NCBI GenBank assembly: GCA_019911965.1
Contig: JAIOJF010000015.1
Location: forward strand, 1-64,000
Direction of reading: 5' to 3'
Length of the DNA: 64,000 nt
Source of the DNA: Paracoccaceae bacterium
Lineage (GTDB): Bacteria; Pseudomonadota; Alphaproteobacteria; Rhodobacterales; Rhodobacteraceae
Shown here: positions 1 through 64,000 of the stretch, in pieces
Numbering within the stretch: the first letter of the stretch is position 1
How the letters are laid out: each line of letters starts with the position of its first letter
Translations under genes and position numbers: made by a program
Notes under the pieces: generated by a model
Databases searched by the model: none
What the model saw: the letters and a program-made list of their open reading frames with translations, nothing else
Told to the model about the DNA's origin: nothing

Positions 1-41
1 GCCAGTAGCGAAAGCGCAGCGGTGTCGTTATTGTTCGTCAT
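1..41 (-). CDS. start of an unidentified gene, cut by the window edge
   Basis: An ATG at 41 (reading leftwards) is preceded by AAGGAG at good spacing, and 13 codons (MTNNNDTAALSLL) remain open to the edge. The polar N-terminus is too short to name. It follows the sugar-binding-protein relic at 89-235 on the same strand, where sugar ABC operons usually carry a permease gene, so a transport component is possible. That is inference from position only. Confidence 0.5.
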   Translation of the reverse strand, partial: MTNNNDTAALSLL

Positions 42-88
42 AGCGTGATCTCCTTGGCGGTTGCTGCCGCCTGTTGGGTGGGTTCAAG

Positions 89-235
89 TCACCCGGAGAT
101 TACGCCACCTTCAAATTTCCACCACCTTCGCGACACGACCTTCACGGTGGCAATCACCAGGTTATCGGCAAGTGCGCCACTGGCGGTCACGAGGGCCATG
201 GCCGTGGCGGCGTAGAGAGAGTTTGAGAATGGCAT
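89..235 (-). pseudogene. relic of a sugar ABC transporter substrate-binding protein (signal peptide only)
   Basis: The 48-codon frame starts at an ATG with AGGAGG ten bases upstream. It opens with a convincing signal peptide (about residues 1-23, ending ASGALA) and then DNLVIATV, which looks like the first strand of a periplasmic solute-binding protein. After that the frame becomes basic and aromatic (VKVVSRRWWKFEGG) and stops, although such proteins normally have 400 or more residues. I read it as a gene that lost nearly all its body by internal deletion, leaving the promoter, ribosome site and export signal. The adjacent LacI gene and the candidate operator at 307-320 fit a former sugar-uptake operon. 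A genuine small exported peptide is a less likely alternative. Confidence 0.55.
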
Positions 236-306
236 CCGAATGAGTCCTCCTGGTTGGATGATGGGTGTCACACTAGCTGTATATATGACGCGAAGTCAAT
301 TAAAAA

Positions 307-320
307 TTTGCGCGCGTAAA
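307..320. promoter_or_regulatory. candidate LacI-family operator
   Basis: TTTGCGCGCGTAAA is symmetric except for one base pair (TTT-N-CGCGCG-N-AAA). It lies between the lacI-type gene and the start of the binding-protein relic, in an AT-rich stretch. A close match, ATTGCGCGCGATAA, lies just upstream of the lacI-type gene itself at 1407-1420. LacI proteins bind palindromes with a central CG, so autoregulation plus control of the downstream sugar operon is a reasonable inference. Confidence 0.45.
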
Positions 321-351
321 AATAAATAGGAACGGGCGTATTGTCAGGAAC

Positions 352-1383
352 TTAGGCGGATTCCCGCATGATCAATCGCCCCTCAAAGACGGTTTCGGAG
401 CGGCTGCCCAGTCGTTTCTCGTTCTCCAGCATCTCGAACAGCTCGCTTACCGCGCGATTCGCGATAGCTTCGTAATCCTGTGCGATGGTGGTCAGTGGCG
501 GGCAGGTGAAGCGCGAAAACGGATGATCGTCATGACCGGCAATCCGGATATCGCATTCCTCGCCATGCCCGACCCGCAGGCCGAGGCCATAGGCCGCAGA
601 CAACATGCCGATCGCCAGCCGGTCGTTGCTGCACAGTATGGTATTGGTGCTGAACGCCCTGGCGGACAGAAACCGCCCGCCCTCGGTGCTGCCGATCTCC
701 TCGAAATTCCAGCCGGCACCCTCGGCCTGGAGGATGTCCGGGGTTTGACCGTGGCGTTCCATGCTGGCGATATAGGCCGCCCGGCGTTTGTTGGCGTTCG
801 GGTTGGTGGGCGATTTCATCTCGAAAAAACACGGCGGTTCGCCGCTGCGGCACAGGTATTCGACCATCAGGTCGACGCTCTGGAAATTGTCCGTGCCGAC
901 AAATGCCTGGCCGATATCGCTCATGTTGGCGTCAAACAGCACCAGCGGGAAATCTTCGTCAAACGCGCGTACTGCGTCCTTGTCCGACATACGCCCGAAA
1001 GGCGCGAGCAGAACCCCCGCCGGTTTCAGCGATCTGAGGGAAGCCAGATTGTCGCGCTCCATCGCGGGACTGCCGTGCGAACTGAGCAGAATGGGGCTGT
1101 AACCGGCTTTGATGCAGGCCAGTTCTACCCGCCGTCCGATTTCCGAAAAGAACGGGTCGGCGAGGTTCGGCACCACGACACCGATATTCTTGGTCGTGCG
1201 CCGGTTCTGGTTCATCGCGAAAACGTTGGGCTGATAGTCGTGTTTTTCCAGCGCGGCCTCAATCTTGGCCCGGGTGGAGGCACGCACGCTGTCCGGATCG
1301 TTGAAGTATTTTGAAACGGTCGGGCGGGAAATGCCGCTGACGGTCGCGAATTCTTCCATATTACGAATTTTCGGCTGACTCAT
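352..1383 (-). CDS. LacI-family transcriptional regulator
   Basis: The 343-residue length is typical of the LacI family. Residues about 9-30 form the DNA-binding helix-turn-helix (FATVSGISRPTVSKYFNDP), followed by a hinge helix near 45-60. From about 65 (IGVVVPNLADPFFSEIG) it has the periplasmic-binding-protein-like effector domain. The ATG at 1383 has AGGT upstream and matches the family N-terminus. It is the last regulator in the minus-strand sugar cluster and lies upstream of the binding-protein relic, so it probably senses a sugar or sugar phosphate and represses uptake or ED genes. The ligand cannot be read from sequence; an alpha-glucoside regulator such as AglR is one possibility. Confidence 0.85.
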   Translation of the reverse strand: MSQPKIRNMEEFATVSGISRPTVSKYFNDPDSVRASTRAKIEAALEKHDYQPNVFAMNQNRRTTKNIGVVVPNLADPFFSEIGRRVELACIKAGYSPILLSSHGSPAMERDNLASLRSLKPAGVLLAPFGRMSDKDAVRAFDEDFPLVLFDANMSDIGQAFVGTDNFQSVDLMVEYLCRSGEPPCFFEMKSPTNPNANKRRAAYIASMERHGQTPDILQAEGAGWNFEEIGSTEGGRFLSARAFSTNTILCSNDRLAIGMLSAAYGLGLRVGHGEECDIRIAGHDDHPFSRFTCPPLTTIAQDYEAIANRAVSELFEMLENEKRLGSRSETVFEGRLIMRESA

Positions 1384-1406
1384 TTTGACACCTGCAGATT
1401 ATTACA

Positions 1407-1420
1407 ATTGCGCGCGATAA
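1407..1420. promoter_or_regulatory. candidate LacI-family operator upstream of the lacI-type gene
   Basis: ATTGCGCGCGATAA lies 24 bases before the regulator's start codon and shares TTGCGCGCG plus an AT-rich flank with the site at 307-320. It is less symmetric than that one. The 192-base gap between pgi and the regulator (1384-1575) holds no other recognisable element. Confidence 0.4.
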
Positions 1421-1575
1421 TTTCCGTAAAGGTAAAGGGACCGGGGGGAAATCGTCAAGGCGATATGTAATACAGACAGCCCCGTAGCGCCGGAGGGCGG
1501 CGTCGGAGCGGATGCGACATAGTCCATCTGGCGGCATTGGATGCGGGTCAGTGTCTGTGTCGGAAAAGAACCTGG

Positions 1576-3183
1576 TCAGGCCGACAATTTGGCGAGCAGC
1601 CCCCGGGTCGATGCGTCCTTTGCGCCTGCATCGGCCCCCCGAACCATCGGCAGAAGAGCACCCGCCAGTTCCTTGCCCAGTTCAACCCCCCATTGATCGA
1701 AGGAGTTTATGCCCCAGATCGCCCCTTCGACGAACACCCTGTGCTCATACAGGGCGATGATCTGGCCCAGCACAAATGGTGTCAGCAGCGGATAAGCCAG
1801 CGTTAGTGACGGGCGATTGCCCGGGAATGTCCGTTGCTGCGCCTGCGCTTCCAGAGTGCCGCCGCTGGTGCCGATGCTCCTGGCGATGTCTCTGGCCTGA
1901 TCTAGCGACCGACCCACCATGAGTGCTTCCGACTGCGCCAGGCAGTTGGCTTTCAAAAGGTCATGATGGGCCTGCAATCCGGGCTCATGGCTTTGCGCCG
2001 CAATGAGAAATTCGGCCGGGATGACCTCGGTGCCCTGATGCAGCAATTGAAAGAACGCGTGCTGCCCGTTGGTCCCGGGCTCGCCCCAGACGATCGGTCC
2101 GGACGGGCGTGCAAGCGCCACGCCATCGCGCGACACGCGTTTGCCATTGCTCTCCATATCCAGTTGTTGCAGATAGGCGGGAAGCCGCGACAGCCGCTGG
2201 TCATAGGGCAGTACGGCCCGTGTCGCATATTTGCAGATATTGCGGTGCCAGATCCCGACCAGCCCCAGCAGGACCGGCAGGTTGCGTTCAGGCGGGGTGG
2301 TGCGGAAATGATTGTCCATCGCATGTCCGCCGGCCAGAAAGGCGCGGAAGTTCTCGGCCCCGACGGCAAGCATGATCGGCAGGCCGACCGGCCCCCAAAG
2401 CGAGTAGCGCCCGCCGACCCAATCGGCAAAACCGAACACGCGATCGGGATCAATGCCCATCATCGCGGTTTTTTCGCGGTTTGAGGAAACGGCGGCGAGG
2501 TGACCGGCGACTTCATCGCCGACACCGGCACGCAGCCAATCCAGCGCGGCCCTTGCGTTGGTCATTGTTTCGATGGTCGTGAACGTCTTGGAGGCGACGA
2601 TGACCAGCGTCGTTTCGGGGTCAAGATCGCGCAGGGTGTCGGTGATGTGGGCACCGTCGACATTGGACACGAAATGGCAGCGCGGGCCGACATGATAGGG
2701 CTTCAGCGCCAGCGTCGCCATGACCGGACCAAGGTCGGATCCGCCGATGCCGATGTTGACCACATCGGTAAACCGTTTGCCTGCCGGCGTGGAAATCGCG
2801 CCGCTGTGGATGTCCGCAACGAAGCGTTCCATGCGGGCGAGCGTGTCGGCAACCGCCGGACGGACGTCCTCGCCATCGACGATCAGGGGGGTCGTGTCGC
2901 TGGCCCGCAGGGCGGTGTGCAGGACGGCGCGTCCTTCGCTGGTGTTGATCTTCCGCCCGGCAAACATGGCATCGCGCTGCGCGGCGACCTGCGCGTGTGC
3001 CGCCAGGTCGATCAGCAGCGCCAGTGCTTCCGGGTCGATGTTGGTCTTGGAGAAGTCCAGCAGCAGACCGTCGGTTTCCGCCGAGAAGGCCGCGAACCGG
3101 CCTGCGTTATCGAACAGCGAAAGGATCGGTCGGTCTTTCCGCGCCGCGTGATGGTTTTCCAGTTTCTGCCAGATGTCGCTCAT
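1576..3183 (-). CDS. pgi: glucose-6-phosphate isomerase
   Basis: Interconverts glucose-6-P and fructose-6-P. This lets fructose-6-P from the neighbouring fructokinase enter the ED pathway and links to glycogen metabolism. The 535-residue protein carries GIGGSDLGP in the sugar-phosphate-binding fold, the first family signature ([11 protein letters not shown]) and the second near the C-terminus ([10 protein letters not shown]). The chosen start (MSDIWQKLE) overlaps the eda stop as ATGA; the upstream in-frame extension resembles no known PGI sequence. It is the last enzyme gene of the zwf-edd-eda-pgi run. Confidence 0.96.
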
Positions 3184-3833
3184 GACTTGGTTCCCAGTTT
3201 CGAGGCGGCGCGCGCCAGCCCGGTGATCCTTGCCCATTGTCCGGACGCGATCAGGTCTTTCGGCGCGACCCAACTGCCCCCGGCGCATAGCACGTTGTCG
3301 AGGCGCAGGTAGCTGTCGGCATTGTCGGGGTTGACCCCGCCGGTCGGGCAAAATGCGATCTGCGGTAATGGTGCGCCAAGGGCCTTGAGCGCCGGGGCAC
3401 CGCCCGAAGTTTCGGCCGGGAAGAATTTCAGCATGTCGTAGCCACGCGCAAGAAGCCGCATGGCTTCGCTGGCAGTTGCGGCACCGGGCAGAAGCGGCAG
3501 GCCTTCGGCCTCGCAGGCGGCGAGCAATTCCTCCGTCGCGCCGGGGGAAACGCCGAAAGTCGCACCGGCCGCTTTCGCTGCGCGCACGTCCTCGGGTGTC
3601 ACCAGCGTTCCGGCGCCGACATGCCCGCCGGGCACCTGCGACATGGCGCGGATGGCGTCCAGCGCCGCCGGTGTGCGCAGCGTGACTTCAAGGGCTGGCA
3701 GGCCGCCCGAGATCAGGGCTTCGGCCAGCGGCGCGGCGGTTGCCGCGTCTTCGATCACCAGAACCGGCAGGATCGGCGCCAGGGCACAAATTGCGCGTGT
3801 CTGGCGGGACGCCTCTGCGGGGGAAATCCTCAT
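3180..3833 (-). CDS. eda: 2-dehydro-3-deoxy-phosphogluconate (KDPG) aldolase
   Basis: Cleaves KDPG to pyruvate and glyceraldehyde-3-P, the last step of the ED pathway. In this 217-residue protein Glu49 (ALEVTLRTP) and Lys136 ([10 protein letters not shown]) match the catalytic Glu and the Schiff-base Lys of the class I KDPG/KHG aldolase family; [12 protein letters not shown] is also conserved. The start MRISPAEAS has GGAGA upstream and follows the edd stop by one base. The stop overlaps pgi. Confidence 0.96.
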
Positions 3834-3834
3834 G

Positions 3835-5643
3835 TCAGTCTCCAAAAACCGTTGCGCCGGTATCGGCGGACCCAACAATGTTTCGGAACGCGGCGAACAA
3901 TTCGCGCCCGGTTCCGGCATGATTGCCGCGCAGGTCGGCCTGTGCCGCGGGTCGTGCAAGAACGCCCGGTGTCAGAATGTCAAGCACGCCGGTCTTGGCA
4001 TCGACGCGCAGCAGATCGCCATCGCGCAACCGGGCAATCGGGCCGCCGTCCAGTGCTTCGGGGCAGACATGGATCGCGGCGGGCACCTTGCCGGAAGCGC
4101 CGGACATGCGCCCGTCGGTGACCAGGGCGACTTTCTGACCGCGGCCCTGCAGGATCGACAGGAGCGGCGTCAGGCTGTGGAGTTCCGGCATGCCATTGGC
4201 CCTTGGCCCCTGAAACCGCACCACGACGATGACATCGCCGGTCAGCTCGCCGGCCTTGAACGCGGATTTGACCGCGTCCTGATCGTCGAAGACACGCGCC
4301 GGGGCCTCGATCACGTGATGTTCGGGCGCGACGGCGGAGACTTTGATAACCGCCGTCCCCAGCGAGCCGGCCAGGCGTTTCAGGCCGCCGGTGGGCTGAA
4401 ACGGATCGTTTGCAGACCGCAGGATCTTGTCGTTCAGGCTTTTGCCGGAGCCTTTCTGCCAGACCAGATCGCCGTCTATCAACCTGGGCTCGAAGGTATA
4501 ATGTTCAAGCCCCTCGCCGCCGACGGTCCTGGTGTCGGGATGCAGCAACCCGGCCCTGAGCAGATCGCCGATCATGTAGCCAAGCCCCCCCGCAGCATGG
4601 AAATGGTTCACATCCGCCAGCCCGTTGGGATAGACCCGCGCCATCAGCGGCGTCACCTCCGACAGGTCGGAGAAATCTTCCCAGTCGATGACGATGCCTC
4701 CGGCGCGTGCCATGGCCACCAGGTGGATCAGCAGGTTGGTTGACCCGCCGGTGGCGTTCAGGCCGACAATGCCGTTCACGAAGGCCTTTTCATCGAGGAT
4801 GTCGCAAACCGGCGTATAGGAATTGCCCAGCGCGCTCAGCGATAATGCGCGTTTGGCACCTTCCCGGGTCAACGCTTCGCGCAAGGCGGTGCCCGGGGTC
4901 ACAAAGCTGGCGCCTGGCAGGTGCAACCCCATGAATTCCATCAGCATCTGATTGGTGTTTGCAGTCCCGTAGAAGGTGCAGGTGCCGGGGCCATGATAGG
5001 CCGCCATTTCCGCCGCCATCAGCGCATCGCGCCCGACCTCGCCTGCGGCGAATTGTTGCCGGATTCTGGATTTTTCATCATTGGTCAGGCCGCTGGTCAT
5101 CGGCCCGGCGGGCAGGAACACGGCAGGCAAATGGCCGAAGGCCTGCGCCGCGATCACCAGGCCCGGCACGATCTTGTCGCACACCCCGAGGAACACGGCG
5201 GCGTCAAACGTGTTGTGCGACAGGGCTACGGCGGCGGCCAGGGCGATGACATCGCGAGAAAACAGGCTCAACTCCATGCCTGCCTCGCCCTGTGTGACAC
5301 CATCGCACATCGCCGGTACGCCGCCGGCGACCTGAGCCGTGCCACCGGCCTCGCGTGCGGCCTGGCGGATCAGGTCGGGAAAATTCTCGAACGGCTGATG
5401 CGCCGACAGCATGTCGTTATAGGCGGTGATGATCCCGAGGTTTCCCGCCGTTTGCGCCGCCAGCCGCGACTTGTCCGCACCCGAGGCGGCATAGGCATGG
5501 GCCTGCCCGCTGCAGGACAGATGCGCCCGCGCCGGACCATCGGCGCGAGCCTTGTCCATGCGATCCAGATACGGTTTGCGGCTGGCTTCGCTGCGGGCGA
5601 TGATGCGGTCGGTGACCCGTGTCAGCGTGGCATTCAGTTTCAT
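3835..5643 (-). CDS. edd: phosphogluconate dehydratase
   Basis: Dehydrates 6-phosphogluconate to KDPG, the committed ED step. The 602-residue protein belongs to the IlvD/Edd Fe-S dehydratases: [17 protein letters not shown] near the N-terminus, AMCDGVTQG and GVCDKIVPG supply the conserved cluster-region cysteines. I chose the start [11 protein letters not shown], which has AAGGG nine bases upstream and matches the family start. An ATG six codons earlier (at 5661) overlaps the zwf stop as ATGA and is also possible. It is co-directional and tightly coupled with zwf and eda. Confidence 0.95.
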
Positions 5644-5657
5644 GTGATTATCGCCCT

Positions 5658-7106
5658 TCATCCAATCTCGCGCCAGCGACGGCCGTCGCGGTGCAGCAGC
5701 ATCAATGCATCTTCCGGCCCGGAGCTTCCCGGGTCATAGGGTGCGGGCGCCAGCGCCGCATCTTCCCAACCGTCGATGATCGGGTCGGCCCAAGCCCAGG
5801 CCGCCTCGACCTCGTCGCCGCGCATGAACAGCGTCTGGTCGCCTCGGATCACATCCATGATCAGGCGTTCATAGGCATCCTGCGGCTCGCTATGCTCTTC
5901 CAGCAGGTCGGCGAATGTCATGTCAAGATTGACCTCGGCCAGACGAAAGCCGCCGGGGCCGGGTTCCTTGATCGTGTTGCGCAGCGTGATGCCTTCGTCC
6001 GGTTGCAGGCGAATGATCATCGCATTGCCGCGCCGGTTCGCCATATCCGGGAAGATCATGTGCGGCGGGTCGCGAAACACCACGGCGATCTCCGAGGTCC
6101 GCGCCCGCAGCTTCTTGCCGGTGCGCAGATAAAACGGCGTGCCGGCCCAGCGCCAGTTGCCGATATTCACCTTCAACGCCACAAAGCTCTCGGTCCTGCT
6201 CTTGGGGTTGCCCACGTGATCGAGATAGCCACCGGTGCCATTCTGGCCGCGATACCGGCCGCGCACGATATTGGATTGTGCCACCGGTTCAAGTGCCTCG
6301 ATCACCTTCAGTTTTTCGTCACGCACCGAGGACGGCTGGAATTTTGACGGTGGTTCCATCGCCGTGAGGCACAAAAGCTGCATCAGATGGTTCTGCACCA
6401 TGTCCCGCATCGCCCCCGAACGGTCATAATACTCGCCGCGCCCCTGGACGCCAAGGCTTTCGGCCACGGTGATCTGGACGTGGTCGATATGGGTCGCGTT
6501 CCACAAGGGCTCCCAAAGCGCATTGGCAAAGCGCAGCGCCATCAGGTTCTGCACGGTTTCCTTGCCCAGATAATGATCGATCCGGTAGATCTGGTGTTCC
6601 TCGAAACTGCGCCGCAGATCCGCATTGAGGGCCTTGGCCGTGGCCAGGTCGTGGCCAAAGGGTTTTTCCACGACGATCCTGCTTTGAGGTGTCGCGATCC
6701 CATGCGCGGTCAGCCGCGCAGCGATGTTGCCAAACAGCGACGGTGCAACCGAGAGATAAAAGGCTCGCACAGCTTCCGGCCGCATCAATTGCGCGAGGCG
6801 TTCCCAGCCCTTATCGCCGGTCGCATCGACACAGACATAGTGGATCTGACCGAGGAACCGCTCCAGAAGGTCGCTGTCTCCGGCAATTTGCGGCGCATGT
6901 TCGATCAGGCTCTGGCGTAACGTGTCGCGGAAGGCTGCATCGGTCATGTCGGAACGCGCCGCGCCGATGATGCGGGCCTCGGCAGGCATCTGGCCGACCG
7001 AAAAGCGGTGGAAAAGACCCGGCAGGATCTTGCGCCTGGACAAGTCGCCTGTCGCCCCGAAGACGACAAGGTCGAACACATCCACAGGAATGACTCGCGA
7101 GACCAT
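5658..7106 (-). CDS. zwf: glucose-6-phosphate 1-dehydrogenase
   Basis: Oxidises glucose-6-P to 6-phosphogluconolactone with NAD(P)+. The 482-residue protein has the nucleotide-binding GATGDLSRR at about 17-25 and the active-site RIDHYLGKE at about 175-183. The start MVSRVIPVD is four bases after the gap stop and matches the family better than the ATG 13 codons earlier inside gap. The next gene is edd; the lactonase gene pgl, often adjacent to zwf, is absent here and lies at 49672-50367. Confidence 0.96.
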
Positions 7107-7110
7107 GTCT

Positions 7111-8142
7111 CTAGCCGGCCAGTTGCATCGGGTTCTGTTCGGCAAGCATTTGCCCCATCCTTCGCCCGGTGTCGATCATCCGGTTGGAAAAGCCCCATTC
7201 GTTGTCATACCAGCTGACCACGCGCACCATGCCGCCCTCGGTGACCTTGGTCTGCGCCGCGGCGAAGCAGGACGAATGTGCGTCGTGATTGAAATCGATC
7301 GATACCAGCGGATCTTCTTCATACGAGAGGATCCCGGCCAGTTCCCCGGCGGCGGCCTCGGCCATCGCGGCGTTGACCGCTTCGGCGGTAGCGGGTCGGT
7401 CCGGCAAGAAGCACAGATCGACCATGGACACATTCGGCGTCGGCACCCGCACAGCCGATCCTTCCAGCTTGCCCGCCAGTTGCGGCAGCACCAGTGATAT
7501 TGCCCTGGCCGCGCCGGTGGATGTCGGCACCATCGACACCGACGCCGCCCGGGCGCGGTAGAGATCCTTGTGGTTGGCATCGTGGCTGGGCTGATCGCCG
7601 GTGAAGGCGTGGATTGTCGTCATGTAGCCGGTACGGATGCCAAAGGCGCGGTCCAGCACCATCGCCACAGGTGCCAGACAATTGGTGGTGCAGGACGCGT
7701 TGGATACCACCAGGTCGTCGGCGCGCAGATCCCCATGATTGACGCCGTAGACCACGGTACGGTCAGCATCCTTGCCGGGGGCCGAGATCAGTACCCTTTT
7801 GGAACCGTTTTCCAGATGCCGCAGGGCCTGATCGCGGGTGGTGAACAGGCCGGTGCATTCATAGGCAATATCGACATCCTGCCAGGGCAGATCCTCGGGG
7901 TTGCGGATCGAGGTCAGCCGGATGCGGCGGTTGCCGACGATCAGAGCGTCGCCATCCACCTGTACGGCGGTCTTCAGGCGGCCATGCACGGAATCGTATT
8001 TCAACAGATGCGCGATGGTTGCGGCCGGGGCCAGGTCATTGATTGCGACAACGTCGATATCCCTGTCCGCCCGTTCGATCAGGGCGCGCAGGACGCCGCG
8101 GCCAATACGCCCGAAGCCATTGATTGCAATGTTGGTTTTCAT
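7111..8142 (-). CDS. gap: glyceraldehyde-3-phosphate dehydrogenase, type I
   Basis: Oxidises the glyceraldehyde-3-P made by Eda. The 343-residue protein begins with the Rossmann motif INGFGRIGRG and has the catalytic Cys151 in SNASCTTNCLAP, with YDNEWGFSNR near the C-terminus. The Asp in VVAINDL, after the second strand, is compatible with NAD+ use. The start has GAGGACA upstream. Its place between fructokinase and zwf makes it the dedicated lower-branch enzyme of this ED operon; other gap copies may exist outside the window. Confidence 0.95.
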   Translation of the reverse strand: MKTNIAINGFGRIGRGVLRALIERADRDIDVVAINDLAPAATIAHLLKYDSVHGRLKTAVQVDGDALIVGNRRIRLTSIRNPEDLPWQDVDIAYECTGLFTTRDQALRHLENGSKRVLISAPGKDADRTVVYGVNHGDLRADDLVVSNASCTTNCLAPVAMVLDRAFGIRTGYMTTIHAFTGDQPSHDANHKDLYRARAASVSMVPTSTGAARAISLVLPQLAGKLEGSAVRVPTPNVSMVDLCFLPDRPATAEAVNAAMAEAAAGELAGILSYEEDPLVSIDFNHDAHSSCFAAAQTKVTEGGMVRVVSWYDNEWGFSNRMIDTGRRMGQMLAEQNPMQLAG

Positions 8143-8244
8143 TGTTGTGTCCTCATGCTGAGTATCGTGGGGCGCGACAGGCCGATCAGCCTGAAAGCGC
8201 TAGCATTTCGTGAAACGGAGTAACGGGCCGTCCTGTGTCATGGC

Positions 8245-9171
8245 TCAGAGTTCCTCGGCCCAGGGCGGGTTTGCGCCGGCGCGTGACACGGTGACCGCCG
8301 CGACACTGGCACCATGCGTCAGGGCCTTGGCCAGATCGTCGGCGGGCAGCGATCTCAGCCGTGATTTCTGCAACGCGCCCAACTCGTTAAGCCTGGCCAG
8401 AACGCCGGCATTGAACGTGTCGCCAGCGCCAACGGTATCGACGATCCTGACCCGCGCGGCAGGCACGGTCACTTCGGTTCCGTCGACCAGATAGCCGGTG
8501 GCCCCTTCGCCGCCGCGTGTCAGGATGACGACGCTTACCCCCGTGTCGAGTACGGCCTCGACTTTTTCCCTGAGCGACAGCGGTGCGGGCACCATCCAGT
8601 TCAGATCCTCGTCGGAAACCTTGACGATATCGGCCATCACCAGCATCCGGTCGAGCCGGGCGCGGTAGGCGTCGATGTCCTGAATGAATTGCGGGCGGAT
8701 GTTGGGGTCCATCATCACCGCGCGGTTCCGGCCTTCGCGCTGCAATAGGTCGGCATAGGTGTCAGCACCAGGCTCGCAGGCCAGGCTGATGCCGCCGAAA
8801 TACAGCGCGGAGACTTCCGGCGAAATGTCGGCAAGGTCTTCGCGGGCAAGCATCCGCCCGGCGGAGTTCTCGTCAAAGAACGAATAGGTCGCATGGCCGT
8901 TTTCCAGGCGCACAAAGGCCAAGGTCGTCGGACGTCCGGATGTAAAGACATGCGATGTGTCGACATGGCTGGCGACCAGCGCATCGGCCAGTTGCTGGCC
9001 GAACATGTCGCTGGACAGCCCCGTCAGCATGCCGGTTCGCACACCGAGACGGCCAAGGGAGATCGCCGTGTTGAACACCGCGCCACCCGCATAGGGGACG
9101 AACCCGTCGCGGCCGATGTCGGTCGGTGTGGGGATCATGTCTATGAGGGCTTCTCCGCAGCACAGGATCAT
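8245..9171 (-). CDS. PfkB-family sugar kinase, probable fructokinase
   Basis: The 308-residue protein has both PfkB signatures: YAGGAVFNTAISLGRLG at about 27-43 and DTVGAGDTFNAG at about 245-256, whose Asp251 is the expected catalytic base. MDPNIRP is also typical. The start overlaps the ROK regulator stop as ATGA, with the family-like N-terminus MILCCGEALIDM; a long upstream extension lies inside the ROK gene and is rejected. With pgi and zwf downstream, fructose phosphorylation is the likely role. Other PfkB substrates (2-keto-3-deoxygluconate, ribose) are possible but would not need pgi. A 102-base gap to gap holds a weak CAGGC/GCCTG hairpin at 8178-8193. Confidence 0.85.
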   Translation of the reverse strand: MILCCGEALIDMIPTPTDIGRDGFVPYAGGAVFNTAISLGRLGVRTGMLTGLSSDMFGQQLADALVASHVDTSHVFTSGRPTTLAFVRLENGHATYSFFDENSAGRMLAREDLADISPEVSALYFGGISLACEPGADTYADLLQREGRNRAVMMDPNIRPQFIQDIDAYRARLDRMLVMADIVKVSDEDLNWMVPAPLSLREKVEAVLDTGVSVVILTRGGEGATGYLVDGTEVTVPAARVRIVDTVGAGDTFNAGVLARLNELGALQKSRLRSLPADDLAKALTHGASVAAVTVSRAGANPPWAEEL

Positions 9172-10397
9172 TTGACCGAGCCTTTCTGGAATGAATCGCG
9201 TTCCACCAGGAATCGCTCTGACAGGGGCAGGCTTGCCGCGCCAAGCGCGCGTGCGTCCGACCCGATGGATCCGGGCAGGATACTCGGTATTTCCACCCCG
9301 GCGGCAGGCATGTCCCGCAGGAAATCCTGAACCCGGCGGACAAGCTCTGTACGTATCGACTCGGGCATCCATCCGTCGATGAGGACATGATCGATGTCCA
9401 GCAGGCAGACTGAGGCGAAAACGGCCTGCGCCATGCCTTCGGCGGCGGCGTTCAGCCATGTGTCCAGCGGGCCGTCTGGCAGGGACCAGGTCTGTGGCGC
9501 GTCCCAAGGCATGGCGCTTGCCTCGCCGCTGGCGATCAGCGCGTTTTCCAGCACGACCAGCGAGGCGACATCGACAAGCTGGCGCATCGACCCATCCGAT
9601 CTGCGCACCATCATCGAACCAAGCGCGGCGGCGTTGCCGGTGCGCCCGATGTAAAGCGTGCTGTCGAGAACCAGCCCGGCACCGACGAAAAAGCCGACGA
9701 AAAGATAAAGAAAGTCACGCGGCTTGTTCTGATCGCCGAACACCAGTTCCGCGCCGCAGGCGGCGGTGGCATCGTTGCAAAGAAACACCGGCAGATCGTG
9801 ATCCGCGGCGATTTCGGCGGCGATGTCACGGGTTTTCCAGCCCGCCATCTCGGCCTCGGCGACCCCCAGCGTTTCGGCCCAGTCCCAGAGCTGGAATGGC
9901 AGGGCTATACCCAGCCCGGCGACCCGCGATTGTTGCGCTGGAGTCAGGCCCCGAAGGGTCTCGGCGATGGCGTCCCTGGCAAATTTGACCGTATTGTCGG
10001 GGGTAGGGAAGCGATGGCTCAGGCGGACGCGGTGGCGCACTTCGCCGAGAAAATCGGTGAGCACCAGATCAAGGCTGCGGCGGCCGACTTTCAGACCGAA
10101 AAAGAACGCACCATCCTTGGCGAGACTCATCGGAACGGAGGGCTGTCCGATGCGGCCGCGCAGCGGTTCGCCGCGCATTAACAAGCCATCGCCTTCGAGC
10201 GCGCGCATGATTACCGATACGGTTTGCGCCGAAAGCCCTGTGCTGCGCGCGATCTCGGCCTTGGCCATCGCGCCGTTTTGCCGGATGAGGGACAGTACGA
10301 GGCGTTCGTTATGGGCGCGCATACCGCTTTGGTTCGATCCCCGGCGGGGGGGATCTGCCTCCGCGATGTCGTTTTCAGATTTCAAGGCCTGTTCCAT
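9168..10397 (-). CDS. ROK-family transcriptional regulator
   Basis: The 409-residue protein has an N-terminal winged helix-turn-helix (about 26-80: ERLVLSLIRQNGAMAKAEIARSTG is followed by SAQTVSVIM) and a sugar-kinase-like ROK domain. Where typical ROK proteins carry a CxCGxxGCxE zinc motif, this one reads GSMMVRRSDGSMRQLVD, so the zinc site is absent, as in many ROK repressors without kinase activity. I chose the start MEQALKSENDI (AGGGA six bases upstream) over an ATG 19 codons earlier. Co-translated with fructokinase and divergent from glgC, it probably controls both directions through the inverted repeat at 10455-10489. Confidence 0.85.
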   Translation of the reverse strand: MEQALKSENDIAEADPPRRGSNQSGMRAHNERLVLSLIRQNGAMAKAEIARSTGLSAQTVSVIMRALEGDGLLMRGEPLRGRIGQPSVPMSLAKDGAFFFGLKVGRRSLDLVLTDFLGEVRHRVRLSHRFPTPDNTVKFARDAIAETLRGLTPAQQSRVAGLGIALPFQLWDWAETLGVAEAEMAGWKTRDIAAEIAADHDLPVFLCNDATAACGAELVFGDQNKPRDFLYLFVGFFVGAGLVLDSTLYIGRTGNAAALGSMMVRRSDGSMRQLVDVASLVVLENALIASGEASAMPWDAPQTWSLPDGPLDTWLNAAAEGMAQAVFASVCLLDIDHVLIDGWMPESIRTELVRRVQDFLRDMPAAGVEIPSILPGSIGSDARALGAASLPLSERFLVERDSFQKGSVK

Positions 10398-10454
10398 CGA
10401 TTCCCTGATACGCTCTGGTGTCCTGTTGCCAGATTGGCCAAATCCAGGGCGCAA

Positions 10455-10489
10455 GTCAATAACTAAATAAGAATGATTTAATTATTGAC
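10455..10489. promoter_or_regulatory. inverted repeat, probable ROK operator between rok and glgC
   Basis: GTCAATAACTAAAT and ATTTAATTATTGAC form 14-base arms matching at 13 of 14 positions, separated by seven bases. The repeat is very AT-rich in a GC-rich genome and lies 58 bases before the ROK start and 95 bases before glgC. ROK repressors bind AT-rich inverted repeats, so this is the best operator candidate in the window. A TTGACA at 10504-10509 could be a -35 element for glgC, but I see no good -10. Confidence 0.6.
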
Positions 10490-10584
10490 CGAGGGGCAGA
10501 AACTTGACATGAAAGAGTCAGACCAACACCGAAACCACGTTCACGATTCGGCGCCCCGATGGCGCCTGCCCGGGAGGACACGAC

Positions 10585-11844
10585 ATGACCGTTTCAACTC
10601 ATCGACTTGCCCGCGAGACGATGGCATTCGTGCTCGCCGGAGGGCGGGGCAGCCGCCTCAGGGAACTCACCGATATCCGCGCGAAACCTGCCGTGTATTT
10701 CGGCGGCAAGACGCGGATCATCGATTTCGCATTGTCCAATGCGGTGAATTCCGGCATCCGGCGCATCGGCGTTGCCACCCAGTACAAGGCGCATAGCCTG
10801 ATCCGTCATTTGCAGCGCGGCTGGAGCTTTTTCCGCGCCGAGCGCAATGAATCGCTTGATATCCTGCCCGCATCGCAGCGCGTGAACGAGCGCAACTGGT
10901 ATCTGGGTACTGCCGATGCCGTCACGCAAAATATTGACATCATTGAAGGATATGCGCCGAAATACATCCTTATCCTGGCTGGCGATCACATCTACAAACA
11001 GGATTACTCGTTGCTCTTGAAGCAACATGTGGAGACCGGGGCGGATGTAACAGTCGGCTGTATCGAAGTGCCGCGCGCGGAGGCCAGCGCATTCGGTGTC
11101 ATGGCCGTGGACGACGACGACCGCATTCTGGAATTCGTGGAAAAGCCGGTAAATCCGCCGCATCTGCCCGGCGACGAGAGCCAGTCCCTGGCCAGCATGG
11201 GCATCTATGTCTTCAAGACGGAATTCCTGATCAAGCTGTTGCGCGAGGACGCGTTGAGAGAAAGCTCCGAGCATGATTTCGGCAAGGATATCATCCCGGC
11301 CCTGGTTGCCGCCGGCAACGCCTTTGCCCATCCCTTCAGCCGCTCCTGCGTGACCAGCTCCCAGGAACAAAAGCCGTATTGGCGCGATGTTGGCACCATT
11401 GATGCCTACTGGCAGGCCAATATCGACCTGACCGATTTTCAGCCGGAACTGGATCTTTACGATCAATCCTGGCCGATCTGGACCTATTCGGAACTGACCC
11501 CGCCGGCCAAGTTCATCCACGACGAGGAGGCCCGCCGCGGCATGGCGGTTTCTTCCATGGTTGCGGGCGGTTGCATCATTTCCGGTGCCCAGTTGAACCG
11601 CTGCCTGATGCATAGCGGCGTGTTTGCGAATTCCTATTCGGAACTGAACGGCGTGGTGGCCTTGCCGGATGTGCGCATCGGACGCGGCGCGCGGCTCAGG
11701 AACGTCGTCATCGACCGCTCGGTCAAGATCCCCGAAGGCCTTGTGGTCGGCGAGAACGCAAAAGACGACGCGGAGCGGTTTCGCCGGACCGAGAATGGGG
11801 TATGTCTGATCACCCAGGCGATGATCGACAAGTTGAACAAATGA
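10585..11844 (+). CDS. glgC: glucose-1-phosphate adenylyltransferase
   Basis: Makes ADP-glucose from glucose-1-P and ATP, the first committed step of glycogen synthesis. The 419-residue protein has the nucleotidyltransferase motif [16 protein letters not shown] (about 14-29), then [26 protein letters not shown], and C-terminal left-handed helix repeats. The start has GGAGG nine bases upstream. First gene of the glycogen operon; its stop overlaps glgA as ATGA. Confidence 0.97.
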
Positions 11845-13283
11845 CCCTCAAGCAGCTCTCCGTGGCCTCCGAATGCGCCCCTTTCGTCAAGACCGGCGGA
11901 CTGGCCGATGTTGTTGGCGCGCTCGGGCCGGTTCTGGCCACACATGGCATCGAAAGCCGCGTTCTGCTGCCGCTTTACCGCCAGATCGCGCATCTGGCGA
12001 AGGGCGGCAGGGTGATTCTGGACGCCGGGTCGCTGTTTGGCGGACCGGTGCGGGTTCTTTCCAAGCGGGCCGGCGGCATTGATCTTCTGCTGATCGACGC
12101 GCCGCATCTTTATGATCGCCCGGGCCAGATCTATCTGAACGAAGGCGGCGTGGACTGGGTGGACAACCACCTGCGGTTCGGTCTGCTGGGCTGGCTGGGT
12201 GCCGAGATCGCGCGTAGTGGCATCGCGGGCTGGCAGCCGGATGTGATCCATGCGCATGACTGGCAGGCCGGACTGACCCCGGTATATGCCCGCCAGCGCG
12301 GCGGTGCCGTGCCTTGCGTCCTGACCATCCACAACATCGCCTTTCAGGGCAATTTCCCGGCGACGACGATGGGCGCGCTGGACCTTGATCCGAAGGGTTT
12401 TACCCAGGACGGCTACGAATATTTCGGCCAGATCGGCTTTCTCAAGGGCGGGTTGATGCAGGCCGACCGGATCACCACGGTCAGCCCGACTTATGCACGG
12501 GAACTGATGACGCCGGAATTCGGCATGGGGCTGGAGGGCGTTCTGGCGGCACGTAAATCCGACCTGACCGGGATCCTCAACGGCATCGATACGAAGGTAT
12601 GGGATCCGGCCACCGACCCGGCCCTGGCACAAAGCTACACCAGCCGCACGCTCGCCAAAAAGACGGTTAACAAGCAAGCCGTGCTGGATCGGTTCGGCCT
12701 TGGCCGGGACACGCGCGCGCCCCTGTTTTCCGTCATCAGCCGCCTGTCCGAACAAAAGGGCCTCGACCTGGCGCTGGAGGCCCTGCCAGCGGTGCTGGAC
12801 AAAGGTGCCCGGTTCGTGCTGCTGGGTTCCGGTGCGGCGGAGTTGGAGCATGGCTTCAACGAGCTTGCGGCGCGTTTTCCCGGCCTAGTCGGAGTCGAGA
12901 TCGGCTTTGACGAAGACCTTGCCCATCTTATCCAGGCGGGTGCGGATGCCACGCTGGTGCCGTCCCGGTTCGAGCCTTGCGGCCTGACCCAGCTTTGCGC
13001 GATGCGCTATGGCACGTTGCCGATCGTGTCGGTGACCGGAGGTCTTGCCGATACGGTCATCGACGCCAATGAGGCCGCGCTGGCGGCGGGCTGTGCCACC
13101 GGTTTTCAGTTCGCACCCACCAGCGCCGCCAAGCTTGGTGACGCGCTGGACCGGGCCATGTCGCTTTTCGCGGACGTCAAGGCCTGGCAGAAAGTCCAGC
13201 GCAATGCGATGAAACACCCCGTGGGCTGGGGCCGCTCGGCACAGCGACTGGCCGATATCTACCGCGATCTGGCGGAGCGCTAG
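11841..13283 (+). CDS. glgA: glycogen synthase (ADP-glucose type)
   Basis: Transfers glucose from ADP-glucose to the growing alpha-1,4 chain. The 480-residue GT5 protein has the N-terminal ADP-glucose motif [22 protein letters not shown] in the middle and [11 protein letters not shown] in the C-terminal Rossmann domain. The start [15 protein letters not shown] overlaps the glgC stop. A 13-codon upstream extension lies inside glgC and is not supported. Confidence 0.97.
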
Positions 13284-13289
13284 GAGCAG

Positions 13290-15385
13290 ATGTACGAAGC
13301 CACGCCCATCCTCAGCATACAGGCGGGAGATCACACCCGTCTGGGCGCGGTCTTTGACGGCCAGGGTGTCAATTTCGCGGTGTTCTCGCAGAATGCGACG
13401 AAGATCGAACTGTGCCTGTTCAGCCCGGACGGGCAACGCGAATCCGCCCGCTTCGCCTTGCCGGATCGCACCGGCGCTGTCTGGCACGGCTATGTGCCCG
13501 GCCTTCGGCCTGGCGCGCTTTACGGCTTTCGCGCGCATGGCCCATATGAGCCGGATCGTGGCCATCGCTTCAACCCGATGAAGCTGCTGGCCGATCCTTA
13601 CGCGCGCGCCTTTCATGGGCGTTGGATCGCCGCGCGGGAAACGCTGGGCCATGACGCGGCAGCCCCCGAACCGGACGCGGGGCCAAACCGGATCGACAGC
13701 GCACCGTTTGTTCCCAAATCCATCGTGCCCGCGCCTGAAACACCCTGGAACGGCGCGCCCGCACCGCGCCGCTCGTGGTCTGAAACCGTAATCTACGAGG
13801 CCCATGTCAAGGGGCTGACCCAGCGCCACCCGGACGTGCCTGCACCCCTGCGCGGCACTTATGAAGCGCTGGGCAGCGACGCCATCATTGCGCATCTGAC
13901 CGACCTTGGCGTGACAGCGCTGGAACTGCTGCCGGTGCAGGCCTTCCTTGACGACGGGTTCCTTGTCGAACGCGGGCTGACCAATTACTGGGGCTACAAT
14001 ACGCTGGGGTTCTTCGCGCTGGAGCCGCGCTATTTCGGCCCGAACGGTGCCGACGGTTTCCGCCAAGCGGTTGACCGGCTGCACCGCGCCGGGATCGAGG
14101 TCATACTCGATGTGGTCTACAACCACACCGCCGAGGGCGATCATCGCGGCCCGACCCTGTCGTTTCGCGGGCTGGACAATGCGGCCTATTACAACCTGCA
14201 AGCCAGCCACGCGCGCCACTACGTCAACGACACCGGCTGTGGCAACACCGTAGCGGCCAGTCATCCGTTCGTGCTGCGCATGGTGCTGGATTCGCTGCGT
14301 TACTGGGTCACGGTCATGGGGATCGACGGGTTCCGCTTCGATCTGGCAACGACATTGGGGCGCGAACCGCACGGTTTCGATCCGCGTGGCGGGTTCTTTG
14401 ATGCCATCCGCCAGGACCCGGTTCTCAGCCGCTGCAAGCTGATGGCCGAGCCATGGGATATCGGCCCCGGCGGCTACCAGCTTGGCGGATTTCCTTCCGA
14501 CTGGGGCGAATGGAACGACAGGTTCCGCGACAGCGCGCGCCGGTTCTGGCGCGGCGATGCCCATGCGGCGCAGGAACTGGCGGGCAATTTCCTTGGCACC
14601 GCGTCAGTGTTTGACCGCGCCGGGCGCAAGCCGTTCAGCTCGGTCAATTTCGTTGCCGCCCATGACGGCTTCACCCTGGCGGATGTGACGCGCTACCGCG
14701 ACAAGCACAACGAGGCCAATGGTGAAAGCAATGCCGATGGCCACGGCCACAACCTGTCGGACAATTGCGGCGTCGAGGGCGATACCACTGACGGCGTGAT
14801 CCTGGCCCGCCGCGCCCGGCGGGCGCGCAACCTCCTGGCCACCCTGTTCCTGTCGCAAGGCACGCCGATGCTTCTGGCCGGCGATGAGATGGGCCACAGC
14901 CAGCGCGGCAACAACAACACATATTGTCAGGACAACGAGACCACCTGGATCAACTGGACCGAATGCGATAGCGGTTTGCAGGATTTCGCGCGCCGTCTGA
15001 TCGCGCTGCGCCGGGACAACCCGGTGCTGCGCCAGGGCCGGTATCTGCATGGCCGGCCGCGGCGCGACGGGCTGTCGGATGTCGCCTGGTCCGGCCTTGA
15101 CGGAGCAGCGCTGAACTGGCGCGATTCCTCGCTCGACGGGTTCTGCCTGCATATTCGCGGAGCCGCTGAAACGCCCCTGCCGGTGCCGGGTTCCGTTCTG
15201 ATCGCGGTCAACGGCGGGCAGAGCGACGAGCGCGTGATCCTGCCCGATGCCGGCCCCGGTTTTGCCTGGGAACGCGCCCTGGATACCGCCGCGCCAGACG
15301 CGCCACCCGCGCGCGTTGCCTGGGCCAATCTGCAACAGGTCTCGGCCAATTCGGTGGTGGTGTTCGTCGCCGCGCGGCGGGCGCA

Positions 15386-15389
<4 letters not shown>
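13290..15389 (+). CDS. glgX: glycogen debranching enzyme (isoamylase type)
   Basis: Hydrolyses alpha-1,6 branches in phosphorylase-limited glycogen. The 699-residue protein has an N-terminal CBM48 domain (about 15-110) and a GH13 barrel. Visible catalytic motifs are DGFRFDLATTLGRE (nucleophile Asp), MAEPWDIGPGGYQ (acid/base Glu) and FVAAHDGFTLADV (third Asp). AGGAG precedes the ATG at short spacing, six bases after glgA. The stop overlaps malQ as ATGA. Confidence 0.95.
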
Positions 15390-18967
<3,578 letters not shown>

Positions 18968-18968
<1 letters not shown>

Positions 18969-21418
18969 TGCGACCCCCGGACCAACCAACACCTGACGTG
19001 GACGGAACAACCATGAAAGACTTGAAATTGACCGGCGCTCTGGCCGGTGCGATCGACTTCCACCTGGCCCATAGCGTCGGCAAGACCGCCGATACCGCCT
19101 CGATGACCGACTGGCGTCTGGCGCTGTCGCGCGCCGTACGCGACCGGCTGATCGCGCCCTGGTTTGACGCTACCCACCGCACCTATGCCATGGACCGCAA
19201 GCGCGTCTACTACCTGTCGATGGAGTTTCTGCTGGGCCGCATTCTGGAGGATGCGGTGAACAATCTCGGCCTTGAGGACGAGGCGAAAGAGGCGCTGGCC
19301 CAATACGGCGTGAATTACTGCGATGTCGTCAATGACGAACCGGATGCAGCGCTGGGCAATGGCGGATTGGGGCGGCTGGCGGCCTGTTTTCTGGACAGCC
19401 TGTCGTGCCTCGGCATCCCGGCCTACGGCTATGGCATCCGCTACGCCCACGGCCTGTTTCGCCAGTCCTTCGAGGATGGCCGCCAGATGGAGATGGCCGA
19501 GGACTGGCTGCGCCATCAGCACAACTGGGAATTTGAGCGCTCGGAATGCCTCTATGACATCGGCTTTGGCGGCGAGGTGGCCGAGACAGGCCGGCGCGCG
19601 GTCTGGTCCCCGTCCGACATCGTCATGGCGCAGGCCTATGACACGCCGGTGCCGGGCTGGCGCGCGCGCTGGACCAATACCCTGCGCCTGTGGTCTGCAA
19701 AGCCCAAGAAAATCTTTGACCTTGATCCGTTCAATCGCGGCGACTTCATGCAGGCTGCCGCACCCGAGGTGCTGGCCGAAACCATCTCCCGCGTGCTCTA
19801 TCCCGATGACAGCACCGGGATCGGCAAGGAATTGCGTCTCAAGCAGGAGTTTTTCTTCACCTCTGCCTCGTTGCAGGACCTGATGCGCCGGTTTCTGGCC
19901 CACAATGGCGATCTGCGCGCGCTACCTTCAAAGGTTGCGATCCAGATGAACGACACGCATCCCGCAATTGCCGGCCCCGAACTGATCCGGCAATTGATGG
20001 ATGTGCACGGGCTGGACTTCGCAGCCGCGTTCGAGATCGCCCAAGGCACATTGCACTACACCAACCACACATTACTCCCCGAGGCGCTGGAGGCATGGGA
20101 CGTGTCGCTGATGTCGACCATTCTGCCGCGACACATGCAGTTGATCGAACGAATTGACGACCGTCTGGCGCGCGATGTGAAAGCATCCCGGAAACGCGCC
20201 ACGCCTCGTATCGTTGCGGATGGCAGCGTCAATATGGGCACATTGGCCTTCACCTGCGCCCGCAAGGTCAACGGTGTGTCGGCCCTGCACACGGATCTGA
20301 TGAAACAGACCGTGTTCAGTGATCTGCATGGCGTCTACCCGGACCGGATATTGAACCAGACCAACGGCGTCACCCCGCGTCGCTGGGTCCACGGCTGCAA
20401 CCCTGGCCTGCGCAACCTTCTGAACAGCGAAATCGGCACCGGCTGGGTCAATGACCTGGAACAGCTGGAACGGCTTGTTCCGCTGGCAGAGGACAAGGAT
20501 TTCAGGGGGCGGTTCATGGCCGTGAAGCAGGCCAACAAACAGCGCCTTGCGGAATGGGTTGCCGAAAACACCGGGCTTAAAATCTCGCCCGATGCAATGT
20601 TTGACATCCAGATCAAGCGCATCCACGAATACAAGCGCCAACTGATGAACGCGCTGGAAACGGCAGCCCTTGCAAACGCAATCCGCCGTAACCCCGATGC
20701 CAACTGGACCCCTCGGGTCAAGTTATTTGGCGGCAAGGCTGCCCCTGCCTATCTTGACGCCAAGAACATCATCTGGCTGATCAATGACATCGCCCGGAAG
20801 GTGAATAACGATCCCGTCATCGGCGACCGGCTCAAGGTTGTCTATCCGCCCAATTACAATGTCTCGATGGCCGAAATCCTGATCCCGGCCGCAGATCTGT
20901 CCGAGCAGATTTCAACAGCGGGCAAAGAAGCCTCCGGCACCGGCAACATGAAATTCGCGCTGAACGGGGCGGCCACAATCGGAACCCTCGACGGGGCGAA
21001 TGTCGAAATTCGCGACCATGTGGGGGACGAGAACATCTTCATCTTCGGCATGACCGCGGCTGAGGTTCAGGCCGCGCATGACGGCTATGTTACGCAAGAC
21101 TATATCGACCAAAGCGCGGTTCTAGGCGAAGTTATCGACCAGATCAGGTCCGGCTTCTATTCGGAAGGCGATCCGACGCGTCATTGGCCCGTGCTCGAAA
21201 AACTGTTGCGCGATGACTATTTCATGGTGGCCGCCGATTTCGACGCCTATTGGGATGCGCAGCGCCGGGTCGATGCAAGCTTTGCACACAAAGATGCCTG
21301 GGCGCGCATGGCGGTGCTTAACACCGCACATTCCGGCTGGTTTTCCTCTGATAGAACCATTCAAGGCTATGCCGACGACATCTGGGGTGTCTCTTCGCTG
21401 TTGGGAGAAGACAAATGA
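18968..21418 (+). CDS. glgP: glycogen/maltodextrin phosphorylase
   Basis: Releases glucose-1-P from chain ends. The 816-residue GT35 protein shows RVYYLSMEFLLGR near the N-terminus and the PLP-lysine motif EASGTGNMKFALNGA at about residue 660. The start is ambiguous: an ATG at 18968 overlaps the pgm stop as TGATG, and MKDLKLTGAL at 19013 would give a protein shorter by 15 residues. Neither has a strong ribosome site. Confidence 0.95.
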
Positions 21419-23628
21419 CCAAAGCGAGCAATTATACCCCGGCCTTTGATGCGAACACCGCCGAAGCCTTGTTGAACGGCACCATGCCCGACCCTTTTTC
21501 CGTCCTTGGCGCGCATCGAAACGGACGCCGTTGGAGCGTTACGGCGCTCATTCCCGGCGCACAAGGTGTCGATGTGCTGGACGGCAGGACCGGCAAGGTC
21601 GAAACCTCGCTGGAGCGCCTGGACGGGCGCGGCCTGTTTTCCGGTTACGTGCGCAAAGGCGTTGCTACCGGGGCCTATCGTCTGCGTGCCAAAAACGGTG
21701 AAACCCAATGGGAGGTGAACGATGCCTACCGGTTTGGCCCCGTTCTGGGCGAGCTTGACGAATACCTGATAGCCGAGGGCGCTCATCTGAAACTGTGGGA
21801 GCGTATGGGCGCACATCCTTTGACACATGAAGGCGCACAGGGCGTTCATTTCGCTGTCTGGGCACCTGCGGCGAGCCGCGTTTCTGTGGTCGGAGAGTTC
21901 AACCAATGGGACGGGCGCCGCAATGTGATGCGGGCGCGCGGCACAACCGGCATCTGGGAAATCTTCATCCCCGATCTTGGTGAAGGGATTGTCTACAAGT
22001 ACGAAATCCGCGACCAGGCAGGAAACCTTTTGCCGCTAAAAGCAGATCCTATGGGTTTTGGCGCAGAACATCCCCCGGCAACGGCATCCGTCGTGCGCGA
22101 TCTGGGCGGTTTTGACTGGACGGATACGGACTGGATGACCACCCGCGCCTCCCGCAACCGCCATGACAAACCGGTCTCGATCTACGAGGTGCATCTTGGC
22201 TCCTGGCGGCGCAAGGTCGAAGACGGGAACCGCCCGCTCAGTTACCTGGAATTTGCCTCGGAACTGGTCGATTATGTCCGTGACATGGGCTTCACGCATG
22301 TTGAACTGATGCCGATCTCGGAATTTCCGTTCGACGGCTCCTGGGGCTATCAGCCGATCGGCCTTTTCGCGCCCACGATCCGATATGGCACACCGAACGA
22401 ATTTCGCGCCTTCGTGAATGCAGCCCATGTCGCAGGTCTTGGCGTTTTGCTGGACTGGGTGCCCGGGCATTTCCCGACCGACGCGCATGGTCTTGGCAGT
22501 TTCGACGGCACCGCACTTTACGAACATGCCGACCCGCGCGAAGGGTTCCACCAGGACTGGAACACGCTGATCTACAATTATGGCCGCCGCGAAGTGCAGA
22601 ACTTCCTTTGCGCCAACGCGCTTTACTGGATCAAGGAGTTTCACATCGACGGCCTGCGCGTCGATGCGGTCGCCTCAATGCTATATCGCGACTATTCCCG
22701 AAAGGACGGCGAATGGATCCCCAACGAACATGGCGGTCGCGAAAACCTGGAAGCCATTGCCTTCCTGCAGCGCACCAACGCGATGGTCTATGACGCCGAT
22801 GCCGGTATCCTGATGGCCGCCGAAGAAAGCACGTCATTCCCGGGCGTCAGCAAACCCGTTGACCAGGGCGGGCTTGGCTTCGGGTTTAAATGGAACATGG
22901 GCTGGATGAACGACACGCTGGATTACATGTCCCGCGATCCGATCCACCGGTCACATCACCATCATCAGATGACATTTGGCCTGACCTACGCGTTTTCCGA
23001 GAATTTCATCCTGCCGATCAGCCATGATGAGGTCGTGCATGGCAAAGGGTCGATGCTGACGAAAATGCCGGGCCAGGGCTTTGATCAGTTCGCCGGGCTT
23101 CGGTCCTACTACGGCTTCATGTGGGGCCATCCCGGCAAGAAGCTGTTGTTCATGGGGCAGGAATTTGCCCAAGGCTCTGAATGGAGCCACGAGCGCTCGC
23201 TCGACTGGCATCTGCTGGACCACGAGTGGCATCGCGGCATGCAGAACTGGGTTCGGGCGCTGAACGGGTTTTACGCCGGAACGCCGTCGCTTTATGCCTA
23301 CGATTGCGATCCGTCCGGGTTTTACTGGCTGGAGGTCGATCAATCCGACCTGTCGGTCTACGCCTGGGTGCGTCAAGGAAAGGACGGCGCGGACCCGATT
23401 GTCGTCGTCTGCAACATGACGCCGTCACCGCGCGATGGCTATCGCCTGGGGGTTCCCAATGCGGGGCGCTGGGACGTGGCGCTGAACAGCAACGCCGAAA
23501 CGTTTGGCGGCTCGGGGCATGGGCCGAAATCCTGTATCAGCGAGGCGGTCGCCTGGAGCGGGCAGGCGCAGTCGATCTCGTTCGATCTTCCCGGCAACAC
23601 GGTGCTTTTCATTCGCCTGAATGGCTAG
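21415..23628 (+). CDS. glgB: 1,4-alpha-glucan branching enzyme
   Basis: Introduces alpha-1,6 branches. The 737-residue length fits long-form GlgB: an extra N-terminal domain (about 1-110), CBM48 (about 120-210, VHFAVWAPAASRVSVVGEFN), a GH13 barrel and a C-terminal beta domain. Catalytic motifs are DGLRVDAVASMLYRDY, MAAEESTSFPG and ISHDEVVHGKGS. It overlaps the glgP stop as ATGA and ends the operon, with a hairpin directly after the stop. Confidence 0.96.
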   Translation: MTKASNYTPAFDANTAEALLNGTMPDPFSVLGAHRNGRRWSVTALIPGAQGVDVLDGRTGKVETSLERLDGRGLFSGYVRKGVATGAYRLRAKNGETQWEVNDAYRFGPVLGELDEYLIAEGAHLKLWERMGAHPLTHEGAQGVHFAVWAPAASRVSVVGEFNQWDGRRNVMRARGTTGIWEIFIPDLGEGIVYKYEIRDQAGNLLPLKADPMGFGAEHPPATASVVRDLGGFDWTDTDWMTTRASRNRHDKPVSIYEVHLGSWRRKVEDGNRPLSYLEFASELVDYVRDMGFTHVELMPISEFPFDGSWGYQPIGLFAPTIRYGTPNEFRAFVNAAHVAGLGVLLDWVPGHFPTDAHGLGSFDGTALYEHADPREGFHQDWNTLIYNYGRREVQNFLCANALYWIKEFHIDGLRVDAVASMLYRDYSRKDGEWIPNEHGGRENLEAIAFLQRTNAMVYDADAGILMAAEESTSFPGVSKPVDQGGLGFGFKWNMGWMNDTLDYMSRDPIHRSHHHHQMTFGLTYAFSENFILPISHDEVVHGKGSMLTKMPGQGFDQFAGLRSYYGFMWGHPGKKLLFMGQEFAQGSEWSHERSLDWHLLDHEWHRGMQNWVRALNGFYAGTPSLYAYDCDPSGFYWLEVDQSDLSVYAWVRQGKDGADPIVVVCNMTPSPRDGYRLGVPNAGRWDVALNSNAETFGGSGHGPKSCISEAVAWSGQAQSISFDLPGNTVLFIRLNG

Positions 23629-23647
23629 CCTGAGCGTTTCGTTCAGG
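23629..23647 (+). terminator. hairpin after the glycogen operon
   Basis: CCTGAGCG-TTT-CGTTCAGG starts on the base after the glgB stop. It is an eight-base stem with one G-U pair and a three-base loop. There is no T-run behind it, so intrinsic termination would be weak; it may instead protect the mRNA end. It lies between convergent glgB and the thioesterase gene. Confidence 0.4.
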
Positions 23648-23726
23648 ACCGGCAATTCAGGTGTTTCGCAAAGCGATTTGGCGACAGGCTTTCCCCCGCG
23701 GATTACTGCACCTTCATAACCACCGC

Positions 23727-24143
23727 CTAGCCGGCGCGAAACCTCGCCACCAGCACCTCCGGGATCGGCGCGGACTTTATCAGCCCGGTCTCGGGGTTAT
23801 GGACCGACCAGACGCGGATTTCGCTGCCTTCGACGCAGACCTTGCCGTCGCGTGTCAGCACATGGCGCACGTCGAAGCTGGAATTGCGCACCTCGGTGAC
23901 GGTCGAGGTGATGGCGATGTCGTCGCCCCAGCTGCATGGAATGCGAAAGCTGGCGCGGGTATCGACCAGCGCCGCCCCGGTGGCCCCGAAGGTCTTCAGC
24001 AAAAGATGCTTGGGCCAGCCGGCGGCCTCGTACAGCATGGTCGTGCCATGATCGAACCATCGAAAGAAGTTTGAATTGAACACGATACCCGCAGGGTCGC
24101 AATCGCCCCATTCGACGCGGCGCAACAGGACGTTGGAAAGCAT
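23727..24143 (-). CDS. hot-dog thioesterase, 4-hydroxybenzoyl-CoA thioesterase family
   Basis: The 138-residue protein has the family motif VEWGDCDPAGIVFNSNFFRWFD at about 10-31 (written here in two parts: VEWGDCDPAGI and VFNSNFFRWFD), with the Asp that acts as catalytic base in 4-hydroxybenzoyl-CoA thioesterases. It should hydrolyse an aryl- or acyl-CoA thioester in the cytoplasm. Its neighbour on the same strand is a LigM-type demethylase and an acyl-CoA ligase is nearby, so an aromatic CoA ester is the likely substrate. Exact substrate unknown; short-chain acyl-CoA esterases share this fold. Confidence 0.8.
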   Translation of the reverse strand: MLSNVLLRRVEWGDCDPAGIVFNSNFFRWFDHGTTMLYEAAGWPKHLLLKTFGATGAALVDTRASFRIPCSWGDDIAITSTVTEVRNSSFDVRHVLTRDGKVCVEGSEIRVWSVHNPETGLIKSAPIPEVLVARFRAG

Positions 24144-24185
24144 TCAGACCCCTTTTTACGTTGATAACAGCACAAGTGTTAATGT

Positions 24186-24217
24186 GCCCGCCCGGCAGGT
24201 TAGGCCGCCGGGCGGGC
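24186..24217 (-). terminator. strong GC hairpin between the demethylase and thioesterase genes
   Basis: GCCCGCCCGGC and GCCGGGCGGGC form a perfect 11-base stem around a ten-base loop, inside the 141-base gap downstream of the LigM-like gene. No T-run follows on either strand. It could end or attenuate transcription from the demethylase gene before the thioesterase, or stabilise the upstream mRNA. Confidence 0.5.
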
Positions 24218-24284
24218 CATTTGCAAACGCTAACGGGCGTCACCCCGATCGAGCGCTGGCTCCCCCTTCATTTCGCAATGCGCC

Positions 24285-25739
24285 TCAGACGTCCTGGACC
24301 GAGCCGCGCTTGATGCCGATCTTCGAGCGATAGGATTGCGCCGCCTGGCTGATCGGTGACGGCGCGACGGTGGCGCGGATCCTGACCTGGCTGTGCATCT
24401 CGACATTGCCGGCGCTGCGCGCGCCGCCGCCATCCTCGCCCCAGACCAGCACAACCTCGGTGCCGTGTTCGGCGAAGTCCATATCGACACTGGCCAGCGA
24501 CAGCATCGCGCGTTCGTTGACGCTGTAGCTGGGATAGATCGACAGGCCGATCATGTTGCCCTTGGTATCCTCGACCCGGTCGTAATGCATCCGCGCCGTC
24601 GCCGCCAAAGGCATCGTGATCGGCAAGGGCGCATCCCCGGTCACGGTCTCAAGCTGCGACTGGTGGATCTTCATCACATCCTCGGCATTCCAGACCAGCG
24701 TCACCTTCTTGCGGTGCGGCTTGTCCTTCATCGCCTCCAGCGCGGCACGGCCGATGTAATCGTGATCGAATTTCACCAGATGGCCGCAATTCAGATCATA
24801 AGGCGACAGGTAGTAATCCTGAATGTCGGGGCTGTAGAAACTGCCGCCCAGCGACATCCGCATAGCCGCGTTTTTTGCCGACAGCCAGTCGCGGAAACCC
24901 TTCATCTCAGGGCTGGTATAGACCGCCGATACCGGCACCGCCCACCAGCCGCTTTCGATCACGGTGGTGAAATAGGCCAGCGAGCCGATCAGCCGCAAAC
25001 CGTATTTCTTGCCCGCCTTGACCAGTGCATTGCGCACCGTACGCAGATCCGCCCAGGGGCCGGACAGTTCCAGCCCCGGCACGCCGCCCATCGTGTGGCG
25101 CATGCCGCGAACCTTGCAGCCGGCGATGTTGATCGTGTCGGATTTGAAGAACTTGATCTCGGGCAGAGGCCCGCCATGCAGTTCTTCCAGCAACTCCCAG
25201 GCGTTCGGTCCTTCGACCTGGAAACGCCAGAATTCGCGCTTCTTGGCCTTGTTCAGCGCCCACATCGGATCAAGCTCGGAGGTTACGCCGTAATCCAGCG
25301 CCTGTGCGTTATATTCAACCCAGTCCGTGGTGGCGGGGTTGCCGACCACCAGAAAATCGTCTTCTTCCAGCCGGTAGAGGATCGCATCGCCGATGACATA
25401 GCCTTCGGGCGAGCAGACCAGCAATTGCTTGGCCGCGCCGACGCCGAAATTCCTGAACGTGTTGACTGACAGATATTGCAGGAATTCCAGCGCCTTCGCG
25501 CCACGGATATGCAGGGAATGCATGTGATAGGACTGATCATGCACCGCGATGGTATTGCGCCAGGACCATTGCTCGTCGCGCCAGGTGGTGAATTCCGGGC
25601 GGACCGCATCGCCAGGCATCATCTGCGTGTAAATGGTCGAGGCGTTTTTCGGCGGGTTCCGGAACAGGTAATCGGGGATATTCGGCACCGTGGCGATAAG
25701 ATCGCTCAGCGAGGTGATCTTCGTGTCGGCTGTGGTCAT
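24285..25739 (-). CDS. tetrahydrofolate-dependent aromatic O-demethylase (LigM/DesA type, GcvT family)
   Basis: The 484-residue protein resembles Sphingobium LigM/DesA along its length: FTTWRDEQWSWRN, YVIGDAILYRLEEDDF, FWRFQVEGPNAW, GCKVRGMRHTMGG, GGSFYSPDIQDYYLSPYDL, LVKFDHDYIGRAALEA, RKKVTLVWNAEDV and TEVVLVWGEDGGG all have counterparts. These enzymes move the methyl of vanillate, syringate or 3-O-methylgallate to tetrahydrofolate. I recognise this from memory of the family, not an alignment. DmdA (dimethylsulfoniopropionate demethylase) is a relative, but the match to LigM is better. The start has AGGAA nine bases upstream. Divergent from tetR; the candidate operator at 25821-25836 lies 81 bases upstream. 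Confidence 0.85.
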   Translation of the reverse strand: MTTADTKITSLSDLIATVPNIPDYLFRNPPKNASTIYTQMMPGDAVRPEFTTWRDEQWSWRNTIAVHDQSYHMHSLHIRGAKALEFLQYLSVNTFRNFGVGAAKQLLVCSPEGYVIGDAILYRLEEDDFLVVGNPATTDWVEYNAQALDYGVTSELDPMWALNKAKKREFWRFQVEGPNAWELLEELHGGPLPEIKFFKSDTINIAGCKVRGMRHTMGGVPGLELSGPWADLRTVRNALVKAGKKYGLRLIGSLAYFTTVIESGWWAVPVSAVYTSPEMKGFRDWLSAKNAAMRMSLGGSFYSPDIQDYYLSPYDLNCGHLVKFDHDYIGRAALEAMKDKPHRKKVTLVWNAEDVMKIHQSQLETVTGDAPLPITMPLAATARMHYDRVEDTKGNMIGLSIYPSYSVNERAMLSLASVDMDFAEHGTEVVLVWGEDGGGARSAGNVEMHSQVRIRATVAPSPISQAAQSYRSKIGIKRGSVQDV

Positions 25740-25820
25740 TCTCGGTGTTCCTTTCGATTACCGGCGGCGCAGAACCTGCCGCCAGGCACTTGGGTCAAAA
25801 ACGCTGGCGCTCCGGAATAA

Positions 25821-25836
25821 TCTATACTACTATAGA
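25821..25836. promoter_or_regulatory. candidate TetR operator, site 1
   Basis: TCTATACTACTATAGA has perfect six-base arms (TCTATA/TATAGA) around four bases. It lies in the 267-base divergent region between the demethylase and tetR. The same pattern recurs at 26633-26648 in front of the acyl-CoA ligase, and both copies continue TATAGAAA. Confidence 0.6.
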
Positions 25837-26006
25837 AATAGATCAACAAGGATTTTGCCGCTCCGGCACTTTTGTTGGCGCGCCGCCTTCGCACGGAACC
25901 GCGCTGGATTGCCTTTGCGCTTTCCTGCAAGCCCGGAGTCGCTTAAAACAATCCGCAACCCCGGTGCCCGAAGCAGCGCGCCGAATGTGAAAGAGGACAG
26001 GCGAAC

Positions 26007-26639
26007 ATGGCAACCGAACGGGCAGCGGCGCGCAAGCCGAGCATCCGCAAGCGCAATGACGAGATTTTCGATGCCGCAGCCCGGGTCTTTGCCGAGCGCG
26101 GCTATCACGGTGCATCAACCCAGGACATTGCCGATCTGCTGGGGATGCGCCAGGCCAGCCTGTACTATTATTTCAGCTCCAAAGAGGCCGCGCTGGAAGA
26201 GGTCTGCGCGATAGGTGCGGCGGGATTCGTTGAAAACGCTGAAGAAATTGCCGCCAATGACGCCGGACCAACCGAAAAGCTGCGGGCGCTGGCCAGCGTT
26301 CACATCACGCCGCTGGCCGAGCGCCCGGATTTCACACGTACCTTCCTGAACGAACGCAAATGGCTGCCGACCGAAAGCCGGCGGCGCATCGGCGGCATGT
26401 CCCGGCGGATCGAGGCGATTTTCGAGGGCGTCATCCGCGCCGGCATGCGCCAGGGCGAATTTCGCAGCGATCTGAACGTGCGCCTGACGATGTTCGGCAT
26501 CCTCGGCATGGTCAATTCGGTGCAGATCTGGCTGGATCGCGCCAACAAGACGCCCTCCGAGATTGCCGAATACCTGGCCGACATGGCGGTTGCCAGCGTG
26601 CGTGCAGTTGATCCGCCAGAGCCGGAAAAAAATATATAG
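26007..26639 (+). CDS. TetR/AcrR-family transcriptional regulator
   Basis: The 210-residue protein has a typical N-terminal helix-turn-helix at about 37-57 (STQDIADLLGMRQASLYYYF) after FDAAARVFAERGYHGA. The C-terminal ligand domain has the pattern of regulators of fatty-acid or aromatic acyl-CoA metabolism. Between a divergent demethylase and a co-directional acyl-CoA ligase, it is probably the local repressor, relieved by a CoA ester. The second operator-like repeat overlaps its own stop codon. Confidence 0.9.
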   Translation: MATERAAARKPSIRKRNDEIFDAAARVFAERGYHGASTQDIADLLGMRQASLYYYFSSKEAALEEVCAIGAAGFVENAEEIAANDAGPTEKLRALASVHITPLAERPDFTRTFLNERKWLPTESRRRIGGMSRRIEAIFEGVIRAGMRQGEFRSDLNVRLTMFGILGMVNSVQIWLDRANKTPSEIAEYLADMAVASVRAVDPPEPEKNI

Positions 26640-26648
26640 CTTTATAGA
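26633..26648. promoter_or_regulatory. candidate TetR operator, site 2
   Basis: TATATAGCTTTATAGA matches site 1 in the right arm exactly and in five of six left-arm bases. It covers the tetR stop codon (TAG at 26637-26639) and lies 53 bases before the acyl-CoA ligase start. A further CTATAG at 26658-26663 could be part of the -10 region. Confidence 0.55.
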
Positions 26649-26701
26649 AAAGTCGCGCTATAGTTCAAGCTGATCTCAAGGTTTGAGAAAGGCTGTGCAG
26701 G

Positions 26702-28576
26702 GTGTCCAACGCGTTCGATGTAGAATATGGCCGCCTGCGTCGGATGACGCTGCCGGGCCTGCTTTGTGAAAACGCGCAGCGCCAACCCGATGCCGTCGCC
26801 TATCGCGCCAAGCTGCGCGGCGTTTACCACGAACGTAGCTGGGTCGATTATGCCGGAAGAGTGGCCAGATGCGCCGCGGCGTTTGAAAAGCTGGGCCTCG
26901 CCGGTGGCGAGCGGGTCGCCATCATGGGCAATCCCTGCGAGGAATGGATGATCGCCGATCAGGCGGCACAGGCCCTTGGCGGCATCTCCTACGGCATCTA
27001 CCCGACCGCCTCGTCCGAGGAAATCGCCTATCAGATGCGCGATGGCGGCGCGGTGCTGTTCGTGGCCGAGAACCAGGAATATGTCGACAAGATACTGGCG
27101 ATTGCGGATACGCTGGACAACCTGCGCCATATCGTGGTGATCGACGCCACGGCGATGTTCGCCTATGACGATCCGCGCCTGAAAACCTATGACGATCTGG
27201 TCGCGGAGGAAACCGCCGGGCCGGGCTGGCTGGCGGATCGTGCCGCCAGACTGGACCCGGACGCACCTGCGTTCATCGTCTATACCTCGGGCACCACCGG
27301 CGCGCCCAAGGGGGCGGTGATCTCGCATGGCAGGCATCTGGCGGCAACCTACAATATCGTCACGATCTATCCGATGCTGGCCGAGCGGGAACAACGCGCG
27401 GTGGTGTTCCTGCCGCTGTGCCATGTGCTGGGCCGCGATATCGCCATGACTCTGCCGATGCTTTCCCGGCTGGTGCCGCATTTCGGCGAGGATGTCGAGG
27501 ATATCGCCACAACGATGTTCGAGGTCGCGCCAACGGTCCTGTTCACGGTGCCGCGCTATTTGCAGAAATTCGCCTCGCAAATCCTGATCGGCATCGCCAA
27601 GACCACCGGGCTGAAGCGCAGCGCATATGAATTCGCCATGAAACTGGCTCGCCGGACGGCTGAGGCACGATGGAACGGCCCCCTCACTATCGGCCAGGCG
27701 GCCGGGTTTTCCGCAGCCTGGGGGGCGGTGTTCCGGCCGATCCTGAACAAGTTCGGCCTCGACAAGCTGGAACTGGTGATATCCGGCGGCGCCCCGTTGC
27801 CGACGGACATTGGTGCATTGTGGCAGATCTACGGGCTGAACGTGGTCGAGATGTATGGCCAGACCGAAACCGCCGGCGGCATCATCGCCGGGCAGACCGG
27901 CCCATACGCGCGCCCCGGCTCCGTGGGCATCATTCCCCCCGGCTGGAACATCAGGTTTTCCGAAACCGGCGAGATCGAGGTGCACAGCCCCGATCTGTTC
28001 GATCGCTACTGGAACAACGACGCCGCCACCGCCGAGGCCTTTACCGAGGACGGCTGGCTGCGCACCGGCGATATCGGCGAGATGGTGGATGGCCAGTTGA
28101 AGCTGATCGACCGCGCCCGCGATTTCATCGTCACCGCCGGGGGCAAGACGATCTCGCCCAGCTATGTCGAAAACGCCTTCCGCTCCAGCCCCTATTTCAG
28201 CGAGGTGGTGGTGTTCGGTCAGGGCCGCAAATATCTGACAGCACTGGTGGAAATAGATTTCGACATGGTCTCGGACTGGGCGCGCCGCAACGATGTCAGC
28301 TATTCCGGCTTTACCAGCCTCACGCGCAATCCGGCGGTGTTCGACCTTTTGGCGGGGGAAATCGCCAAGGGCAATGAACGGTTGGCAAGGGTCGAACAGA
28401 TCAAGGATTTCCGCATTCTCTACAAGGAACTCGACCCCGAGGAAGAAGGCGAACCGGTGACCCCGACGCGCAAGATCAAGCGCGGCCTGATGCTGAAGAA
28501 ATATGCCGAACTGGTCGAGGAAATGTATGACGACAGGGAGGACCGCCTGGTTGCCGCCGCCATCGGCGCGGACTGA
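26702..28576 (+). CDS. AMP-forming acyl-CoA/aryl-CoA ligase, long-chain type
   Basis: Activates a carboxylic acid to its CoA thioester with ATP. The 624-residue ANL-superfamily protein shows the P-loop YTSGTTGAPKGAV, the adenylate motif MYGQTETAGG, DGWLRTGDIGE and the C-terminal hinge region IDRARDFIVTAGGKTISP. Length and the RKIKRG motif resemble the long-chain FadD15/bubblegum group. Genes of this subtype often sit beside liv-type transporters in aromatic or side-chain catabolic clusters, so an arylalkanoate such as a phenylpropanoid is as likely as a fatty acid. Start is GTG, with GAAAGG about ten bases upstream. First gene of the ligase-liv operon. Confidence 0.88.
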   Translation: MSNAFDVEYGRLRRMTLPGLLCENAQRQPDAVAYRAKLRGVYHERSWVDYAGRVARCAAAFEKLGLAGGERVAIMGNPCEEWMIADQAAQALGGISYGIYPTASSEEIAYQMRDGGAVLFVAENQEYVDKILAIADTLDNLRHIVVIDATAMFAYDDPRLKTYDDLVAEETAGPGWLADRAARLDPDAPAFIVYTSGTTGAPKGAVISHGRHLAATYNIVTIYPMLAEREQRAVVFLPLCHVLGRDIAMTLPMLSRLVPHFGEDVEDIATTMFEVAPTVLFTVPRYLQKFASQILIGIAKTTGLKRSAYEFAMKLARRTAEARWNGPLTIGQAAGFSAAWGAVFRPILNKFGLDKLELVISGGAPLPTDIGALWQIYGLNVVEMYGQTETAGGIIAGQTGPYARPGSVGIIPPGWNIRFSETGEIEVHSPDLFDRYWNNDAATAEAFTEDGWLRTGDIGEMVDGQLKLIDRARDFIVTAGGKTISPSYVENAFRSSPYFSEVVVFGQGRKYLTALVEIDFDMVSDWARRNDVSYSGFTSLTRNPAVFDLLAGEIAKGNERLARVEQIKDFRILYKELDPEEEGEPVTPTRKIKRGLMLKKYAELVEEMYDDREDRLVAAAIGAD

Positions 28577-28594
28577 CAGGTTCAACACCAGCAA

Positions 28595-28613
28595 GCGGCC
28601 GCCAAACGGCCGC
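28595..28613 (+). other. intergenic mRNA hairpin between ligase and binding-protein genes
   Basis: GCGGCCG-CCAAA-CGGCCGC is a perfect seven-base stem with a five-base loop, without a T-run, just upstream of the binding-protein ribosome site. A role in mRNA processing or stability is inferred. Confidence 0.4.
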
Positions 28614-28635
28614 GAAGCCCAGAAAGGACGAAACC

Positions 28636-29799
28636 ATGAAGAAAATCTGTATGATCGCCAGCATCGTCGCGGCCAGTTTTCATGCCTCGGGTGCAATGGC
28701 TGAGGATGCCCTGAAAATCGGCCTGACCGGGGCCCTGACCGGGCCGGTTGCGGGCACCTACGCCCCCGCTGTCGAGGGGCTGCGCCTCTATGTCGATGCC
28801 CTGAATGCGGGAGGCGGCATCAATGGCGCAATGGTCGAGCTGATCCTGCAGGACGACGGCGCGGAGCCGTCGCGTGCCGCGGCCAATGCCAAGCGGTTCA
28901 TCACCCAGGACAATGTGGTGATGATGATCAATGCCAGCCTGTCCTCGACCTTCGCGCCCAGCATCGCGGAAACCAGCCGCGCCGGGGTGCCGCTGATGTT
29001 CGCCGCCTCGGCCTGCCCGCAGGAAGTTTTCCCGCCGGCCAATGCCAACCTGTTCTGCACCACCGCCTTTGGTGCAAAATATGACAGCCACGCCGCACTT
29101 CAGTTTATCGAAGGCCAGGCCGGCAGCGATATCAAGATCGGCTTCCAGGCGATGGCGATTCCCCTGTCGCGCGGCGAGATCGACTATGCCGAAGGCGTGG
29201 CCGCAAGCATGGGCATGACCCCGGTGGCCAAGGAAATCACCCCGCCTCCGGCCCCGGATTACTCGCCCTTTGCCTCGAATATCAGCGATGCCGGTGCGGA
29301 ATGGGTCTGGTCCTGGGCACCCTGGGGCGCACAGGTAAAGACATTCGAGGCGCTGCGGCGGCTCGGCTGGAGCGGCTCCTATGTCGCCTATGCGCATCTG
29401 GAAGCCGAAAGCGAACTGGCGCGGGTGCATGACGAGACCTTCTATCTGGTCGGCGCCAATGCCCTGTTCACCGAAAACCTGCCGGTGATGCAGACCATAA
29501 CCGCTGCTGCCCAGGCCGCCGGGTCCAGCTATGCGGCAAACCAGCTTACCGAGGGCTGGATCGCCGGTATGGTGATCGAGGCGGCGCTGAAGGCGGCGTC
29601 GGACCCCGGCGATGCCGGTTCGGTGCGTGACGCGATGTCGAACCTGACCGTCGATCTGCAGGGGCTTCGCGGCGGCCCGCTGGTCTGGACGGAAACCAAC
29701 CATTTCCGCACCACGCAAAGCTATCGCGTCTATCGCTGGAATGCGGCGAACAATGCGATCGAAACGGTGCAGGACTGGACATCGTTCGACGTCGAATAA
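28636..29799 (+). CDS. ABC transporter substrate-binding protein, Leu/Ile/Val-aromatic type
   Basis: The 387-residue periplasmic protein has a signal peptide (about 1-22, cut after AMA). It then shows KIGLTGALTGPVAG and a type I periplasmic-binding fold of the LivJ/Leu-binding family (Peripla_BP_6). RBS AAGGA. It heads a full permease/ATPase set (livHMFG-like). Several members of this family bind aromatic acids rather than amino acids. The neighbouring ligase and O-demethylase make a lignin-derived aromatic acid the preferred hypothesis; nothing in the sequence alone fixes the ligand. Confidence 0.9.
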   Translation: MKKICMIASIVAASFHASGAMAEDALKIGLTGALTGPVAGTYAPAVEGLRLYVDALNAGGGINGAMVELILQDDGAEPSRAAANAKRFITQDNVVMMINASLSSTFAPSIAETSRAGVPLMFAASACPQEVFPPANANLFCTTAFGAKYDSHAALQFIEGQAGSDIKIGFQAMAIPLSRGEIDYAEGVAASMGMTPVAKEITPPPAPDYSPFASNISDAGAEWVWSWAPWGAQVKTFEALRRLGWSGSYVAYAHLEAESELARVHDETFYLVGANALFTENLPVMQTITAAAQAAGSSYAANQLTEGWIAGMVIEAALKAASDPGDAGSVRDAMSNLTVDLQGLRGGPLVWTETNHFRTTQSYRVYRWNAANNAIETVQDWTSFDVE

Positions 29800-29804
29800 A
29801 CGTT

Positions 29805-29820
29805 CGGGCCTGATGGCCCG
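29805..29820 (+). other. hairpin after the binding-protein gene
   Basis: CGGGCC-TGAT-GGCCCG forms a perfect six-base stem right after the binding-protein stop. Hairpins here commonly stabilise the upstream message so that binding protein exceeds permease; this is inferred by analogy. Confidence 0.4.
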
Positions 29821-29855
29821 GCCTGTCCCAACCCGACCGAGAAGGTAGGTTCCGA

Positions 29856-30728
29856 ATGCAGTTTGCCGTGAATATCCTGGTCCTGGCCTCGATCTATGCA
29901 TTGATCGCCAGCGGCTATGTGCTGATCTACCGGGTCAGCCGGGTTCTCAACCTTGCGCATGGCGAATTGATGATGTTCGGGGCCTACCTTCTGGTCACCA
30001 CCGCGGCGGGGCTGTCCTCCAGCCCCGTTGTCGCCATCCTGCTGGCCCTGGCGATGAGCCTCATGGTCGGCGGTCTGGTCTATCTGTTCCTGATGCGGCG
30101 CATGACCGGCGAGATGGCGCTGGCAGCGGTTCTGACCACGGTGGCGCTGGGAATCCTGTTGCGCGGGCTGATCCTGATGTTCTGGTCGGCCAGCCCGCAG
30201 CATCCACGCGACACGCTTGGCTGGGAGAACCCGGTGCTGATGCTGCCGGGCGATGCGCGGATTTCGCTGTTCGCGGCCTTGCTGGTTGCATCCACGATAC
30301 TGGTCTATGCCGGCCTGTTCGCGTTTCTGCGGTTCAGCCGCTGGGGCATGCGGATGCGCGCCGCCGGTCAAAATCCGCTGCTGGCGGCACAGCGGGGCAT
30401 CAACCTGCATGCCGTTTTTGCCCTGGCCTGGGCGCTGTCAACCTTCACCGGTGCAATTGCAGGCATGCTGATCGCGCTCGATTCCGGGCTGGACAGCACG
30501 ATGGTGATGATCGGCCTGAAGGCGTTTCCGGCGGCACTGGTCGGCGGGCTGGACAGCCTGCTGGGGGCGTTGATCGGGGCGCTGATCATCGCCGCCGCCG
30601 AAGTGGGGGTGATCAAATATGTCGATCCCCTGCTGGCGGATGTCATCCCCTTTGCCGTGCTGGTGGTGATGCTGGTGATCCGTCCCTGGGGTCTGTTCGG
30701 AACGCGCGAGGAGCTTGATCGTGTCTAA
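29856..30728 (+). CDS. branched-chain-type ABC permease, LivH-like
   Basis: The 290-residue inner-membrane protein has about eight hydrophobic segments and the LivH start pattern (ASIYALIASGYVLIYRVSRVLNLAHGELMMFGAYL). It pairs with the LivM-like protein to form the channel. The start has GGTAGG upstream. The stop overlaps the livM-like start by eight bases. Confidence 0.92.
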   Translation: MQFAVNILVLASIYALIASGYVLIYRVSRVLNLAHGELMMFGAYLLVTTAAGLSSSPVVAILLALAMSLMVGGLVYLFLMRRMTGEMALAAVLTTVALGILLRGLILMFWSASPQHPRDTLGWENPVLMLPGDARISLFAALLVASTILVYAGLFAFLRFSRWGMRMRAAGQNPLLAAQRGINLHAVFALAWALSTFTGAIAGMLIALDSGLDSTMVMIGLKAFPAALVGGLDSLLGALIGALIIAAAEVGVIKYVDPLLADVIPFAVLVVMLVIRPWGLFGTREELDRV

Positions 30729-31800
30729 GCCCCTGCCAAACGCATCGGGCCATTTCCGCCGCTCGCATGCTGACGAATTCCGCCTGATCGAAACCGGGTT
30801 TTCCCGGACGATGCTGGCGCTGTTCATCATCGCGCTGGTCTCGTTTCCGTTCCTGTTCTCGTCCTTCTATGTCGATCTGGCGGCGCAGGTATTCCTGGCC
30901 TCCATCGGGGCCTTGTCGCTGATGTTGTTGACCGGGATTGCCGGGCAGATCAGCCTTGGTCATGCCGGGCTGATCGCGGCGGGGGCATTCACCGCCGGTA
31001 TCCTGTTCAAGGAATTCGCCCTGCCGTTCTGGGTGACCATTCCGGCAGCCGCACTGGTCGGTGCCGGTATCGGCGTTCTGTTCGGCCTGCCGTCGCTCAG
31101 GCTGCGCGGCCTCTATCTGGCGGTCTCGACGCTGGCGCTGCATTTCATCGTGGTGTTTCTGGGCGGCGAATATGAAACCCGCCGGGGGTTTTCGACCGGC
31201 ATCCTGATCGACCCGCCGGTGGTGTTCGGATACGAGGTCTATTCCACCCGTGCCTGGTATTTCACGCTGGCGGTTGCGGCGGCGGTCACGCTATGGATCT
31301 GCATCAACCTGATGCGCTCGCGCTCGGGGCGGGCGTGGAAATCCATCCACGCCAACGAGACCGTGGCCGAGGCGATCGGCATCGGTGTCACCCGCTACAA
31401 GTTGCTGGCCTTCGTCGTCTCGTCGTCCATGACCGCCGTTGCCGGGGCCTTGTTCGCCTATTATCGCGGCTTCGTCTCGATCGAGGCGTTTTCGCTTTAC
31501 CTGACCATTCAATATGTGGCGATGATCATCATCGGCGGCATGGGCAGCCTGCTTGGGGCCTTGCTGGGCGCGGTTTTCGTGACGCTGTTTCCCTATATCA
31601 TCGAAGCGCTGGTCAGCGTGCTGCCGGGGGCCGACCGGCTGGCCGGATCGGTCTTCGCCTTCAACTATGCCGCGTTCGGCATCGTGATGATCCTGTTCCT
31701 GGTGTTCGAGCCGCAAGGCCTGGTCGGCATCTGGCGGCGCATCCGCGACTATTTCGTGCTGTGGCCGTTCCGCTTCAAGGCGATGGGAGGGCGCAAATGA
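30721..31800 (+). CDS. branched-chain-type ABC permease, LivM-like
   Basis: The 359-residue polytopic membrane protein has the family segment LLTGIAGQISLGHAGLIAAGAF and FEPQGLVGIWRRI at the end. I chose GTG at 30721, which has GAGGAG seven bases upstream, over a TTG two codons earlier. The stop overlaps the next ATPase gene as ATGA. Confidence 0.92.
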   Translation: MSKPLPNASGHFRRSHADEFRLIETGFSRTMLALFIIALVSFPFLFSSFYVDLAAQVFLASIGALSLMLLTGIAGQISLGHAGLIAAGAFTAGILFKEFALPFWVTIPAAALVGAGIGVLFGLPSLRLRGLYLAVSTLALHFIVVFLGGEYETRRGFSTGILIDPPVVFGYEVYSTRAWYFTLAVAAAVTLWICINLMRSRSGRAWKSIHANETVAEAIGIGVTRYKLLAFVVSSSMTAVAGALFAYYRGFVSIEAFSLYLTIQYVAMIIIGGMGSLLGALLGAVFVTLFPYIIEALVSVLPGADRLAGSVFAFNYAAFGIVMILFLVFEPQGLVGIWRRIRDYFVLWPFRFKAMGGRK

Positions 31801-32597
31801 CCGCCGAACCGCTGCTTGTCGTGGAAAAGCTGGAGGTTGTCTATCAGCGCGCCATCACCGCCATTCAGGGCGTGTCGCTGAAGGTCTATCCCAACCAGAT
31901 CGTGGCGCTGCTGGGCACCAACGGGGCCGGCAAGACAACCACCTTGCGGGCGATTTCTGGCTTTCTGGGGCTGGACGATGCGCGGGTGACGGAAGGCACG
32001 GTCACCTATCGCGGCATCCACTTGGAAAACCGCGAACCCTACGAGGTTACCCGGCATGGCCTGTCGCTGGTGCCCGAGCGCGACAAGGTGTTTCCGAACC
32101 TGACAGTCGCCGAGAACCTGGCCGTGGTGCCCGGGCGACGGGGCCGAAGCAACCGCCGCATGCTGGAGCAGGTCTACCACTTCTTCCCCGGCCTGAAGGA
32201 TTTGCGCAGGCGCGAGGCCGGGCTTTTGTCGGGCGGCGAGCGGCAGATGCTGGCGGTTGCCGCCGGGCTGATGTGCGATCCCGAAATGCTGCTGATTGAT
32301 GAATTGTCGCTGGGCCTGTCGCCGGTCGCGGTGCAAAGCCTGACTGCCAGCCTTGTCGCCATCCGTAACGAATTGAAGATCAGCATCCTTCTGGTCGAAC
32401 AAAGCGCGGTCGTGGCGCTGGAAATCGCCGATATGGGCTATGTGCTGGAAAATGGCCGCGTGGTACTGGACGGCGATGCCCAGAGGTTGCTGAACCATTC
32501 CGACGTGCAGGAATTCTATCTCGGACATACCGGCGGCGACCGGCGCAGTTATCGTGACGTGAAACAATATCGCCGGAACCGGAGGTGGTATGGCTGA
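31797..32597 (+). CDS. branched-chain-type ABC ATPase, LivF-like
   Basis: The 266-residue cytoplasmic ATPase has Walker A GTNGAGKTT, signature LSGGERQMLAVA and Walker B MLLIDELSLGLSP, in the LivF subfamily pattern (LSLGLSPV). The C-terminal ~15 residues are unusually Arg/Tyr-rich (SYRDVKQYRRNRRWYG). Gene order is F before G, unlike E. coli livKHMGF. Confidence 0.92.
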   Translation: MTAEPLLVVEKLEVVYQRAITAIQGVSLKVYPNQIVALLGTNGAGKTTTLRAISGFLGLDDARVTEGTVTYRGIHLENREPYEVTRHGLSLVPERDKVFPNLTVAENLAVVPGRRGRSNRRMLEQVYHFFPGLKDLRRREAGLLSGGERQMLAVAAGLMCDPEMLLIDELSLGLSPVAVQSLTASLVAIRNELKISILLVEQSAVVALEIADMGYVLENGRVVLDGDAQRLLNHSDVQEFYLGHTGGDRRSYRDVKQYRRNRRWYG

Positions 32598-33354
32598 ACT
32601 GGACATTGCGAATCTCAGCCTGAGCTTCGGCGGCCTTACGGTGCTGGAGGATTTGTCGCTGTCGGTGGAACCGGGCGAGCTGTTCGCGCTGATCGGGCCG
32701 AACGGTGCAGGAAAGACCAGCGTTTTCAACTGCATCAGCGGCATTTATCACCCAAGCGCCGGCAGTATCCGCTTTCGCGGGCGCAACATCCTTGGGCTTG
32801 ACCCGTCGCAGGTGGCGCGTGCCGGGCTGGCGCGAACCTTTCAGCATGGCGAATTGTTCGGCGAAATGAGCGTGATCGACAACCTTTTGGCGGCGCGCCA
32901 TGCCAAGTTCCGCACCAACGTTCTGGCCGAGGCGCTGTTCCTGCCATCGGTCCGCCGTCAGGAACTGGCGCATCGCGAGGCGGTCGAGAAGATCATCGAA
33001 TTCACCGAACTGGAACCGGTGCGGCATGCGCCGGTCGGCGGTTTGCCCTTCGGCATCCAGAAACTCGCCGGTTTTGCCCGCGCGCTGGCGATGGAACCCG
33101 ATTTCCTGATGCTGGACGAACCATCCGCCGGGCTGAACCGGGACGAGCGCGAGGACCTTGCGCGTTTCCTGTTGCGTATCAAGCACGAGCTTGGCCTGGC
33201 AATGATCTGGATCGAGCACGACATGCAGATGGTGGCCGATCTGGCCGACCGGCTGCATGTGCTGGATTACGGGCGCACGATCTCGGTTGGAAAACCGCAA
33301 GAGGTTCTGAATGATCCCGAGGTGATCAAGGCCTATCTTGGTCTGGCGGTGTAG
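32590..33354 (+). CDS. branched-chain-type ABC ATPase, LivG-like
   Basis: The 254-residue ATPase has Walker A GPNGAGKTS and Walker B FLMLDEPSAGLN, and resembles LivG (ARTFQHGELFGEMSVIDNL). The signature segment reads LPFGIQKLAGFARAL, so the usual [LS][SP][YF]GxQ-[RK] core is altered (GIQKL). It overlaps the preceding gene by eight bases. It converges on the Rieske gene with only four bases between stops and no terminator. Confidence 0.92.
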   Translation: MAELDIANLSLSFGGLTVLEDLSLSVEPGELFALIGPNGAGKTSVFNCISGIYHPSAGSIRFRGRNILGLDPSQVARAGLARTFQHGELFGEMSVIDNLLAARHAKFRTNVLAEALFLPSVRRQELAHREAVEKIIEFTELEPVRHAPVGGLPFGIQKLAGFARALAMEPDFLMLDEPSAGLNRDEREDLARFLLRIKHELGLAMIWIEHDMQMVADLADRLHVLDYGRTISVGKPQEVLNDPEVIKAYLGLAV

Positions 33355-33358
33355 CCGC

Positions 33359-34399
33359 CTACTGGCTCATCTTGGCATCCACCGCCGCTTCCTCGGCAAT
33401 CATCGCCTCCAACTGGCGGCGGAACCGAAGCTGGCCGCCGTCGATCGGCAGATCGATATGCGGGCTGGTCTTGCTGGCCATGCCGATCTGCACATGGGTC
33501 AGGACCTCGCGGTCTTCCTCGAAGGCGTGCTGGACATCGTCGCTCATCATCCGGCTCAACTCGGCATCGTCGGGGCGGATATTGCGCAACTGGAACCAGT
33601 AGTAGCGGGTTTCGCTTTGCGTCGTCGGGGTCATGAAGTTGAAGCTGTCCATGATGAAGGTATCGTCATGCAGCTTGCCGTCCGGCCCGCCGGTGCCTGC
33701 CGGCGTGAACACCGCGCGGATCAGTGCGTGGCTGGGATAGCGCACCTCGTAATGCTGCAGGCGGTCGCAATTGCCCTTGAAGCCGATAACCTTCTTGTAA
33801 AACGGTGCCGGTTCCACATCCATCATCCATCGATGCACGATGATGCCGTCCTCCGTCTTGCTGACCCTGAGGGGGGTGTCCTTGGTCGCGGCCTGCGCGA
33901 ACGAACCTTCATGCACCCAGGCCACATGCGTCGGATCCAGCAGATTGTCGCACATCAGCAGGTAATTGCACGGCAATTCCATCGCCGCCCCGCGATTGAC
34001 GCCCCAGTCCGGGTTGTCCCAGTTCTCGATCTCGAAAATCTCGGCCGGGTCGGCCAGTGCCGGATTGCCCATCCAGATCCAGACCAGATCGTATTTCTCG
34101 ACCATCGGATAGGCGCGCACATTGGCATTGGACGGAATGCGCCCGACCCCCGGTGCCCAGACGCATTTGCCGGCGCAATCGAAGGTCAGGCCGTGATAGC
34201 CGCATTCCACCTGATCGCCCTTCAGGCGGCCCTTGCTGAGGGGCAGCTTGCGGTGCGGGCAGGCATCTTCCAGCCCGATGATCTCGCCATCTTCGGTGCG
34301 AAAGGCGCAGATATGTTCGCCGAGAACCGTGATCCGTTGCAGATCGCGGGTGATTTCATCGGCCCATCCGGCCACGTACCAGGCGTTGCGCAAGAACAT
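33359..34399 (-). CDS. Rieske-type aromatic/N-methyl oxygenase, VanA-like, in the hut operon
   Basis: The 346-residue oxygenase has the Rieske cluster ligands C47-P-H49 and C66-GY-H69 and a C-terminal catalytic domain whose NLLDPTHVAWVHEG supplies mononuclear-iron ligands. This resembles the oxygenase component of vanillate O-demethylase. GGAGG precedes the start, one base after the hutU stop, so it is almost certainly co-transcribed with hutIGU. No VanB-like reductase is nearby. It could demethylate a methoxy-aromatic (fits the liv/LigM cluster next door) or an N-methylated histidine or urocanate derivative (fits the operon); the substrate is unproven. Confidence 0.85.
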   Translation of the reverse strand: MFLRNAWYVAGWADEITRDLQRITVLGEHICAFRTEDGEIIGLEDACPHRKLPLSKGRLKGDQVECGYHGLTFDCAGKCVWAPGVGRIPSNANVRAYPMVEKYDLVWIWMGNPALADPAEIFEIENWDNPDWGVNRGAAMELPCNYLLMCDNLLDPTHVAWVHEGSFAQAATKDTPLRVSKTEDGIIVHRWMMDVEPAPFYKKVIGFKGNCDRLQHYEVRYPSHALIRAVFTPAGTGGPDGKLHDDTFIMDSFNFMTPTTQSETRYYWFQLRNIRPDDAELSRMMSDDVQHAFEEDREVLTHVQIGMASKTSPHIDLPIDGGQLRFRRQLEAMIAEEAAVDAKMSQ

Positions 34400-34400
34400 C

Positions 34401-36074
34401 TCAAACCTCCAGAATGCCGGGCAGGTCCAGCCCGTTTTCGCGTGCGCATTCCAGCGCTTCCTCGTAGCCCGCATCGGCATGGCGCCAGACACCGCTGGCC
34501 GGATCGTTCCACAATACGCGTTCCAGCCGTCTGGCGGCTTCGGGCGTGCCATCGGCGCAGATCACCACCCCGGCGTGTTGGCTGAAGCCCATGCCGACGC
34601 CGCCGCCGTGATGGATGCTGACCCAGGTTGCGCCCGAGGCGGTGTTGACCAGCGCATTCAGCAAGGGCCAGTCCGACACCGCGTCCGAGCCGTCGCGCAT
34701 GGCTTCGGTTTCGCGGTTGGGCGAGGCGACCGAGCCGGAATCCAGGTGATCACGCCCGATCACCACCGGCGCTTTCAATTCGCCGCTGGCGACCATCTCG
34801 TTGAAGGCCAGCCCGGCGCGGTGGCGATCGCCAAGCCCGATCCAGCAGATCCGTGCGGGCAGGCCCTGAAAGGCGATGCGATCACGCGCCATGTCCAGCC
34901 AATTGTGCAGATGCGTGTTTTCGGGGAACAATTCCTTCATTTTCCGGTCGGTCTTGTAGATATCCTCGGGATCGCCCGACAGCGCCACCCAGCGGAATGG
35001 GCCGATGCCCCGGCAGAACAGCGGGCGGATATAGGCGGGTACGAAACCGGGGAAGGCGAAGGCGTTGTCCAGCCCTTCCTCCAGCGCCATCTGGCGGATA
35101 TTGTTGCCGTAATCGACGGTTGGCACCCCGGCCTCGTGGAATTTCACCATCGCCGCCACCTGCACCTTCATACTGGCGCGCGCCGCCTTGTTGACGCGGG
35201 CCGGATCGCTTTGCTGGCGTTCCTTCCATTCGCCCATCGTCCAGCCTTGCGGCAGATAGCCGTGGATCGGGTCATGGGCGCTGGTCTGGTCGGTGACGAT
35301 ATCGGGGCGCACGCCGCGATTGTACATTTCGGGAAAGACATCCGCCGCATTGCCCAGCAGCGCCACCGATTTCGCCTCGCCCGCCTTGGTCCAGCGGGCG
35401 ATCATCGCAAGGGCTTCGTCCAGGCTGTCGGTCTTTTCATCGACATAGCGGGTGCGCAGGCGGAAATCTATGCTGTCGGGATTGCATTCCACCGCCAGGC
35501 AGCAGGCCCCGGCCATCACGGCGGCCAGGGGCTGTGCGCCGCCCATGCCGCCAAGCCCGCCGGTCAGCACCCATTTGCCGGTCAGATCGCCGCCGTAATG
35601 CTGACGACCGGCCTCGGCGAAGGTCTCGTAAGTGCCCTGCACGATGCCTTGCGAGCCGATGTAAATCCACGATCCGGCGGTCATCTGGCCGTACATCGCC
35701 AGACCCTTCTTGTCCAATTCGTTGAAATGCTCCCAATTGGCCCAATGCGGCACCAGGTTGGAATTGGCGATCAGCACGCGCGGCGCATCGCAGTGGGTTC
35801 GGACCACCGCCACCGGCTTGCCCGATTGCACGACAAGGGTTTCGTCGCCCTCAAGCCGCTTCAGGCTGTCGACGATCAGGTCGAAATCCTTCCAGGTCCG
35901 CGCGGCCCGGCCAATGCCGCCATAGACAACCAGTTCATGCGGGTTTTCCGCCACATCCGGGTGCAGGTTGTTCATCAGCATCCGCAACGGCGCTTCGGTC
36001 TGCCAGCTTTTGGCGTTCAGTTCGGTGCCGGTCGGGGGATAGACATCCCGGCTGTTCTTGCGCGGATCACTCAT
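34401..36074 (-). CDS. hutU: urocanate hydratase
   Basis: Hydrates urocanate to imidazolone propionate using tightly bound NAD+. The 557-residue length equals the family norm; [14 protein letters not shown] binds the NAD pyrophosphate and the conserved Cys in [16 protein letters not shown] lies in the active site. The start overlaps hutG as ATGA. Confidence 0.97.
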
Positions 36075-36859
36075 TGGGGCCTCCAGTCGGACAGGGTTTC
36101 AAGGATTGTTTTCAGATGCTTGCGCAAGCGCTCGGCGGCTGGCCGGTCGTAGCTCCAGGGCGCGCGTTCCAGCATATAGGCCGATTGCGCCAGTTCCATC
36201 TGGATCGCATGCAGCCCGTCGGCGGGCTGCCCGTAATGGCGGGTGGTCCAGCCGCCCTTGAAGCGGCCATTGATGATCGTGGTGTAGCCATTCGCCGTTT
36301 CGCAAGCCTCGCGGACCAAGGCTTCGACTCCGGGATCACAGGTCGCGCCGTTATTCGTGCCTATGTTGAAATCCGGCAATCTGCCGTCGAACAGGAACGG
36401 GATATGCGAGCGGATCGAGTGGCAATCATAGAGGATGGCAAAGCCGTGCAGTTCGCGCACCCGCGCCAGTTCCGCCGCGATGGCAGCGTGATAGGGCGCG
36501 TGCCAGGCTTCCCTCCGCCGGGCAATCTCGGCCTCGTCGGGTTCCTGACCGTCGCGGTAGATCGCCCGCCCGTCGAAATCGGTCAGCGGGCAGAGGCCGG
36601 TGGTGTTCTGCCCCGGATAAAGGCTATTGCCGCCGGGATCGCGGTTCACGTCGATTGCGTAGCGGTGGATTTTGGTGCGCACGCTGGTCGCATCGGCCAC
36701 CAGACCGGCGTAAAGCATGTGGATATGCCAATCGGTATCGTCCATGCCGCGGCCATGATCGTTCAGGCGGGCGGCGCAATCGTCGGGCAATTCGGTGCCG
36801 GTATGGGGCAGGCCCAGCACCAGGGGGCTGGTGCCGCGTGTGACCTCAACGAAGCTCAT
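36071..36859 (-). CDS. hutG: N-formylglutamate deformylase
   Basis: Releases formate and glutamate from N-formylglutamate, the last step of the five-step histidine pathway. The 262-residue protein has [12 protein letters not shown] and [16 protein letters not shown], typical of the N-formylglutamate amidohydrolase family. It is not the arginase-like formiminoglutamase. A formiminoglutamate deiminase (hutF) would then be needed and is not in the window. The start lies 14 bases inside hutI. Confidence 0.9.
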
Positions 36860-38057
36860 GCACGCCCCCGAACACCCGCGCATGCAGCGGGTTGATGCCG
36901 ATGCCATAGGCCAGCTCGCCCGGTTCCTCGACATTCCAGATCGCCAGATCGGCCCGCTTGCCCGGCGCGATCACGCCGCAATCGGACAGCCCGAGCGCGC
37001 GGGCGGCATGGCGGGTGGTGCCGGCCAGCGCCTCGGCCGGGGTCATCTCGAACAGGGTGCAGGCCATGTTCATCGCTAGCAGCAACGAGCCGAGCGGCGA
37101 GGAGCCGGGGTTCCAATCAGTTGCGACCGCCATCGCCACGCCCTGCGCACGAAAGGCGGCAATCGGCGGCTTCCGGGTCTCGCGGATGGTGTAGAACGCG
37201 CCGGGCAGGATCACCGCAACGCTGCCGGATGCCGCCATCGCCCGGGCGTCAGCCTCGGTCGCGTATTCCAGATGATCGACCGACATTGCCCCGAACCGCG
37301 CCGCCAATGGCGTGCCGCCGATATTGCTCAACTGGTCGGAATGCAGCTTGACTGGCAGGCCAAGCGCACGGGCGCGGGCGAATACCCGCTCGATCTGGGC
37401 GGCATCGAAAGCGATGCCTTCGCAGAACCCGTCCACCGCATCGACAAGCCCTTCGCCGTGGGCGGCGTCCAGCGCCGGAAGGCAGACATTGTCAATATAA
37501 GCGTCGGCATCGGCCCCGGCGGGCACCGCATGTGCGCCCAGAAAGGTGGTGCGCACCCGAACCGGGCGCAAATCGGCGATCCGTCGCGCGACCCGCAGCA
37601 TTTTCAGTTCGGTGTCACGGTCCAGCCCGTAGCCCGATTTCACCTCGATCACCGAAACACCCTGGGCGATCAGGGCATCGGCGCGAACCAGTGCGCGTTG
37701 CAACAACGCGTCCTCAGTGGCGGCGCGGGTTGCGGCGACGGTTGACACGATGCCGCCCCCGGCGCGGGCGACCTCTTCGTAGCTTGCCCCGTTCAGGCGC
37801 ATTTCAAATTCGCGCGCGCGGTTGCCGCCAAAAACGATATGGGTGTGGCAATCGACCAGCGCCGGTGTCACTAGCCGACCCCCGCAGGACACTTCGCGCA
37901 GCCCGGAATACTGGCCTTCCAGATTGCCGCGCATACCGGCCCAGACGATCCGGCCATCCTCGATCACAATTGCCGCATCCGGGATCAATCCATAGCCGTC
38001 TGGCGAAGGCTCCATCGTGGCGGCATTTGCGTCGACCAGGGCGTATCTGTCGGTCAT
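36846..38057 (-). CDS. hutI: imidazolonepropionase
   Basis: Opens the ring of imidazolone propionate to give formiminoglutamate. The 403-residue amidohydrolase has metal ligands in [23 protein letters not shown] and [11 protein letters not shown], and the substrate region EVKSGYGLD. The start [11 protein letters not shown] has AGGACA upstream; an ATG nine codons earlier falls close to the operator and is less likely. First gene of the hut operon. Confidence 0.96.
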
Positions 38058-38092
38058 GGCTTGTCCTGAGTTAAGTTCGCGCATATAATTAT

Positions 38093-38106
38093 TATGTAGC
38101 TACATA
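38093..38106. promoter_or_regulatory. probable HutC operator
   Basis: TATGTAGCTACATA is a perfect 14-base palindrome in the AT-rich 87-base gap between divergent hutI and hutC. HutC-type GntR repressors bind TGTA-N2-TACA-like palindromes, which this contains (TGTAGCTACA). It likely represses both directions, with relief by urocanate. Confidence 0.7.
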
Positions 38107-38144
38107 TTAATGTCAATGGAAACATCTGCCGAGGATTCAGAGAC

Positions 38145-38846
38145 ATGCCCGCCGACCTGCGCCATTCCTGGACCGATATCCGCGACCGTATCCACGGCGC
38201 CATCCTGAACGGAACCTATCGCCCCGGCGACAAGCTGCCCCGCGACGAGGATATCGCGCAACAGATGGGTTGCGCGCGCTCTACCGTGCAACGCGCCATG
38301 CGCGATCTGTCCGATGCCGGGATTGTCGAGCGCAAGCGCAAGGGCGGCACGCAGGTCCGCGCCGATCCGCTGACCCGCGCGACGCTGGATATCCCGATCA
38401 CCCGCCGCGAGGTGGAACAGCGCGGCAGCGTCTATGGCTACCAGTTGCTGCACCGTGAAATTGCGGTTGCGCCGTTATCCGTCGGGGCGCGGTTCGCGCG
38501 GCGCGATCCCAGCCGGATGCTGCATGTCGAGGCCCTGCACCTTGCCGACCAGCGCCCCTATATCCTTGAGGATCGCTGGGTCTGCACCGATACCGTGCCC
38601 GAGATATTGAGCGTGGATCTGTCGCGGCAAAGCGCCAATGAATGGCTGGTCCACAACAAGCCCTACAGCCGCTGTGACCTGAGGTTCTACGCTATCGAGG
38701 CGGATGCCCGCATCGCGCGCCAGCTTGACGCCGCTCCCGGCGCGGCCTTGCTGGTGATGGAACGCACCACCTGGATCGAGGATGCCCCGATCACCACGGT
38801 GCGCGCGGTCACCCGCCCGGGCTATCAGCTTTTTACCCGAAGTTAG
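38145..38846 (+). CDS. hutC: GntR-family histidine utilisation repressor
   Basis: The 233-residue protein has an N-terminal GntR winged helix (about 10-75: YRPGDKLPRDEDIAQQMG, then ARSTVQRAMRDLSDAGIVER) and a C-terminal UTRA ligand domain ending MERTTWIEDAPITTVRAVTRPG. Divergent from hutI across the palindrome at 38093-38106, it fits HutC, whose known inducer is urocanate. GAGGA precedes the start. Confidence 0.93.
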   Translation: MPADLRHSWTDIRDRIHGAILNGTYRPGDKLPRDEDIAQQMGCARSTVQRAMRDLSDAGIVERKRKGGTQVRADPLTRATLDIPITRREVEQRGSVYGYQLLHREIAVAPLSVGARFARRDPSRMLHVEALHLADQRPYILEDRWVCTDTVPEILSVDLSRQSANEWLVHNKPYSRCDLRFYAIEADARIARQLDAAPGAALLVMERTTWIEDAPITTVRAVTRPGYQLFTRS

Positions 38847-38961
38847 GATCCAGTGCCGGGCATGCCGCGGGATTGACATAAGCCGCCGGCAACGCGCAAA
38901 TCATCCGGCGGACGTTTCGGGCGGCTTGGGCGCGCCGACCGGACGCATGAGGAGGGTTCCT

Positions 38962-39075
38962 GTGCAACTGAGCAACTTTACGATCCACCTGTCCCGCCGC
39001 CGCAACTCGATTGTGGCGCTGCACAAGGCTGGTTGCGCGATGCCAGGGCAGTCTGAAGGCGGCCAGCCGTGTTGA
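38962..39075 (+). CDS. possible 37-codon leader ORF ahead of the RND operon
   Basis: A GTG follows AGGAGG at ideal spacing and opens a 37-codon frame rich in Arg, Ser and Cys. It ends seven bases into the efflux adaptor gene. The match to the ribosome-binding site is better than that of the adaptor itself, so the peptide could couple translation to the pump. No known homologue comes to mind and the frame may be chance. The rest of the 222-base gap after hutC holds nothing recognisable. Confidence 0.35.
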   Translation: MQLSNFTIHLSRRRNSIVALHKAGCAMPGQSEGGQPC

Positions 39076-40154
39076 AACAACTTGTCTCCGCCATTGTCGC
39101 TGTCGCCATTATTGCCGGTGTCTGGTTCACCACCTTCGGGCGGCAGGCGGACAGCCCCACGCAACGAAACGGCCGGCAAGGAGGGGAAATCCAGGCGACA
39201 AGCGTGGTGTTCGGTACGATCGAGATATCGTCCTTCGCGGAAGAATTTCGCGCCATCGGCACCGCCCGGGCGCTGGAAAACGTGGTTGTTGTGGGCGATG
39301 TCGCCGGGCGGATCGAGGCGATCCATGCCGCAGGCAATACATTGATCGAGGAAGGCACCCCTATCGTCACGCTGGAACGCAATGTGCAGCGGATCAACCT
39401 GCAGATCGCGCAAAGCCGCCTGCAGCAGGCGCGCGATACGCTGGAGCGCTACGAGGCGCTGCAGGCGGGCAGCAGCGGATCGGTGTCGCGCGTGGCGGTG
39501 CGCGATGCCTCGACCAACCTGGCCATCGCCGAGGCCGAACTGGCGCTGGCCCGCGAGGAACTTGAACGCCGGGTGATCCGCGCTCCGATCTCGGGGCGGC
39601 TTGGGCTGATGGATCTGGAACGCGGCGACAACCTTGCGATTGGCAGCCGGATCGTCACGATCGACAATACCGACCTGATGATCGTGGAATTCGAGATGCC
39701 CGAACGCGCGGTGCCCTTGCTGGCCATCGGGCGGGCGGTATCACTGCACACGACCCTGCTGCGCGGGCGGCCCCTGCGCGGGCAGATCATCGCCTATGAT
39801 ACCCGGCTTGACGCAGTAACGCGCACCATCACCGTCCGCGCCGAGGTCGGCAATGCCGATGGTCTGTTATGGCCGGGCATGACGTTGAATGTCCTGCTGG
39901 CGCAGCAAAGCGCGCCGATGCCGAGCGCACCGGCAATGGCCGTCACCTGGACACGCGACGGCGCGCAGATCTGGCGGGTCGATGACGGTGCGGCGGTGGC
40001 GGTGCCGGTGGTGGTCCGCGCGCGCATCGACGATGTCGTCTGGCTTGAAGGCGATCTGGAACAGGGCACCCGCATCGTGATCGAAGGGGCGCAGAAACTC
40101 CGCTCCGGTACGCCGGTTGCGCAGCCGCCCGCTGCAAACGCGGATCCCGCATGA
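39069..40154 (+). CDS. RND efflux periplasmic adaptor (membrane fusion protein)
   Basis: The 361-residue protein has an N-terminal membrane anchor (about 5-22), then a biotinyl/lipoyl-like half (VGDVAGRIEAIHAAGNTLIEEGTPI), a coiled-coil hairpin (about 100-165), VIRAPISGRLGLMDLERGD and beta-barrel segments, as in HlyD/AcrA adaptors. Start is GTG. Its stop overlaps the pump gene as ATGA. It bridges pump and outer-membrane channel; no channel gene is nearby. Confidence 0.9.
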   Translation: MLKQLVSAIVAVAIIAGVWFTTFGRQADSPTQRNGRQGGEIQATSVVFGTIEISSFAEEFRAIGTARALENVVVVGDVAGRIEAIHAAGNTLIEEGTPIVTLERNVQRINLQIAQSRLQQARDTLERYEALQAGSSGSVSRVAVRDASTNLAIAEAELALAREELERRVIRAPISGRLGLMDLERGDNLAIGSRIVTIDNTDLMIVEFEMPERAVPLLAIGRAVSLHTTLLRGRPLRGQIIAYDTRLDAVTRTITVRAEVGNADGLLWPGMTLNVLLAQQSAPMPSAPAMAVTWTRDGAQIWRVDDGAAVAVPVVVRARIDDVVWLEGDLEQGTRIVIEGAQKLRSGTPVAQPPAANADPA

Positions 40155-43100
40155 TCCCCCCCGCCGGTGGCCTTCTGCGCAGCGGATTTGCCCGGATTTT
40201 CGTGGCCCGCCCGGTTCTGACCATCGTGATCAACCTGTTGATCGTGGTCGCGGGCATTGCCGCGCTGATGGCGGTTGAAGTGCGCGAGATGCCGGATGTG
40301 GATACGCCGGTCCTGTCGCTCAGAACGATGTATGAGGGCGCGGATGCCAATACGGTGGACCGCCAGGTCACCGCCCCGCTGGAGGATTCACTGGCGCAAC
40401 TGGACGGCCTGCGCGGGCTGTCGGCAACCTCGCGTTACGGGCAAAGCGACATCACCATTGATCTGGCCCCGGGCCTGGATATCGACATCGCGGCCAATGC
40501 GGTACGCGAGATCGTGGCACAGGCGCTGCGCAACCTGCCCGACGGGATCGAGGAACCGCGCGTGCGCAAGAACAACTCGGATGCCTCGCCGATCATCCGG
40601 CTGGCGCTGTCGGGCGATGCCTCGCTGGTGGAACTGACGGCGCTGGCGGAAGGGCGGATCATCGACCGACTGTCCACCATCGACGGTATTGCCGAAGTGT
40701 TGATCTGGGGCGATCAGGCGCAGGAATTTCGCGTCTCGGTGGATATGACGGCGCTGTTGGGCCGCGGGCTGAGCCTGCAAGACCTGACGAACGCGCTGAC
40801 CGGGCTGCGCAATGATGTGCCGCTCGGTTCGATCAATGCCGATACCAGCGGCACCGTGTTGCGTACGGTCGATCCCGAGGTCACGGCGGAACGCATCGGC
40901 AACCTGCTGATCAACCCGACAACGCGCGTGTCCGATGTCGCGTTCGTGCAATTGACCACGGTGGAAGGTGCCACCATTTCGCGGGTGGACGGCGAACGCG
41001 CCGTCAGCCTTCAGATCGTGCGCCAGTCGCTGGGCAATACGTTGACGATCTCGCTTGAGGTGCGCAAGGCGGTGGCGGAATTGCAGCGCGACCTGCCCGA
41101 GGGTGTCAAGCTGATCGTCACGTCGGACGACGGCGTCTTCATCGAAAGTTCGATCGTCGAGGTGACGGCGGCGATCGGAATGGCGATCCTGATCGTGATC
41201 GCGGTGATCTTCGTCTTCCTGCAATCCTGGCGCGCGACGCTTATCCCGACGCTGGCCATCCCGGTGGCGATGTTCGGCGCGATTGCCGCCCTGTGGCTGG
41301 CGGGGTTCTCGATCAACACCATCAGCCTGCTGGCCTTCGTGCTGGCAACCGGCATGGTGGTGGACGATTCCATCGTCGTGGTGGAAAACATCGTGCGCCG
41401 CCGCTCCGAAGGGCTGGGCCCGCGCGTGGCCGCCGTGGAAGGTGCCAACGAGGTGTTCTTTGCGGTGGTTTCAACGACCGCAACACTGGCGGCGGTGTTC
41501 GTGCCGATCTCGTTCCTGCCGGGGCAGGCGGGGGGCGTGTTCGGTGAATTCGGCTTCGTGCTGGCATTCTGCGTGCTGGTATCGTCGGTGGTGGCGCTGA
41601 CGCTGGCGCCGATGCTGGCGGCCCTGCTGGACCCGGGCCGCGTCTCGCCGAAGGCGCAAGGCAGGCCCGCCGGGCCGGGGCTGCTGGCGCGGGGCATCCT
41701 GGGGCTGGTCGACCGCGCCATCCGCTATCCGCTGATTACGCTGGGGATGGCCATCGGCTTTGCCATCTACGCGGCCTTCATGGCGATCAGCCTGTCGTCG
41801 GAGATTACTCCGCCCGAGGATCGCTCATACTTCTTCATCATCGTCACCGGACCGCCCGGATCGACTGTGGATTATGTCGATGAACAGACCCGCCAGATCG
41901 AGGAAAAGCTGAACCCGTTCCGCGCCACCGGCGAGGTGCGGGCGGTGCAGTCCATTGTCGGCTTTGGAGGCGCGGCGCGTGCCTTTATCATCGTGCGGCT
42001 GGCGGAATGGGATGCGCGCGAACGCTCGCAACAGGCGATATCGTCGGAATTGAACCGCGCCCTGCACCGGATACCGGGCGTGCGCGTGGCCGCAAGGGCG
42101 GGCAACAGCCTCGGCATTCGCGGGGCCGGACGCGGGCTGGTCTTCGCGGTGACGGGCAATGCGGATTACGAGGCGCTGACAGCGGCAGCGGATGCGATGG
42201 TGGCGGTGATGGGCAATGATCCGGTGTTCACCAACCCGCAATTGTCCGCGGAAACCAATGATCCGCTGCTTGAAGTGGTGATAGATCAGGACCTCGCGCG
42301 CGGCATGGGCCTTTCGGTGGCCGATATCGCCGCCACCATCCGCGCCATGACCGAAGGCATTGCCGCCACCAGCGTGTTCGTCGAGGGCGAGGAAGTGGAT
42401 GTGCGCATCACCCCCGGCGGACGCCCTGTGGACGATCCGTCGGATCTGGAAACCGGCTTCGCGCGGCTGCCCGACGGGCGCTTCATCCCGCTGTCCAGCG
42501 TCGCCGCCTTCCATCCGACCGTCAGCGCCGCGCAACTGGCGCGCGAGGGCGGGATGCGGGCGGTCGGCGCGCAGGCAAATCTGGCGGTCGGCACCGATCT
42601 TGGCAATGCGGCGGCCCATGCCCGCGAGATTGCCGCCGATATCCTGCCGGCCAAGATGAGCCTGACGCTGCTGGGCGAGGCGGCTGCCCTTGAGGACAGC
42701 AAGACCGGCACGCTGATGGTCTTTGCCGTGGCCGGGCTGATCGTACTGCTGGTGTTGTCGGCGCAGTTTGAAAGCCTCGCCAGCGCGGTGGTGATCATGC
42801 TGACCGTGCCGTTCGGGCTGGGCGCGGCCTTGCTGGCGATCCAGGTCACGGGCGGTACGCTCAATTACTACAGCCAGATCGGGCTTGTGCTGCTGATCGG
42901 GGTGATGGCCAAGAACGGCATCCTGATCGTCGAGTTCGCCAATCAGTTGCGCGAACGCGGCCGCGACATCGACACGGCGATCCGCGAGGCGATGCAGATC
43001 CGCCTGCGTCCGGTGATGATGACGATGATCTCGACGGTGTTCGGCGGCCTGCCGCTGATCCTGACCTCCGGCGCAGGGGCCGAGGCGCGGATGGCGGTGG

Positions 43101-43258
43101 GCTGGGTGATCGTGGTCGGGCTTGGCTTTGCCACGGTGTTCACGCTGTTCCTGACGCCGGTCCTTTATCGCTGGATCGCGCCCTTCGGCAGCGTGCCCGG
43201 GGCCGCCGCGCGGCGACTGGCGAACGAGGTTGACGAAACCCTGGCCGGGCCTGCCTGA
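40151..43258 (+). CDS. RND-family efflux pump
   Basis: The 1035-residue protein has the AcrB/MexB layout: a first transmembrane helix (about 20-40), a large periplasmic loop, six helices with the proton-relay Asp pair in ATGMVVDDSIVVVENIVRR, a second loop and five or six more helices (VLLIGVMAKNGILIVEFANQ). Drug, metabolite or lipid export is expected. It lies downstream of hutC without obvious functional link and its substrate cannot be read from sequence. Confidence 0.93.
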   Translation: MIPPAGGLLRSGFARIFVARPVLTIVINLLIVVAGIAALMAVEVREMPDVDTPVLSLRTMYEGADANTVDRQVTAPLEDSLAQLDGLRGLSATSRYGQSDITIDLAPGLDIDIAANAVREIVAQALRNLPDGIEEPRVRKNNSDASPIIRLALSGDASLVELTALAEGRIIDRLSTIDGIAEVLIWGDQAQEFRVSVDMTALLGRGLSLQDLTNALTGLRNDVPLGSINADTSGTVLRTVDPEVTAERIGNLLINPTTRVSDVAFVQLTTVEGATISRVDGERAVSLQIVRQSLGNTLTISLEVRKAVAELQRDLPEGVKLIVTSDDGVFIESSIVEVTAAIGMAILIVIAVIFVFLQSWRATLIPTLAIPVAMFGAIAALWLAGFSINTISLLAFVLATGMVVDDSIVVVENIVRRRSEGLGPRVAAVEGANEVFFAVVSTTATLAAVFVPISFLPGQAGGVFGEFGFVLAFCVLVSSVVALTLAPMLAALLDPGRVSPKAQGRPAGPGLLARGILGLVDRAIRYPLITLGMAIGFAIYAAFMAISLSSEITPPEDRSYFFIIVTGPPGSTVDYVDEQTRQIEEKLNPFRATGEVRAVQSIVGFGGAARAFIIVRLAEWDARERSQQAISSELNRALHRIPGVRVAARAGNSLGIRGAGRGLVFAVTGNADYEALTAAADAMVAVMGNDPVFTNPQLSAETNDPLLEVVIDQDLARGMGLSVADIAATIRAMTEGIAATSVFVEGEEVDVRITPGGRPVDDPSDLETGFARLPDGRFIPLSSVAAFHPTVSAAQLAREGGMRAVGAQANLAVGTDLGNAAAHAREIAADILPAKMSLTLLGEAAALEDSKTGTLMVFAVAGLIVLLVLSAQFESLASAVVIMLTVPFGLGAALLAIQVTGGTLNYYSQIGLVLLIGVMAKNGILIVEFANQLRERGRDIDTAIREAMQIRLRPVMMTMISTVFGGLPLILTSGAGAEARMAVGWVIVVGLGFATVFTLFLTPVLYRWIAPFGSVPGAAARRLANEVDETLAGPA

Positions 43259-43265
43259 CCGGTGG

Positions 43266-43646
43266 TCAATCTGCGGGCAGAACCGGCTCGGCGGGTTGCG
43301 ACGGGATCGCCTTGGTCGCCGGGGGCGGCACGGTCGGGGCCACTTGTCCATCCGGCATGAAGGCCAGAAACAGGGTGCCCGCCGCCAGGATGGCGAAGGT
43401 CAGGCCCAGCGGGATCAGGCCAACCATTTTCTCGCGCCTTCCCGCACCGCGTACCAGAAACCCGGCAATACCGGCGGCGATCGCCAGAAACAGCGCCAGA
43501 AACTGCCCGCGCACCAACACATCCAGCTTCTTGAATCCGGTGTCGATATTGCGCGGCCCCTCGACATTCAGCGTCATCAGGATCGAGCCTGCGAAGACAA
43601 GGACCCAGATTATGACAAAAAGGTAAATCAGTGTGCGACCCTTCAT
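43266..43646 (-). CDS. small membrane protein of unknown function
   Basis: The 126-residue protein has about three hydrophobic segments (about 6-24, 45-65 and 72-95) and a Pro-rich C-terminal tail. I chose the start MKGRTLIYLF, which has AAGGAG upstream; an ATG 12 codons earlier lies in the preceding gene. It is last of three minus-strand genes separated by four bases or less. I do not recognise a family. Confidence 0.7.
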   Translation of the reverse strand: MKGRTLIYLFVIIWVLVFAGSILMTLNVEGPRNIDTGFKKLDVLVRGQFLALFLAIAAGIAGFLVRGAGRREKMVGLIPLGLTFAILAAGTLFLAFMPDGQVAPTVPPPATKAIPSQPAEPVLPAD

Positions 43647-43650
43647 GGCG

Positions 43651-44724
43651 TCAATCTCCTTGCCAGTAGCTGGAAACTTCAAGCGCGGGGTTCAGATAGA
43701 CCAGCACGCTTGACGCATCCTCCTTGCCGAAAACGAGTGCATCCCCGATCAGGGCCGGCGGCGGCCCCTCGTCCGCACCCTGATAGACCGGGCCTTGATG
43801 CACCGCCCAGTAATCCGCGCGGCCGAAAAATACCGGCTCCAGATGCCGCCCGATGCGGCCATTGAAGCCCGCCAGTATCAGGGTTTCATCGCCCAATAGG
43901 CAGATCGCGAGGCCCGGGGCCTGATCGGATCGCCGCGTCAGCGGCACCACCAGATCGGGGATATTGTCGCCGTCCAGATCGGGTTCCAGATAGGCGTTCT
44001 GCCCGCCCTCGCGCCCTTTCGACATGCGGTCGGACGCCTTGTAGATATCGGTATCGAGGCCGCAGCCGATCAGCCCGGAAACCACTTTTTCAAACGCCAC
44101 GCCGGGATCGGCAAGGGCAATCGGGTCCAGCCGCTCGCCCCCGCCCTGCCAGACCAGACAGGCGGAGAATTCCAGCGATGTCATCGACGCGCGTTCGCCC
44201 GGCATAGGCGGCGTCAGGGTGAAATCGGTGATCTGCAATTCGCCCAGCCCCGATACACTCAGTCCCGGCGGGGTGTTTGCATCCAGCGCCGTTGCGGCAG
44301 CCAGCCCGAATGCGAACCGCCTCAGATGCTGCGGCGCGTTCACATCGCCGGTATTGGGGCCGCTATTGGCGAGGTTGCGGAAATGCCAGCCGGCGATGTT
44401 CAAGGGATTGGTCTCGACCGGGCGGATCGGCGCGGCGAAAACCGGCATCTCCGCGCCGTGACGGTCCAGCATCTGCACCTGCCAGCCATGCGGTGTTGGC
44501 TGCAGAACGAAGGCCAGCGAAAGGGCGTTGTGGCGATATACCTCGCCTGCCTGCACATGGCCCGAGAACGAGGCATCGGCCCAGCCGACCTCGCCACCGC
44601 AGGATTGCGTTGCCAGCGCGGGTGAGGCCGACGCAGCCATGATTGCCAATCCGGAGACGGCCATTGCGGCCATGCCGCGCCACCTCGCTGGCAGGGCGAA
44701 GGGCAGGGGCCTTATCCGGCGCAT
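43651..44724 (-). CDS. secreted protein of unknown function with integrin-like repeat pattern
   Basis: The 357-residue protein has an N-terminal signal (about 15-39, ending SPALA) and paired cysteines. A C-terminal half contains LEPDLDGDNIPDLVVPL, a calcium-type Asp-rich motif like those of FG-GAP/VCBS repeats. The rest matches nothing I know. It overlaps the OmpA-family gene by 13 bases and precedes the small membrane protein, so the three probably act together in the envelope. Confidence 0.7.
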   Translation of the reverse strand: MRRIRPLPFALPARWRGMAAMAVSGLAIMAASASPALATQSCGGEVGWADASFSGHVQAGEVYRHNALSLAFVLQPTPHGWQVQMLDRHGAEMPVFAAPIRPVETNPLNIAGWHFRNLANSGPNTGDVNAPQHLRRFAFGLAAATALDANTPPGLSVSGLGELQITDFTLTPPMPGERASMTSLEFSACLVWQGGGERLDPIALADPGVAFEKVVSGLIGCGLDTDIYKASDRMSKGREGGQNAYLEPDLDGDNIPDLVVPLTRRSDQAPGLAICLLGDETLILAGFNGRIGRHLEPVFFGRADYWAVHQGPVYQGADEGPPPALIGDALVFGKEDASSVLVYLNPALEVSSYWQGD

Positions 44725-45941
44725 TGCACCTCGACCCGGCGGTTCATCGAGCGCCCGGCCTCATCGGCGTTGCTGGCGATGGGGTCATCCTCGCCGCGCC
44801 CCGAGGCCGAGATTTGTGCGACGTCCAGTCCCAGGGCAACCAGCGCATCGACCACCGCCTGCGCGCGACGCTGCGACAGGTCTCGGTTGTAATCGGCCTG
44901 GCCTTCGCTGGAGGAATGGCCGGTGATGACAATCCCGGTGCCGCCTTCCGCCTTCAGCCCGTCGAACAATGCGGCGATCAGTGTTTGCGAGCCGTCTCGG
45001 ATGACATCGGAATCATAGTCAAACCCGATCCCGTGGACGATTGCACCGCAACCCAGAACCGGCGGTTCCGGCGACAGGCAGGCCGGGGGCTTGTCGGAGG
45101 CCTCGCCGTTATAGGGCTTGAACGGCGCACCATTGGTGGATCTGAGGCCGCTCAGCGCACCATTGTCCGCTGCGATCAGGATGAATTGCGATGCGATGCC
45201 GGCGCTGTCATGGCCAAGGGCGCGCAATACCCGCCCCTCGACCGTTCCGGCCAACTCGCTGTTGGAATCGTAACACCCGGTCACCGTCGCCCCGTCCTGC
45301 GCCAGTTCGATCTTGACGTCGCGCCCCTTCCAGACCCCGGCGAAACCGTCGGACAATTCGACATCGCGTTGTGTTCCGTTGGCGATCAGTTCGGAAAACT
45401 CGAAATAGGTCTTGTCACGCTCAACCTTTATGCCGTCGGACAGGCGCAGTCTGATCCACATCACCTCGGGCTGATCCGCCGCAAGTGCAAGCTCGGTCAT
45501 CATGTCCCGGCCTTCATGGGTGCTGAGGGTACCTGTCGCCAGCGTCACAAATCCGGCATCTGCCGCGCTGGCCGACCCCAGCACCTCGATATTCCTGAAG
45601 AAGGTCTGCGACGGGCTGGGCGTTTCAAGGATGTTGGGGATGGCAAAGCGGTCAAACCGGGTTAGGGCGGGCAGGGCATAGGTAATCTCGACCGTATCCG
45701 CGCCGGTGCCGGGTTTCGCTGTCGCGTTGAAGCCGCCGGGATTGCCATCAATCGCGGCAATTGCAGCGGTCATGTCCACCCGCATCGCGGAGCCGCCGGT
45801 TTCCACCGAAAGCGGCAAAACGCCATGCGCGAATGTCATCAGGTCGGGCCTGGTATCCTCCTGCGCATTCGCAGGGCGAAGCGGCATTGCAATCCATACC
45901 AGTGCGGCAATAGCCAGCGGCAGGTGCTTGAATATCGTCAT
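44712..45941 (-). CDS. OmpA-family outer-membrane/periplasmic protein
   Basis: The 409-residue protein has a signal peptide (about 1-26, ending ANA) and a ~150-residue N-terminal domain whose pattern (IEVLGSASAADAGF, then MWIRLRLSDG) suggests a discoidin-like beta sandwich. A central Cys-containing region follows. The C-terminal OmpA domain (about 300-409) has IVITGHSSSEGQADYNRDLSQRRAQAVVDAL and ends SMNRRVEVQC; I name these only as landmarks. The OmpA domain should bind peptidoglycan. The start MTIFKHLPL has GGAAA upstream. Confidence 0.82.
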   Translation of the reverse strand: MTIFKHLPLAIAALVWIAMPLRPANAQEDTRPDLMTFAHGVLPLSVETGGSAMRVDMTAAIAAIDGNPGGFNATAKPGTGADTVEITYALPALTRFDRFAIPNILETPSPSQTFFRNIEVLGSASAADAGFVTLATGTLSTHEGRDMMTELALAADQPEVMWIRLRLSDGIKVERDKTYFEFSELIANGTQRDVELSDGFAGVWKGRDVKIELAQDGATVTGCYDSNSELAGTVEGRVLRALGHDSAGIASQFILIAADNGALSGLRSTNGAPFKPYNGEASDKPPACLSPEPPVLGCGAIVHGIGFDYDSDVIRDGSQTLIAALFDGLKAEGGTGIVITGHSSSEGQADYNRDLSQRRAQAVVDALVALGLDVAQISASGRGEDDPIASNADEAGRSMNRRVEVQCAG

Positions 45942-46060
45942 GGCTTGTTTCCAATTCGAAAGCTGGTCCCAAACTCTAGGTTGAATGAGCCTCGAAATAC
46001 AAGGAAATCGGTCGGGCGTCGTGGTGGCGAAAGCTGCCGGTTTCGCCCGCCCCGGTGCCA

Positions 46061-47524
46061 TCAGGTATCGGTGAGCGCCTCGTCCCATTCCGGCGGCACC
46101 AGGCGGCGCTTGCCATCCTCGGTTTTCTTCACATCCGGGTTTTCCATATCCATCTTGTCCCATAGATGGCAGGTGACGGCCTTGTGCTTTTGATCGAGAC
46201 CCTCGCAGTAATTGATGAATTCGCAGGTCCTGACGCTGTCGCCGCGCCCGAGGCTGATCTTCAAAAACCAGTCCGGATCGGCCAAGGACTGACGCGCCGC
46301 GCCGACAATGTCGCACACGCCATTGGCCAGCATCTTCTCGGCGAACTCGAAATTATGCACGCCACCGGCGCAGATGATCGGGGTCTGCAGCCCGGCCTTG
46401 CGGATTTGGCTGCGGACAAACCCCGACGCGTTCAGATTGCGGCCGAACGGGCCGTGTTCGTCCGAGATATGCCCCGGCATGCATTCATAGCCGCTGGGTC
46501 CGGTATAGGGATAGGCGGATGCCCCGATGCCCGGTTGCTTGGCATCGTCGAACTTGCCGCCGCGCGAGGTCGAGATGAAATCCATCCCGGCGCGGGCAAA
46601 TTCCACCCCGAAGAACGCCGCATCATCCACATCGCTGCCGCCGTCAACGCATTCTTCCGCCAGAAAGCGGCAGCCGACCACGTAATCTGGCCCGACCCGC
46701 GCACGCACCGCGCTGTAGACCTCCAGCGGCAGGCGAACCCGGTTTTCGCGCGCCCCGCCATAGCCATCGTCGCGGGTGTTCTTGCGCGACAGGAACGAGG
46801 CCATCGTATAGGCATGCGCGTAGTGCAGCTCGACCCCGTCGAAACCCGCCGCCTTGGCGCGGGCGGCGGCATCGGCGAACAGGCCGGGCAGCACCGCGGG
46901 CAAGTCGCGGATATGCGGCGCATCCATGTCGGTGATGCGTTCGCGATACCCGTATTCCAGCGATTCCAGCTCGCGTTCGCTCAGCACCCCGGCCAGGTCG
47001 TCCCGGCTCATCGCGGCCAGTTGGCGGCGGATTTCGCCATCATCCGACACGCCCTTGAACGCCGCGCGATGGGCATCGGTAATCGCCAGGAACCGCTCGA
47101 AAAATTTCGCAGGGTCAGGCCGGCGGCGGATCGACAGGAAGTCGATGATCTGGATGAACAGCCTGGTGTGGCCGCCGCTGGCCTCGCGCACCGCCTCGAC
47201 CAGGCGGCGCAGGCCGGGCAGGTAGCGGTCATCGCCGATGCGCAGCAACGGGCCGCTGGCGACATCGCGGATGCCTGTCGCCTCGACCACGATCGCGCCG
47301 GGCCGGCCACGCGCAAACCGCGCATACCAATCCACCACGTCGTCCGATACGAACCCGTCCTCGGTGGCGCGCCAGGGCACCATCGCGGGCACCCATGTGC
47401 GCTGTTCCAGCGTCAGCCCGCCGATCCCGACCGGCGAGAACAATCGCGACGCGGTTGCCTCGTCGCGCGTCGGGACATGACCGGTCTCTGCGATATGCTT
47501 GATGCGCTCAGGGGGTCTCCACAT
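46061..47524 (-). CDS. Old-Yellow-Enzyme-type NADH:flavin oxidoreductase
   Basis: The 487-residue protein has an FMN-binding TIM barrel: RLFSPVGIGGLTLEQR near the N-terminus, GFDGVELHYAHAYTMASFLS in the middle, and IICAGGVHNFEFAEKML then DIVGAARQSLADPDW near the C-terminus, as in 2,4-dienoyl-CoA reductase relatives. A Cys-rich stretch (CEFINYCEGL, then CHLWDK) recalls the iron-sulfur region of that group, but no NAD/FAD domain follows. Divergent from a benzoate-type CoA ligase with 129 bases between, it may reduce an unsaturated or dearomatised aryl-CoA. The start MWRPPERIKHI is 33 codons after the first in-frame ATG. Confidence 0.85.
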   Translation of the reverse strand: MWRPPERIKHIAETGHVPTRDEATASRLFSPVGIGGLTLEQRTWVPAMVPWRATEDGFVSDDVVDWYARFARGRPGAIVVEATGIRDVASGPLLRIGDDRYLPGLRRLVEAVREASGGHTRLFIQIIDFLSIRRRPDPAKFFERFLAITDAHRAAFKGVSDDGEIRRQLAAMSRDDLAGVLSERELESLEYGYRERITDMDAPHIRDLPAVLPGLFADAAARAKAAGFDGVELHYAHAYTMASFLSRKNTRDDGYGGARENRVRLPLEVYSAVRARVGPDYVVGCRFLAEECVDGGSDVDDAAFFGVEFARAGMDFISTSRGGKFDDAKQPGIGASAYPYTGPSGYECMPGHISDEHGPFGRNLNASGFVRSQIRKAGLQTPIICAGGVHNFEFAEKMLANGVCDIVGAARQSLADPDWFLKISLGRGDSVRTCEFINYCEGLDQKHKAVTCHLWDKMDMENPDVKKTEDGKRRLVPPEWDEALTDT

Positions 47525-47653
47525 GGCGGAAATATCCGATCTGATTGGCTGAATCCGGCATTTTCCGTGCCGGGTGTGGCAGTTGATCGCTGGTATCCTA
47601 TTGGTGATTACTTTAGATATCAACTATCGTTCGGAAGGGGCAGGGGGAACGCG

Positions 47654-49285
47654 ATGAAACTGGGCGCATCGGCACATGAAGATAGCTTCACGCGCGATAA
47701 TCTCCCGCCCGCCGGAACCTGGCCGGACCTGCTGCTGGAGGGGTTCGACTACCCGGAATACCTGAATGCCGCGGTCGAGTTGACCGATGCGATGGTGGAC
47801 AAGGGGTTTGGCGATCATACCGCGCTGATCGGTGCCGGGCGGCGGCGCAGCTACCGCGAACTGGCCGACTGGACCAACCAACTGGCGGCTTGCCTGGTCG
47901 AGGATTACGGCCTGCGCCCCGGCCAGCGGGTGCTGATCCGCTCGCCCAACACACCGGCGATGGCGGCGGCCTGGCTGGCCGCGACCAAGGCGGGGGCGGT
48001 GGTAGTGAATACCATGCCGATGCTGCGCGCGGTCGAGTTGACGCGCATCGTCGACAAGGCCGAAGTGGCGCTGGCGCTCTGCGATACGCGGCTGATGGAT
48101 GAGTTGCAGCAATGCGCCCGGACCAGCCGGTTTCTGAAACGGGTGATCGGGTTTGACGGCTCGGCGGGGCATGACGGCGAACTGGATCAGGCGGCGCTGG
48201 GCAGATCGGCCGGTTTTCGCGCGGTGCGCACCGGGCGCGATGATGTGGCGCTTCTGGGATTCACCAGCGGGTCGACCGGCGACGCCAAGGCGACGATGCA
48301 TTTCCACCGCGATCTGCTGATCGTCGCGGACGGCTACGCCAGGGAGGTGCTGGAGGTCAGGCCCGATGACGTGTTCATCGGCACGCCGCCTCTGGCCTTC
48401 ACCTTTGGTCTTGGCGGTCTGGCGATCTTCCCCCTTCGCTTCGGCGCGGCGGCGGCATTGCTGGAACATGCCAACCCGCAGAATCTGGTCGATCTGATCG
48501 AAACCCATCGCGCCACGGTCTGTTTCACCGCGCCGACCGCCTATCGCCTGATGTTGCAGGCGATGGATCGGGGTGGCGATCTGTCCAGCCTGAGAATGGC
48601 GGTGTCAGGAGGCGAGACCCTGCCGGCGCCTGTCTATCACGACTGGGTGGCGAAAACCGGCAAGCCGATGGTCGAGGGGATCGGCTCGACCGAGATGCTG
48701 CACAATTTCCTGTCCAACCGGCTGGACGATCGCCGCCCGTCCTGCACCGGCAGGCCGGTCACCGGATACGAGGCGAAGATCGTCGATGACGACATGAACG
48801 AGGTGCCGCGCGGCACGCTCGGCAATCTTGCGGTGCGCGGCCCGACAGGGTGCCGTTATCTGGCCGATGCGCGGCAGTCGATATATGTGCGCGATGGCTG
48901 GAACCTGACCGGCGATGCCTTCATCGAAGATGCGGATGGCTATTTCCATTTCAGCGCCCGCACCGACGATATCATCGTCTCCGGCGGCTACAAGATCGCC
49001 GCGCCCGAGATCGAGGCCGCTCTTCTGACGCATCCCCAAGTGCTGGAATGTGCCGTGATCGGCATCGAAGACGGGACACGCGGGCAGATCGTGCAGGCGC
49101 ATGTGGTCCTTTGCGAGAGTGTCTGCCCGGACGAAGCGATGGCGCGCGTGTTGCAGGATCATGTCAAGGCGGTGATCGCGCCGTATAAATATCCCCGTTC
49201 GGTCGTGTTCCGCGCCGACCTGCCCCGAACCCCGACCGGCAAGATCCAGCGGTTCCGCCTGAGGGATATCGCTCAGAGGCCCTGA
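47654..49285 (+). CDS. aryl-CoA ligase, benzoate/2-aminobenzoate-CoA ligase type
   Basis: The 543-residue ANL-family enzyme has the P-loop FTSGSTGDAKATMHFHRD, the aryl-pocket region TPPLAFTFGLGGL, VEGIGSTEMLHNF, DGWNLTGDAF, and the C-terminal catalytic Lys in PRTPTGKIQRFRLR. The HFHRD and FTFGLGG segments are typical of benzoate and 2-aminobenzoate ligases. The ATG at 47654 has GGGGGAA upstream; a very long open extension to the left runs antisense through the oxidoreductase and is not coding. It probably starts a CoA-dependent aromatic route with the divergent oxidoreductase. Confidence 0.88.
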   Translation: MKLGASAHEDSFTRDNLPPAGTWPDLLLEGFDYPEYLNAAVELTDAMVDKGFGDHTALIGAGRRRSYRELADWTNQLAACLVEDYGLRPGQRVLIRSPNTPAMAAAWLAATKAGAVVVNTMPMLRAVELTRIVDKAEVALALCDTRLMDELQQCARTSRFLKRVIGFDGSAGHDGELDQAALGRSAGFRAVRTGRDDVALLGFTSGSTGDAKATMHFHRDLLIVADGYAREVLEVRPDDVFIGTPPLAFTFGLGGLAIFPLRFGAAAALLEHANPQNLVDLIETHRATVCFTAPTAYRLMLQAMDRGGDLSSLRMAVSGGETLPAPVYHDWVAKTGKPMVEGIGSTEMLHNFLSNRLDDRRPSCTGRPVTGYEAKIVDDDMNEVPRGTLGNLAVRGPTGCRYLADARQSIYVRDGWNLTGDAFIEDADGYFHFSARTDDIIVSGGYKIAAPEIEAALLTHPQVLECAVIGIEDGTRGQIVQAHVVLCESVCPDEAMARVLQDHVKAVIAPYKYPRSVVFRADLPRTPTGKIQRFRLRDIAQRP

Positions 49286-49671
49286 AAAACTACCGCCGAG
49301 GTCGCCTATCAGCGTCTGGCCCCTGGTATCGCAGCCAGAGCATGAACCGCGATGTGCAACGGTACGACATCCGCGTTTGTCTGCGCGGTTCGCCGGATTT
49401 GTTTGCAGCCATTTGGCTTGCATCCCGGCGCTGTCGATCTGTGGTCGCCGCTATCCGGACCACTCTTGCGATCTGCACCCGGACCGTTGGTATCGAGGCT
49501 CTTCCGCAGCGGTTCGTCACGTTTCTTTCGGGCACGAATCGGATTTTTCCGCCGATTGATGGTCTGGCAGGAAAGTCAATACCGGACGCTAGAGGCTGTA
49601 TTTACGGGGGCCAGAAGCCACAAGATATCCGAAGTGCCAGAATGATTTCGGTCGGTCGGTTTTGTGCTGGC
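49286..49671. other. 386-base region without a supported gene
   Basis: Lies between convergent CoA ligase and pgl. Open frames up to 160 codons run through it on the plus strand, but they have Arg/Cys-rich, low-quality composition, no ribosome site, and extend antisense into pgl. No terminator, repeat or RNA gene was recognised. Confidence 0.5.
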
Positions 49672-50367
49672 TCATTCCGGGTCGCGTTCGGTGAAATGCA
49701 CTGTCAGACGATCACGCCCCATCAGGATCGCCACCGGCGCGTCAATCGCCGGCAATGTCCCGGCGCGATCCAGCGCCGCCCGCTTGTCCCGGCCTTTTAT
49801 CAGAAGATGCAGATGCCGCGCTGATGACAGGACCGGGGCGGTCAGGGTCAGACGCGGCTCCGGTGCCCCGGCGGCACGCATCGGCAGCAGCACATCAGGG
49901 CAATCCGGGGCCAGAGCCTCGGCCAGCCGGTCAGCACCGGGAAACAGCGAGGCAATGTGCATATCCGCGCCCATCCCCAGCACGCAGACATCCAGCGGCA
50001 GGACGGCGCGAACCCCGTCCGACAGGCGCGCAAGTGCCTCTTCCGGCACCCTGGCCGGTGCAAATAGCGGCACCAGCAAGGCCTTTGCCGCAGAATTCTG
50101 CAACAAGGTTTCCCTCAGCAGGCGGGTGTTGGAGCGTGGGCTTTCCTGCGGCACGAACCGTTCGTCCGTCAGCAGGACAGATACGCGCGGCCAGTCGATA
50201 TCCGCCCTGGAGAGCGCCACCAGAAATCGCCCTGGCGTGGTGCCGCCGGGCACTGCCAGCGTCGCACGCCCTTTTGCCGCCAGCGTTTCGCGCAGTTGCG
50301 CGGCAACGCAAACTGCCAGTGCCGCGGCCTGTTGGTCGCTATCGGCGTATTCCTTGAACTGATGCAT
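49672..50367 (-). CDS. pgl: 6-phosphogluconolactonase
   Basis: Hydrolyses 6-phosphogluconolactone, the step between Zwf and Edd. The 231-residue protein has ATLAVPGGTTPGRFLVAL, VSVLLTDERFVP and CVLGMGADMHIASLFPGA, diagnostic for the DevB/SOL-type lactonase, with GADMH in place of the usual GxDGH. The ATG has GGGAG six bases upstream; a GTG two codons earlier is less likely. It stands alone, 43 kb from the zwf-edd-eda operon that needs it. Confidence 0.95.
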   Translation of the reverse strand: MHQFKEYADSDQQAAALAVCVAAQLRETLAAKGRATLAVPGGTTPGRFLVALSRADIDWPRVSVLLTDERFVPQESPRSNTRLLRETLLQNSAAKALLVPLFAPARVPEEALARLSDGVRAVLPLDVCVLGMGADMHIASLFPGADRLAEALAPDCPDVLLPMRAAGAPEPRLTLTAPVLSSARHLHLLIKGRDKRAALDRAGTLPAIDAPVAILMGRDRLTVHFTERDPE

Positions 50368-50676
50368 TTCCACTCCCTGATATAGCGCCAGCGCTGCCGC
50401 CAGCGGTGCAGCGGCATCAATGCGGCTTCACGCCCCGAACGGCCCTGATCGCTGCCCGTCTTATCCCAATTGGCGATGTGCGGATCAACCCATTCCCGGG
50501 CTGTGTCGCTATCGGCTGCGTCCGGATGGCCTGGCAGATTGGCGGGTGCTCAAGCCTTGAACCCTGGGTCAAGGCGGCATTTGGACTGTTTCCCGGGCAA
50601 AGCCACCACCGCAAACCACGGAAATGACGCGGCTATTGCCGCCGTTCCCGCTTGTCCTTGATATCCATGAAGTGAC
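50368..50676. other. 309-base region upstream of pgl, up to tRNA-Gln
   Basis: Holds the presumed pgl promoter and the sequence behind the tRNA. No gene, repeat or clear hairpin terminator was recognised. Confidence 0.5.
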
Positions 50677-50751
50677 TGGCTGGGGCGGTAGGATTCGAAC
50701 CTACGATACACGGTACCAAAAACCGATGCCTTACCACTTGGCTACGCCCCA
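50677..50751 (-). tRNA. tRNA-Gln (anticodon UUG)
   Basis: The minus strand gives a full cloverleaf of 75 bases including encoded CCA: acceptor TGGGGCG/CGCCCCA with discriminator G, D-arm GCCAAGTGGTAAGGC, anticodon loop TTTTGGT between pairing CGGT/ACCG, and T-arm with GGTTCGAATCC. The anticodon TTG reads Gln codons CAA/CAG. The UGGGG start is typical of tRNA-Gln. Confidence 0.96.
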
Positions 50752-50844
50752 GCAATGGGCGCTTACTTACGAAACCCGCTATGCCTCTTCAAGCCCCAAA
50801 ATGCGCGGCTTGCGTGGTGTTGCGGTGGCTTGTATGGCCTGCGG

Positions 50845-52020
50845 ATGGACCGTGTCGATGTGATCGTTCTGGGGGCCGGGGCTGCCGGCATGTTCTGTGC
50901 TGCAACCGCCGCGCGGCGCGGGCGGCGTGTGGTGGTGATGGATCACCGCGCGGCACCCGGCGAGAAGATCCGCATTTCCGGCGGCGGGCGCTGCAATTTC
51001 ACCAATATCCACACCGGCCCGCACGCGTTTCTGTCGGACAATCCGAAATTCGCCATCTCCGCGCTCAGCCGCTTCACGCCTGCCGATTTCATTGCCCGGC
51101 TGGACCGGCGCGGCATCGCCTGGCACGAAAAGACGCTTGGGCAATTGTTCTGCGACGGCTCGGCGCGCCAGATTGTCGACATGCTGGTTTCCGACATGGT
51201 CGAGGCGGGCGTGGACCTGCGGCTTGGCGCGAGTGTCGACAAGGTGGAAAAGGCGGGCGAGGGGTTCCGGGTGACGGCAGGTGGCCGGCTGGCCGAATGC
51301 GCCTCGCTGGTGGTGGCGACAGGTGGTCTTTCGGTGCCGAAGATCGGGGCCAGCGGATTTGGCTACCGGCTGGCGCGGCAATTCGGGATCGCGATGGCCG
51401 AAACCCGGCCCGGCCTCGTGCCGCTGACCTTTGCCGAGGGCGATCTGGCGGCGCTGAAACCGCTGGCCGGCCTGTCGGTGCCGGCGGCAGTCAGTGCCGG
51501 GGGAATGCGGTTTGTCGAGGGCTTGCTGTTCACCCATCGCGGGCTGTCGGGGCCGTCGATCCTGCAGGCCTCGTCCTATTGGCGGGGCGACGGGATATCG
51601 GTGGACCTGTTGCCTGGACAGGATGCGCGCGACATTCTGGATGAAGCCCGCCGTGCGCGAGGAGCGCAACAGGCGGCCAGCGTTCTGGCGGGCCTGATGC
51701 CGCGACGGCTGGCGCAGATGATTGCAGGCGCACCGCGATACCAAAAGCCGCTCGCCGACCTGACCGAGGAGGCCCTTGCCCGCCTTGCGGCGGCGCTGAA
51801 CGATTGGCGGCTGGTCCCGTCCGGCTCGGAAGGGTATCGCACCGCCGAGGTGACGGTTGGCGGCGTGTCGACGGGCGAACTTGACTCGCGCAGCATGGCA
51901 GTACGTCGCGTTCCGGGCCTCTACTTCATCGGCGAGGTGGTTGATGTAACCGGCTGGCTGGGCGGCTATAACTTCCAATGGGCCTGGTCGTCGGGCTGGG
52001 CCTCGGGGCAGGTGGTGTGA
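50845..52020 (+). CDS. YhiN/HI0933-family flavoprotein
   Basis: The 391-residue protein has the dinucleotide-binding VIVLGAGAAGMFCAATAARRG at the N-terminus (cited as VIVLGAGAAGM plus continuation), the family mark ISGGGRCNFTN, and C-terminal VTGWLGGYNFQWAWSSGW. Members bind FAD; their physiological reaction is unsettled (some annotated as NAD(P)/FAD oxidoreductases). The start MDRVDVIVLG follows the tRNA by 93 bases; an open extension of 30 codons upstream reaches the tRNA and is unlikely. Confidence 0.9.
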   Translation: MDRVDVIVLGAGAAGMFCAATAARRGRRVVVMDHRAAPGEKIRISGGGRCNFTNIHTGPHAFLSDNPKFAISALSRFTPADFIARLDRRGIAWHEKTLGQLFCDGSARQIVDMLVSDMVEAGVDLRLGASVDKVEKAGEGFRVTAGGRLAECASLVVATGGLSVPKIGASGFGYRLARQFGIAMAETRPGLVPLTFAEGDLAALKPLAGLSVPAAVSAGGMRFVEGLLFTHRGLSGPSILQASSYWRGDGISVDLLPGQDARDILDEARRARGAQQAASVLAGLMPRRLAQMIAGAPRYQKPLADLTEEALARLAAALNDWRLVPSGSEGYRTAEVTVGGVSTGELDSRSMAVRRVPGLYFIGEVVDVTGWLGGYNFQWAWSSGWASGQVV

Positions 52021-52036
52021 GGGCCATTGCTACCCT

Positions 52037-53533
52037 TCACAGCGTCTGGTCGTACTCGCCCACGCTCGGTTCCGTGCGGATCACCGCGTCCAGATCGGCG
52101 AAGATCGCGCGCAACTCGGCGTCGCTGTCGGGACTTTCGCAGACCACCACAAGGTTTGGCGTGTTGGACGAAGCCCTGACCAGCCCCCAGCCGCCATTGT
52201 CCAGGATCACCCGCGCGCCGTTGACCGTGACCACCTGCGCGATCTTGCGCCCACCCAGGCTGCCGCCCTCAGAATGCCGTGCGACTAGGTTGGCCACCAG
52301 CCGTTCCAGCACCTGGTATTTCTCGGTATCGGGGCAGAAGGGTGACATGGTGGGGCTGGAATAGGTGACTGGCAGCGCGCGCCTGAGGTCGCTCATCGAC
52401 TTGTCGGGATTGCGGTCCATCAGCTTGCAGATTTCCACCGCCACCCGCAGGCCGCAATCGTAGCCACGGCCAATCGGCTCGGCCAGGAAGTAATGGCCGG
52501 ATTTCTCGAACCCCGCCAGCGCGCCGATGGCCTTCACGCGGCGCTTCATGTGGCTGTGGCCGGTCTTCCAGTAATCCACCTTGATGCCGTGGCGGATAAG
52601 CTCGGGATCCGAGGCGAACAGCCCGGTTGATTTCACGTCCGCGACGAAGGTGGCACCGGGGTACATTTGCGCCCAGTCGCGGGCCATGATCACGCCCACC
52701 TTGTCGGCAAAAATCTCCTCGCCCTCGTCATCGACCACGCCGCAGCGGTCGCCGTCGCCGTCAAAGCCTAGCGCCATATCCGCGCCCGAGGCCAGCACGG
52801 ATGCCGACATGTCGTGCAGCATTTCCATCGCTTCGGGGTTGGGGTTGTAATGCGGGAAGGTGTAATCCAGTTCGTTATGCGAGGGCACCACGGTCACGCC
52901 GATGCGTTCCAGCACCAGCGGCGCGAAGGCCGAGGCGGTGCCGTTGCCGGTGGCGCAGACCACTTTCAGCGGGCGCGACATGCGGAAATCACCACACAGA
53001 TCGTCGATATAGGCTTTGAGCACGCCATCGACCCGCTCATACCGCCCGCCGTCGCGCGCCACGCTTTCACCGTTCATCACGATGTCACGCAGTCGGTTCA
53101 TCTCGTCGGGGCCATGCGTCAGCGGGCGTTCAAAGCCCATCTTGACGCCGGTCCAGCCGTTCGGATTGTGGCTGGCCGTCACCATCGCCACCGCCGGCGC
53201 GTCCAGGTGGAACTGTGCGAAATAGGCCATTGGCGACAGGCTCGGGCCGATATCCTTCACGTGGATGCCGGCCTGGATCAGCCCAAGCATCAGCGCGTTC
53301 TTGATGGCAAGGGAATAATCCCGGTAATCGTTTCCGACCGCGATCACGGGTTCAATCCCGGCCTCGTGCATCTGGGTGCCAAGGCCCATGCCAAGGGCGG
53401 TAATGCCGGGCAGGTTGATCGCGTCGGGATATTTCCAGCGGGCATCGTATTCGCGAAAACCGGTTGGGGCGATCATAGGTTCGCGCAGGAAATCCCAGGT
53501 ATTCTGGGTAACCTCGGTCAGCGGTCTGGGCAA
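52037..53533 (-). CDS. phosphomannomutase/phosphoglucomutase
   Basis: Interconverts hexose 1- and 6-phosphates, feeding GDP-mannose or UDP-glucose for surface polysaccharide. The 498-residue alpha-D-phosphohexomutase has TASHNPNGWTGVKMG (phosphoserine) and LGFDGDGDRCGVVDD (metal). The frame begins at TTG with GGAGG at good spacing and no nearby ATG, so TTG is the likely start. It is 17 bases after kdsA and last in the capsule operon. It is a paralogue of pgm at 17337-18968 but of the AlgC/ManB type. Confidence 0.9.
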   Translation of the reverse strand: MPRPLTEVTQNTWDFLREPMIAPTGFREYDARWKYPDAINLPGITALGMGLGTQMHEAGIEPVIAVGNDYRDYSLAIKNALMLGLIQAGIHVKDIGPSLSPMAYFAQFHLDAPAVAMVTASHNPNGWTGVKMGFERPLTHGPDEMNRLRDIVMNGESVARDGGRYERVDGVLKAYIDDLCGDFRMSRPLKVVCATGNGTASAFAPLVLERIGVTVVPSHNELDYTFPHYNPNPEAMEMLHDMSASVLASGADMALGFDGDGDRCGVVDDEGEEIFADKVGVIMARDWAQMYPGATFVADVKSTGLFASDPELIRHGIKVDYWKTGHSHMKRRVKAIGALAGFEKSGHYFLAEPIGRGYDCGLRVAVEICKLMDRNPDKSMSDLRRALPVTYSSPTMSPFCPDTEKYQVLERLVANLVARHSEGGSLGGRKIAQVVTVNGARVILDNGGWGLVRASSNTPNLVVVCESPDSDAELRAIFADLDAVIRTEPSVGEYDQTL

Positions 53534-53550
53534 GTCGGCCTCCGGTTCTC

Positions 53551-54402
53551 TCAGGGGCGGGCGTAGTTGCGGATCGGGTCCGCCTTGGCCAGCGCGTCAA
53601 AGCTCATCAGCGACCGGATCAGCGCCGCCATGCGCTCAAGCGGGATCATGTTGGGGCCGTCGGACGGCGCGCGATCCGGGTCTTCATGGGTTTCGACGAA
53701 CACCGCCGCCACCCCGATGGCCACCGCCGCCCGTGCCATAACCGGGGCAAATTCGCGCTGCCCGCCGCTGGAACCGCCCATGCCGCCCGGTTGCTGTACC
53801 GAATGCGTGGCATCCATCACCACCGGATAGCCGGTCGCGGCCATCTGCGGCAGGCTGCGCATGTCGGCAACCAGCGTATTGTAGCCAAACGAGGTGCCGC
53901 GCTCGCACAGCATGATGCGGGAATTGCCGGTCGAGGCGATTTTGGCGGCGACGTTGGGCATGTCCCAGGGGGCCAGGAACTGGCCTTTCTTGACATTGAT
54001 CGCCGCGCCGGTCGCTCCGGCGGCCAGCAGCAGGTCGGTCTGGCGGCACAGGAAGGCCGGGATTTGCAGCACATCCGCCACCGCCGCCACCTCGGCACAA
54101 TGATCGGGCGCGTGGATATCGGTCAGCACCGGAATGCCAAGCGCATCCTTGACCGATTGCAGCACCTTTAGCCCCTCGGCCATGCCCAGGCCGCGAATGC
54201 CGCCCAGCGAGGTGCGGTTCGCCTTGTCATAGGAGCCCTTGAAGATCAGCCCGGCCCCGGCGGTGGCGCAGGCCTCGTGCAATTGCCCGGCGATCATCTG
54301 CGCGTGATCCACGCTTTCCAGCTGGCACGGCCCGGCGATCAGCACCAGCGGCCGGTCATTGCCAACCGTGACATTGCCGATATCGAAGGATCTGTCGGTC
54401 AT
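53551..54402 (-). CDS. kdsA: 3-deoxy-D-manno-octulosonate-8-phosphate synthase
   Basis: Condenses arabinose-5-P and PEP to Kdo-8-P for lipid A core or Kdo-linked capsule. The 283-residue protein has LIAGPCQLES, FKGSYDKANRTS and VMDATHSVQQPGG. Cys26 sits at the position that is Cys in metal-dependent KdsA (Aquifex type) and Asn in the metal-independent E. coli enzyme, so metal dependence is predicted. The start overlaps the kpsE stop as ATGA, tying it to capsule export. Confidence 0.95.
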   Translation of the reverse strand: MTDRSFDIGNVTVGNDRPLVLIAGPCQLESVDHAQMIAGQLHEACATAGAGLIFKGSYDKANRTSLGGIRGLGMAEGLKVLQSVKDALGIPVLTDIHAPDHCAEVAAVADVLQIPAFLCRQTDLLLAAGATGAAINVKKGQFLAPWDMPNVAAKIASTGNSRIMLCERGTSFGYNTLVADMRSLPQMAATGYPVVMDATHSVQQPGGMGGSSGGQREFAPVMARAAVAIGVAAVFVETHEDPDRAPSDGPNMIPLERMAALIRSLMSFDALAKADPIRNYARP

Positions 54403-56006
54403 GCCGTGATCTGTTCACGCAGGATCGCCGCCGTGAGCGAGGCCATCAGGTAGATGCCGGCAAAGATCAGGAAGGCCAGCACGGTGTTCTCGAAGGCACG
54501 CGGATAGGTCGCCTCGTCAGGCGGCACCGGGCTGACACCCATCGACAGGTAACGCACCTGGCGGTTGGCCTCGATCCGGGCGGTTTCCAGTTGTTGCAGC
54601 GACTGGCTGAGCATCAACTGGCGCGTCGCTACATCGGCCTGGGCGATTACCAGTTCGCCCTGGATCTGCGCGATCGAGGCACCGCCCGCCTGGCTTTCGG
54701 TCAGCTTGGCACGTTCGTCGGCGATCAGGGTTTCCAGCCGCACGATGGCCTTTTCCGCCAGATCGACGCGGCTGCGGTTGGGGCGGGAATTGTCCAGCAA
54801 TTCGGCAAGCTCAAGCCGCTTGTTCTTCAGGTCCAGCTCGAACGCGTTAATCTGCTGCATCCGCCCGGCAAGTTCGCTTTCCGCCGAGACCACACCGCGT
54901 TTTTCCTGCAGGGCCAGCACGCGCATGTTCGCCTCGGTCAGCTTGCGCTCGGCCTCTTCATAGCTTTCTCGGGCACCCTTCATCTGGTCTTCGCGCAGGC
55001 GCTGGGTCAGGTGATCGACCTGTTCTTCGGCATAGGAAATCAGCGCCTTGGAAAATTCCTCGCTGGCGGTGGGCGAAGCGGCGATCACCTCCATCTTGAT
55101 GATGCCCTCGGTCGGGTCGTAGCCGATCTTCACGCGCTTCTGGTAGATGCGATAGGCAGCTTCATTGCTGCCATCGGGATCGAGGCGCTGGATGCGATCA
55201 ATATGGGCCTGCTGGAAATGCGCCTTGAAACCGTGTTCGCGGTTCAGCCTGAGCATGGCGTCGCGGGAATTCAGATAGGATTGAACGGTAATGGAATCCT
55301 GCGTGGTGGCGAACCCGGTTCCGGCGAACAATCCGCCCAATGCGCCGCCCTGGCTGGAATCCGATTGCTGGATGACGAATTCCGACTTCGTGGCGTACAT
55401 CGGGGTCGCCACGTTGTAGTAATAATATCCGGCGATGATGGTCGGGACGAATACGAAAAATGCCAGCTTGATCATCAACAGGCCCAGCCGGCGGCGGCGG
55501 CGGCGGGTCAGGTCACGCTGGATTTTCAGCACTTCGCGGGCGCGTTCGCCCTCGCCCTGGATGTGGATGGCGGGCGGCGGGGCGTGTCGGATGGCGGCGG
55601 GAAGGGTCTGCGGGCCGTCGCCCTGATCCGAAACCACCAGTTCCAGAAGATCGCTGCGCTTGAACGGATCGAGGCCGTTTTTCCTCAGCAACCTGACCGC
55701 ATCGTAATCCGACGCCGCGTTCAGCCCGTGTTTTTGCGCCTCGCGCCGTGCCACGCGCAACTGGCGGCCAGTCAGGCCTTCCTTGCGGATTTCCTCGTTT
55801 TCTTCTTTCGGGGTCAGAAAGGATTGCTCGGCAGCGGACAGACGCAGGGGTTCCTGCGGTTCCGCCTGTTCCTCCGTGCCATCGTAAAACGGCGCTTCAT
55901 CTTCGGGCGAGGCGGCACCTGGATTGCGCAAGGCGCGATCGGGGCCGCTGATGCCGGTGGTCGCGCCGCCGCGACGGATGCGAAATCTCTTAGCTTTGGG
56001 CTTCAT
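54399..56006 (-). CDS. kpsE: capsule polysaccharide export inner-membrane protein, KpsE/RkpR type
   Basis: The 535-residue protein has a ~170-residue charged cytoplasmic N-terminal extension, a basic patch (about 167-174), a transmembrane helix (about 175-195), a periplasmic Wzz-like domain with coiled coil (about 320-470), and a second helix near 510-530. The PCP-2 group member KpsE of E. coli has ~380 residues, so the N-terminal extension is the odd part. The start overlaps kpsT by 17 bases. Confidence 0.85.
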   Translation of the reverse strand: MKPKAKRFRIRRGGATTGISGPDRALRNPGAASPEDEAPFYDGTEEQAEPQEPLRLSAAEQSFLTPKEENEEIRKEGLTGRQLRVARREAQKHGLNAASDYDAVRLLRKNGLDPFKRSDLLELVVSDQGDGPQTLPAAIRHAPPPAIHIQGEGERAREVLKIQRDLTRRRRRRLGLLMIKLAFFVFVPTIIAGYYYYNVATPMYATKSEFVIQQSDSSQGGALGGLFAGTGFATTQDSITVQSYLNSRDAMLRLNREHGFKAHFQQAHIDRIQRLDPDGSNEAAYRIYQKRVKIGYDPTEGIIKMEVIAASPTASEEFSKALISYAEEQVDHLTQRLREDQMKGARESYEEAERKLTEANMRVLALQEKRGVVSAESELAGRMQQINAFELDLKNKRLELAELLDNSRPNRSRVDLAEKAIVRLETLIADERAKLTESQAGGASIAQIQGELVIAQADVATRQLMLSQSLQQLETARIEANRQVRYLSMGVSPVPPDEATYPRAFENTVLAFLIFAGIYLMASLTAAILREQITA

Positions 56007-56649
56007 AATCGTATAACTGCTTTGCTTCTTCCAATGTGTCAAACATGATCAGCTTGCCGTCCCTGAGGACCGCCGCCGAACGGCAATATTTTTCAAGCGT
56101 CCGGGCCTGGTGTGACACGATGATGACGGTCGATCTGGCCAGCCGTTCCTGAAGGATGTTGCCGGCCTTGCGGTTGAAGGCGACATCGGTGGTGCCGGGC
56201 ATGCCTTCGTCGATCAGGTAGATGTCGAATTCCAGCGCCAGCAGCAGCGCAAACGAGAACCGCGCCCGCATGCCGGCGGAATAGGTGCCCACCGGCATAT
56301 CGAAATATTCCTCGATCCCGGTCAGGTAGCGGCAGAACGCCTCGACGTAATCCGGATCGAGCCCGTAAAGGCGGCCGATATAGCGGGCGTTTTCGGTGCC
56401 GGTATGCTTGTTGACGACACCGCCCATGAAGCCCAGCGGAAACGAGATGCGGGCCTTGCGGATGATCTGGCCTTCATCGGGTTTTTCCAGCCCTGCCATC
56501 ATGTTGATGATCGTGGTCTTGCCGGTGCCGTTCGGTGCGAGGATACCCAGCGACTGGCCCAGTTCGACGCGGAACGAGGCCCGGTCAAGGATCACCTTGC
56601 GGCTCTTGCCCGTCCAGAAGGACTTGCTCACGTTGATGAACTCAAGCAT
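55990..56649 (-). CDS. kpsT: capsule polysaccharide ABC exporter ATPase, KpsT type
   Basis: The 219-residue length is typical of KpsT. Walker A reads APNGTGKTT (normally G-R-N-G-A-G-K-S-T); the signature is YSAGMRARFSFALLLALEF and Walker B is YLIDEGMPGTTD, all characteristic of KpsT/BexA. It should energise export of a group 2-type capsule together with a KpsM permease, which is not in the window next to it. First gene of kpsT-kpsE-kdsA-phosphomannomutase. Confidence 0.92.
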   Translation of the reverse strand: MLEFINVSKSFWTGKSRKVILDRASFRVELGQSLGILAPNGTGKTTIINMMAGLEKPDEGQIIRKARISFPLGFMGGVVNKHTGTENARYIGRLYGLDPDYVEAFCRYLTGIEEYFDMPVGTYSAGMRARFSFALLLALEFDIYLIDEGMPGTTDVAFNRKAGNILQERLARSTVIIVSHQARTLEKYCRSAAVLRDGKLIMFDTLEEAKQLYDYEAQS

Positions 56650-56979
56650 CCAGCCTGTTTCCGCCCGTCTTCGCCAATTTCGCCCCCGCCATGTCGCCGC
56701 TGACCCGGCGATCCTATGCGCCGGGACCTAACAAAGGCTCAAAATGCCGCCGTTGGCCCGGTTGGCGCCATTATGCCGTCCAAAGCCGGTTTCATGCAAC
56801 CTGTATCGCCCGATCAGCCCCGATTTCCCGACTGTTGCGCAGGCTGACCGCATATTCCGGCCAATCGGTGCGATATCGGCGCGCTCAGGGTTGAATCTGG
56901 TCACCGGTTGGATATGTAGGGGCGCGAAGCGCCAGTGAAGAACGCTGCCGGTCGGCCAGTTGGGGGGGGGAATCGAACA
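56650..56979. other. 330-base divergent region between kpsT and the antiporter operon
   Basis: Must contain promoters for both operons. A small GGCGC-GAA-GCGCC hairpin lies at 56921-56933 and a ten-base run TGGGGGGGGG at 56961-56970 acts as the purine-rich sequence before the mrpE start. No gene is supported; short Arg/Cys-rich frames here look random. Confidence 0.5.
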
Positions 56980-57456
56980 TTGCGGATTGTCGCTACAGCT
57001 ATTGTCCTGATGGCGCTCTGGCTGTTGATGTCGGGTATCTACAAGCCGTTGGTCATCGGTTTCGGTGCCGGCTCGGTGCTGCTGGTGGTCTGGGTCATGG
57101 CGCGGATGAACAGGGTTGATGCCTATACGCTGGATATCAGGCTGAAGCCGATTGCCTTTGCCGGGTATATCCTGTGGCTGCTGACGGAGATTGCCCGGGC
57201 GAACTGGGCGGTGACGCGGATCGTGCTGTCACGCCGGATGCCGATCCGGCAGAAAATGTTCGATGTCCCCAGCAGTCAGAAATCCGATCTCGGCAGGGTG
57301 GTATTCGCCAATTCGATCACCCTGACGCCCGGTACGGTCTCGGTCGAGGCGCAACGGGGCTGTTTCCTGGTCCACGCGCTGGCCTACCAGGACAGCGATG
57401 TCGACGCGCTTGCGGATATGGACCAGCGCATCACTAGTTGCGAAGGGGAAGCGTGA
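56980..57456 (+). CDS. mrpE: Na+(K+)/H+ antiporter subunit E
   Basis: The 158-residue protein has two N-terminal hydrophobic segments (MALWLLMSGIYKPLVIGFGA, then LLVVWVMARM) and the family segments SNSITLTPGTVSVE-like VFANSITLTPGTVSV and FLVHAL. I chose TTG at 56980 because a G-run precedes it at ribosome-site distance and 158 residues equals the family norm. A GTG 15 codons earlier (56935) is possible but gives an atypical N-terminus. The stop overlaps mrpF as TGATG. Confidence 0.85.
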   Translation: MRIVATAIVLMALWLLMSGIYKPLVIGFGAGSVLLVVWVMARMNRVDAYTLDIRLKPIAFAGYILWLLTEIARANWAVTRIVLSRRMPIRQKMFDVPSSQKSDLGRVVFANSITLTPGTVSVEAQRGCFLVHALAYQDSDVDALADMDQRITSCEGEA

Positions 57457-57755
57457 TGAACATGTTCGCGCTCGCGGCCATTGCCGTATTCGTGGCGATG
57501 ATCCTGATCCTGGTGCGGCTGTTTGCCGGCCCTACGCTTTATGACCGGGTGCTGGCGCTCAATCTGTTCGGCACGCATACAGTGTTGTTCATCGGCATCC
57601 TGGGCTTTCTGAACGAGCGTCCGGATTTTCTCGATATCGCGCTGCTTTACGCGTTGATCAATTTCGTCGGCACCATCGCGGTGCTGAAATTCTTCCGCTA
57701 CCGCGCCATTGGCGACAGCGGCCATGATCGAGCACAGGAAGGGGCGGAGCAATGA
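57456..57755 (+). CDS. mrpF: Na+/H+ antiporter subunit F
   Basis: The 99-residue protein has three transmembrane helices and the family motif RLFAGPTLYDRVLALNLFG, with DIALLYALINFVGT. RBS AAGGGG. The start overlaps mrpE by TGATG and the stop overlaps mrpG by ATGA. Confidence 0.92.
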   Translation: MNMFALAAIAVFVAMILILVRLFAGPTLYDRVLALNLFGTHTVLFIGILGFLNERPDFLDIALLYALINFVGTIAVLKFFRYRAIGDSGHDRAQEGAEQ

Positions 57756-58105
57756 TCCTTGCCGAAACCCTTGTAACCATCGCAAGCTGGCTGCTGATCC
57801 TGGCCGGATCGTTCTTCATGCTGGTCGGGGCGTTCGGCACCTGGCGGCTGCCGGATTTCTGGTCTCGCCTGCACGCCGCCTCGATCACCGACAGCGCAGG
57901 CGTGATCCTGCTGCTGGCCGGCATGTGCCTTCAGGCGGGCTGGTCGCTGGTCAGTGTCAAGCTGATCATCATCGGCGTGTTCCTGTTCATCACCGGCCCG
58001 ACCGCGACCCATGCGGTGGCAAATGCGGCGCTGGTCTCCGGCCTTCGCCCGGCCAGCGACGACGACGATGCGGCGGATGCCTCGTCCGGGGACATCCGAT
58101 CATGA
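57752..58105 (+). CDS. mrpG: Na+/H+ antiporter subunit G
   Basis: The 117-residue protein has three helices and the family motif GAFGTWRLPDFWSRLHAAS followed by D-SAGVILLL; PTATHAVANAAL is also typical. The C-terminal tail is acidic (ASDDDDAADASSG). Confidence 0.92.
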   Translation: MILAETLVTIASWLLILAGSFFMLVGAFGTWRLPDFWSRLHAASITDSAGVILLLAGMCLQAGWSLVSVKLIIIGVFLFITGPTATHAVANAALVSGLRPASDDDDAADASSGDIRS

Positions 58106-58142
58106 CCCTATTGCCGACGGCGACACGAAAGGAAGGGGCACC

Positions 58143-58709
58143 ATAGAAACCTTCATTGATCTGGTGTTGTTCACCATGCTGGTGGTTGTGGCGCTTGCCA
58201 TTGTCCGGCTGCGGAGCCTGTTCGCGGTGGTCATGCTGGCCGGTGTGTTCAGCCTGCTGTCAGCCCTGCTGCTGGTGACGCTGGACGCGGTCGACGTGGC
58301 CTTCACCGAGGCCGCGGTCGGGGCGGGGATATCCACGGTTCTGCTGCTGGGCACCCTGGCACTGACCACCCGGTTCGAGCGTCCCTCCAGCCATTCGCCC
58401 TGGCTGCCCCTCTTCGTTGTGGTGGTGACCGGGGCCGCGCTGGTCTATGGCACGCTCGACATGCCGAATTTCGGGGCCGCAGATGCCCCGGCGCAAACCC
58501 ATGTCTGGCCCGATTATGTGGCGCGCGTGCCGCACGAGATCGGCGTGCCGAACATCGTTACCGCCATCCTGGCCTCGTATCGGGGTTATGACACGATGGG
58601 CGAGACCGCCGTGGTGTTCACCGCGGGTATCGGGGTCTTGTTGCTGATCAGCGGCCTTGGCCGCCGCCGCCGCGAGGATGAAGACGACGATCGCGAGGGG
58701 GAAGCCTGA
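58143..58709 (+). CDS. MrpA C-terminal-like subunit (MbhD-MbhE type, DUF4040)
   Basis: The product resembles the C-terminal part of MrpA, here a separate gene as in archaeal Mbh/Mrp sets (MbhD plus MbhE). It has LRSLFAVVMLAGVFSLLSAL (MbhD) and VPNIVTAILASYRGYDTMGETAVVF (MbhE). There is no ATG, GTG or TTG near the start: an ideal GGAAGGGG (58131-58138) sits four bases before ATA-GAA-ACC, so AUA at 58143 is my preferred start (188 residues). The nearest in-frame ATG (58077) lies 29 bases inside mrpG without a ribosome site. Confidence 0.75.
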   Translation: METFIDLVLFTMLVVVALAIVRLRSLFAVVMLAGVFSLLSALLLVTLDAVDVAFTEAAVGAGISTVLLLGTLALTTRFERPSSHSPWLPLFVVVVTGAALVYGTLDMPNFGAADAPAQTHVWPDYVARVPHEIGVPNIVTAILASYRGYDTMGETAVVFTAGIGVLLLISGLGRRRREDEDDDREGEA

Positions 58710-59149
58710 TGCGTCATCACCTGATCCTGAGGGTCGTTACCAAGCTGCTGGTCGGCACCATCATGCTGTTCGCGCTCTACGTACAATTCCACGGCGATTA
58801 CTCGCCCGGCGGCGGCTTTCAGGCCGGGGTCATCATGGCGGTCGGGTTCATCCTTTATGGCATCGTGTTCGGCCTTGATCTGGTGCAGAAGGTTCTGCCG
58901 CCCTGGTTCGTGCACAAATTGCTGGCGATCGGCGTGTTGCTTTACGCCGGTACCGGCATTTACAGCCTGTTCACCGGTTACGCCTTCCTGGATTATTCCG
59001 CCCTGTCGCCGCATCATCCCGAACATGGCCAGCACTGGGGTATCCTGCTGGTCGAGGCCGGTGTCGGCATCACCGTCACCGGCGTGATGGTGGCCATCTA
59101 CTACGCATTCAGCGCCCGCACCCCCGTGATCGGCGACGAGGAGTGGTAG
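58709..59149 (+). CDS. mrpB: Na+/H+ antiporter subunit B
   Basis: The 146-residue protein has four helices and the MrpB motif YVQFHGDYSPGGGFQAGVIMA. The start overlaps the preceding gene as TGATG; RBS GAGGGGGAAG. Confidence 0.92.
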   Translation: MRHHLILRVVTKLLVGTIMLFALYVQFHGDYSPGGGFQAGVIMAVGFILYGIVFGLDLVQKVLPPWFVHKLLAIGVLLYAGTGIYSLFTGYAFLDYSALSPHHPEHGQHWGILLVEAGVGITVTGVMVAIYYAFSARTPVIGDEEW

Positions 59150-59151
59150 GC

Positions 59152-59586
59152 ATGGGCGAATTCACCTGGCCCTTCATTGTCGGGCATCTGAATTACTGGC
59201 TGTTCATCGTGCTGATGATGACCGGGCTTTATATCGTGGTGGCACGCGGCAACCTGGTGAAGAAGATCGTCGGGCTGAACATATTCCAGACCTCGGTGTT
59301 CATGCTCTACATCTCGATGGGGCGGATCAGCGGCGGCACCGCGCCGATCTTTCCGACCGACATGCAGATCGACCCCGACGTGATCTATTCCAACGCGCTG
59401 CCGCATGTCCTGATCCTGACGGCGATTGTGGTCGGGGTTGCCACCACTTCGCTTGGACTGGCGCTGATCGTGCGTATCCGCGAAAGCTACGGCACGATTG
59501 AAGAGGACGACCTGCTGGAGATCGAACAGAAGATGGCCGAGCAGGACGTGAACCTGCACGGCGAAGTGATGGGCGGGCGCGACTGA
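59152..59586 (+). CDS. mrpC: Na+/H+ antiporter subunit C (NuoK-like)
   Basis: The 144-residue protein has three helices and the NuoK/MrpC pattern GLYIVVARGNLVKKIVGLNIFQTS (in part) and ALPHVLILTAIVVGVATTSLGLALIVRI. RBS GAGGAG; it overlaps mrpD as TGATG. An acidic tail follows. Confidence 0.92.
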   Translation: MGEFTWPFIVGHLNYWLFIVLMMTGLYIVVARGNLVKKIVGLNIFQTSVFMLYISMGRISGGTAPIFPTDMQIDPDVIYSNALPHVLILTAIVVGVATTSLGLALIVRIRESYGTIEEDDLLEIEQKMAEQDVNLHGEVMGGRD

Positions 59587-61112
59587 TGGCGGGAACAGGC
59601 GAAACCGCTCTGGCGATGAGCCTTGGCGATCAACTGCCGGTGTTGCAAGTGCTGGTGCCGTTTGTCGCCGCACCCCTGACGGCGCTGATCGGCAGCCGTC
59701 GGCTGGCCTGGCCGATTGCCTTCGCCACCAGCCTGATTGCAACCGTGATCGCGGCCTTGCTGCTGGCGCAGGTGATCGACGGCGGGGTGATCTCCTATCA
59801 TATCGGCGGCTGGGCTCCGCCGCTGGGTATCGAATACCGCATAGATGCCGCCAATGCCTTCGTGCTGTTGCTGCTGACCGGTGTCAGCACATTGGTCCTG
59901 CCATTCGCCTATGCCAGTATCCGCGACGAGGTGCCGGGGCGCCATCATGCACTGTTCTACACCGCCTATCTGTTGTGCCTGACCGGCCTGCTGGGCGTGG
60001 TGGCGACCGGGGATGCCTTCAACGTCTTCGTGTTTCTGGAGATTTCTTCGCTGGCGACCTATGTGCTGGTCGCACAAGGGGCCGGGCGTGACCGGCGGGC
60101 GCTGACGGCGGCCTATGATTACCTGATCATGGGCACGATCGGCGCGACCTTCTTCGTGATCGGCATCGGTTTCTTGTACATGACCACCGGCACGCTGAAC
60201 ATGGCCGACATGGCGACCCGCATCGCTGAACAAGGCGACAGCCGCACCGTGCGCGCGGCATTCGCCTTCATCGTCGTCGGTATCGGGCTGAAACTGGCGA
60301 TCTATCCCTTGCACCTGTGGCTGCCGAACGCCTATACCTACGCGCCCTCGGCGGTGACGGCGTTTCTGGCGGCGACCGCGACCAAGGTGGCGGTCTATGT
60401 GCTGCTCAGGTTCACATTCTCGGTGTTCCAGCCGGAATTCACCTTCTCGGTCAATACTCTGGAATATATCATCCTGCCCTTTGCCGTGCTGGCGATGTTT
60501 GCCGCCAGCTTCATCGCCATCTTCCAGACCGATTTCAAGCGCCTGCTGGCCTATTCCAGCATTGCGCAGATCGGTTATATGCTGCTGGGTATGGCGGTGC
60601 TGAGCGAAACCGGCCTGACCGCCGCCATCGCGCATCTGTTCAACCACGGCATCACCAAGGCGGCCCTGTTCATGGCCGTCGGGGCCTATGTGCTGCGCGC
60701 CGGATCGTCGTTCCTGAACGATCTGGAAGGCGCCGGGCGGACCATGCCCTGGACCAGTGCGGCAATGGTGATCGGCGGTCTCAGCCTGATCGGGGTGCCG
60801 GGCACGGCCGGGTTCATCTCGAAATGGGTGCTGGTGCAGGCGGTCCTGGAAAAGGGCTGGTGGCCGGTCGCCATCCTGATCGTCGCCTCGTCGCTGCTGG
60901 CGGTGATCTATGTCTGGAAGGTGGTCGAGGTCTTGTACCTGCAAGCCCCGCGCGATGTCGTGGCCAGCAAGGAGGCACCCCTGTCGATGCTGGTGCCGAT
61001 CTGGATAACAGCACTTGCCTGCATCTATTTCGGCCTTGATACCGATCTGACGCTGACCGCGTCCCGCACCGCAGCCGAAGGGCTGCTGGCGGGTCCGGCC
61101 GGTCTGCATTAG
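59586..61112 (+). CDS. mrpD: Na+/H+ antiporter subunit D (NuoN/MrpD-like), first copy
   Basis: The 508-residue polytopic protein (about 14 helices) shows the proton-channel residues of complex I antiporter subunits: Glu in FVFLEISSLATYVLVAQGA, Lys in GIGLKLAIYPLHLWLPNAY, Lys in FLAATATKVAVYVLLRF and Lys in TAGFISKWVLVQAV. Its position after B-C makes it the canonical MrpD/MbhH. Confidence 0.92.
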   Translation: MAGTGETALAMSLGDQLPVLQVLVPFVAAPLTALIGSRRLAWPIAFATSLIATVIAALLLAQVIDGGVISYHIGGWAPPLGIEYRIDAANAFVLLLLTGVSTLVLPFAYASIRDEVPGRHHALFYTAYLLCLTGLLGVVATGDAFNVFVFLEISSLATYVLVAQGAGRDRRALTAAYDYLIMGTIGATFFVIGIGFLYMTTGTLNMADMATRIAEQGDSRTVRAAFAFIVVGIGLKLAIYPLHLWLPNAYTYAPSAVTAFLAATATKVAVYVLLRFTFSVFQPEFTFSVNTLEYIILPFAVLAMFAASFIAIFQTDFKRLLAYSSIAQIGYMLLGMAVLSETGLTAAIAHLFNHGITKAALFMAVGAYVLRAGSSFLNDLEGAGRTMPWTSAAMVIGGLSLIGVPGTAGFISKWVLVQAVLEKGWWPVAILIVASSLLAVIYVWKVVEVLYLQAPRDVVASKEAPLSMLVPIWITALACIYFGLDTDLTLTASRTAAEGLLAGPAGLH

Positions 61113-61122
61113 GAGGGGCGAC

Positions 61123-62607
61123 ATGGACACCTATACCGCCATCCTTCTGACCATGCTGATCCCCGCCGCGGCGGTGGCATCAAACCTGATCCTGCGCGAT
61201 CAGCCGAACCTGCGCGATGGCATGACGCTGGGCGCGGCGGTGCTGACATTCCTGGTGGTCCTCGGCATCCTTGCCGATATCGGCAACGGCACCACCGAAC
61301 GCTTCGTGATGTTCAGCGTGCTGCCCGGCCTCGACCTGGCGTTCCATGTCGAGCCTCTGGGCCTGATGTTCGCGCTGATCGCCTCGGGCCTCTGGATCAT
61401 CACGCATCTCTACGGCATTGGCTATATGCGCGGCAATCAGGAGAAGGATCACGCCCGCTTCTTCGCCGCCTTCGCCTTTGCCATCGCCTCGGTCATGGGC
61501 ATCGCATTCGCCGGTAACATGTTCACATTGTTCCTGTTTTACGAGCTGCTGACGATCTCCACCTATCCGCTGGTGGCCCATAAGGGCACGCCCGAGGCGA
61601 TCCGTGGTGCGCGAACCTATCTCGGTATACTGATCGGCACCTCGATCGGGCTGCAACTGGTGGCGATCATCTGGACCTGGACGCTGACCGGCACGCTCGA
61701 TTTCACCAAGGGCGGCATTCTTGAGGGCAAGGTGGCAGGCCCGATGGTCGCGATCCTGCTGGCACTTTATGCCTTTGGCATCGGCAAGGCGGCGCTGATG
61801 CCGTTTCACCGCTGGCTGCCTGCGGCGATGGTCGCACCGACGCCGGTTTCGGCGCTGCTGCACGCGGTCGCGGTGGTGAAGGCGGGCGTGTTCACCATGC
61901 TGAAGGTCGGCATCTATATTTTCGGCATCGATTTTCTGGCCGAGACCGGCGCGAGCGTCTGGCTGATGTGGCTGGCGGCGTTTTCCATCATCGCGGCGTC
62001 AGTGGTGGCGCTGACCAAGGATAACCTGAAGGCGCGGCTGGCCTATTCCACGGTGTCGCAACTGAGCTACATCACCCTTGGCATGGCGCTGGCAACCTCG
62101 ATGGGGGTGGTTGGCGGCGGCATGCATATCGCCATGCATGCGATGGGCAAGATCACCTTGTTCATGTGCGCCGGGTCGATCTATGTCGCCACGCATCGCA
62201 CCGAGATCAGCCGCATGACCGGCCTTGGCCGCGCCATGCCGATCACCTTCATCGCCTTCCTGATCGGTGCGCTGTCGATCATCGGCCTGCCGCCGATGGG
62301 GGGATCATGGTCGAAATGGCTGCTGGTGCTGGCGTCTGCCGATACCGGGCAATGGCTGATGATCGCGGTTCTGATGGTATCGTCGCTGCTGAACATCGCA
62401 TACCTTCTGCCGCTGGTTGGCCGGGGGTTCTTTTTGCAGGGCGATGCGCAGATCGCTTATGAAAAAGAGGCCGGCATCCTGGTCTGGGGACCACCGGCGA
62501 TTACCGCGCTGGGCTGTCTGGTGCTGTTCTTCTATGCGGGCGCGTTGCAGGATTTCCTGGCTCCGATCGCAGAACCGGCGGCCAGTGCCGTTGTTCCGGC
62601 AAATTAG
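61123..62607 (+). CDS. MrpD-like antiporter subunit, second copy
   Basis: The 494-residue protein has Glu in FLFYELLTISTYPLVAHKG, Lys in FGIGKAALMPFHRWLPAAM, Lys in LLHAVAVVKAGVFTMLKV and Lys in GGSWSKWLLVLA. Starts ten bases after mrpD with AGGAGG upstream. It is clearly a paralogue of the first copy but divergent. Canonical mrp operons have a single MrpD and a large MrpA. Confidence 0.9.
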   Translation: MDTYTAILLTMLIPAAAVASNLILRDQPNLRDGMTLGAAVLTFLVVLGILADIGNGTTERFVMFSVLPGLDLAFHVEPLGLMFALIASGLWIITHLYGIGYMRGNQEKDHARFFAAFAFAIASVMGIAFAGNMFTLFLFYELLTISTYPLVAHKGTPEAIRGARTYLGILIGTSIGLQLVAIIWTWTLTGTLDFTKGGILEGKVAGPMVAILLALYAFGIGKAALMPFHRWLPAAMVAPTPVSALLHAVAVVKAGVFTMLKVGIYIFGIDFLAETGASVWLMWLAAFSIIAASVVALTKDNLKARLAYSTVSQLSYITLGMALATSMGVVGGGMHIAMHAMGKITLFMCAGSIYVATHRTEISRMTGLGRAMPITFIAFLIGALSIIGLPPMGGSWSKWLLVLASADTGQWLMIAVLMVSSLLNIAYLLPLVGRGFFLQGDAQIAYEKEAGILVWGPPAITALGCLVLFFYAGALQDFLAPIAEPAASAVVPAN

Positions 62608-62619
62608 GGGGCACGCGAT

Positions 62620-63030
62620 ATGGCAAGCAAAACCAGCGCCGGCAAGGGCAATACCGGCAGGGCCGGCAACAAGGCGGATGCCGCTGTGACGAAACGCAAG
62701 GAAGATACCTCAAACTATCCCGCGCTCGGGCGGTGGCTGATGTTTGTCGACAACCCAAGGAATGTCGACCGGATCGTTTACAACCTCTACGCGCTTTGCG
62801 CCGTCCTGTTCCTGGCCGATTTCGCCTATGACAAGCATGTCTATCTCGATATCGAAAAGGTGCCGGGCTTTTATGCGCTGTACGGTTTCATCATGTGCGC
62901 CGGGCTGGTGATCTGCGCGCGGATGCTGCGGGTCGTGCTGATGCGCCCCGAGGATTACTACGCGCCCTACGACGTTGAATCCGAGGACTATCCCGAAGAC
63001 GGCCTGGACAAGGATGCGCATGGTGGCTGA
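62620..63030 (+). CDS. small membrane protein of the antiporter cluster
   Basis: The 136-residue protein has a Lys/Gly-rich N-terminal tail (about 1-30), two helices (about 52-68 and 85-105) and an acidic C-terminus (YDVESEDYPEDGLDKD). I know no named family. Its location between two antiporter subunits, overlapping the next gene by 11 bases, suggests an accessory subunit. Confidence 0.75.
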   Translation: MASKTSAGKGNTGRAGNKADAAVTKRKEDTSNYPALGRWLMFVDNPRNVDRIVYNLYALCAVLFLADFAYDKHVYLDIEKVPGFYALYGFIMCAGLVICARMLRVVLMRPEDYYAPYDVESEDYPEDGLDKDAHGG

Positions 63031-64000
63031 GATTTTCCCCGTCGCCTTCATCTTCTTTGCCGCCGCCGTGCTGATGCTGGCGCTGCCGCGCGGTCCACTG
63101 CGCGCTGGCCTCTTGCTGATCGCGCCAATTGTCGCGCTGGCCCTGGTCTGGTCGCTGCCGGAAGGCTCGCTCTGGTCCGTCAGGCTGATGGGGCTGGATA
63201 TGGAATTCATGCGGGTTGACCGCCTGTCGCGCATATTCGGGCTGATCTTCTGCATCGCCGCGTTCCTCGGCAATCTCTACGCCTGGCATGTCAGGGACAG
63301 CGTGCAGCAGTTGGCGGCGCTGCTTTATGCGGGCTCGGCCATTGGTGCGGTCTTCGCGGGCGATCTGATCACGCTGTTCGTATTCTGGGAAGGTACTGCG
63401 ATCACCTCCGTTTTCCTGATCTGGGCGCGGCGCACGGAAGGGGCCTATCACACCGGCATGCGCTATCTGGTGGTGCAGGTCGGATCGGGTGTGCTGTTGC
63501 TGGCAGGGGCGGCGCTTTTCTGGCGCGAGACCGGCTCGCTCGCCTTTGACAGGATGACGCTGCAAAGCCCCGGCACCTGGATGATCTTCCTGGCATTTGG
63601 CATCAAATGCGCCTTTCCGCTTTTGCATAACTGGTTGCAGGATGCCTATCCGGCGGCCACCGTCACCGGCACGGTGATCCTGTCTGCCTTCACCACCAAA
63701 CTTGCGGTCTATGCCCTGGCGCGCGGTTTTCCGGGCACCGAGATGCTGGTCTATATCGGCGCGGTGATGACGCTGTTCCCGATCTTCTTCGCGGTGATCG
63801 AGAATGACCTGCGCCGGGTGCTGGCCTATTCGCTGAACAATCAGCTGGGGTTCATGGTGGTCGGCATCGGTATCGGCACCGAATTGTCGCTGAACGGCAC
63901 CGCCGCGCATGCCTTCGCGCATATCCTCTACAAGGCGCTCTTGTTCATGAGCGTCGGGGCCGTGCTGTTTCGCACCGGCACGGCGAAGGGCTCGGAACTG
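63020..64000 (+). CDS. NuoL/MrpD-like antiporter subunit, third copy, cut by the window edge
   Basis: The frame is open for 327 codons to the edge. Visible features are Glu in LFVFWEGTAITSVFLIWARR, Lys in FGIKCAFPLLHNWLQDAYP, Lys in SAFTTKLAVYALARGF and RRVLAYSLNNQLGFMVVG (TM11-12 loop). It belongs to the same family as the two upstream copies. ATG at 63020 lies inside the preceding gene. Confidence 0.9.
   Translation, partial: MVAEIFPVAFIFFAAAVLMLALPRGPLRAGLLLIAPIVALALVWSLPEGSLWSVRLMGLDMEFMRVDRLSRIFGLIFCIAAFLGNLYAWHVRDSVQQLAALLYAGSAIGAVFAGDLITLFVFWEGTAITSVFLIWARRTEGAYHTGMRYLVVQVGSGVLLLAGAALFWRETGSLAFDRMTLQSPGTWMIFLAFGIKCAFPLLHNWLQDAYPAATVTGTVILSAFTTKLAVYALARGFPGTEMLVYIGAVMTLFPIFFAVIENDLRRVLAYSLNNQLGFMVVGIGIGTELSLNGTAAHAFAHILYKALLFMSVGAVLFRTGTAKGSEL

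Follow-up and report, generated by a model that had tools for sequence, protein, structure and literature searches.

Organization of the locus

The analysed window is a stretch of 64,000 nucleotides from contig JAIOJF010000015.1 of a Paracoccaceae bacterium. It contains a gene for a TetR-family regulator, flanked on one side by a divergent gene for a LigM/DesA-like protein and on the other by genes for an acyl-CoA ligase and a liv-type importer (Table 1). Two palindromes, 812 bp apart, border tetR. The first lies 81 nt from the start of the demethylase gene and 170 nt from that of tetR, while the second stands 53 nt before the ligase start and spans the tetR stop codon (26637–26639).

The original prediction placed both repeats exactly, including the overlap with the stop codon. 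It described them as two copies of TCTATA-N4-TATAGA with a common AAA flank. The first is indeed an exact copy, but the second matches the pattern with one mismatch. As to the flank, only AA is common to both, since site 1 reads TATAGA-AAT.

Table 1. Genes and candidate regulatory elements of the tetR locus in the window
Feature	Position	Strand	Remarks
LigM/DesA-like protein, probably a tetrahydrofolate-dependent O-demethylase, 484 aa, GCV_T domain	24285..25739	-	Family and structure-sequence matches
Possible demethylase promoter	25821..25849	-	TTGTTG 25844-25849, 17 nt, TATAGA 25821-25826; overlapped by operator 1; found by inspection, weak
Candidate operator 1, TCTATACTACTATAGA	25821..25836	.	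Between demethylase and tetR; recurs 5' of tetR in relatives
TetR-family regulator, 210 aa	26007..26639	+	TetR_N and TetR_C_24; recognition helix GMRQASLYYYF (residues 46-56)
Candidate operator 2, TATATAGCTTTATAGA	26633..26648	.	Over tetR stop codon, before ligase
Acyl-CoA ligase (AMP-binding), 624 aa	26702..28576	+	Adjoins tetR in relatives
liv-type substrate-binding protein	28636..29799	+	Family search and gene order in relatives
liv-type permease 1	29856..30728	+	Family search and gene order in relatives
liv-type permease 2	30715..31800	+	Family search and gene order in relatives
liv-type ATPase 1 (UrtE/LivF-like)	31788..32597	+	Start set at 31788 inside a longer mechanical ORF
liv-type ATPase 2 (LivG-like)	32590..33354	+	Family search and gene order in relatives

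All 7 relatives with a fully readable locus (L012, L013, L016–L018, L020, and L021) have the order tetR–ligase–liv with all five importer genes, and L015, L019, and L022 show it as far as their DNA extends. In L012 and L013, a demethylase gene is divergent from tetR, which is followed by genes for the ligase, binding protein, two permeases, and two ATPases. L014 carries the demethylase gene and tetR, and its sequence ends within the latter.

Other genes of the window were noted in passing. At 33359–38846 lie hutC-hutI-hutG-hutU, all above their NCBIfam cut-offs, and a gene for a VanA-type Rieske oxygenase that follows hutU immediately in the same orientation; hutH is on a separate contig of the genome (C41). 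We rejected the hut genes and the oxygenase as regulon members, as no match with up to 3 mismatches was found in the 27–44 kb part of the window. ORFs at 17265–23628 resemble by eye phosphoglucomutase, glycogen phosphorylase, and branching enzyme.

Occurrence of the palindromes

In the whole assembly of this genome (3.67 Mb, 60 contigs, 99.36% complete), exact matches to TMTATAN4TATAGA occur at these two places only, and the reversed-pattern control yielded 0. When one mismatch to TCTATAN4TATAGA was allowed, a single extra place appeared (C22:62702), which lies within a DndB-like gene, so that no further non-coding site exists in the assembly at this threshold. With up to 2 mismatches there were 17 places (14 of them with two mismatches) versus 31 for the reversed control, that is, no enrichment. 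A wider genome regulon was dismissed on these two grounds. With up to 1 mismatch allowed, a first-order Markov model of the window predicts 3e-5 chance matches per 830 bp, and base composition 2e-4 per 900 bp; as the search pattern was taken from site 1, these values concern the discovery of a second site.

A motif search around homologous tetR genes, proposed along with the original prediction, found the palindrome conserved in the closer relatives. We studied relatives of the regulator from a collection of species genomes, namely the best 80 of at least 499 confirmed stretches, and looked for sites with up to 1 mismatch from -500 to +300 around the tetR match. As the control, 59 palindromes of permuted letters were used. 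Among the 14 relatives that are 35–69% identical to the window TetR (L012–L025), 13 have a site, always 5′ of tetR, which represents fewer than 13 independent cases because L015–L022 are related to one another and L020–L022 are near copies. The control palindromes gave a mean of about 0.02 (0.017) and at most 1 of 14. For the remaining 66 of these best 80 (L026–L091; about 30% identical, mostly Bacillus-type), a site was seen in 1, with a control mean of 0.54 and a maximum of 5.

The second site recurs as well. It is present in all 10 readable tetR–ligase gaps of L012–L022, with 1 mismatch to the pattern in L012 and L013 and 2 in L015–L022; L014 stops before the tetR stop codon and is thus outside this count. 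Aligned sites have a mean information of 1.66 bits inside versus 0.38 outside (site 1, 12 rows) and 1.67 versus 0.57 (site 2, 9 rows), the inside values being partly high by construction, as the rows were picked for having a site; the fair test is therefore the permuted-palindrome control. Both alignments omit L021 and L022, which are nearly identical to L020. The consensus of 21 sites is TCTATAG-N2-CTATAGA, with arms of 7 bp and a spacer of 2 bp in place of 6 and 4 bp.

Wider searches delimited this distribution. A search for the TetR across 292 genomes from the bacterium's own order (E<=1e-25) returned the window's own protein only, and a plasmid collection gave no TetR match at E<=1e-20 and one ligase match (39%). 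In a sample of the class, 12 of 385 genomes (own included) had matches at E<=1e-20, adding 17 new loci (L105–L121), none of which has a site with up to 2 mismatches within roughly 2–3.6 kb each. The same 385 genomes were scanned with TCTATAGNNCTATAGA, a stricter pattern that the window's own sites do not match; it was found in 2 (L103 and L104), and its reversed control in 1. Both matches lie in AT-richer 3-kb loci with no TetR ORF by eye and were taken as chance.

The regulator and its recognition helix

The TetR_N domain of the regulator scores 60.9 bits against a cut-off of 24. Within the best 80 of at least 499 relatives, the helix motif [RK]Q[AG]SLYYYF is present in 14 of 14 proteins of L012–L025 and in none of the other 66. 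However, the correspondence of helix and site is not strict. L023 (43% identical, helix IRQGSLYYYF) has no site near tetR, nor does L105 (51–53% identical), which shares this helix and is a real counterexample; L106 and L107, with the helix QAG, have none at up to 2 mismatches. Behind tetR, L105 carries a different palindrome, ACTGTTTTGTGCTAAACAGT, about 630 nt past the point where the tetR match begins, counted along the strand of tetR.

The structure of the regulator was predicted with a mean pLDDT of 88.9. Among known folds, Foldseek placed the model closest to PfmR (E 5.5e-10) and FadR, then to DarR, KstR2, and AibR. The ligands of PfmR and KstR2 are acyl-CoAs, and the listed structures 3whc (FadR) and 5k7h/5k7z (AibR) are acyl-CoA complexes. 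DarR, at rank 7, binds c-di-AMP, and so the list only suggests an acyl-CoA ligand for the modelled protein. In the NCBIfam FadR equivalog, the window TetR reaches 71.9 bits, under the cut-off of 200.

The divergent gene and its exchange

The window demethylase matches the LigM structures 5tl4/5x1i with about 404 bits. It scores 463.6 bits in the equivalog of the vanillate/3-O-methylgallate demethylase LigM (NF047885, cut-off 580) and 494 bits in the equivalog of the syringate demethylase DesA (NF047633, cut-off 800), under the threshold in both cases. LigM and 6 of 10 further relatives have an arginine in the VGRAP motif, where all four demethylases of the module have Asn. Tyr256 aligns with the Tyr of GSRAY in LigM and is kept in all four. 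The aligned LigM residues are presumably R122, which binds the carboxylate of vanillate, and Y247, which acts in catalysis. A second LigM/DesA-like protein is encoded elsewhere in the genome (L102, C6:97301–98581); it is 38–40% identical and has the VGRAP arginine.

Each of the eight loci L015–L022 has a MetE-like gene divergent from tetR (cut off by the contig end after 95 residues in L015), keeps both sites, and shows no demethylase gene within the locus DNA. The two MetE-like proteins that we tested (L016 and L020) match Meth_synt_2 and pass the PRK06520 cut-off. In a TetR tree of 13 rows, one supported branch (97/96) parts the regulators linked to a demethylase (4) from those linked to a MetE-like gene (6), so that a single exchange suffices. 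L023, L024, and L025 are unlabelled in this tree; they have long branches, and their placement is unsure. L024 (6708–9700) combines tetR and a perfect site with a divergent Amidohydro_2 gene, and its MetE-like gene, which spans two frames, lies behind tetR on the same strand.

Away from the locus, the genome under study also has a MetE-like gene of the PRK06520 type (L123, C48:23165–24265), on a contig with no operator-like place at up to 2 mismatches.

The "methoxy-aromatic" label given to the module by the original prediction is not borne out by these results: both equivalog cut-offs are missed, the VGR arginine is replaced, and a MetE-like gene stands in for the demethylase in L015–L022. 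With the scores below the cut-offs and the arginine lost, a substrate of the vanillate or syringate type is possible.

Proposed regulation

As the sites recur at both positions and the recognition helix matches, the demethylase and the ligase–importer genes probably form one local regulon of the neighbouring TetR. To this extent the earlier claim of one TetR controlling demethylase, ligase, and importer was supported. Autoregulation, the last part of that claim, is plausible: the mechanically chosen tetR starts of L024 and L025 follow the site at about 50 and 30 nt, respectively; in the window the distance is 170 nt.

The locus probably serves to import and activate an organic acid, which is probably methylated. 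We infer, with a probability of roughly 80%, that a TetR dimer sits on the two 16-bp palindromes and represses the demethylase and the ligase–liv genes until a CoA thioester releases it. Once bound, the regulator would block the promoters of two units, the divergent gene for the LigM-like demethylase and the ligase–liv operon, and perhaps its own as well. A scan for consensus sigma-70 promoters found none, so that steric repression is a step we infer. The CTAT half-sites would be read by Gln49, Ser51, and Tyr53. The presence of an acyl-CoA ligase in the operon makes the CoA thioester of the imported acid the likely inducer: once taken up, the acid would be converted by the ligase, and its thioester would probably release TetR.

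That the repeats are chance AT-rich sequence is a reading to which we give hardly any credence. The motif is short, its second copy carries a mismatch, and copies with two mismatches show no enrichment across the genome, but chance would have to overcome an expectation of 3e-5 to 2e-4 in the stretch and is contradicted by the recurrence in relatives. Somewhat better placed, yet improbable, is the view that the repeats are -10 elements (TATAGA/TAGAAT) which appear palindromic and are no operators. Such elements would account for the fact that in 17 of 25 rows the right arm with the flank toward the outward gene reads TATAGAAT, which resembles a -10 box. However, neither the left arm nor the constant symmetry is required for a promoter, other palindromes built from the same letters hardly occur in these positions, if at all, and sites also precede tetR in L024 and L025, where the gene contexts differ.

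A further reading accepts the operators and differs in the substrate. The regulon would consist of the ligase–importer genes and one or the other one-carbon gene, with a substrate that is not a methoxybenzoate and a demethylase that acts on a different methyl ether or methyl donor. The eight loci L015–L022 all speak for it, since they keep tetR, ligase, importer (where readable), and sites next to a divergent MetE-like gene, as do the Asn in the four module demethylases and scores short of 800 and 580 bits. On the other hand, the match to LigM structures and the kept Tyr256 favour an O-demethylase, and the role of the VGR arginine in carboxylate binding is taken from general knowledge. We give this reading even odds.

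Going beyond repression of the two transcription units by TetR, the kept TetR–operator pair and the exchanged one-carbon gene (a MetE-like 5-methyl-THF methyltransferase in L015–L022 versus a LigM-like demethylase with an altered substrate pocket in the clade of the window) might mark an undescribed pathway for uptake and CoA activation of methylated acids, in which the methyl group would pass via folate and the CoA thioester would be sensed by a TetR with an AmtR-type code. This is a tentative idea which we consider rather doubtful. The type of regulator is already known; what stands out most in this locus is that one one-carbon gene has replaced another beneath a conserved operator, which offers a clue to a substrate with a transferable methyl group. 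Among titles and abstract openings from one open-licence library, we recognised no report of TetR control of a LigM/DesA-type enzyme or of a locus combining MetE-like, TetR, ligase, and liv genes. Here, uncharacterised catabolic genes are given a candidate operator, a binding code, and a local regulon that can be tested directly, with possible relevance to lignin-derived and other methylated acids.

Comparison with known systems

The enzyme of the window is of the GCV_T type, like LigM and DesA, and differs from them by its scores and the replaced arginine. Control of a LigM-type demethylase gene by a repressor has a precedent in DesR, which, according to the part of the source concerned with it, represses ligM, desB, and desR in Sphingobium SYK-6 (PMC6888825). 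DesR, as described there, belongs to another protein family (MarR-type) and has a different operator, GTTTGTGTCACATAC.

In its predicted fold, the window TetR resembles PfmR, FadR of Bacillus, KstR2, and AibR. Its Bacillus-type relatives (L028 on, among the best 80 of at least 499) have a different recognition helix, and their sites are not above the control level. TetR itself controls efflux, and no efflux gene is found at the window locus. The half-site CTAT is shared with tetO, but the spacer there is 5, versus 6 at the window sites, as far as the operator comparison in PMC2723105 goes.

The closest likeness in DNA recognition is to AmtR of Corynebacterium glutamicum, whose box, in the relevant part of the source, is tttCTATN6AtAGat/aA (PMC2723105). 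The half-site CTAT, the spacer of 6, the helix residues R-Q-A-S-L-Y-Y, and the Q/S/Y contacts are common to both: the window helix G46-M-R-Q-A-S-L-Y-Y-Y55 equals G50-I-R-Q-A-S-L-Y-Y-H59 of AmtR in 8 of 10 positions, and the three residues proposed to read the half-sites correspond to Gln53, Ser55, and Tyr57. In the mutant data of the same part, alanine exchanges of these residues weakened binding and that of His59 abolished it (PMC2723105), and its table equates Gln53, Ser55, and Tyr57 with Gln38, Thr40, and Tyr42 of TetR. AmtR Ile51 is Met and the essential His59 is Tyr in the window protein.

AmtR interacts with GlnK and governs nitrogen genes, whereas exact sites in the assembly of the window are confined to the ligase/importer/demethylase locus. 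The comparison suggests that the AmtR half-site code is also used by a proteobacterial TetR whose predicted fold is closest to acyl-CoA regulators.
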